A DNA stretch of 30,245 bases from positions 1 to 30,245 of the IMG/VR virus record IMGVR_UViG_3300033571_008051, one strand, 5' to 3'. The notes beneath the pieces were generated by a model, which did not search any database, was not told where the DNA came from, and saw only the letters and a program-made list of their open reading frames with translations. Below, in pieces: positions 1 through 30,245 of the stretch. The number at the start of each line of letters is the position of its first letter. The first letter of the stretch is position 1. The position numbers and the translations under genes are program-made. The DNA is from a virus.

Positions 1-87
1 CGAACATCGTCGCTCATTTCAGTCTCTTCAACTTCTTTCGCTTTAATCGAAACGATTTTTCCATCCAAGACCTCGATAGTTGTCTCG
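1..87. repeat. Left copy of 87-bp terminal direct repeat
   Basis: Bases 1-87 are identical to 30159-30245. The repeat lies inside an open coding frame that continues correctly through the join, so the window is a circular or circularly permuted molecule of 30,158 bp rather than a linear piece with random ends. An overlap this short and exact fits an assembler k-mer overlap better than a biological terminal repeat, but sequence alone cannot separate the two. Confidence 0.95.
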
Positions 88-320
88 TCCTCTAGAATGT
101 GGATGCCGTCCGGAGCAGGTACTGGTTCGCCACCTTCAGCAGGTAGAATGAACACCTCTACGCCTTCTGCAAATTCTTCCGCAGGAGTTGCAACTACAAC
201 GCCGTCTTTTGTTTTGGTTTCTGCCATCATCTTAACTTCAACTTGAACGCCAACGCGAAAAGATGCGCCTGCCTTCTCAAGGAGAGTGTTGATGCCAGTT
301 ACAATTTTGTTACTGTTCAT
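1..320 (-). CDS. Scaffold-like virion assembly protein, N-terminal part (continues at window end)
   Basis: An ATG at 320..318 opens a frame that runs off the window at base 1 and resumes at 30158, ending at 29879. The joined gene encodes 199 residues. This part gives residues 1-106: MNSNKIVTGINTLLEK, then a beta-rich domain with a Pro/Gly-rich turn (EGGEPVPAPDG) and a DGKI strand. It lies between the prohead protease and the major capsid gene, where a scaffold or capsid-assembly protein is expected, and the second half is a coiled coil. The scaffold role is inferred from position and architecture. A separate start at the internal Met at 30226 is unlikely because the frame is open and protein-like well upstream of it. 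Confidence 0.8.
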   Translation of the reverse strand, partial: MNSNKIVTGINTLLEKAGASFRVGVQVEVKMMAETKTKDGVVVATPAEEFAEGVEVFILPAEGGEPVPAPDGIHILEDETTIEVLDGKIVSIKAKEVEETEMSDDV

Positions 321-404
321 TGTGTTGATTTTGTTTTACACACTATAAATAGAATGGATACCCTACAAATACAATTAACTTATTAACACTAATGTGCTTG
401 AAAA

Positions 405-430
405 CAAAAAGGGCAAGCCGTTGCTCACCC
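405..430 (-). terminator. Intrinsic terminator after the tail/protease operon
   Basis: On the minus strand GGGTGAGC and GCTTGCCC form an 8-bp stem (two adjacent G-U pairs) around an AACG loop, followed by TTTTTG. The plus-strand version would carry two mismatches, so it is minus-specific. It separates the prohead protease (ending 502) from the scaffold-like gene (starting 320), so the head genes probably have their own promoter or depend on read-through. Confidence 0.7.
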
Positions 431-445
431 TATTTGTAACAAATA
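431..445. promoter_or_regulatory. Short palindrome before the terminator, possible operator
   Basis: TATTTGT and ACAAATA are perfect 7-bp inverted arms around one central base, directly upstream (minus sense) of the terminator at 405-430. A TACATTTG box, matching the Bacteroidota -7 consensus, lies upstream at 501..494, but I find no TTG at the right distance. The palindrome could be an operator, part of an attenuating leader, or chance in an AT-rich gap. The rest of the 321-501 gap shows no open frame I would defend. Confidence 0.25.
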
Positions 446-501
446 AAACTTGATTCAATGAAAACATCCGTGAATACGGAAACCTTAGAAGTGCAAATGT
501 A

Positions 502-1083
502 TTACAAATTTGCCTTAATGATATTATCGATTTCAGATAAAATTTTCTGTTCTGTGCTGCAAAGATTTTCGATGGCATCAAATAAACCCTCGATACTAAA
601 ACCTTTTACTTCTCCGTTTTTAACTTGCGCCCACACATCATCATTGTCAACTTTATTGCCTACTATCCAAGAGCCTATTGGCGCGTCGATTCCGAGTTTA
701 GAAGATTTATCCTCTTCAAATTCTCTAATCCAAGACTCAACAACTGTGCATCCCGCCACCTTAATCTCGTGCTGCAATGTGTGTTCACGTTGGTTGCCTT
801 GTTTTAAATAAGCGTATGCCGCAGCTCTGATTGTTTCTTTTGAAAACTTAATGAAGTACTCCTCTCCGGTTAATTGGTCAATTCGCGGGATTAGTTTGTC
901 TGGTATAAGTACCGCGCCGTAAACCATCCTGCGCTCTTCGTCAATTGACTCTAACTTTATTTCGTGCTTGGACAAATGAATGAAATTAATTTCTATTGCG
1001 GGATCGGTGACAAACGAAATTGCGTAAACACCGAAGTTCCCGTCCTCATCCATTAACATCTCTTTTACTTTTCTTTTTTCCAT
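502..1083 (-). CDS. Prohead maturation protease, XkdF-like
   Basis: The protein has 193 residues. The C-terminal half carries the segment GSWIVGNKVDNDDVWAQVK followed by GEVKGFSIEG, a hallmark of the XkdF-like prohead protease family of phage and PBSX-type elements. The N-terminal half has FVTDPAIE, also typical. Such enzymes cleave the scaffold and sometimes the capsid N-terminus during prohead maturation. It starts two bases after the tape-measure stop codon and is the last gene before a terminator; the scaffold-like and capsid genes come next across the circular join. Family assignment is by remembered motifs; catalytic residues were not assigned. Confidence 0.8.
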   Translation of the reverse strand: MEKRKVKEMLMDEDGNFGVYAISFVTDPAIEINFIHLSKHEIKLESIDEERRMVYGAVLIPDKLIPRIDQLTGEEYFIKFSKETIRAAAYAYLKQGNQREHTLQHEIKVAGCTVVESWIREFEEDKSSKLGIDAPIGSWIVGNKVDNDDVWAQVKNGEVKGFSIEGLFDAIENLCSTEQKILSEIDNIIKANL

Positions 1084-1085
1084 TG

Positions 1086-3017
1086 TTATAATGTTGATTG
1101 GTCTCTGATTCTTTCTTGAGCATTTAATTCATCACTCACATCACCGCCTAGAACGTATGCTTGTACCGGTGGCGGTTGGTTACCTTGTTGCCCTAAAAAT
1201 GATGGATTCAATGCGCTAAATTGCGGGTTAGAGGCCGTGTCGACTGCTCCTCCTCCCCCATTTCCGATAGATGGTGTGCCGCCACCACCGGTATCACCAC
1301 CACTCCCACCGCTTGGTTCAAATTTTGTTTTAGCTATTCGGACAACATTCGCCAAACCTGCGGCAGTTGCGATGGATGCTGCGGCTATTCTTAATCCTAT
1401 GCCCCCAGGCTGAGAGGCAAAAGCTGCGGTCGCCCCCAAGAATGTGTTTTGTAGTGCCTGCGCTAAGGATAACGCTTTATTTATATTGAATTGTCGTCGA
1501 GCAGATTTCTCATTATTCGCCTCAAATAAATCATTGATAGCGATAAGAGCATCAATAGCGTTGTTAGACAATTCTATTTTTTGGGCAACCTCTTGGCGTT
1601 TTCTTTCTGATTCTTTCTTTGCAGCATCATCATTTATTTTATCTACCTCTTTTTGGTTTGCCTCCGCTAATTGTTTTAAAAGTTCCGCGTTCCCGTGTGC
1701 TTGTTTTCTGAGTTCTATGTATTTCGCGTCAACTGCTGCGATTTCTTTCTCTGTCTCGTCTTGAATTAACGCGATTCTCAAATCACGTTGGTCAGCGAGC
1801 ATTTGTGTTCTTTTCTCTTCACTTGCTTTCTCAGCGGCTAACTTTTGATCCTCTAAGTTTTGAAGTAATTCATTTATTTTTTCTGCGCTTGACCTTTTGG
1901 CTAACGCTAAATTTCTTTCGTTTTCTAATCGTTTTTTAAGCTCGTCGTCTGCTATCTTTTTTCTCTCTTCTGCTCCTTGCTTCTCTATATTATTCAACGC
2001 GATTTGGTAACCCGCTTGCTGATTTTCTAAGTCGCGAATAGCTTTAGCGTTTTCGATTTTTGTTTTTTCTGCATTTGCTAAAAGTTCCTCTGGATTAAAA
2101 GCGAGTTCAGCAACTGATTTTAAAGCACCTTGAAAACCCTCAACCAATCTAAAGTCTTGTCCGAGCGCATCACCTACCAAATCAATTTGAGTTAAAAGGG
2201 CGCGTATGGGAATTGCGATAAACTCTAAAATACCCGCAAGAATGTCTCTGTTTCTTTTCGCGGCTTCAATTTGAGCCATCGTTATTTGTTCTTGCAACGC
2301 TTGTTGACTTTTCAATGATGAAATCAACTCTTTGGTCTGCGCCTGCTTGATTTTTAAGATGTCCTTTTCGGTGAGTCCCTGCAGTTTTAAAATGTTTTCC
2401 TGCGCGGTCGTAGCTTCCAATTGATTCCTCGCCTCTTGCGTTAACTTCTCTTGATTAACTAACGCTTGCGACAACTCAACAGATACGCCACTGATAGCCG
2501 CATCTACTGACGGCAATAATTTCAAAAGCGTATCAAAATTCATAATGATAGCCGTCACCGCTGCCGCTAATAAGAAAATCGGATTTGCAAGCAGTGCGCG
2601 ACCAAGCGCAATCATTGATTTACCGAATGAGCCTAACTCCGCCCCTAGCGTTTTAAAGTCAACTCCTTTGACGTTTGCCGCGAGTGCCTTAACGCTTTCA
2701 GCCGCACCTCCGAAATCGAGAGAGCCGAGTTTGGATGTAAGTAAGGATGCGTTATTTCCAAGACGTTCAAATGCAGGTCCAGCATTCGCGTTGACCGCTT
2801 CACTTGCATTCTTTATTTGGTCTTTAACCTCTCCCGCTTTTTGAGATAATTCCACAAATTTCTCACTCGCGGGATCAAGCGTTTGCAACTCTTGTTGGAG
2901 AGTTCGTAACTGTGTCTTTAAATTAGTTACCGAACCAACACCTTCGTTGATTGCTTCTGTCGCTTTGTCGAGGTCTCCTACCCCCGTAACTTTTATGTCT
3001 ATGTTGGTTGTAGCCAT
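1086..3017 (-). CDS. Tape-measure protein
   Basis: The protein has 643 residues from the ATG at 3017. A longer frame from 3062 exists, but its extra 15 residues overlap the preceding gene and read poorly; at 3017 the start overlaps the upstream stop as TAATG. The first 110 residues and residues of roughly 300-480 are heptad-rich Lys/Glu/Gln/Ala coiled coil. Hydrophobic segments near 130-160 (ALLANPIFLLAAAVTAII) and 505-555 flank it, and a Gly-rich tail near 585-610 ends the protein. This architecture is typical of tape-measure proteins, which set tail length and pass through the membrane during DNA entry. At the usual 1.5 angstrom per residue it would span a tail near 95 nm (estimate). Confidence 0.88.
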   Translation of the reverse strand: MATTNIDIKVTGVGDLDKATEAINEGVGSVTNLKTQLRTLQQELQTLDPASEKFVELSQKAGEVKDQIKNASEAVNANAGPAFERLGNNASLLTSKLGSLDFGGAAESVKALAANVKGVDFKTLGAELGSFGKSMIALGRALLANPIFLLAAAVTAIIMNFDTLLKLLPSVDAAISGVSVELSQALVNQEKLTQEARNQLEATTAQENILKLQGLTEKDILKIKQAQTKELISSLKSQQALQEQITMAQIEAAKRNRDILAGILEFIAIPIRALLTQIDLVGDALGQDFRLVEGFQGALKSVAELAFNPEELLANAEKTKIENAKAIRDLENQQAGYQIALNNIEKQGAEERKKIADDELKKRLENERNLALAKRSSAEKINELLQNLEDQKLAAEKASEEKRTQMLADQRDLRIALIQDETEKEIAAVDAKYIELRKQAHGNAELLKQLAEANQKEVDKINDDAAKKESERKRQEVAQKIELSNNAIDALIAINDLFEANNEKSARRQFNINKALSLAQALQNTFLGATAAFASQPGGIGLRIAAASIATAAGLANVVRIAKTKFEPSGGSGGDTGGGGTPSIGNGGGGAVDTASNPQFSALNPSFLGQQGNQPPPVQAYVLGGDVSDELNAQERIRDQSTL

Positions 3018-3220
3018 TACATAAATAGATAATAAATAACACCAATTATTCCAATGTACCAAACTGATTTAACTGATCGGTACTTCCATTTATCACGCAG
3101 CTTGTTTGAGCCTTGCGCGAATCGACACCAAACACTCCCGCCCTTCGCTTCGGTATTAGAGTAGATGTCGATAACTGTTGTAATGCACTGCATTGCTTTT
3201 AATCTTTCCTCGTTTGTCAT
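3017..3220 (-). CDS. Small protein with C-terminal membrane segment
   Basis: The protein has 67 residues: a basic, soluble N-terminal part (MTNEERLKAMQ, then RDKWKYRS) and a hydrophobic C-terminus WYIGIIGVIYYLFM that could span or dip into a membrane. It overlaps the hub gene by four bases (ATGA) and its stop overlaps the tape-measure start (TAATG), so translation is probably coupled to both. I do not recognise the family. Its slot just before the tape measure suggests a tail assembly or membrane role, but that is only positional. Confidence 0.7.
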   Translation of the reverse strand: MTNEERLKAMQCITTVIDIYSNTEAKGGSVWCRFAQGSNKLRDKWKYRSVKSVWYIGIIGVIYYLFM

Positions 3221-6084
3221 ATAACTTGTGTGTATTGAAGAGTCGCGCTTATTCTTACGTCATTAAATGGATAACCAGATGCTCCGCTACTATTAACCTT
3301 AAACCCGTGAACACTTGTATCCGTTATCGTGTCGATGTTCAAAGATAGTGTATTGAAGTCCCCCGATTGAAATAACGTTGTGACTGAGCTTGCGGCAGTG
3401 GTAGTGTCTTTAGATAATCTAAATGCGAAAATAGCACTATGCATATCACCACTTGGATTAATCGCGGTCACGTTCATCGTACACACCCACACGCTAAGAT
3501 TTGGAATGGCTAGTTTTTCTCCATTAAATAGAATTACAATTCCGTCATTAGATGCCGTATAATCACCCTCTCCCTCAGCAATCATTAAACCGCCCTGCGC
3601 TCTACCAATAACACTACTATTTAAGCCGTAATGCATTCCATTGGCAACCGCCTTGACTCCATTACCGGACACGAGTGTCACTCCTGCTAAATCACTTATC
3701 TCATTTGAGTTTCCAAAAATAGATGAGTTACCGCTTTTCGTTCCAATCAAGTTGTTGGATCCGTTAACAAAAGTGTTATCACTGCTACCATCAATCGAAT
3801 TGTTGAATCCTTTTGATAGCGTGGAAGTGACTTGCGCGGGGGATGGGATTGAAATTCTCTCATTGCCTCCGAGTAACGCAGAAAAGCACTCGCCTCTATC
3901 ACTATCCCATTTATAGCCGTAACGAGTGCAGCAAGTTTCCGAACCATCAGATGGTTCTCCTGCCCCATCCTCAAAATTAACTTTTCCTCCTAATGTGATG
4001 GATACGGGTATATATTCACAATCACGAATCTCGCCAACAAGTTTTGCGAGCTTGACAAATGTCAACTGCTCTTGACCTACGAAATAACTACCGATTTCAA
4101 GCAACCTCCAGTAACTATCTTTTATATAAATCTTGTCTTTAAATTGGATGTTTCTAAAATCGGACAGAGATAGTTTAAAATACGCCTCCATTATTCTCGC
4201 TTCAGTCGAATAAATTTCGTTGAAAGAACGAGAGTAGTAAAGTTGATAAGCGTTATTAAATGGATTTGCGTTAATGACTTGTAGTGCCGTTTCCGCAGAA
4301 AAATTTAAATCGTAATCAGTAAGCGTTGGAAGTGTTGCTGAGTAGTGTGATAAAATTGACACCTCTGTCAACTCGCCTTCCTCGGTCGTTTCATTAAATA
4401 GCGCGATGACGGCACTACCTGCGTTGTAAAGCATTCGTGGACCAGGCACAACATAAGTACCCGTCTCGCTTATAAACTTTGGAACGGGTATGTTTGTCCC
4501 TTCGATTTCATTGCAAGGGGTTGATCGCAGTTGTAACTCAACTCGTTTATCTCCCGTTGCGAAATCGTTGGTTGTGTTGTTTATTTCCTTTTGTCCATAC
4601 ACGCGGCTACCCTGCTCAGTAAATATTTGCGACAAGTATTCGCCTCCTGCGGTGTATGTAAATTTCAGATTTTTATTTTGCACCTCGGCAGTTGAGTAGA
4701 CGACAACGTCTTTATCTCCAACGTGCAATTTATGCGTCCAATCTTTTGTGTCTCCGCTGCCTATATATGTACTGAAAGGCTCAACATTTATTTTCTTTGG
4801 CTCGTTTTGGTCGGGTATTAAAACAAGATAGTGCAACTTTATTATATCACGAATAAAGTCCTCTTGCTTATAATCCGGAGCGTTTGCAGGCAAGTTAACT
4901 GTTGCTGATTGCAATGGTGTTGATGTGGTAACAAGTTCAAAGCCACTTGCCTCGTCAATCGTCCATTCGCCTCCGCTAAAAGGGGGGATAATCCCTCGCA
5001 AACCTACCTCATCCCCTTCATTTAGTAGATAGGTCTTGGTGAACTGGAATGTAAAATAGGTGTTGTCCTCACTTACAATGGTGCTATAAACACTCGTGCC
5101 GTCAACCGCTATGTGTGTTTCTCCATTTGTAGGATTGACTAATCGAAAACCGATTGAGTCAGATGATCCACCTATCGTTGTTTTTTTTATTTTTATCAAA
5201 ACTCGAAAAGTGAAGTTGGCGTAATAAGGCGCAGTGAACACGCCTCCTGCTACATTTCCACCATTATCAAATAATTCGTTAAATCCGCTTGCGCTATTTA
5301 GGTTAATAGTAGTTCCCGCTAATTGGTCAAAAGTGTACGGGGAAGTATTAGTGACGGCAAATGTGATTGACTCTGGTGACTCCGTTGTTTTGACTGCTTG
5401 CGAGTTGTTAAATACAATCCAATAGTCATTTAATGTGTTGTCGATAAATGACGAGTTGTAGGTAAATCCTGCATCGGAAAATATTTCGCGCCATAAATAC
5501 AAAGCGTTGACTGCAGGGGTTAAATCTCCAACAAATAGCGGAGATGTTGTGTTGAATATGGGACGACCAACGCTTGTTTCCTCCCCTTCACTAAATTTTT
5601 GTCCGCGTTCAATAAGCGTCCAAAGAGTGTTGGCAGGTGGAGATAAAACATTGTCGCGAGTCATCTCGTGGTTCAAGTCCGAAAGATTAGACAAGTCAGC
5701 GATTTTCTTTTCTTTGATCGTGGCAATAAGACTTGGTGTGTCCGCGAAAAATATAAGTTCTAATTCATCGTCTACTCCGTTTTGCTTACGAACTATTTTT
5801 TTTATCTGACAATAGCCGTTGTAAATGTTCACGCTACCGACACACAACTCTGCGTCTATTTTTGTAAATAAGTCAAATGTGTTATTGTTCACGTTAGCCA
5901 CTTGCCCAAAAAATTCCACGTTCGTTGGGGTTAGTGGTATACGGAATGTCTGCGAAAAACTCCCGCGACTTTCAAACGTTTCGATGTCACTGAATAATTT
6001 ATTTACTGCGATTCCGTCATTTTCGAAAGTGTCGAGAATAACGGATTTTGAATCGCGTGACAATTTTATAAATACGTCGCTCAT
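3217..6084 (-). CDS. Large tail hub/tip protein with repeat-rich C-terminal region
   Basis: The protein has 955 residues. The N-terminal 130 residues contain FSQTFRIPLTPTNVEFFG and a GYCQIKKI strand pattern that I associate with hub or baseplate proteins of Bacteroidota long-tailed phages. The middle is beta-rich. Residues of roughly 745-820 are a run of short Asn/Gly/Ser repeats (GFNNSIDGSSDNTFVNG, then NNLIG, NSSIFGNSNEI), like the stacked head repeats of trimeric adhesins, followed by a beta-rich C-terminal domain. It therefore probably forms the tail tip and may contact the host. It overlaps the upstream gene by one base (TAATG). The hub role is moderately certain; receptor binding is inferred. 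Confidence 0.72.
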   Translation of the reverse strand: MSDVFIKLSRDSKSVILDTFENDGIAVNKLFSDIETFESRGSFSQTFRIPLTPTNVEFFGQVANVNNNTFDLFTKIDAELCVGSVNIYNGYCQIKKIVRKQNGVDDELELIFFADTPSLIATIKEKKIADLSNLSDLNHEMTRDNVLSPPANTLWTLIERGQKFSEGEETSVGRPIFNTTSPLFVGDLTPAVNALYLWREIFSDAGFTYNSSFIDNTLNDYWIVFNNSQAVKTTESPESITFAVTNTSPYTFDQLAGTTINLNSASGFNELFDNGGNVAGGVFTAPYYANFTFRVLIKIKKTTIGGSSDSIGFRLVNPTNGETHIAVDGTSVYSTIVSEDNTYFTFQFTKTYLLNEGDEVGLRGIIPPFSGGEWTIDEASGFELVTTSTPLQSATVNLPANAPDYKQEDFIRDIIKLHYLVLIPDQNEPKKINVEPFSTYIGSGDTKDWTHKLHVGDKDVVVYSTAEVQNKNLKFTYTAGGEYLSQIFTEQGSRVYGQKEINNTTNDFATGDKRVELQLRSTPCNEIEGTNIPVPKFISETGTYVVPGPRMLYNAGSAVIALFNETTEEGELTEVSILSHYSATLPTLTDYDLNFSAETALQVINANPFNNAYQLYYSRSFNEIYSTEARIMEAYFKLSLSDFRNIQFKDKIYIKDSYWRLLEIGSYFVGQEQLTFVKLAKLVGEIRDCEYIPVSITLGGKVNFEDGAGEPSDGSETCCTRYGYKWDSDRGECFSALLGGNERISIPSPAQVTSTLSKGFNNSIDGSSDNTFVNGSNNLIGTKSGNSSIFGNSNEISDLAGVTLVSGNGVKAVANGMHYGLNSSVIGRAQGGLMIAEGEGDYTASNDGIVILFNGEKLAIPNLSVWVCTMNVTAINPSGDMHSAIFAFRLSKDTTTAASSVTTLFQSGDFNTLSLNIDTITDTSVHGFKVNSSGASGYPFNDVRISATLQYTQVI

Positions 6085-7424
6085 TAGTAGTAGAAATTTT
6101 CGTTGGAGTATCTGAGTCTGAAAGTTACGCGTGACAGTTTTCCATTGCGCTCTCTTCTTTCAGTAAAGCTATTGGTGTCAACCACAACTGGTGTTGCATA
6201 TCCATCATCATTAATTATCCAAACATAACGCGAACGAACGAGATTAGATAATAATCGGTATTCGCCCTCTTGTATCCAGTCAGATGTGATGTCTAGATAA
6301 GTTGTTGGTGATACCGATGTTTCGGTGAGTCCACGATCAGATGTGGCAAATGTGAATCCACTAGATGCGTCGCCATAGTTGCCGATTATTTTTTTAATTC
6401 TTTTGCGTTCTACATCAACAGATTTCTGAGACACTTTACTGAAATTAAAAAAGTCAAAACCACCTTTGATTGGTGACCACCAACATAGTCGAACATTTTC
6501 ATAGATACAATCGTCCTCGACTGGGTAGAAAACATAAAGTGCGCTTCTGACAATGGTTAATTCTGAGTCCTCAAACAGTTGAACAGAGTACCATTGCCAA
6601 TCAGTAAAATTCTTTGGTATGACGGGGCTATAAGTGCCAACATTTAAATTAGCGGGATAAGCAGGGATGTGCGCCATCAATTTAGTCGCTCCCCCTCCCG
6701 ATAAAGTCGTTGATTGTTCAACTGTTGTCCCGTCCGATTTTTTCAGAACGTATTTAACGTACAAGCCTCCCGCGTCATAACTACCCCCGATGCCGCTAAC
6801 CACATTTAGTACACCCCAATCGTTTTCGCTTTTACGCGTTGGAATAGCGACATAATACTGTCCGCCTAAATTAGTGATGTCGTTTAAGTAAGTATCGGGC
6901 AAATGAGTCGTTGTATTTCTATCGCCCATCATTAGTGACGTGCTAACTACGTTGAATGGTGCTATTGGTTTAAATCCATAATCGTTTTCTGGATTTGGTC
7001 GATAGCCATCTGAAATGTTGTAGGACGCAGGGATTAAATAGGTTCCTGCAGATGAACCATTTACATAAACCGCACTACCTTCGTCAATGGTCAACACCCC
7101 ATCAACTAACCACGCTTCGTACACCCATAAAATATAGGGGAACAATGGATATTGATTATTCTGAAAATATTCATCCAACCCATCTACGAAAACTTTAGTT
7201 GGCTCAACACTTGGAAAGTCTTTAACCGCATCGAATAAATCAAAAATTCCTTGTGATGATGGATTGGGAGAGATGTAAAAATCGGTTTCATTTGGAGTTC
7301 CAGGGAACAATCTAAAAACAAATTTAAACCCATCGTTCCCGACATTGGTGCTTGTTGCTCTTACGATTAATTTTTGACCGAGACGAGTCAAGTCGTAGGG
7401 TTGTTCTTGAATGGTTATTGCCAT
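6084..7424 (-). CDS. Tail structural protein, probably distal tail
   Basis: The protein has 446 residues and is beta-rich throughout. The C-terminal third has CWWSPIKGGFDFFNF followed by KVSQKSVDVERKRIKK, a pattern seen in tail proteins of Bacteroidota phages that sit between the tail-completion gene and the hub. The final segment (VTFRLRYSNENFYY) is a beta edge. It overlaps its upstream neighbour by ten bases and its downstream neighbour by one. A distal-tail role is inferred from order; no catalytic motif is visible. Confidence 0.6.
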   Translation of the reverse strand: MAITIQEQPYDLTRLGQKLIVRATSTNVGNDGFKFVFRLFPGTPNETDFYISPNPSSQGIFDLFDAVKDFPSVEPTKVFVDGLDEYFQNNQYPLFPYILWVYEAWLVDGVLTIDEGSAVYVNGSSAGTYLIPASYNISDGYRPNPENDYGFKPIAPFNVVSTSLMMGDRNTTTHLPDTYLNDITNLGGQYYVAIPTRKSENDWGVLNVVSGIGGSYDAGGLYVKYVLKKSDGTTVEQSTTLSGGGATKLMAHIPAYPANLNVGTYSPVIPKNFTDWQWYSVQLFEDSELTIVRSALYVFYPVEDDCIYENVRLCWWSPIKGGFDFFNFSKVSQKSVDVERKRIKKIIGNYGDASSGFTFATSDRGLTETSVSPTTYLDITSDWIQEGEYRLLSNLVRSRYVWIINDDGYATPVVVDTNSFTERRERNGKLSRVTFRLRYSNENFYY

Positions 7425-7936
7425 TTTTCTAATTCTTTATTAATTAATTCAGTCAATTTATCAGTAAATTCCCGCGACTTACTATTAAGCACTGTTTGAA
7501 TCGCATCGTCATAATAACGGGTAGCAGGAGTTCCGCGTTTTTTAATGCTTTTGGCAATGGCGAATGCTGCTCGCGCAAGTCCTTTATCCGTTGTTTTGAT
7601 AAATGCTCCAGATGCTGATCGCAATCGAACGGGCTTCTTTTTCATCCAAGCAACAATAGCGGATGGAGGTGGCATTGTCCCCGCTTTTCTACCTTCATTT
7701 ACTACGGCAAAATAACTTTTAGCCGCACCGCCTGCGGAAAATTTTATTGTTGGATTTCCTGCGGTTTGCGTTATTGAGTAACCGAGATTGTTGCGCAGCG
7801 TACCGGTTGTATCTATTCGGCGTTTTACTGTCCTGCCGTTCCAAGTTCTGAAGCTACGGATAGCACCAATGTTTCTTTGAGCTTGCTCAATGACTTCATC
7901 GGCTAATTGGGTTAGTATGTCGTTTAACTCTGTCAT
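7415..7936 (-). CDS. Tail-completion / neck protein, HK97 gp10-like
   Basis: The protein has 173 residues. It shows the usual HK97 gp10-type layout: an N-terminal amphipathic helix, a basic TLRNNLGYSI stretch, VVNEGRKAGTMPPPSAIVAW, and a C-terminal AIAKSIKKRGTPATRYYDDAI helix. Proteins of this type cap the tail or join head and tail. The start overlaps the stop of the 53-residue gene upstream (ATGA). The family call rests on the GR-x-G-x-PP-x3-I-x2-W and RSI/KSI-G patterns; I have not modelled the fold. Confidence 0.72.
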   Translation of the reverse strand: MTELNDILTQLADEVIEQAQRNIGAIRSFRTWNGRTVKRRIDTTGTLRNNLGYSITQTAGNPTIKFSAGGAAKSYFAVVNEGRKAGTMPPPSAIVAWMKKKPVRLRSASGAFIKTTDKGLARAAFAIAKSIKKRGTPATRYYDDAIQTVLNSKSREFTDKLTELINKELEKWQ

Positions 7937-8094
7937 AAATACGGCTGAGTGTAATCAATTCCATTCTGAGCGAAAAAATCTAACCTCTCCTCTTCGGTAG
8001 AAAAGAAGTAGAAAAAATCTGAATCGCTATGTACCGCAAACTCACCACTAGGTGTTTCTTCGGGTTTACCATTTATGTTTCGTGTCTTTATCAT
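7933..8094 (-). CDS. Small hypothetical protein (53 aa) in the tail operon
   Basis: The ATG at 8094 overlaps the stop of the fibre gene by one base (TAATG), and the TGA overlaps the next ATG (ATGA), leaving no untranslated bases on either side. The product starts MIKTRNINGKPEE and has an acidic, aromatic middle (SDSDFFYFFSTEEERLDFF). I do not recognise it. Tight coupling on both sides and a sensible composition argue that it is a real gene. Confidence 0.65.
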   Translation of the reverse strand: MIKTRNINGKPEETPSGEFAVHSDSDFFYFFSTEEERLDFFAQNGIDYTQPYL

Positions 8095-10277
8095 TATGAT
8101 ACTCGTGTTAATCTCATCATTGAAGCACCATTACCCGCGCCAATGGTAGATGTTTGTCCCGCAGTACTTGAAGCAAATTGAATTTGAACCGCCCCCGCAG
8201 TCGCGTCAATACTTATTCTACCAAACAAGCGGACTTGTGCATTACCGTTAACCCTTGTCACACCAACGCTTGTTATTGTACTTGTTGTCACAGTGGACTG
8301 AAAACCCGTTAAGCCCGTAGAAATACCCTCAACATACAAAAATCCCGAAGCTCCGCTTGGTGTCGTAAAACCAAACCTAATTCCACCCGAACCCGTGCAA
8401 GTAGTTGCTAAAAATATTTCAAAGTACCAAGCACTATTAGCGGGCAAAGTAGGAGTAACTAATCCCGTAATGTCAACTAAAGTTGCGCTTGTTGTTGTTA
8501 TGTTTGAACCAATTAGAGCAACAAGAGTGTTTATATCTAATTCAGCTTGAATGGTGTTTAATGCGTCTTTAACAGTTGATCCAACCACATTAGAATCATT
8601 GGAAACTGCCGTGCCGTTAAGCGTCTGAAATGTCTTATCGCCTCGGTAGTACTGAGAAGTAGTGCCTGCGGTGATTGTGTTCTCTTTCGCGTTGAGTGCC
8701 GTTTGCGTTGCCGTACTAATCGGCTTATTTGCATCACTCGTATTGTCCACGTTTCCTAAACCAACATCTGTCTTTGTTAGCGCGTGATTTTTCCAAGTGC
8801 CGAAAGTAGAATTATATCTTAAAAAATCATTATTCTGCGGGTTAGCAATATCTACATCGTGCAGCTCATTCAACTCATCAACTCCCTCGTCTATTTTAAC
8901 AAATATTTTTCCATTGTTAGCGTGAGCATATATAACGTAGCCTATTTGTACTGGATGCACTGACGGCTCAATGTTTGTGAGTACACCAGCAGTTGTTTGC
9001 GACAACCACAACACATCACCATCTACCCACGTTTCTCCTTGCAAAGAACCGGTAGTGTTGATGTTTCGAACATAGCCAAATGAAGTGACGAATCCTTCTT
9101 GATTATTCTTGATATCTTCAGTAACGATTCCGAGAATGGCAGTATGATTAATTTTGGAATTTGCTTGCGCCAACTTAACCGCCAATCTTTGTCCTTGCGC
9201 CCCTCCCTCTGAAACATTGCGAACTCTTACAACTCGATATTGAGATTCACTTAAATCAGCACCAGTTTTATTGACCACACGAATGACTTCTTCTTGTCCT
9301 ATTTGCAAAGTGACATTGTCACCCTTCAATCCTAAGTCAAGTGTGCCATCCGTATCATTCCAATTCAAGCGACCACCAATAATTCCATTGACTGGCGATG
9401 ATTGAAAGTCGATGTAGTCAGTAAGTATTCCATTGACTCCCAAGTCAACATTTGTTGTCGCGCCAGTGTACGGAACGTAGTTAGCTAAATCAGTATCTTC
9501 CGCGTATTGTGGATGTGGATTAGCAGCGGCTAAGTGGTCATCCATTATATCTTGAGCAACACCAACGTTTTCTTTATCGGTCTCAAGAGAATCAAGTCGT
9601 GATTCAATGGAAATAATAGTAGCACACTCTGGCAAGTCCTCACAAGTCAAACCACCACCCGTGATAGTAACTACTGCTCTATTTCCAACGTGAGTTACTG
9701 TCACCCCACTTCCAACAAAATTAATGTCGTAAGCATCAACTACAAAATTTCCCTCATCGTAAATAGGCAATGAAAAAACGCGCAGTGATTCGGATGGATA
9801 ACCCGTACCTCCAACCGCAAAATCTGCGGGAATTATACACGCGTTCCAATTATCCGGAGCAGTAATAGTAAGCTCCATTGTAACACCACTGATGAAATTG
9901 TGATTCTCGTCCGTAAATGGAGTGATGACCACCCCATCCGCGAAATCGATGTCCTCCCCAAATAACACATTTCCATTTCTAATTTCTTTGAGCAAGTCAA
10001 GTGCTATTAGGGTGAGGTCGCTATGGATCTCTTGGATGTTTTGCCTAACCTCGTCTTTTCGTCGAGGAAGGTCAGCAAACGAGACGATAAATGTGTAAGA
10101 GTTTTGACGCGGCACTGGGTTAGTGTTCGCATACTCAATATTCATAAAAGGATAGGTCATATCCTTAGTCAAGTCGGACTCATTGAGTGCGCCTACCTCA
10201 AATGCTCGGATGTAAAAGTGACCGTCTGCAAATGCTCTAAATCGGTCTATTAATTGATTTATCGTTGGGTTTATCAT
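8094..10277 (-). CDS. Tail fibre / receptor-binding protein with N-terminal tail domain
   Basis: The protein has 727 residues and reads as a fusion. Residues 1-165 (PFMNIEYANT, then NIQEIHSDLTLIALDLL and a DGVVITPF strand) look like a small tail-terminator or virion-completion protein of Bacteroidota phages. From about 240 the sequence becomes fibre-like: NPHPQY, VPYTGATTNVDLG, and TKTDVGLGNVDNTSDANKPIS, which are common in phage tail fibres. The last 130 residues are a beta-rich Thr/Gly/Ser domain ending in RLTRVS, a likely receptor-binding tip. It overlaps the upstream chaperone frame by four bases. The fibre assignment is strong; the role of the N-terminal domain is an inference. Confidence 0.78.
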   Translation of the reverse strand: MINPTINQLIDRFRAFADGHFYIRAFEVGALNESDLTKDMTYPFMNIEYANTNPVPRQNSYTFIVSFADLPRRKDEVRQNIQEIHSDLTLIALDLLKEIRNGNVLFGEDIDFADGVVITPFTDENHNFISGVTMELTITAPDNWNACIIPADFAVGGTGYPSESLRVFSLPIYDEGNFVVDAYDINFVGSGVTVTHVGNRAVVTITGGGLTCEDLPECATIISIESRLDSLETDKENVGVAQDIMDDHLAAANPHPQYAEDTDLANYVPYTGATTNVDLGVNGILTDYIDFQSSPVNGIIGGRLNWNDTDGTLDLGLKGDNVTLQIGQEEVIRVVNKTGADLSESQYRVVRVRNVSEGGAQGQRLAVKLAQANSKINHTAILGIVTEDIKNNQEGFVTSFGYVRNINTTGSLQGETWVDGDVLWLSQTTAGVLTNIEPSVHPVQIGYVIYAHANNGKIFVKIDEGVDELNELHDVDIANPQNNDFLRYNSTFGTWKNHALTKTDVGLGNVDNTSDANKPISTATQTALNAKENTITAGTTSQYYRGDKTFQTLNGTAVSNDSNVVGSTVKDALNTIQAELDINTLVALIGSNITTTSATLVDITGLVTPTLPANSAWYFEIFLATTCTGSGGIRFGFTTPSGASGFLYVEGISTGLTGFQSTVTTSTITSVGVTRVNGNAQVRLFGRISIDATAGAVQIQFASSTAGQTSTIGAGNGASMMRLTRVS

Positions 10278-10465
10278 CTCGCTTTAATTTTCTGTGCTTG
10301 TATCATATCGCGCTCTTTCATATAGCACGCTTGTAAAAAAACTTCTCTTGCTTCTAACTTAAAATACTGACGCGCCTTCAATCCATCTCCTCCCGCTACC
10401 TCCATTGCCAAATGGTAGTAACCATATTTGGATAATCCCTTTGGCGTGCTGACCGCTTCGCTCAC
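10274..10465 (-). CDS. Tail assembly chaperone, T-domain frame (GT extension)
   Basis: Read alone, the frame starts at a GTG (10465) overlapping the upstream stop and gives 63 residues. The frame is, however, open upstream to the T9 run at 10549..10541, giving 89 residues if entered by a -1 shift at 10543. The segment KYGYYHLAMEVAGGDGLKA followed by KERDMIQAQK matches the pattern (K-W/Y-G-W/Y...LAGGD) of the T part of G/GT tail assembly chaperones in Bacteroidota phages. GT proteins escort the tape measure during tail assembly. A GGAGG lies shortly before the GTG, so independent translation is also possible. Confidence 0.7.
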   Translation of the reverse strand: MSEAVSTPKGLSKYGYYHLAMEVAGGDGLKARQYFKLEAREVFLQACYMKERDMIQAQKIKAR

Positions 10466-11070
10466 ACTTCCTCCATCGTCGATTTCATCTGCTTCGCTAA
10501 AGATAATTCCAAATTGCTTAGTAACTCGTTGCAGATAGTCAAAAAAAAAGCGAGCGCACCATCTGCTTGCTGCATCGGAAATGAACGAAATAATTTTATG
10601 CGTTCCTCGTCTAAATGGATGTCTGCATCGTAAGCCTCAACAGTATACTTATTGTTAAGTGTCGCGGTGACCGGTCGGTATAAAATAGCAAGCACCTTTG
10701 GAAGCGTTTTAAAAATAGTTTCCTGCTTAGCGTTGTTCACGATGTCGGCGTGTTCTCCAAGTGAAATCGCGTCGAGTTTTGGAACGAATCTATGTGGTTT
10801 ATTTCCCAGGTCAATGGCAATCTTAAATTTTGGATCCCCAGTCAAAGAATTTTCGAAAACAGTCAGAATCTTATTTGCCGTTTCAAGATCAATAGACATT
10901 GCTTCTTTTATATCTATCTGCAATGCCGCAGCTACTTTTTGCTCGGTTGTTTTAGCCAAATGATAATCGCACCAATGCCCAACAGTTAAATGCTCGTAGT
11001 ACATCGGAACATAATAGGTAGCGGTGTCGCTTTTAACTTTTGCTTTTTTCTTAAACCACTTGAATGCCAT
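10462..11070 (-). CDS. Tail assembly chaperone, G-like protein
   Basis: The protein has 202 residues with a basic N-terminus (MAFKWFKKKAKVKSD), then PMYYEHLTVGHWCDYHLA, a pattern I associate with tail chaperones of Bacteroidota phages that begin the tail operon. Residues 173-176 are encoded by GCT TTT TTT TTG, the slippery run described separately; normal translation ends at the TGA at 10462. It is the first gene after a strong terminator (11102-11131), so it probably starts a new transcription unit, and its start lies only four bases from a TCTATTTATA motif. Function is inferred from gene order and from the frameshift arrangement. Confidence 0.68.
   Translation of the reverse strand: MAFKWFKKKAKVKSDTATYYVPMYYEHLTVGHWCDYHLAKTTEQKVAAALQIDIKEAMSIDLETANKILTVFENSLTGDPKFKIAIDLGNKPHRFVPKLDAISLGEHADIVNNAKQETIFKTLPKVLAILYRPVTATLNNKYTVEAYDADIHLDEERIKLFRSFPMQQADGALAFFLTICNELLSNLELSLAKQMKSTMEEV
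10541..10549 (-). promoter_or_regulatory. Probable -1 ribosomal frameshift site (U9 run)
   Basis: In minus sense nine T residues are read GC-T TTT TTT TTG in the G frame, a perfect T-TTT-TTT slippery heptamer. Sliding back one base continues as TTT GAC TAT CTG and stays open through 26 codons, with no stop, into the downstream T frame to 10274. The fusion would have about 265 residues (176 + 89). The arrangement matches the G/GT frameshift known in lambda and many long-tailed phages. Confidence 0.72.
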
Positions 11071-11101
11071 ACTTATAAATAGATTTAGATGTGAAAATTA
11101 C

Positions 11102-11131
11102 AAAAAAGGAACGGCATTAACCATTCCTTTT
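11102..11131 (-). terminator. Intrinsic terminator between small terminase and tail operon
   Basis: In minus sense AAAAGGAATGG pairs with CCGTTCCTTTT (11 bp, one G-U) around a TTAATG loop and runs straight into TTTTTTG. It lies downstream of the probable small terminase gene and upstream of the G chaperone gene, dividing early/middle from tail transcription. The plus-strand equivalent has one mismatch. Confidence 0.82.
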
Positions 11132-11141
11132 AAAAATTGTC

Positions 11142-11167
11142 GCCCGAAGGCTCGCGGCATCACCGCG
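11142..11167 (-). other. Two GC-rich hairpins upstream of the terminator
   Basis: In minus sense CGCGG-TGATG-CCGCG (11167..11153) is followed by GCC-TTCG-GGC (11151..11142), the latter a C-UUCG-G extra-stable tetraloop. Together with the terminator at 11102-11131, three hairpins are packed into 66 bases of an AT-rich gap (11071-11209). They could protect the 3' end of the upstream mRNA, serve as a processing site, or be part of a small RNA. No consensus promoter precedes them. Confidence 0.5.
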
Positions 11168-11209
11168 CAGAAGTCACTAACCCTATATATAAAACCACCT
11201 AAAACACGC

Positions 11210-11497
11210 TTAAATTTCTTGAGCTATCTGAATGATTATCGGAGAGCTTGCGTCACCACTGTGTTGAGTTGCCTGCATTCTGGGTTTGAAGTACTGAAGT
11301 ATTTTCGAGTAGTGGGATAAAAATAACTCGACCTCTTCGGGATCATTGCTTTTCGCTAAGTAAGCCATTTTCGCATTAAAAGCCTCTGTGTGCCTTCCGA
11401 GGATGTCCTCCTTAAGATTATCCCACGCGAGGATTCTTTCGCTTTTAACGCCCTTCGGACGACCCGTAGGGTTATTTGTAGTTCCTTTCTTTGGCAT
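11210..11497 (-). CDS. Probable terminase small subunit
   Basis: The protein has 95 residues. The N-terminus MPKKGTTNNPTGRPKGVKSERI is the NPTGRPKG-type opening common in small terminase or DNA-binding proteins of Bacteroidota phages. Helices follow, and the C-terminal part has KILQYFKPRMQATQHSG, another familiar pattern of these proteins. Small terminase subunits bind the packaging site and load DNA onto the motor. It lies after the NinB-like gene and before a terminator, on the strand opposite to the large subunit (20012-21331). The assignment is by pattern memory only; a generic DNA-binding protein is the alternative. Confidence 0.55.
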   Translation of the reverse strand: MPKKGTTNNPTGRPKGVKSERILAWDNLKEDILGRHTEAFNAKMAYLAKSNDPEEVELFLSHYSKILQYFKPRMQATQHSGDASSPIIIQIAQEI

Positions 11498-11520
11498 CGT
11501 TTTGATAAGTTTTGATTCGA

Positions 11521-11952
11521 TTAAACCATATCAATTTCAATTTGTTCGTTGGGGTAAGGTATTTTATACCCTAAAACATCAGCAGCAAAGATAATGACTT
11601 TATCCATTAAATCACAAAACTCTTTATTGCTCAAGTCGGCAGTTGAACCTCCCCCCTTCATTAATTCTCCGTTAGGTGCAGTGAACTCATCTCCAACGAA
11701 ATTTGCTTTAATGAAGTTATGTACCCACTCGCTCGATTTATTATCTCCCTGCTCATTTATTGCTTTTCTTAGTTCTGGAATCATTACTCCCCAATAATAA
11801 CTGTTGAGGTTGTTACTCCGGATCTCGGTTGTTTGATAGGTCACCTTAATTAATTTGGAGTCGTGCTTTTTAAAAAAATCGATGACCTCTGTTTTGTTAT
11901 TTGAGCGAGGCATTCCGTTGACTATTCGGGCGGTGGTTTGTAGTTTAGCCAT
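11521..11952 (-). CDS. NinB-like recombination protein
   Basis: The protein has 143 residues. The pattern SNNLNSYYWGVMIPELRKAI, then STADLSNKEFCDLMDKVI and a C-terminal GYKIPYPNE, matches NinB/Orf-family proteins, which in lambda bind single-stranded DNA and assist recombination. The start follows an A-rich leader (GGAACAAATAAAAATCA). It sits with a methyltransferase and a probable small terminase, fitting a DNA-handling group. Family membership is likely; its activity in this phage is inferred. Confidence 0.72.
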   Translation of the reverse strand: MAKLQTTARIVNGMPRSNNKTEVIDFFKKHDSKLIKVTYQTTEIRSNNLNSYYWGVMIPELRKAINEQGDNKSSEWVHNFIKANFVGDEFTAPNGELMKGGGSTADLSNKEFCDLMDKVIIFAADVLGYKIPYPNEQIEIDMV

Positions 11953-11972
11953 TGATTGATTTTTATTTGTTC

Positions 11973-12854
11973 CTAATTGATTGCACCCTTTTTGTTGGAG
12001 GTATTATAATGTTCATAATTTTCTCCATCATCACAAACATCACACATATATCCTTGATTCGTGCAAGTGTAAAATCCAAATTTACAATTGTTATTGATTG
12101 ATTCTTCTATTGATTTAAATATTTCGTGGGCTAGTTGAGGTACTATAGCATTTCCGTATCCGTGCAATTGCTTTTTAACCAATTTAGAGGATAACCCATC
12201 ATCCAAGCATAAAATTGGGGGTTCAATTTTCCAGGCACCGGACCCACTAATCTGAATAGTTGTTCCGAAAGTCCTCCAGGTGATCTGTGAGTTCTGCGAG
12301 CGTACATAGGAAAAGAAAGTCTGTCCCTTAAGCACTCTGATGCCGTTGGTGTAAGCAACGATATACAACCTCGCTCTTTGATGGGGCGCACCGACTTCTG
12401 AAGCATAACAAATTCGCCATTCTGCATTATACCCCAATCGGGCAAGTTCACTGAGTATTGTTCGAGCGTCCTTTCCTCCGTTAACTTTAAGAAAGTTAGC
12501 CACGTTTTCGGCAATAACAAATGTTGGTTTGATTTCATCGATTGCTCTAAGCATTTGAAAAGCGAGTCCTGTGCGTTTACCTTGCAACCCTTTTTGACCT
12601 TCGCCATCTTGTTTTGCAATGCTCGCGTCTTGACACGGGAATCCTCCTGTAAGTACGTCGATTTCTCCTCTGTAAACTTTAAAGTCTGTTGTTGTGATGT
12701 CGTCATAATCTATACTGTTTGAAAAGTTTCTTTTTAAATCTATTCTTTTACTTGGATCAATTTCGCAGTGAAATACATTCTGCCACCCCATCCATTCGGC
12801 GGCTAGGTCAAAGCCTCCTATACCGCTGAAAAGGCTTGCGTGTTTTAATTTCAT
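11973..12854 (-). CDS. DNA (cytosine-5) methyltransferase
   Basis: The protein has 293 residues. It has the ordered motifs of C5 methyltransferases: SLFSGIGGFDLAA (residues 7-19, SAM binding), GGFPCQ (70-75, catalytic Cys74), AENV (115-118), QRARLYIV (159-166) and GYGNAIVPQLA near 233. The target-recognition region between the last two is short, so its recognition sequence cannot be guessed. No restriction enzyme gene is adjacent, so it is a solitary enzyme, probably protecting phage DNA from host restriction. The C-terminal 40 residues carry a Cys cluster (CKFGFYTC, then CDVC) that could bind zinc, an unusual addition. The A-rich leader ACAAATAAAAATCA precedes the ATG. Confidence 0.92.
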   Translation of the reverse strand: MKLKHASLFSGIGGFDLAAEWMGWQNVFHCEIDPSKRIDLKRNFSNSIDYDDITTTDFKVYRGEIDVLTGGFPCQDASIAKQDGEGQKGLQGKRTGLAFQMLRAIDEIKPTFVIAENVANFLKVNGGKDARTILSELARLGYNAEWRICYASEVGAPHQRARLYIVAYTNGIRVLKGQTFFSYVRSQNSQITWRTFGTTIQISGSGAWKIEPPILCLDDGLSSKLVKKQLHGYGNAIVPQLAHEIFKSIEESINNNCKFGFYTCTNQGYMCDVCDDGENYEHYNTSNKKGAIN

Positions 12855-12879
12855 TGATTTTTATTTGTTTATTGTTTTT

Positions 12880-13083
12880 TCAATTCGCTGAGATTCCTAA
12901 ATTATTAGGATCAATTTCCATATTCAAAAATTCGCCCTCATATTCATTGTACTTGAGTAAGTACCTCACCTGCGATTCCCGTATAGTATAGCCGATAACG
13001 ACATAAGCGTTTTTTTCGGCATCGGTCTTAAGATAAACTATCTGACCGATTTTAAATTTTACCTCAATTTCATAGCTATACAT
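12880..13083 (-). CDS. Small hypothetical protein (67 aa)
   Basis: Its ATG overlaps the stop of the phosphoesterase gene by one base. The product has FKIGQIVYLKTDAEKNAYVV followed by a YLLKY strand, a small beta-barrel-like pattern frequent in unnamed phage proteins. It ends 25 bases before the methyltransferase start. I do not know its function. Confidence 0.7.
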   Translation of the reverse strand: MYSYEIEVKFKIGQIVYLKTDAEKNAYVVIGYTIRESQVRYLLKYNEYEGEFLNMEIDPNNLGISAN

Positions 13084-14036
13084 TACAAGACCTCCCCATT
13101 TAAAATTCGATAGTTAGTAACGTGATATTTGTCCTTTGATTTGCTTTGAATGATTGCAAACCCGTGGTTGTATTTTGCGTATTTCGAATAATCTGGACGA
13201 AGCTCACTCAAGCACCCAACACTCCAACACGTTGTTATTTTACCATTCATATCAGTTTCTGTGTGTTCGGAAGTTTGGTGACTGTGACCACACATCGCGG
13301 AAGTCTTAGCACGCATATAAAGTCCTCTTGCGACATTGACCGGACTGAAAGTACTTTTTCCAAATTCGTGTCCGTGTACTAAATTCAATCCCTTGTATCT
13401 AGCAGTTGCCATTGGATCAATTTCTATAATTCCAAATTTTTCGAAATCAAATAAGTTAGCAAAATTTATTGATTCAATTCCCTCAAGCGCACTAGCATTC
13501 CTGCGGATGTATGATAAGTATCTCATTTCGTGGTTTCCATACAAAAAATATATTTTTGATTTTGGGAATTTGTATCGCAAATAGCTAAAAAACTGTTTTG
13601 TTAACTGAACTTCCTCAGCCCACCTGCGCTTGTACTTGCTTTTTTCAAATGAGCTTATTTCGTAAGCGTCCACGCAGTCGCCGCCTAAAAAAATAGTATC
13701 ACAATTTCTGCGGACACATTCATTGATAGCGCAGTGAAGTGCTTTTATGTCGTGATATGGTACGTGAACATCGTACAAGCACAAAATTCGGGATCCTTCA
13801 ATTTCCAAAACACACTTTTCCGTAGCATCACTCTTAGGTAAATTACGGAAAACGGGAGTTAATGTGTCAAAATGTGGTTTTTTCTTACTTGTAACGTGGA
13901 CGTGATAGGCTCTCCTCATTGTGCCAGAGGAGACTTTGAAGTCAGCAGCTAATTGATTTAAGTAGTTGTCTACCGATTGGTCTTTTGGTTTTGGGTTGTC
14001 CTTAAAGACTTGAATCCACTTGGATGTTTTTCTCAT
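13083..14036 (-). CDS. Calcineurin-like metallophosphoesterase with N-terminal HTH
   Basis: The protein has 317 residues. The metal-binding motifs are complete and in order: D89-V-H91, GGD120CVD123, GNHE (167-170), HGHE near 221 and GHSH (250-253). This is the calcineurin-like fold, which hydrolyses phosphodiesters or phosphomonoesters using two metal ions. Residues of roughly 24-48 (NQLAADFKVSSGTMRRAYH) look like a helix-turn-helix, so the enzyme may be directed to DNA. It is the first gene after the intergenic region that holds the putative small RNA and is coupled by TAATG to the next gene. The substrate is unknown; a nuclease role is only inferred. Confidence 0.85.
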   Translation of the reverse strand: MRKTSKWIQVFKDNPKPKDQSVDNYLNQLAADFKVSSGTMRRAYHVHVTSKKKPHFDTLTPVFRNLPKSDATEKCVLEIEGSRILCLYDVHVPYHDIKALHCAINECVRRNCDTIFLGGDCVDAYEISSFEKSKYKRRWAEEVQLTKQFFSYLRYKFPKSKIYFLYGNHEMRYLSYIRRNASALEGIESINFANLFDFEKFGIIEIDPMATARYKGLNLVHGHEFGKSTFSPVNVARGLYMRAKTSAMCGHSHQTSEHTETDMNGKITTCWSVGCLSELRPDYSKYAKYNHGFAIIQSKSKDKYHVTNYRILNGEVL

Positions 14037-14270
14037 TTTATTTATTTTAAGTATTCGCGGTAAAAATAGACAAAATTGTTAATAATAAAAGAAAGAAAAG
14101 AAAAGTGAAAAGAAGATAGAAAATCAAAAACAAAAGAAAGAAAAAGTTCCCCTAAAAACTCTCTTCTGTTTTAAAAATGATTACACGATCCAAGCGTTGG
14201 TGTGTCGCAAGTGTGCCTATCTTCCTCGGTCTTGGCAGTAACCATTCCTTAAATGTTCATTTTGTCTATA
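14037..14270. other. Non-coding stretch with polypurine tract
   Basis: No convincing gene lies here. Bases 14087-14150 on the plus strand are almost only A and G (repeated AAAGAAAG and AAAAG units), so the minus-strand transcript would carry a long pyrimidine tract ahead of the phosphoesterase gene. Close to the ATG (14036) is the A-rich leader AAAATAAATAAA. A weak promoter-like box CAATTTTG lies at 14081..14074 without a partner at -33. The remainder (14151-14270) shows no repeat or strong hairpin that I can see. Confidence 0.6.
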
Positions 14271-14273
14271 AGC

Positions 14274-14307
14274 AAAAAAGAACCCCGCAGGTACAAGCTA
14301 CGGGGTT
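14274..14307 (-). terminator. Intrinsic terminator ending the putative small RNA
   Basis: A 10-bp GC-rich hairpin with a 7-nt loop is followed by one C and six T in minus sense. It also stops transcription arriving from the genes ending at 14436, so the genes below 14036 need read-through or a promoter of their own. Confidence 0.8.
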
Positions 14308-14382
14308 GAGATTGCAAGAGTTTTAATCTTACTTGCCCACCCCTATAATTCTTGTACTAATTATAGGATTGGGCTATATTAG
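14274..14382 (-). ncRNA. Putative small RNA with kissing-loop hairpins
   Basis: A consensus promoter (14417..14387) predicts a start near 14382. Hairpin 1 (14374..14335) pairs GCCCA with TGGGC and, after a 2x2 internal loop, CCTATAATT with AATTATAGG around the loop AGTACAAG. After a 27-nt linker, hairpin 2 (14307..14281) pairs AACCCCGTAG with CTGCGGGGTT (10 bp, one G-U) around the loop CTTGTAC, and is followed by CTTTTTT. The whole 7-nt loop of hairpin 2 is perfectly complementary to GTACAAG in loop 1. The transcript would be about 110 nt. No ORF of meaningful size lies in it. It could be a trans-acting RNA, a dimerising RNA, or a leader that attenuates the phosphoesterase operon. I recognise no Rfam family. 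Confidence 0.65.
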
Positions 14383-14386
14383 GCGA

Positions 14387-14417
14387 CAAACATAATGACT
14401 TTTTTTTAATATGTCAA
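14387..14417 (-). promoter_or_regulatory. Bacteroidota-type promoter for the putative small RNA
   Basis: TTG at 14417..14415 and TATGTTTG at 14394..14387 are separated by exactly 20 bases, matching the Bacteroidota housekeeping consensus (TTG or TTTG near -33, TAnnTTTG near -7). The predicted start is a few bases downstream, near 14382. It lies in the gap just after the stop codon of the Cys-rich gene. Confidence 0.75.
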
Positions 14418-14435
14418 TACTTATTTGATTTTTTT

Positions 14436-14858
14436 TTAACCGCACCACAAATCTCGAACTTGTTTCTTGAGATCCTCAACCACCTGGGCAACACACGGCG
14501 GACAATGGGATGGCTCAAACTTTACACCACTTAACTCGCTCTTGTATCCGTATATTTTTCTTATTTGCTCGGTAGTTACAAAGTTGACATCTATTGACTC
14601 AATAAAAGACTTCATTTCACAAGCCGTATCCAAGCTCACATCTACTGTCCCCCATTTGCCAAGTGGACAAGCACTCGCCTTAAATAATGTTTTGACTTTC
14701 ATAAAACAACCACATAGCCTTTTTTCCTCTCCGTTGTAAATGACTTTTTGGTTGATTTGGGATCCGCAACGCACACCCATAGGCGAATGGTGCAGGAACT
14801 CACATTTCAGACAAGTATCAAAACGTTGTTTTTTAATGTTTTCCTCTACTGTGAACAT
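14436..14858 (-). CDS. Cys-rich putative zinc-binding protein
   Basis: The protein has 140 residues. Conserved-looking cysteines are arranged CLKC (16-19), RCG (30-32), CGCFMKVK (49-56), CPLGKW near 64, and a late CPPC (118-121). The first four fit one or two zinc ribbons of a kind I associate with small Bacteroidota phage proteins; the exact function is unknown. It overlaps the sigma-like gene by 26 bases and is followed directly by the small-RNA promoter. The second half (residues 70-140) is helical and charged. Confidence 0.72.
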   Translation of the reverse strand: MFTVEENIKKQRFDTCLKCEFLHHSPMGVRCGSQINQKVIYNGEEKRLCGCFMKVKTLFKASACPLGKWGTVDVSLDTACEMKSFIESIDVNFVTTEQIRKIYGYKSELSGVKFEPSHCPPCVAQVVEDLKKQVRDLWCG

Positions 14859-15372
14859 AGGTAAGTAATTTTTCTCGCGAGTACTGAATATTACGAATGA
14901 TGTACTGCTGACTCGTGCCTATCTCTTTTGAAAGATTAAACGCATAATCCTTTAGCGACATTCCACTGCTCAAGTAATCGTTGAATAAATCGCGCTCAAA
15001 TTCGCTCAGACGGCTGATAATAATGTCTAACTGCTCTCTTGTTAAATAGAAATCGTCGGACTCGCTGATTTCGGGGGGGGTGTACTCAATCGCGGTGGCG
15101 TGCAGGTCGTGTAATTTATGATAACTACTTTTCTTATCGTAAAATTGAAGCACTATAGCTCTAGATAAATAAGGTCGAATCTCACCGGATAGACACAAAC
15201 GCTCGTAATTCGGGGAATGACTGATAACATCAATACAATGATGGACGAGATCCAAGTGAATGTCTCGGTTGTATGTCTTGGTCACGCGAGCTGCCACTCG
15301 TAACCAGTAGTCGTAGTATGTTTCTAAGCTACACAAGTGATAGGTAAGTTTCAATTTCTTTAATAGCCTCAT
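14833..15372 (-). CDS. Sigma-70-like / ECF-type transcription factor
   Basis: The protein has 179 residues. The C-terminal 70 residues (REQLDIIISRLSEFERDLFNDYL, then SLKDYAFNLSKEIGTS and a recognition-helix-like IIRNIQYSREKLLTY) resemble sigma region 4. The N-terminal YYDYWLRVAARVTK with DLVHHCIDVI resembles the start of sigma region 2. Such proteins would bind RNA polymerase and could direct later phage transcription. The gene overlaps the nuclease gene upstream by 44 bases and the Cys-rich gene by 26. Similarity is weak and from memory, so a different HTH regulator cannot be excluded. Confidence 0.55.
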   Translation of the reverse strand: MRLLKKLKLTYHLCSLETYYDYWLRVAARVTKTYNRDIHLDLVHHCIDVISHSPNYERLCLSGEIRPYLSRAIVLQFYDKKSSYHKLHDLHATAIEYTPPEISESDDFYLTREQLDIIISRLSEFERDLFNDYLSSGMSLKDYAFNLSKEIGTSQQYIIRNIQYSREKLLTYVHSRGKH

Positions 15373-15706
15373 CTACTGAATGGCAACACACCGCGCGGTA
15401 ATTTCGCTTATTCAACTCATCCATCCATTCTTTTTGAACTGCGCTTGGTTTGCTTGCCTTGTCTTTTTTAACTTCAATGGTCAAGCCGTGGTAATGTCCT
15501 CTTGGTTCGAAAATGATGAGGTCGGGAACACCCGCCACATAACCGGTTAATTTCATTCGTGCAGCTTGCATATAACTCAACTTAACGCCTCCATTGGTAG
15601 CGCAGTAAAGTGTTTTGGGCGCATAATGTCTTATAAAACGTATAATAGCACGTTGAACATCTGCCTCGCTGCCCTTTTTTATTATTTTATTTTTAGTGAT
15701 TGTCAA
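15329..15706 (-). CDS. VRR-NUC domain nuclease
   Basis: The protein has about 125 residues. The VRR-NUC core is clear: KKGSEADVQRAIIRF, CATNGG, GVPDLIIF with the acidic metal ligand, and GLTIEVKK. This PD-(D/E)XK-type fold cuts structured DNA and may resolve replication or packaging intermediates. The frame is open further upstream to 15835, with an ATG at 15781, but that part is poor and overlaps the rightward promoter at 15745-15777; I prefer the TTG at 15706 (reading M-TITKNKIIKKG). The start is the least certain element. It is the first gene of the leftward block. Confidence 0.78.
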   Translation of the reverse strand: MTITKNKIIKKGSEADVQRAIIRFIRHYAPKTLYCATNGGVKLSYMQAARMKLTGYVAGVPDLIIFEPRGHYHGLTIEVKKDKASKPSAVQKEWMDELNKRNYRAVCCHSVDEAIKEIETYLSLV

Positions 15707-15744
15707 TGAGTTAACCAATAAATGAAAAAATATTTCAAAAAATG

Positions 15745-15777
15745 TTTGGAAATTAGTTTTATCTTTCCGTACATTTG
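15745..15777 (+). promoter_or_regulatory. Main rightward promoter, Bacteroidota type
   Basis: TTTG at 15745-15748 and TACATTTG at 15770-15777 are 21 bases apart, a full match to the Bacteroidota consensus. Transcription should begin near 15782, leaving an A-rich leader (AAACAAAATAAATCA) before the ATG at 15805. It lies between the two divergent blocks and probably drives the early rightward genes. Confidence 0.8.
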
Positions 15778-15804
15778 TCATCAACAAAGAAACAAAATAA
15801 ATCA

Positions 15805-16023
15805 ATGACAAACACAATGAAAAATTCAATCTCACTTTCTAACTTCAGATTTACTCAAATTGCTTATGGTCGCTACAATGTGACTTACACAAGTCCGGTT
15901 ACTCGCAAAGAGTTCACTTGTACTACAACCCATATGCCTATAATTGATGCCACAAAGAATAGCGATAGTCCAAAGAAATGTGACTTGAAAGTTTTAAAAT
16001 CAATGTGCAAGAGAGGCTATTAA
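15805..16023 (+). CDS. Hypothetical protein, first rightward gene
   Basis: The product has 72 residues from the ATG at 15805. An ATG-less extension to 15775 would overlap the -7 box, so it is rejected; the in-frame ATG at 15820 is the alternative. The sequence is basic and beta-like (RFTQIAYGRYNVTYTSP, then a C-terminal CDLKVLKSMCKRGY). The position directly behind the strongest promoter suggests an immediate-early role, possibly host takeover, but nothing in the sequence shows this. Confidence 0.7.
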   Translation: MTNTMKNSISLSNFRFTQIAYGRYNVTYTSPVTRKEFTCTTTHMPIIDATKNSDSPKKCDLKVLKSMCKRGY

Positions 16024-16053
16024 TAACAAATAATCAAATAAAACAGAACAGTT

Positions 16054-16476
16054 ATGCAAAACAAAGAAACCGTGTTATCAAACCTACTTGCCATAGCGCA
16101 AGGTGTTAATGAGCATTTTAATGGCTTGGAAGTAAAATTAAAGAGTGGTTCTTTTTACATTGACAGTACCAATCAGAAAGAACATAATTTTATTGTCTGC
16201 TTGTTTCGTCCATTGCTGAGAGGTTACTACACACATATAGTAATAACCATCGACACAAAAACAAAAACGGCTAAATTGACAATTGAAGAGCATTACGACT
16301 TAGTGACGGGCGAATGCACTACACCCGACCTTCTAGAGGCGACGGAGCTTGCACTTGCTGAATTTCAAGCAATCGACTTCCGCGAGGTTTTCCGCGCCCA
16401 ACTGGAGGAGGCTCGTGAACGTGCAGGTCAAGCAGAGAATACCTATCGTATTTTATCAGATGTGGTAAATGGATAA
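16054..16476 (+). CDS. Hypothetical protein (140 aa)
   Basis: The product is a mixed alpha/beta protein: a helical N-terminus, strands near IVCLFRPLLRGYYTHIVITID, and an acidic/basic helical C-terminus (VFRAQLEEARERAG). The A-rich leader AACAAATAATCAAATAAAAC precedes the start. I do not recognise the family. It overlaps the next small gene by eight bases. Confidence 0.72.
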   Translation: MQNKETVLSNLLAIAQGVNEHFNGLEVKLKSGSFYIDSTNQKEHNFIVCLFRPLLRGYYTHIVITIDTKTKTAKLTIEEHYDLVTGECTTPDLLEATELALAEFQAIDFREVFRAQLEEARERAGQAENTYRILSDVVNG

Positions 16477-16618
16477 GCGTTATTACATTTGTGTTCAGTC
16501 AAGTGTGTACCCTCCGAACTACACTCCCGACTTTAACGCGAACACTCAGCACATTTTCGGTAGCATCAGAAAACAGTACAACAATCAAATAAATAAAACC
16601 AATGACGACAATTATTGA
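16469..16618 (+). CDS. Small hypothetical protein (49 aa)
   Basis: The frame starts at an ATG overlapping the end of the preceding gene and ends 17 bases inside the next one. The product begins MDKRYYICVQSSVYPPNYTP and ends with a hydrophilic Asn/Gln-rich tail. It fills an otherwise unexplained 125-base gap between two genes and has a protein-like composition. No family is recognised. Confidence 0.5.
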   Translation: MDKRYYICVQSSVYPPNYTPDFNANTQHIFGSIRKQYNNQINKTNDDNY

Positions 16619-17003
16619 TTTACTAAGAACCACTGCCGCAGAGGTAGTTAATGGGGAATCGGATCCATTGCACGCTTACATACTACTTAAACACTTGGAC
16701 AACGAACTGCAATCAGCACTTAAAATAGTCCAACCGCTTGCAATCGACAAGGCTACTATGTACAATCAAAAATCTTTTGAATTTCAAGGGGCAAGAATTG
16801 AGGTTAAGAACGCGGCAAGCCGTTGGGATTATTCAAATGTAACCGCAGTTAGGAATGTGCAGGATAGGCTTAAAACACTTCAGCAACTCGCCCAAAACGC
16901 GGCAGCTATGGGCGGCGAGATTTATGATGCTGACGGCATCGTGATAGAACCCGCAAAGAAAATAGAGGGAGCAACAACAATAGCAGTTATACTTAATAAA
17001 TAA
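16602..17003 (+). CDS. Hypothetical early phage protein (133 aa)
   Basis: The product is helical at the start (LLRTTAAEVV) with GARIEVKNAASRWDYSNVT in the middle, a motif I have seen in unnamed proteins near SSB-like genes of Bacteroidota phages, and a helical linker with DADGIVIEPAKK near the end. The leader AATAAATAAAACC precedes the start. A role beside the SSB-like protein in replication is inferred from position only. Confidence 0.75.
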   Translation: MTTIIDLLRTTAAEVVNGESDPLHAYILLKHLDNELQSALKIVQPLAIDKATMYNQKSFEFQGARIEVKNAASRWDYSNVTAVRNVQDRLKTLQQLAQNAAAMGGEIYDADGIVIEPAKKIEGATTIAVILNK

Positions 17004-17011
17004 ATAAACAT

Positions 17012-17683
17012 ATGTCAAATTACGCACCAATTTACGCAGAAAACAACGGAGGTGGCGCACCTCGCGAACAAGTACCCGCAGGAATGCATCTGGCACGATG
17101 CTACGAAATGATTCAAATTGGAACAGAGACATCCATTTGGGAGGGACAAACTAAATCGGCAATGAAAGTGAGAATTGGTTTTGAACTACCGGAAGAACTC
17201 AGAACATTTAAAGAGGAAAATGGAGAGCAACCGATGGTTATTAGCCGTGAGTTTACCTTGTCAATGCACGAAAAATCTACACTACGCGCCTTCCTTGAGT
17301 CTTGGAGAGGTCAAAAGTTTACTGAGGAGGAGGCAAAGAAGTTTGATATTACCAAGCTAATGGGCGTGCCTTGCCAGTTGAATGTGACACATGTTGAGAA
17401 GGGGGAGAAAACCTACGCAAACATTCAAGGCGCAACACCACTCCATAAATCAATGGTGGCGGCTATGCCCGCGCCAATGAATAAAGTACGCGTGTTATCC
17501 TATAGCGATTTTGATTGGTCGGTTTTTGAAACACTACCCGATTTCTTAAAAACAAAAATGGCGAATACTCCAGAGTACGGATCTCTGAAGTCTGCTAAAG
17601 AAGCGCAGGAACGTGCCAATGCTTTGAAAACGCACGGAAGCACTGTGCAAGTGGATGAATTAGAAAACGATTTGCCATTTTAA
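17012..17683 (+). CDS. SSB-like replication protein with acidic tip
   Basis: The protein has 223 residues. The first 145 look like the DUF669-like/OB-type phage proteins that bind single-stranded DNA: PAGMHLARCYEMIQIGT, MKVRIGFELP, then SREFTLSMHEKSTLRAFLESWRG and GVPCQLNVTH. The extreme C-terminus is ELENDLPF, closely like the DDDIPF tip by which bacterial SSB recruits partners. It is therefore likely to coat single-stranded phage DNA and recruit host or phage replication proteins. An A-rich leader precedes the ATG. Confidence 0.7.
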   Translation: MSNYAPIYAENNGGGAPREQVPAGMHLARCYEMIQIGTETSIWEGQTKSAMKVRIGFELPEELRTFKEENGEQPMVISREFTLSMHEKSTLRAFLESWRGQKFTEEEAKKFDITKLMGVPCQLNVTHVEKGEKTYANIQGATPLHKSMVAAMPAPMNKVRVLSYSDFDWSVFETLPDFLKTKMANTPEYGSLKSAKEAQERANALKTHGSTVQVDELENDLPF

Positions 17684-17686
17684 AAA

Positions 17687-17932
17687 ATGAGAACGGAATT
17701 GATTGAAGAGATTTGGAGCGCGATAGAAAGACTTCGCGCTCCAATAACCTGCGACGCTCCCATTGAAACAAAAAGTTTCGGCACTTGGAGCATAATGGGG
17801 GACATTGAACTCGGTTACCCAAACACCGGTTACATAGAACGATGCGTTCAGTACGTTGATGATTATAATGATGATCCAACAGACGAGTTAAACGAAGAGG
17901 AAAGACACGAATTAAATTATAGACTACGATGA
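17687..17932 (+). CDS. Small acidic hypothetical protein (81 aa)
   Basis: The product is strongly acidic, especially at the C-terminus (YVDDYNDDPTDELNEEERHE), with a central GTWSIMGDIELGYPNTG stretch. It begins three bases after the SSB-like gene and overlaps the HTH gene by four (ATGA). Function unknown; the negative charge would fit a DNA mimic, but that is speculative. Confidence 0.7.
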   Translation: MRTELIEEIWSAIERLRAPITCDAPIETKSFGTWSIMGDIELGYPNTGYIERCVQYVDDYNDDPTDELNEEERHELNYRLR

Positions 17933-18132
17933 AAAATAAATCTTGGAAAAATTTTGTTGAGAAGCACTTTAGTAATACCGAGGGTTTCGCAAGCACCCTT
18001 GATGTGACCACACCGACCGCTTACAAGTACATAAAACATCCCGTTGAGATGAAAGTTAAACACATCCACATTATAGCGGTAACGCTTGGTATCCATCCTA
18101 GCGAAGTGGTAAAGGAGGTGTATAATGACTAA
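17929..18132 (+). CDS. Small HTH protein, XRE-like
   Basis: The product has 67 residues. The region from residue 10 to 60 (FVEKHFSNTEGFASTLDVTTP, then AYKYIKHP and HIIAVTLGIHPSEVVKEV) fits a compact helix-turn-helix of the XRE/Cro type. Its genes overlap both neighbours, so it is part of the early operon. It may regulate the divergent promoter region, but no operator repeat was found there. Confidence 0.62.
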   Translation: MKNKSWKNFVEKHFSNTEGFASTLDVTTPTAYKYIKHPVEMKVKHIHIIAVTLGIHPSEVVKEVYND

Positions 18133-18619
18133 CTCCATTTTACAAGCAAGCGAGCTTGTGCCGCCATCTAAAAGACGCGAGTTTTTAAACATCATTTCTA
18201 AATCAAATAAATTGACGCAAGAGCAAAAAGAAATAATTGAAAGGGATGCTAATGATGTCATCGATGCTGCCGCTAAGTGTTGCGGGATTACACCGGTTGA
18301 AGCCTTAAGCCGTAGCCGAAAAGAGGAGAGGGTTTCTGCACGCTGCCTCGTCGCTTGGTATCTACTGAGAAAAAAGGGGTGGTCTCTTACTGGCATTAGT
18401 CGTCGCTTGAATTGTCACCACGCTACAATTATTAACCTGGTTAATCGGTGCGAAAATTTAAAAGAGGTAGACAAGCGTTTTAAACTTATCTTTGAAAACT
18501 TTTTAAAACAAATAGAAAATGAAACAACCCAAGAACCTGCATTTGATGTACCTGCACGCTCAATCGATTCCATCTCAGCTACACTCGACGTATTACGGCA
18601 TCGTGCAGTTAATAGTTGA
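18125..18619 (+). CDS. DnaA domain IV-like DNA-binding protein
   Basis: The protein has 164 residues. Residues 42-112 resemble the DNA-binding domain IV of DnaA: ARCLVAWYLLRKKGWSLTGISRR followed by CHHATIINLV, matching the S-L-x2-I-G and DHSTV-type signature helix. The ATPase domain is absent. Such a protein could bind DnaA-box-like sites as a phage origin binder or as a competitor of host DnaA. It overlaps the HTH gene by eight bases and its last 101 bases overlap the following gene in another frame. Confidence 0.68.
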   Translation: MTNSILQASELVPPSKRREFLNIISKSNKLTQEQKEIIERDANDVIDAAAKCCGITPVEALSRSRKEERVSARCLVAWYLLRKKGWSLTGISRRLNCHHATIINLVNRCENLKEVDKRFKLIFENFLKQIENETTQEPAFDVPARSIDSISATLDVLRHRAVNS

Positions 18620-19040
18620 TAGTGGCGGTAAATGCCACCAAAGTGAAGTGGATAAGTTTGAAATGAATGGATCATTGCGCTCCAAGTTCACTATAATAAA
18701 CAACGAGTGGAGTTGTGACTGGTTATTGTTTGAGGAGTTAATTAAAAAGGAAAGTGAGAAACGCGCCTCATTTACCACACCGGACATCAATGCTCTTTGT
18801 GATTTCTTTATCGAGAATCAATCGACCAAAACAGAAGCACAAAATTTTTACGATTTTTACCAATCGAAAGGGTGGCGAGTTGGTGCGGTTAAAATGGCTG
18901 ATTGGAAAGCCGCTGCTCGTCGTTGGATTAAAGCGAATACAAGTAAAACAATGAATAATGGAACAGATAAAATCGGAAGTCGCAACACTCGCGAAGGACT
19001 CAACGCTATGCGTGACGCACTTAATGGCGGAGTTAAATAA
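18519..19040 (+). CDS. Replication-associated protein with helicase-loader-like C-terminus
   Basis: The protein has 173 residues (the ATG at 18546 is an alternative start). Residues from about 90 to 145 have the pattern NFYDFYQSKGWRVGAV-K-MADWKAAARRWIK, which is common in phage replication initiation or helicase-loading proteins of Bacteroidota and Firmicutes phages. The N-terminal part is a likely winged-helix (YYGIVQLIVDSGGKCHQSEVDKF). It follows the DnaA-like gene and overlaps the next gene by 83 bases, consistent with a replication group. The exact role is inferred. Confidence 0.62.
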   Translation: MKQPKNLHLMYLHAQSIPSQLHSTYYGIVQLIVDSGGKCHQSEVDKFEMNGSLRSKFTIINNEWSCDWLLFEELIKKESEKRASFTTPDINALCDFFIENQSTKTEAQNFYDFYQSKGWRVGAVKMADWKAAARRWIKANTSKTMNNGTDKIGSRNTREGLNAMRDALNGGVK

Positions 19041-19734
19041 GACGCAAGCCGCTCGTAATGGTGTTCAATTTTTCAATGCTAACGGAGATGTTTTCGCTAA
19101 CTTATTTTCAAGGTGCTGCGTGCTTATTGGATGCGTAGCACCTACTCCAGAAGCCGCCATCGTTCTCGCTAATTTCCTGCGCGATCACAAGCCTCTTGTT
19201 TATGACACCGAGTTATTATTAGCAGTTGAACTGAACGTTGCAGGCAAGTACCCAAGCAGGACAGAGCATTATAATAGTTTTGATGCTTCTTACTGCGGGC
19301 AAGTTTTGGAAAAATTTATCGAGTACAAAAGAGAGCTGCATTTAAAGGAAGCACGCCAACCAAAATTAAACGAGGAAACAAAATTGCTTTCCGAGCCTAC
19401 CTCTGACGATAGCTTTGAAAAAATTATTCAATCAGACATCGATAATTTTAGAGAGGGTAAAAGTATGCTCGCTGCTCAGACACTTGCGCCATTTGTTGTA
19501 GATTATTTAGCTTCCAAAGGACGATTGGAACACTTGACAGACGATACACTTATTAAGTGGCAAATTGAAGCCAAAGAAAACATTTTTAGAAATTACCCAG
19601 ACAAGTGGACTCGCGGAAAAGTTCAACGATTAAAAAACGAAAATCATCCATTGTATAACGAGTTTCAAAAATCCGTATTGATGGAACGAAAAAGAATTAT
19701 TTATTTCAACTACCTAAAAGAAAATTTAAAATGA
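18958..19734 (+). CDS. Hypothetical replication-region protein (258 aa)
   Basis: The protein is mainly helical. Its centre (ELLLAVELNVAGK, then EHYNSFDASYCGQVLEKFIEYKREL) is a pattern I associate with unnamed proteins that accompany phage replication initiators. The C-terminus is basic and charged (KWTRGKVQRLKNENHPLYNEF). The start at 18958 gives an 83-base overlap with the previous gene; the ATG at 19024 would reduce it to 17. Function is unknown; helicase loading is one possibility. Confidence 0.62.
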   Translation: MEQIKSEVATLAKDSTLCVTHLMAELNKTQAARNGVQFFNANGDVFANLFSRCCVLIGCVAPTPEAAIVLANFLRDHKPLVYDTELLLAVELNVAGKYPSRTEHYNSFDASYCGQVLEKFIEYKRELHLKEARQPKLNEETKLLSEPTSDDSFEKIIQSDIDNFREGKSMLAAQTLAPFVVDYLASKGRLEHLTDDTLIKWQIEAKENIFRNYPDKWTRGKVQRLKNENHPLYNEFQKSVLMERKRIIYFNYLKENLK

Positions 19735-20015
19735 ACGGATCACACTACAACACGACGATGGAACACGCTCCAATACTTAATGTTTTGGAATCACGCGCGA
19801 GACATCAAGAGAAAATCATTATTGATTTATTCAAGCGTTTTCAATCTCTAACTCCATCGCAAGTTTATCAATTAGTTAAACAACAGTACCCATTGACAAG
19901 TGTTCGTCGCGCGATTACTAACTTAACTGGCGCAGGGGAGTTGATTAAAACGGATCAAAAGAAAATCGGCATCTACGGGCGTAGTGAATACGTTTGGAAA
20001 AAAACAGGATTATGA
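19731..20015 (+). CDS. Small winged-helix protein
   Basis: The product has 94 residues. The segment IDLFKRFQSLTPSQVYQLVKQ with TSVRRAITNLTGAGELIKT is a typical winged helix-turn-helix (recognition helix plus a wing ending in GRSEYVW). It overlaps the preceding gene (ATGA) and the large terminase gene (ATGA). It could be a regulator or a DNA-packaging accessory protein; its place directly before TerL makes it an alternative candidate for the small terminase. Confidence 0.62.
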   Translation: MNGSHYNTTMEHAPILNVLESRARHQEKIIIDLFKRFQSLTPSQVYQLVKQQYPLTSVRRAITNLTGAGELIKTDQKKIGIYGRSEYVWKKTGL

Positions 20016-21331
20016 TAGAAACAACTTCGGTTAAATACCATCCAAAGCAAATTGAAGCACTGAAATATCTTAGCGCGAAAAGTGATGTGTCTAAGATTCT
20101 TTATGGCGGTGGCGTTTTCTCCGGTAAATCTTTTTTTGGATGCGATTGGCAGATTAAAAGACGGCTTAAGTACCCCAACACAAAAGGACTCATCGGTCGA
20201 GCTGAGTTAAAGAAGTTGAGGTTGTCTACTATGCAAACATTTTTTGAACTCCTAACTGTTTACAACATCAAGCCAGGTATACACTACACATACAATGGAC
20301 AAGACCACGTCATTAAATGGTACAATGGAAGCCAAACGATATTAATGGATTTGGCTGATATGCCAAGTGATCCCGACTTCCAGAGATTTGGATCCATAGA
20401 AATAACAGACTATTTTATTGATGAGGCTGCAGAGGTTTCCAAACGTTGTGTAGATATTTTACACTCGCGCGTGAGGTATCGATTAATAAACGATAAGCCT
20501 AAAGGATTAATGACCTGCAATCCATCGAAAGGATGGCTTTACAATGAGTTTTATTTACCAAATAAGAATGGAGAATTGAGTGCAGAGAAAGCATTTGTAA
20601 AAGCCTTGCCAACTGACAACCCGTATATGTCGGAGAGTTACTACAAGAACCTGCTATTGCTTCCACCGCACGACCAAGAACGCTTGTTAAAAGGAAATTG
20701 GGAGTTTGATGACGATGCGTCCAAGATGTTTTTTACTAACGACCTCAATGCTATGTTTCGTCAAGAACCTGCGACTGGAAAGAAATACATTACTGCAGAC
20801 ATTGCTCGACTTGGTGAGGACAAAACAGTTGTAATTTTATGGGATGAGTTGACTGTTGTTCAAATTACCACTCTTGAAAAAAAACGAATTGATGAGATTT
20901 GTGAATTTATTCGTGGTATGCGCGACATTCACCAAGTGCCTTTAAAGAACATTATTTGTGATGAGGATGGTATAGGCAGTGGAGCGGTTGACACGCTGCG
21001 CTGCACGGGATTTAAGAACGGATCTGCGGCAACCAAACCGAAAGATTACGCGAATTTAAAATCCGAGTGTTATTTTCTTTTGGCAAATTATGTAAGCAGT
21101 GGCAAAATAGCCGTAAATTTAAGCGGCGATGTGACTGAGATTAAAAATAGAATAATTCAAGAGTTTGAAACTATCCGCAGGGCTAATATGGACAAGGACA
21201 CCCGCCTTAGCGTTGTGGGTAAAAAAGAAATTAAGGCTAAGTATAGTTTCTCTCCAGACCACGCCGACGCGATGATGATGCGTATGTACTACGAGCTTCA
21301 TCCGAATAAAGGAAACTATATGCTCAGATAA
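20012..21331 (+). CDS. terL: Terminase large subunit (packaging ATPase/nuclease)
   Basis: The protein has 439 residues from the ATG at 20012, which overlaps the upstream stop as ATGA. The ATPase half shows Walker A GGGVFSGKS (32-40), Walker B YFIDE (134-138) and a TCNPSKGW coupling motif near 170. The nuclease half has three acidic metal ligands: ITADIARLGEDK, CDEDGIGSG and SPDHADAMMM. Walker A has an unusual spacing (G-V-F before SGKS). The enzyme translocates DNA into proheads and cuts concatemers. It is carried in the early rightward operon, away from portal, capsid and the probable small subunit, which lie on the other strand. Confidence 0.93.
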   Translation: MIETTSVKYHPKQIEALKYLSAKSDVSKILYGGGVFSGKSFFGCDWQIKRRLKYPNTKGLIGRAELKKLRLSTMQTFFELLTVYNIKPGIHYTYNGQDHVIKWYNGSQTILMDLADMPSDPDFQRFGSIEITDYFIDEAAEVSKRCVDILHSRVRYRLINDKPKGLMTCNPSKGWLYNEFYLPNKNGELSAEKAFVKALPTDNPYMSESYYKNLLLLPPHDQERLLKGNWEFDDDASKMFFTNDLNAMFRQEPATGKKYITADIARLGEDKTVVILWDELTVVQITTLEKKRIDEICEFIRGMRDIHQVPLKNIICDEDGIGSGAVDTLRCTGFKNGSAATKPKDYANLKSECYFLLANYVSSGKIAVNLSGDVTEIKNRIIQEFETIRRANMDKDTRLSVVGKKEIKAKYSFSPDHADAMMMRMYYELHPNKGNYMLR

Positions 21332-21376
21332 ACCAAGTAAACAAATAAAAATGAACACAAAAAAAACCAAAGAGTG

Positions 21377-21865
21377 ATGAAAAAACAATTTGAAATCTTA
21401 GAAGAATTATACTTGCTGACTAAAGAAGTCAATGAAAGAATATCTGTTCTTAAACAAGCGGAATGGGAAGAATTTTTAAAAATTAAAAACTCTCTTATAA
21501 ATGCCTATGATAACGAATCGGACACATTATATTTAGTTAAGTTTAGTTACTCTGCATTGTATTTTTATAAAGCGAGTAAAGATAAATTGACAGAGGTGTT
21601 TTTGTCTTGGTTTAATAACGATAAGCCGCAACCAGTAATTAAAAATTATGACGAAGCAAAACAACTATTGGAAACATATAAAAACCCAACTAATTGTGAA
21701 ATAAGATCGTATATTGAGTTTGGGTATTTCCACGATATTCAAAGAAGGTATGACAGAATAGATTGGATTACAGATAGTATTCAAAAAAAGGAATTTTTAT
21801 ATGAAATAGAAAAAAACGATTTTGTTAAATCCCTTCAAGTTGCTTGTGAGTTTCATAGTAAATAA
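21377..21865 (+). CDS. Hypothetical helical protein (162 aa)
   Basis: The ATG at 21377 is preferred over an in-frame GTG at 21374. The product is Lys/Glu-rich and mainly helical (FEILEELYLLTKEVNERI), with aromatic residues later. The DNA here is visibly more AT-rich than the terminase gene before it, which may mark a more recently acquired segment. An 8-codon frame (21350-21376) ends at TGATG on its start and could couple translation. No family is recognised. Confidence 0.68.
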   Translation: MKKQFEILEELYLLTKEVNERISVLKQAEWEEFLKIKNSLINAYDNESDTLYLVKFSYSALYFYKASKDKLTEVFLSWFNNDKPQPVIKNYDEAKQLLETYKNPTNCEIRSYIEFGYFHDIQRRYDRIDWITDSIQKKEFLYEIEKNDFVKSLQVACEFHSK

Positions 21866-21897
21866 CATATAAAACAAAACAATAAATAACATAGAGT

Positions 21898-22053
21898 ATG
21901 AAAAACAATCAAGATTGGAGAAGATGCAAAAATTGCGGAAAATATCTTTCTTATAAGCAGTTAGAGGATAAAACAGAAATAGAATATGTTTTTATTCCAG
22001 ATACTGAATTTGCTATTGAAGATAGTTATTATAAACATAAAAATTGTAGTTAA
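21898..22053 (+). CDS. Small zinc-finger-like protein (51 aa)
   Basis: The product has a knuckle-type metal site: RRCKNCGKYL near residue 9 and YYKHKNC at the C-terminus, giving C-x2-C with H-x2-C. Between them is an acidic strand (IEYVFIPDTEFAIED). Proteins of this sort are often called in Bacteroidota phages and their hosts without a known function. It lies in the AT-rich segment between two hypothetical genes. Confidence 0.62.
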   Translation: MKNNQDWRRCKNCGKYLSYKQLEDKTEIEYVFIPDTEFAIEDSYYKHKNCS

Positions 22054-22056
22054 CAT

Positions 22057-22317
22057 ATGAGTAAACAAACTGCGGTTGAATGGTTAATTATTAAAGATAG
22101 TCAAGCAACTATCGATTTTATTGAAGGGAAAATTACTTCATTAGAACTGGCAGTAAAGAAAGCAACTTTCATAGAACAAGCCAAAGAAATGGAAAAGGAG
22201 CAGATTGAGCTTGCATTTAAGGAAGGGCAGGATTATCAATATAAATACCAAATAAATAATGCTCCCAAATTTGATTGGTCAATTTACTACGACAAAACAC
22301 ACGGAGGTGACAAATGA
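22057..22317 (+). CDS. Hypothetical helical protein (86 aa)
   Basis: The protein is a predominantly charged helix (SLELAVKKATFIEQAKEMEKEQIELAFKEG) with a C-terminal FDWSIYYDKTHGG. It starts just three bases after the zinc-finger-like gene and overlaps the next gene by four. A GGAGG lies just before the next ATG. I recognise similar small proteins in Bacteroidota prophages but no function. Confidence 0.68.
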   Translation: MSKQTAVEWLIIKDSQATIDFIEGKITSLELAVKKATFIEQAKEMEKEQIELAFKEGQDYQYKYQINNAPKFDWSIYYDKTHGGDK

Positions 22318-22541
22318 GAAATAACGACATTCTAGAGTTTGGTTTAATGGAAATCGAACTGAAGAACACAAAAAGAATTTTAGCCAGTTTGGAGAAGGCT
22401 CTAGAAGATAGAGATAAACAAATGGAAAAAATGTATAGCGAGGAAGAAGTTTACAACATCTTAGTGGAACACACTATTGAATTATTCAAAAAAGAACCTT
22501 GCACCTTAGATGAATGGTTTGAAAAACATAAAAAGAAGTAA
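22314..22541 (+). CDS. Hypothetical coiled-coil protein (75 aa)
   Basis: The start overlaps the previous stop (ATGA) and follows a GGAGG, one of the few Shine-Dalgarno-like sites in this phage. The product is a coiled coil (ELKNTKRILASLEKALEDRDKQ) with a C-terminal EEVYNILVEHTIELFK and EWFEKHKKK segment. Its function is unknown. Confidence 0.68.
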   Translation: MRNNDILEFGLMEIELKNTKRILASLEKALEDRDKQMEKMYSEEEVYNILVEHTIELFKKEPCTLDEWFEKHKKK

Positions 22542-22561
22542 TTGATTAAAATAACACACAA

Positions 22562-23557
22562 ATGAAAAACACACAAGCAACGCTTCAAGCGTTAAGGCTA
22601 CCCGATAGCCTAGCACCATTCGACGGGTTGATAATCGAAAAGATTACCAATACACCAACGATTATCGAGACTATTAACTACGATAAAAGAATCAATGGCA
22701 AGCCAACCATTACAACCGAAGTCGTATTTAAACAAACAAAGGATCTTACTAAATCCTATTTTCTCAACTGGATTCAACAAAGAATCAACCATCCCAAAGT
22801 GGTTATCGGTAGTGAACTTGAAAACGACTATTTTTTTGGATACGAGCGTTACGTAGGTATTATTCCAATCGGCTATTTAGCAGGGAAAACAGTGACATTC
22901 GCGGGATCAAAAATTCAAATTAGCGGAGATGGTGTTTACAAGCAAATGACAATAACATCTAACATCGGCAGAAACGTTAACGCGCAAGGTCAACCTCTTG
23001 CTTTTGAAGATTGGCAGATGACTGTAAGACGTGAACGCGTTATTGTTTTAGGCGGAAAGTCTCTGAAGCCAACTATTTCTAATCCCACTTTTAAAGTTAC
23101 TGAGGTAGCGGCGATGTTAGGCGTCACGCGAAATCAACTTGATGAGTTGTGTTCTGAGATTTATAAAATCGACACCAATGTTGACACTACAAAGAACATT
23201 GTCTCTACCGCTTGTTATGCGACATTTAAACGTGTTGGAACAGAACTCACGGCTACTATGCACGTTTTGTACAATGGTCTTGAAAGTAAACCCTCTAGAT
23301 TAATCACGAGCTATGGAAAGCAATATCCCGGACACGTCACTCGTTGGAGACTATACAACGGCTCAAATGATAATGTCTCGTATGGCGCAAGTGAGGTAGT
23401 GAGTGAACAAATTACTTATACCATTACCGACGAAAAAACAATTGATGGAGCGACACTATGGGCGACATTTGAAGAGTTACCCGCGCAGGGAAAAGGATGG
23501 GGAAGCGAAGCTATTTACTTGCTTATAGATGGGCAGGATCCCGTTAGAACTTATTGA
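22562..23557 (+). CDS. Orphan beta-rich protein (331 aa), last rightward gene
   Basis: The protein is the largest unexplained one of the window. It is beta-rich and acidic/basic balanced, with a GDGVYKQMTI strand segment around residue 120, a helix-turn-helix-like FKVTEVAAMLGVTRNQLDELCSE (residues 180-202), and a C-terminal beta domain with WGSEAIYLLIDG. The leader AAAATAACACACA precedes it and a bidirectional terminator follows 24 bases after its stop. It returns to the genome's usual composition after the AT-rich cluster upstream. It could be a virion or regulatory protein; I do not recognise the family. Confidence 0.72.
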   Translation: MKNTQATLQALRLPDSLAPFDGLIIEKITNTPTIIETINYDKRINGKPTITTEVVFKQTKDLTKSYFLNWIQQRINHPKVVIGSELENDYFFGYERYVGIIPIGYLAGKTVTFAGSKIQISGDGVYKQMTITSNIGRNVNAQGQPLAFEDWQMTVRRERVIVLGGKSLKPTISNPTFKVTEVAAMLGVTRNQLDELCSEIYKIDTNVDTTKNIVSTACYATFKRVGTELTATMHVLYNGLESKPSRLITSYGKQYPGHVTRWRLYNGSNDNVSYGASEVVSEQITYTITDEKTIDGATLWATFEELPAQGKGWGSEAIYLLIDGQDPVRTY

Positions 23558-23580
23558 ATTAAGGGTGAGTGAGGAGAGAG

Positions 23581-23611
23581 AAAAAAGCCGTCCTAATTGG
23601 GCGGTTTTTTT
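23581..23611. terminator. Bidirectional terminator between the convergent blocks
   Basis: AAAAAAGCCGTCC pairs with GGGCGGTTTTTTT (13 bp with two G-T positions) around a TAATT loop. A-tract and T-tract on both sides make it work in both directions. It contains the stop codon of the spanin gene (23595..23593), so both transcription blocks end within about 50 bases of each other. Confidence 0.85.
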
Positions 23612-24123
23612 GTTATGGTATATGTGTATTTATTTACAAACCATCTACCCACATAATAAAGACAGATAAAGAAAAGGACGAGCCAAATGAACCACCACGG
23701 AAATGTGGTACGTTTTTTTTCTGAGTGTTTTTTTATTTCTTTTTTCTTTACCTCAACTTTCGACTTTTCCTTTCGATGCGTGGTAGTTGTTTCCTTAATT
23801 ACTATTGGCACATCCTTTTTTTTAGTAATTGCAACCACGTTTATTTTATTGTTTTTTTTGTCCACTTTAATCGTAACCAAATGATTTTCGTTGTCGATTA
23901 TTTTTGTCGTTGTTGTATCAAGTGGAATAGGCGCGATGACATTTGACGTGTCTGGTTGAACAGTCACAATTGTGTCCACTGCACGAGCTACAATAGATGT
24001 CTCTTCTATCGTTGTGGTAGCGGTTGAATCGATTAATGACTTATCGATAGACGATGTCTTTTTGAGTTTACCGCAGGATGTGAGCGCGATAATAGCAATC
24101 AATAAAATTAAAAATCTATTCAT
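23593..24123 (-). CDS. Unimolecular spanin (u-spanin)
   Basis: The product has 176 residues. The ATG at 24123 overlaps the amidase stop (TGATG). Residues 1-17 form a lipoprotein signal with lipobox L-T-S-C17, which predicts outer-membrane lipidation. A Thr/Ser/Asp-rich then Lys-rich periplasmic stretch follows, and a transmembrane segment near 142-163 (WFIWLVLFFICLYYVGRWFV) is close to the basic C-terminus. Lipid anchor at one end and membrane helix at the other is the plan of T1 gp11-type u-spanins, which link both membranes and fuse them during lysis. It is last in the lysis cassette. The terminator hairpin covers its final codons. Confidence 0.82.
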   Translation of the reverse strand: MNRFLILLIAIIALTSCGKLKKTSSIDKSLIDSTATTTIEETSIVARAVDTIVTVQPDTSNVIAPIPLDTTTTKIIDNENHLVTIKVDKKNNKINVVAITKKKDVPIVIKETTTTHRKEKSKVEVKKKEIKKHSEKKRTTFPWWFIWLVLFFICLYYVGRWFVNKYTYTITKKPPN

Positions 24124-24557
24124 CACAATTGTGTTTTAACATCAAAACAAGGACAAGCCTTCACCCATTCGTGTTTCTCAACCACACCATCACCATCCTT
24201 GTCCGGAGACAAGTCGCGATGTCCTAAAACAATTGCTTTAGGAAACTGCATTTTTAAGTCATTGACACGCATTCGCAGTTTATGTTTTTGGCTATCCGTT
24301 CTGTTATCTACGGGTTTTCCAAATTTATCTACCCCGCCGATGTAGCAAACGTGGATAGAATTTTCATTGTAACCTCTCACGCCATTTGTGGGGTAGATAA
24401 TTGACTGTAACTGCGTTTCTACCCCTCGGCTATCGATTATGTAGTGATAACCTACACTCTTCCAACCGATTTTTTTCCAATAGTTTTTTATTGACTCGAC
24501 CGAAGCGTCTTGAGTTCCACCAGAGCAGTGAATCACTATGTATTTAATTTCCCTCAT
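24123..24557 (-). CDS. Endolysin, N-acetylmuramoyl-L-alanine amidase type 2
   Basis: The product has 144 residues, the length of a single-domain amidase of the T7-lysozyme/PGRP fold. It has IVIHCSGG (Zn ligand His10), GYHYIIDSRG (36-45), LGHRDLSPD (His113) and the ACPCFD ending, which supplies the Cys ligand (Cys135 or Cys137). A DKDGDGV insert resembles a calcium-binding loop and is common in Bacteroidota phage amidases. No signal peptide is present, so it depends on the holin. It overlaps the holin stop by four bases. Confidence 0.9.
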   Translation of the reverse strand: MREIKYIVIHCSGGTQDASVESIKNYWKKIGWKSVGYHYIIDSRGVETQLQSIIYPTNGVRGYNENSIHVCYIGGVDKFGKPVDNRTDSQKHKLRMRVNDLKMQFPKAIVLGHRDLSPDKDGDGVVEKHEWVKACPCFDVKTQL

Positions 24558-25009
24558 TCGTCTTTTTTTATTTTACCTACTTCTCTCTTTAACACTTGAG
24601 CCACTCCAATTGATTTTTTAAAATAAAACCAAGTGCCTTTGTTCTTATTGATTGCACGAATGTTTTCATCAATGGAATAACCCTCGTTAATTATAACCAT
24701 AAGTGCCGCGACTTTAGTGACGAACAACGGGACTTGAATGAACATAGCCACTATGCCGCCAAGAATCAACGTGTCTACCGCATAAGCGACGATGATAACT
24801 CCTTGATAAACGAGCATTTTGGAAACTACTGACGCGAGCTTATTGCTTGTTATTTTAACCTTTCTTTTTTTGCTTGACCAAACTCCTAAAACAGTATCGA
24901 TTATAATTAAAAATCCTACCAAAACCAATAAGTGTTTGATTGGAGTGAGCAAGCTAAGAGCAGCGAAAAAAAGATATTTAAGATTCGCAGAAAGAATTAT
25001 AGATTTCAT
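24554..25009 (-). CDS. Phage holin, family 4-like
   Basis: The product has 151 residues with three to four hydrophobic segments: residues 10-22, 26-45 (LLVLVGFLIIIDTVLGVW), 66-84 (LVYQGVIIVAYAVDTLIL) and 88-108. The order I-D-T-V-L-G-V-W, S-K-K, then D near TM3 and NEGYSIDENI after TM4 resembles the holin_4/toxin-secretion holin family. A highly charged C-terminal tail follows. It lies directly before the amidase, fitting the lysis cassette. Confidence 0.82.
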   Translation of the reverse strand: MKSIILSANLKYLFFAALSLLTPIKHLLVLVGFLIIIDTVLGVWSSKKRKVKITSNKLASVVSKMLVYQGVIIVAYAVDTLILGGIVAMFIQVPLFVTKVAALMVIINEGYSIDENIRAINKNKGTWFYFKKSIGVAQVLKREVGKIKKDE

Positions 25010-25095
25010 CTCTTGTTCTGCTTTTTGCTTAAATACTGTTTTAACTTTTCGTGCAGGATTTTTTTATCCGCTTTTGTAACTGTCTTTTTAGCCAT
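25006..25095 (-). CDS. Tiny basic protein (29 aa) before the holin
   Basis: The ATG at 25095 is preceded by GGAGG and overlaps the connector's end by eight bases; the stop TGA overlaps the holin ATG (ATGA). The product is lysine-rich (MAKKTVTKADKKILHEKLK). The coupling on both sides suggests it is translated, either as a functional peptide or to regulate holin translation. Its small size keeps confidence moderate. Confidence 0.5.
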   Translation of the reverse strand: MAKKTVTKADKKILHEKLKQYLSKKQNKR

Positions 25096-25690
25096 AGTAA
25101 CCTCCCGTGTATGCAAATAACCAATTGTTTAATTCACTAAGTGATGTCGCGTTGAGCAATGGATTGCTTGAAGCAGTGTTGCCGCTACTAAATCGCATTG
25201 TGTTCTGTGAGTAGGCAGATTTTCTCGGACACAAATTCGGAAAATCGTTGTTGGTGTACTCTGGGATTTCCGATGAGTTCTGACAAAGGAAACGAATCAT
25301 CCTCTCCGTGTACATCTGCGCGTTATTGGTAGCCGCATCCACAAGCATTTTAAACTGTGCTTCTGTGATGGGTTGAAAATCCTCACCGGAGCGAATGCTT
25401 AGTGTACTGTTATCGTGTTTGACGAGTAAATAGGGATACAATTCAACCATTGTCCATTGCGTAAGCATTGGTTTGATATACTCGTGTAAAATCGTTGAAT
25501 AAATGCCGCTTAAATCGTCATTATCGATGTCCTCTTTAATCTTATTGAGCAAATTCGTTCCAAGATAAACCTCAGCGTGCTTGTCTTGTGCAATCTTTAA
25601 GGACGGCACAATCATATTCTCCTCCACCTGGGAAGTCAAGTTGGTGTTTTCTTGAATGTACTTGTAGTTAATTAGATAAATCTGAGCCAT
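25088..25690 (-). CDS. Head-tail connector-like protein
   Basis: The product has 200 residues, mainly helical, with repeated patterns such as VPSLKIAQDKHAEVYLGTNLL, YIKPMLTQWTMVELYPYLLVK and MLVDAATNNAQMYTERMIRF. These match the helical connector-type proteins that follow the portal in Bacteroidota phages (DUF6712-like in my recollection). It starts four bases after the portal stop. The adaptor role is inferred. Confidence 0.62.
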   Translation of the reverse strand: MAQIYLINYKYIQENTNLTSQVEENMIVPSLKIAQDKHAEVYLGTNLLNKIKEDIDNDDLSGIYSTILHEYIKPMLTQWTMVELYPYLLVKHDNSTLSIRSGEDFQPITEAQFKMLVDAATNNAQMYTERMIRFLCQNSSEIPEYTNNDFPNLCPRKSAYSQNTMRFSSGNTASSNPLLNATSLSELNNWLFAYTGGYYG

Positions 25691-25693
25691 TAT

Positions 25694-27763
25694 TTAAGCG
25701 TATTTGAGTGATCCGCGTGTTGGTGTATTTATTGGGGCAACACCTTCAACCCCCTTTTGAGGAACGAATGGAACGTTAGCTACACGAACATCGTTTTTTA
25801 ATCCATCGTTAGGCAAAAACTTACCGCCTTCGCGCTTACGGAAGTAGATTCTGCGCTCCCATTTATGGTGACAATAAACACCTCCTTTCCATTCAAAAAT
25901 TGAATAGTTGCTTGAGCCTTGTGGGGCGAATTGACCATTTACGCCATCGTCACCCATTTCAATAATGTCCTCGTATCTAAATACGTTTCCTGCTTGCGCT
26001 AATGCGACCATTTGCTTGCAAAACTGTCTACTATCTTGCGAAATGTTTTGAGAATAAGAATAGCGCAATTTGTATAAGCCGCTATCACCCCAACGACTTC
26101 TTTCATCTCCGTTAGCGTAAGAGCCTACACTTGCTAATTCAAATGTTTTCTTGAATAAATTATCTATGTAATTCTGTTCCTCTTCAATGGTGTCAAATGC
26201 AGGGACGATAATGTCCTCGTCGTACTCTTCCCACTCATCGAGGTCAATTTGTTCGGCAACCTTTTTTAAATAATCGATTGCTCTCTCGTCATCAAAATCT
26301 GATTGATGTGTGCTGCAACATACACTGTGCAACTCCTCTTCTCTATATCTCTCAACTATTCGTGATGCCCAATCTCTTCCTGCATCACCACCCCATAATT
26401 GCCAAGCTATGCGTCCTGCAGTCGGGAAACCATCCTCTCCATCATTCCATCCATTAGCTTCTTTGTCGACTTCGTGGCGAGAGAAGTAACTATTCATCCT
26501 CTTGACAGTGTCGTAAGATAAATTTCTTTTGTTGCTTATGTCTCTTGCACGAGCAACGCCAACTTCAGTGCCACCACGACCAAATTCATCTCGCCATTTC
26601 AAACCAAGTTCTGCTTCAGCAGCCATCTCGTTTGTTGGCTCAAAACTATCCGGTATTTCTAAATTAACTTTTTTTTTTTGAAGAGACACTTGTTTCAATG
26701 GATCAACAAAAGTGATTTTTGTATCAATCCCTGCCACTTGCATTATGTACTCAATCGTTTCCGCTATCATTCGACGATACGGCTCGATTCGTTTCTCCAT
26801 AAAAATTTTAAGACCTTCCGTCATTTCATCTGCATTGGATGAAAACCCGTTGGGATTTTTAACACCAAATAAAAGAGGAGTAGTCACCCCGTGGCTCACC
26901 ATCGTTGCTTCTACCGACTGAGTTGACAAGTATTCGTATTGTTTGTCTGCATCTGACAAAGGGAACGTTTCGAATGTAGCCGCAACATCTTTGTTGTCAT
27001 TAAAAAGAAAGATAGCCTTACCCGCATTTCTAGCTCCACTCATTTTGTTTTCAAAATCCCTTGTCATCAAATCCGCGCCATTGCCATCTGGTTGCCCGTT
27101 GTTAAACTGCACGATGATGGATGGGAAGAATCCATTCATAATGTTGTTGACGTGGTAAAGACCAATTTGTCTTGAAAGCTCGATATAGTTCAAACCACCG
27201 ATGTAATCGGGTTTAGGATAGTACATAGAACCTACCGCTTGACGGAAATTATACACCGCGTAACGCACGGGCGCATCCTCTTCATTCTCACTTGGCAGTT
27301 TTGTAAATAATGGGATAAATACTGGTTTGTTTTGCTTCTTATTAGTGTTTTTCCAATCGCGGGAATACCACACGCCATTTATCTTATCAGTCTCCTCCGA
27401 ATAACTAACGCGACAATTTTCAAATGGCAAGTGATTAACGCGAGCCACACCTTTTTTATCGGCAGTTAAAATTATCTCTAAGTAAAATCCCCCTTGAATC
27501 TTCAAGTCACTACACACGTTGTCTATGTGTTTACTTGTTCCCCACATAGATAATTGGATGGATCCTGCTCCGGTAGCATACAAACCATCTCCAACAATCA
27601 TTGAAGCTATTGCATTACATAACGCGTTATGATAAGGCGCACTATAATACAAGTCTATGAGATAATTGGGATAGGCATTGTCTGCGCCATAAGTCACCCA
27701 ACCCTTTTTGTCCTCTGTTTCTCGCGTGGATACGGCTTCATACATAGCCATATTAACCACCAT
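25694..27763 (-). CDS. Portal protein with C-terminal extra domains
   Basis: The protein has 689 residues from the ATG at 27763, which follows an A-rich GAATAAAACG leader and avoids a 59-base overlap; an upstream ATG at 27826 is the alternative. The first 350 residues are a portal fold by pattern: GWVTYGADNAYPNYLIDLY, HNALCNAIASMIVGDG, then LYHVNNIMNGFFPSIIV and a TTPLLFGVKNPNGFSSNAD region. From about 390 two extra modules follow: VGVARARDISNKRNLSYDTV with GFPTAGRIAWQLWGGDAGRDW, and RKREGGKFLPNDGLKND. Both are known to me as phage head-protein tails. The function of these extensions is unclear. Confidence 0.85.
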   Translation of the reverse strand: MVVNMAMYEAVSTRETEDKKGWVTYGADNAYPNYLIDLYYSAPYHNALCNAIASMIVGDGLYATGAGSIQLSMWGTSKHIDNVCSDLKIQGGFYLEIILTADKKGVARVNHLPFENCRVSYSEETDKINGVWYSRDWKNTNKKQNKPVFIPLFTKLPSENEEDAPVRYAVYNFRQAVGSMYYPKPDYIGGLNYIELSRQIGLYHVNNIMNGFFPSIIVQFNNGQPDGNGADLMTRDFENKMSGARNAGKAIFLFNDNKDVAATFETFPLSDADKQYEYLSTQSVEATMVSHGVTTPLLFGVKNPNGFSSNADEMTEGLKIFMEKRIEPYRRMIAETIEYIMQVAGIDTKITFVDPLKQVSLQKKKVNLEIPDSFEPTNEMAAEAELGLKWRDEFGRGGTEVGVARARDISNKRNLSYDTVKRMNSYFSRHEVDKEANGWNDGEDGFPTAGRIAWQLWGGDAGRDWASRIVERYREEELHSVCCSTHQSDFDDERAIDYLKKVAEQIDLDEWEEYDEDIIVPAFDTIEEEQNYIDNLFKKTFELASVGSYANGDERSRWGDSGLYKLRYSYSQNISQDSRQFCKQMVALAQAGNVFRYEDIIEMGDDGVNGQFAPQGSSNYSIFEWKGGVYCHHKWERRIYFRKREGGKFLPNDGLKNDVRVANVPFVPQKGVEGVAPINTPTRGSLKYA

Positions 27764-27767
27764 CGTT

Positions 27768-28157
27768 TTATTCTGCGAACTTGATGGTTGGTGTTCCGCT
27801 ATCTGAGTAAGTTGGTTGTTCTCCATCTTTTAATAAAATTAAACGACCTTGTTCGCACTTGCCGACTACGGTCACGTTTTGGGGATCTGTATTTGACGAA
27901 CTATTTTGTCCGTAAACGACATAAAAATATTGACCGCTATTTTCTAATCCAACAGTAGTCACAGTCAATTCGGTGTCTCGTTCGTTCTCGGTCACGATAG
28001 TAGCCACTTGAGCCAAACGATTGTTAGAATCGTCAGTGTTGTCCTCGTATTGAAAAACAACGAGGTAGTGAGTGAATGAATCTGCAAAAAAACTACGAGC
28101 CTCACTCAGCGTCAAGTGAATCGTCTGGTTTGCTTCGTTGTGGTTTAGATAGATCAT
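27768..28157 (-). CDS. Hypothetical structural protein (129 aa)
   Basis: Start chosen at the ATG at 28157 (MIYLNHNEANQTIHLTLSEA), because the MIYL opening is the usual one for this kind of protein; a longer frame from 28181 overlaps the upstream gene more. The product is beta-rich, with HYLVVFQYEDN and YFYVVYGQN strands and an immunoglobulin-like feel, then an acidic end. It lies between the 63-residue gene and the portal, in the head region, so a virion protein is likely. Confidence 0.65.
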   Translation of the reverse strand: MIYLNHNEANQTIHLTLSEARSFFADSFTHYLVVFQYEDNTDDSNNRLAQVATIVTENERDTELTVTTVGLENSGQYFYVVYGQNSSSNTDPQNVTVVGKCEQGRLILLKDGEQPTYSDSGTPTIKFAE

Positions 28158-28293
28158 TCTCTTTTTGCTTTTTTTCATCAATCAAATTAGGAAACAATTT
28201 TACAAGTTTCGCTAATTGTTCCTGCGAGCATTCGTTCAAACGAATATCGCGACCATTAATAGTCACGATTTTATCTTTTGGTATAAATTTCAT
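28102..28293 (-). CDS. Small hypothetical protein (63 aa)
   Basis: Begins MKFIPKDKIVTINGRDIRL, with a Lys-rich middle and a hydrophilic tail ending DDSLDAE. The ATG lies four bases after a consensus TATATTTG box, so its mRNA is predicted to have almost no 5' leader. It overlaps the next gene. The N-terminal strand pattern resembles small capsid-associated proteins, but I cannot name it. Confidence 0.65.
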   Translation of the reverse strand: MKFIPKDKIVTINGRDIRLNECSQEQLAKLVKLFPNLIDEKKQKENDLSKPQRSKPDDSLDAE

Positions 28294-28297
28294 AGGT

Positions 28298-28328
28298 CAA
28301 ATATAATGAAATAAAGGGGCTTATTCAA
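28298..28328 (-). promoter_or_regulatory. Bacteroidota-type promoter for the portal operon
   Basis: TTG at 28328..28326 and TATATTTG at 28305..28298 are exactly 20 bases apart, a full consensus match. The predicted transcription start falls at or within a few bases of the ATG at 28293, implying leaderless or nearly leaderless translation of the first gene. An inverted repeat (AAATAAGGGG with CCCCTTTATTT, one bulge) spans the -33 box and spacer, so DNA or RNA structure could influence use. Confidence 0.72.
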
Positions 28329-28350
28329 CCCCCTTATTTGATTCCTATTA

Positions 28351-28896
28351 TTAAACCGCAGAACCGATTGTGATGTCGGCAAAGTTGTCGAAAGGATCTG
28401 TCGTGTAATTCTCAAGACGAGCTGCACGAGCAGGCTCCTCAGCAACAAGAGCCAATGTGTAACCATTGTAATCAGTTGCGTTAGTACCCGTTGCTCCAGT
28501 ACCCGTTGTCAAACGCGCTCCTCTCAAGCGACCAACAAACCAAATGTTGTTGTTTGCGTCTTGAACGAAAACTGCCAAGTCATTTTTAGCCAACTTATGC
28601 AATTCGGTTTGTTTGCGCTGAGTCAAGATTTGCACTTGGAAATTCACTGTTTGATTATAAGCGAGAGATCCCGTAGCTTCGTTGCTCAATGTCTCTTCAA
28701 GACTATTCGCTTGACCTTTTTTCAATTCGTATGGGTAGATAGTTGCCTCTGGAAGAGTCTCAACTTGTCCACTTGTACCATCAAGAGCGACACCTGTTGC
28801 GAAATCCGAATAAAGACCTATCCATAGTTTTTTCAATCCACCAATTGCATCCGAGCAATCGACGTTGAAACCAGTAGTTAATTCTACACAAGCCAT
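28351..28896 (-). CDS. Probable major tail tube or other abundant structural protein
   Basis: The product has 181 residues and opens MACVELTTGFNVDCSDAIGGLKKLWIG, a Cys/Gly pattern I recall for major tail-tube-like proteins of Bacteroidota phages, followed by YPYELKKGQANSLEETL and FVGRLRGARLTTGTGATG, and an EEPARAARLENY end. It is coded straight after the capsid gene, beyond a terminator, as expected for a second abundant virion protein. Tail tube is the best guess; a capsid decoration protein is the alternative. Confidence 0.6.
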   Translation of the reverse strand: MACVELTTGFNVDCSDAIGGLKKLWIGLYSDFATGVALDGTSGQVETLPEATIYPYELKKGQANSLEETLSNEATGSLAYNQTVNFQVQILTQRKQTELHKLAKNDLAVFVQDANNNIWFVGRLRGARLTTGTGATGTNATDYNGYTLALVAEEPARAARLENYTTDPFDNFADITIGSAV

Positions 28897-28916
28897 TTTA
28901 TTTTTTTGTTTTATCC

Positions 28917-28947
28917 AAAAAAGGCGGCAGTCGCCCGCCGCCCTTTT
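28917..28947 (-). terminator. Terminator downstream of the major capsid gene
   Basis: In minus sense AAAAG-GGCGGC pairs with GCCGCC-TTTTTT around an 8-nt loop (GGGCGACT), with six Ts after the stem. It lies in the 71-base gap between capsid and the next structural gene. It would partly end capsid transcripts and lower expression of the genes downstream. Confidence 0.8.
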
Positions 28948-28967
28948 CAGTGATTATTATTCGATGA

Positions 28968-29870
28968 TTACGCGTTATCCAAGTGATACAATGCGATTTC
29001 GTTTCCGAAGCCATATTGTACTGCACCATAGAAGTCAGCAGAGAAACGAACTGTCTTGTCTCCGTTTACCGGTTCCATATCAATAACCGAGATGCTTGAG
29101 AAATCTTCAGTTGTGTTTGTTCCCATCCACAAGTTTGATTTCTGAGCCATTACCATTGTTGAGTCGCTCATACCTGGGCATTCAACGATTTCGTACTGAC
29201 CTAACCAAGTCATTGAGATAGCAGCACCCGATTGGTAAAGATTGTTATTACCTAACGCAGCTTGAGCATTTCTGTAAGCCTCTGCAACGTTAGAAGCAAC
29301 GTAAATCAATGGCTTTTCAGCAGAACGTCTAACGCGTAGAGGACAAGCAGCTACAAGCTCTTGGATTTTCTCTACAACGTTTGTTGCGTCGATAGCTTCG
29401 GGATCAGCAACATCGATAACTGTTGCATCTGCAAGCATCAATGTTTCAAATCCTGCGTAAGCACCGGTACCCGCCACACCCTGCCAAATCATTGTCTCGT
29501 TGATTTGACCGATAAGTCCAATCATAGTTACAGTAAGAGCATCAGCAGTTTCAGTGATGTCTCCATTTTGAGCCGCTAGAGCTTCCCAATCAGCTAAGAA
29601 ATCTTTTTTACAAAGTTCTCTTTGAAGTGCCATTGGTACAAGTGTGATAACACGCTCGTTCAATGTTACTGTTCCTGTTGGAGTGAATGTACAAGTCTGA
29701 CCGCTAAATGAAGTTGCGTTGTCAGTGATACGTCTTACAACTTGCTTGTAAGCAATGTTTGGTTTAACGGTTACGTTTTGTGCAGAATCGTTCGCAAGGA
29801 ACGCAGCTTGGATGTAACCCGCTAACTTTTCACCTGCGTAGGTGGTAGTTAATGAAGTTGTTGTTGCCAT
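28968..29870 (-). CDS. Major capsid protein, HK97-like
   Basis: The protein has 300 residues. It opens MATTTSLTTTYAGEKLAGYIQAAFLAN and contains CTFTPTGTVTLNERVITLVPMALQREL in the region of the E-loop/P-domain, an alpha-helical spine around VEKIQELVAACPLRVRR, and a C-terminal strand (VRFSADFYGAVQYGFGNEI). These match capsid proteins of Bacteroidota long-tailed phages. It follows the protease and scaffold-like genes, as in the HK97 fold group. It is flanked by a terminator and by an eight-base gap upstream. Confidence 0.85.
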   Translation of the reverse strand: MATTTSLTTTYAGEKLAGYIQAAFLANDSAQNVTVKPNIAYKQVVRRITDNATSFSGQTCTFTPTGTVTLNERVITLVPMALQRELCKKDFLADWEALAAQNGDITETADALTVTMIGLIGQINETMIWQGVAGTGAYAGFETLMLADATVIDVADPEAIDATNVVEKIQELVAACPLRVRRSAEKPLIYVASNVAEAYRNAQAALGNNNLYQSGAAISMTWLGQYEIVECPGMSDSTMVMAQKSNLWMGTNTTEDFSSISVIDMEPVNGDKTVRFSADFYGAVQYGFGNEIALYHLDNA

Positions 29871-29878
29871 TTCTTAAA

Positions 29879-30245
29879 TTAGTTTTTGTTAAGTGAAGCA
29901 AGGACACGCTCTGTCTGCGACATCTGTGACCAAGACTTTTTACTTAGGTTTGTTTTTTCTTTTTCTACTTCGCGCTTAGTTTCTTTAACCGAATTAGTCG
30001 CAGGAACTTTAGCGAGTTTTGCATTTTCAGATTTCACTTTCGCGAGATCTGTTTTAAGCGTTTCGTTCTCAGACTTCACAGTCGATAGTTCAGCAGTCGC
30101 TGAGTTCAATTGACCTTCAAGTTCCGACACGCGACCTGCAAGTGCTTCAACTGCTTGGCGAACATCGTCGCTCATTTCAGTCTCTTCAACTTCTTTCGCT
30201 TTAATCGAAACGATTTTTCCATCCAAGACCTCGATAGTTGTCTCG
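29879..30245 (-). CDS. Scaffold-like virion assembly protein, C-terminal part (starts at 320)
   Basis: This is the remainder of the gene that starts at 320 and passes through the circular join; bases 30159-30245 duplicate 1-87. It encodes residues from about 78 to 199: EETEMSDDVRQAVEALAGRV, then a long coiled coil (ELEGQLNSATAELSTVKSENE) and a C-terminal basic linker ending in SQTERVLASLNKN. The coiled coil plus a short basic C-terminal motif is the usual plan of scaffolding proteins, whose C-terminus touches the capsid. It lies eight bases before the major capsid gene. Confidence 0.8.
   Translation of the reverse strand, partial: ETTIEVLDGKIVSIKAKEVEETEMSDDVRQAVEALAGRVSELEGQLNSATAELSTVKSENETLKTDLAKVKSENAKLAKVPATNSVKETKREVEKEKTNLSKKSWSQMSQTERVLASLNKN
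30159..30245. repeat. Right copy of 87-bp terminal direct repeat
   Basis: Identical to bases 1-87; see the left copy. Removing one copy gives a 30,158-bp circle. Confidence 0.95.

Follow-up and report, generated by a model that had tools for sequence, protein, structure and literature searches.

A predicted phage RNA family with a covarying contact between the loops of an upstream hairpin and an intrinsic terminator

Comparison of eight phage genomes led to the description of a predicted RNA family, absent from Rfam, in which a loop-loop tertiary contact between an upstream hairpin and an intrinsic terminator is demonstrated by covariation. The RNA probably acts in the regulation of the virus's own genes, and by analogy its function may be akin to pT181 attenuation or to that of the CI RNA of phage P4. 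Covariation-backed loop-loop tertiary contacts are uncommon for phage sRNAs, and RNA regulation in Bacteroidota phages has been little described so far.

Anatomy of the element in the window phage

The element was analysed within a stretch of 30,245 nucleotides (here termed the window) that corresponds to an IMG/VR virus record. The ends of the window (positions 1-87 and 30159-30245) form an exact 87-bp direct terminal repeat, and the genome is thus taken to be complete or circular. The element itself lies on the minus strand, as do the genes and RNA parts of the window described in this section, in an intergenic gap of 399 nt (14037-14435; a first-pass annotation of the same DNA had put it at about 400 bases). 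A gene for a Cys-rich protein (14436-14858) is found upstream of the element, and the next gene downstream, encoding a metallophosphoesterase (13083-14036), has its start codon 237 nt past the end of the element. Two genes upstream of the element, positions 14833-15372 weakly match a family of phage RNA polymerase sigma factors (phrog_1190, E = 7e-4). The metallophosphoesterase gene is separated from the terminator by approximately 240 to 400 nt of non-coding DNA with no assigned ORF or Rfam match, both in the window (14037-14273) and in the related phage L002 (L002:211-618).

The element begins with a promoter of the Bacteroidota type (14387-14417), in which TTG (14417-14415) is followed by 20 bases and by TATGTTTG (14394-14387), and which also scores as TTGACA-17-TATGTT; a single scan of the window from 13900 to 15000 listed no promoter-like sites on the plus strand. 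The predicted fold then consists of three consecutive hairpins in a linear layout. The first of these, P1 (14335-14374), which both fold and covariation support, comprises 15 pairs and is built from an outer helix of 5 bp (GCCCA/TGGGC), a small internal loop and an inner helix of 10 bp (TCCTATAATT/AATTATAGGG). Its apical loop, loop 1 (AGTACAAG, 14351-14358), carries the kissing strand GTACAAG as its last 7 bases (14357-14351). A small hairpin supported by the fold and by relatives, P2 (GTAAGA-N7-TCTTGC, about 14314-14332), separates P1 from P3 (14281-14307), an intrinsic terminator with a stem of 10 bp (AACCCCGTAG/CTGCGGGGTT) that is supported by fold and covariation and is followed by the T tract CTTTTTT (14274-14280). 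The terminator loop, loop 3 (CTTGTAC, 14291-14297), is the exact complement of bases 2-8 of loop 1, with 7 of 7 pairs Watson-Crick. The length of the RNA is predicted from the sequence to be approximately 105 nt. Its MFE is -40.7 kcal/mol (z = -4.7), and none of 200 dinucleotide shuffles reached a value as low.

The first-pass annotation had located the promoter, P1, the terminator and the T tract at exactly these positions on the minus strand, and had correctly described the terminator loop (its second loop) as complementary to 7 of the 8 bases of loop 1. Its description of two hairpins holds for P1 and P3 and fails as a total, since P2, its sole omission, lies between them.

When the window was shuffled with dinucleotide composition preserved, a terminator with an upstream hairpin and a kiss of at least 7 bp arose 54 times in 877 shuffles, and one with stems as strong as those of the element (at least 9 and 8 bp) arose in 5 of 877 (about 0.6%). 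In the window sequence by itself the element is therefore unusual and not unique, and the complementarity alone is suggestive; its reality is certain because of comparative evidence, and not because of single-genome statistics.

Covariation of the loop-loop contact and stems in eight phages

Carriers of the element comprise eight distinct phage genomes: the window phage, L002, L003, L004, L008, L091, L098 and L103. L002 was located through the gene neighbourhood of its metallophosphoesterase, which is 99% identical to that of the window phage; the element there has the same parts in the same position, spelled in other letters, with loops (TCTATCAC and AGTGATAG) that are complementary over 7 bases. 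A detector for a terminator with a kissing hairpin added L003, L004 and L008, three more phages with the metallophosphoesterase; L091 and L098 were found by a sequence pattern for P2, and L103 through the neighbourhood of its primase-helicase. L003, L004, L008 and L103 were first caught by a detector that demands complementarity; the P2 pattern, which makes no such demand, also picked up L004, L008, L091 and L098. When L003 and L103 were left out of a covariance model that likewise lacked the kiss, the model still recovered both of them, at about 29 bits, a score that ordinary terminators in bacterial genomes also reach (a match to model R1 below approximately 40 bits is not evidence on its own), and the membership of these two phages is accordingly based on syntenic position, promoter, fold and kiss.

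In all eight phages a TAnnTTTG promoter box precedes the element, at a distance of 9-26 nt from P1, and each also possesses a terminator with a U tract, so that the features of a transcription unit of a phage with a Bacteroidota host are present throughout. For single proteins, the closest cultured relatives include phages of Nonlabens, Flavobacterium, Cellulophaga and Chryseobacterium, among others, and together with the promoter type they suggest that the hosts are of the Bacteroidota type. The hairpin P2 is less uniform: its core, GTAAG...CTTGC, is kept in five phages, another helix occupies its place in L002 and L003, and it is weak in L103. This core belongs to class I of the family, and the same P2 is missing from class II and from L002.

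All eight phages keep a 7-bp pairing between the two loops (56 of 56 aligned cells are Watson-Crick), and they do so with six different sequences: GUACAAG, CUAUCAC, GUAGAGC, GGACUAG, GUACGAG and GUAAGGA, each with its complement. Six of the seven kissing pairs have changed on both sides; two-sided cells number 14 (2.8 in shuffles), a value that no shuffle among 500 reached, and in slid controls only 24-45% of cells are paired. The stems behave similarly, with two-sided change in 10 of 15 pairs of P1 (89% of cells paired) and in all 8 inner pairs of P3 (100% paired). These counts were taken from an alignment of the eight sequences (A9) that was set by hand, with N for gaps, while the structure was known, and that is thus biased in its favour; in view of the slid controls and of how large the effect is, such bias is unlikely to be the cause of the covariation.

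Every stem-loop is also an inverted repeat in DNA, and the single-genome chance given above is about 0.6%; inverted repeats serving as protein sites or cruciforms, or a coincidence, might therefore be considered as a source of the pattern. Against these explanations, G-U pairs favour one strand, the promoter and terminator are conserved, and covariation in eight genomes is matched by none of 500 shuffles. The stem cells include 12 G-U and 4 C-A combinations, which identifies the transcribed strand as the constrained one and selection as acting on RNA. A chance origin is refuted by the covariation, and a DNA-level element or chance, taken together, is highly improbable.

Six carriers have a complementarity of 7-8 bp, L008 one of 9 bp and L103 one of 10 bp; it stops at the loop or 1-3 bp beyond it, and no competing antiterminator helix, nor any alternative helix kept in the family, was found. 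As the complementarity stays near the loops, it is loop-loop kissing, and not a longer antiterminator, that appears to be selected, and the predicted contact between the loops is judged to be real and under selection. The first-pass annotation had proposed that related phages be compared for covariation of both stems and of the loop pair, and had named loss of loop complementarity as an outcome that would count against it; the stems and the loop pair do covary, and the opposite of such loss is seen. Its reading of the locus as a phage small RNA, composed of a promoter, a structured body, a terminator and a loop-loop contact, is likewise borne out by the presence of the promoter box, the terminator and the 7-bp contact in every carrier.

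Genomic position and exchange of the RNA core

In six of the carriers (L003, L004, L008, L091, L098 and L103) a distance of 9-12 nt separates the end of the motif from the ATG of a replication gene, and a primase-helicase gene follows. The product of the first of these genes is a replication-type protein, helix-turn-helix/DnaD-like in L003 and devoid of a Pfam match in L008 and L091. Since 9-12 nt leave no space for a promoter, the replication operon must be read through the terminator, and among the sRNA, attenuator and dimerisation roles that the first-pass annotation had listed, this position favours that of a leader or attenuator, at least in the six relatives. In the window phage and in L002, the next gene encodes the metallophosphoesterase, 237 and about 400 nt away, respectively, and no replication gene lies directly behind the element; in the other carriers the metallophosphoesterase gene sits elsewhere. 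Control of the replication operon is therefore not a universal role, and the RNA of the window phage could be a free-standing sRNA.

The same arrangement bears on the possibility that the element is a riboswitch-like leader or attenuator of the replication operon that acts in cis, the kiss representing a sensing fold for a protein or metabolite whose binding leads to read-through. While the short distance from terminator to ATG in six phages and the conservation of the P2 core in class I agree with such a role, a complementary antiterminator helix is missing (the complementarity ends at, or 1-3 bp past, the loop), class II and L002 do not have the same P2, and no gene stands directly behind the RNA in the window phage and L002. 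We consider this explanation unlikely.

The core of the RNA differs between phages that are otherwise closely similar. L003 (record L102) and L004 (record L101) are 87-100% identical in nearly every 100-base step of a 4.4-kb block surrounding the element (one step is at 77%), whereas the RNA element falls to 61-70% in 100-base windows, the deepest dip of the block; by direct alignment the RNA cores are 54% identical, and each forms its own perfect and different kiss. L091 and L103 have their promoter and start-codon flanks in common, but their cores are different and so, over a wider stretch, is the sequence nearby, and L091 and L098 share a core that is 96% identical behind a different upstream flank. 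From these three patterns, the RNA core behaves as an exchangeable module. Beside the RNA, the replication protein of L103 (L103:3174-4004) looks chimeric, with an N-terminal part like that of L008 and a C-terminal part like that of L091, indicative of module exchange there as well.

Swapping of the core between sister phages with unchanged flanks would also fit an arms race, in which the RNA serves as a decoy against host RNA-based defence or as an RNA that evades its trigger, with loops that vary as host systems vary. Such an anti-defence function has no similarity in Rfam and no known target to recommend it, leaves the conserved self-complementarity unexplained, and is regarded as quite improbable.

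Proposed mechanism and comparison with known systems

We tentatively favour a regulatory phage RNA (a leader or an sRNA) in which homotypic loop-loop recognition tunes read-through at the terminator, because exchangeable, self-matching loops at a terminator before replication genes resemble copy-control and immunity RNAs. By this mechanism, a compact phage RNA of approximately 105 nt would be transcribed from its own host-type promoter and end at its own intrinsic terminator, with the loops of P1 and P3 pairing over exactly the length of one loop (7-8 bp, and up to 10); the regulatory RNA would then set the amount of transcription that continues past the terminator to the genes that follow. 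The finished RNA would recognise its own copies, or the nascent leader of the same genome or of a sister genome, via the pairing of loop 1 with loop 3, and this recognition would bias the terminator, so that early phage genes would receive feedback that depends on dose and is specific to type. With 237 nt to the next gene, the RNA of the window phage may act mainly as a free sRNA.

The explanation ranked next is that loop 1 docks on the terminator loop within one molecule, producing a compact, nuclease-resistant sRNA whose function is exerted elsewhere, on a target mRNA or protein. The covariation fits kissing within a molecule as well as kissing between molecules. The length of the linker rises with that of P3 (Spearman 0.75, n = 8, for sequences that are not independent), a relation that hints at kissing within one molecule; the free-standing position in the window phage and L002, and the existence of a single RNA with its own promoter and terminator, point the same way. 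A rough estimate inferred from A-form geometry suggests instead that a single molecule in which P1 and P2 are closed and a coaxial kiss is formed would be strained, and would need strong bending or an opening of the outer part of P1 or of P2; moreover, a purely architectural kiss leaves the exchange of whole cores between near-identical phages unexplained. This explanation is a possible one, although rather unlikely.

A bolder extension of homotypic recognition, offered as a doubtful conjecture, is that the phage RNAs are self-typing: their loops would recognise only their own kind and control read-through into early or replication genes, and swaps of whole cores would provide an escape from cross-control. 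If true, this would be a counterpart, among viruses, of plasmid incompatibility, with one sense RNA serving as both sensor and target, and phages that ignore each other's RNA and answer their own would provide a case of RNA-based replication control or exclusion in Bacteroidota phages. The existence of near-identical phages with different, internally matched cores makes specificity directly testable. No PF00589 integrase and no HTH_3 repressor were found in the eight records (some of which are possibly fragments) in a search that covered these two families, and classical lysogenic immunity is therefore unlikely; roles in exclusion or timing during the lytic cycle may still be compatible with the missing genes.

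Several established systems share parts of this design. In pT181, the gene behind the leader terminator is repC, a replication gene. The rep attenuators of this type (RNAI and the repC leader) employ loop-loop recognition at a leader in which an intrinsic terminator halts transcription before the following gene is reached (PMC4878617). An intrinsic terminator just upstream of a replication gene's start codon is likewise found in the six relatives, but not in the window phage or L002. In pT181 the loop-loop partner is an antisense RNA transcribed from the opposite strand, whereas here both loops reside in one sense RNA; furthermore, an antiterminator competes in pT181, whereas here the terminator loop itself is the partner and no antiterminator helix was found.

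The C4 RNA of phages P1 and P7 is of the same kind as the CI RNA of phage P4. The latter is a small RNA, derived from a replication operon's leader, that recognises complementary sequences in this leader and ends transcription early (PMC4825925). Complementary segments lie within the present RNA and in its terminator, and they may act on termination in a comparable way. P4 CI RNA matures from a longer transcript and functions in lysogeny, whereas the RNA described here has a dedicated promoter and terminator, another fold, no match in Rfam and no integrase found among its carriers.

The loops of ColE1 RNAI and RNAII are 7 nt in length and fully paired. Their sequences diversify with matching kept, which sets specificity groups (PMC9458437), and full pairing over 7 nt with diversifying letters is also displayed here. 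The ColE1 RNAs, however, are a sense-antisense pair from opposite strands and act in replication priming, which as far as seen is not involved in the case of this single, self-complementary RNA.

In the packaging RNAs of the phi29 family, loop sequences differ between phages and the interaction persists (PMC5340915); as here, two mutually complementary loops are found in one RNA. A multimerising structural RNA of that type, forming rings through the loops of neighbouring molecules, would account for both halves of the loop pair being present in each molecule and for the variation of loop letters under preserved complementarity that was reported for pRNAs (PMC5340915). The present RNA, however, has no three-way junction and no phi29-type packaging context, and is a linear series of three hairpins ending in a terminator. 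The window phage possesses an ordinary large terminase (of the phrog_2 type), and the RNA lies away from packaging genes, adjoining replication genes in six phages, so that such a role is scarcely credible.

The Rfam 15 covariance models detected nothing at the gathering threshold in the whole window, and only sub-threshold chance matches in the element and the L002 locus; a search of open-access papers returned no description of the RNA. The DNA itself gave only short chance matches against 50,697 phage records, and sequence patterns for class I and class II returned only the known carriers and chance matches from the viral collection. Among the many relatives of the upstream Cys-rich protein, none is accompanied by the element (detector matches there are weak 6-bp chance pairs). 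In bacteria, genomes scanned with the metallophosphoesterase yielded nothing, those scanned with the primase-helicase yielded a single 45% relative, in a MAG, and model R1 identified only ordinary terminators (28-40 bits) across 398 + 395 genomes; these matches were checked by fold and kiss scan, except for L216, where folding covered only the opposite strand or an off-centre stretch of the locus.

The wider clade of phages related through the primase-helicase (about 50% identity) contains no member of the RNA family, and model matches there were rejected as plain terminators without a kiss. Palindromic repeats centred on TTATAAG were observed in the replication gene region of this clade (L120:3339-3382, L126:3335-3378, L154:3294-3337 and others); perhaps repeats of a replication origin and probably acting at the level of DNA, they were set aside as unrelated. 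The clade also contains another conserved, short transcript-like unit, consisting of a promoter box (TATATTTG), then AGCAAGTGTTAACGGTTTA, and a terminator with the loop TTTCTA, on the plus strand at L108:1549, L109:1482, L110:114, L111:1573, L113:1216, L114:1285 and L116:1647. Behind this terminator, L110 and L111 carry another hairpin, whose loop (TAGAAA) is complementary to that of the terminator, possibly representing a second loop-loop system.
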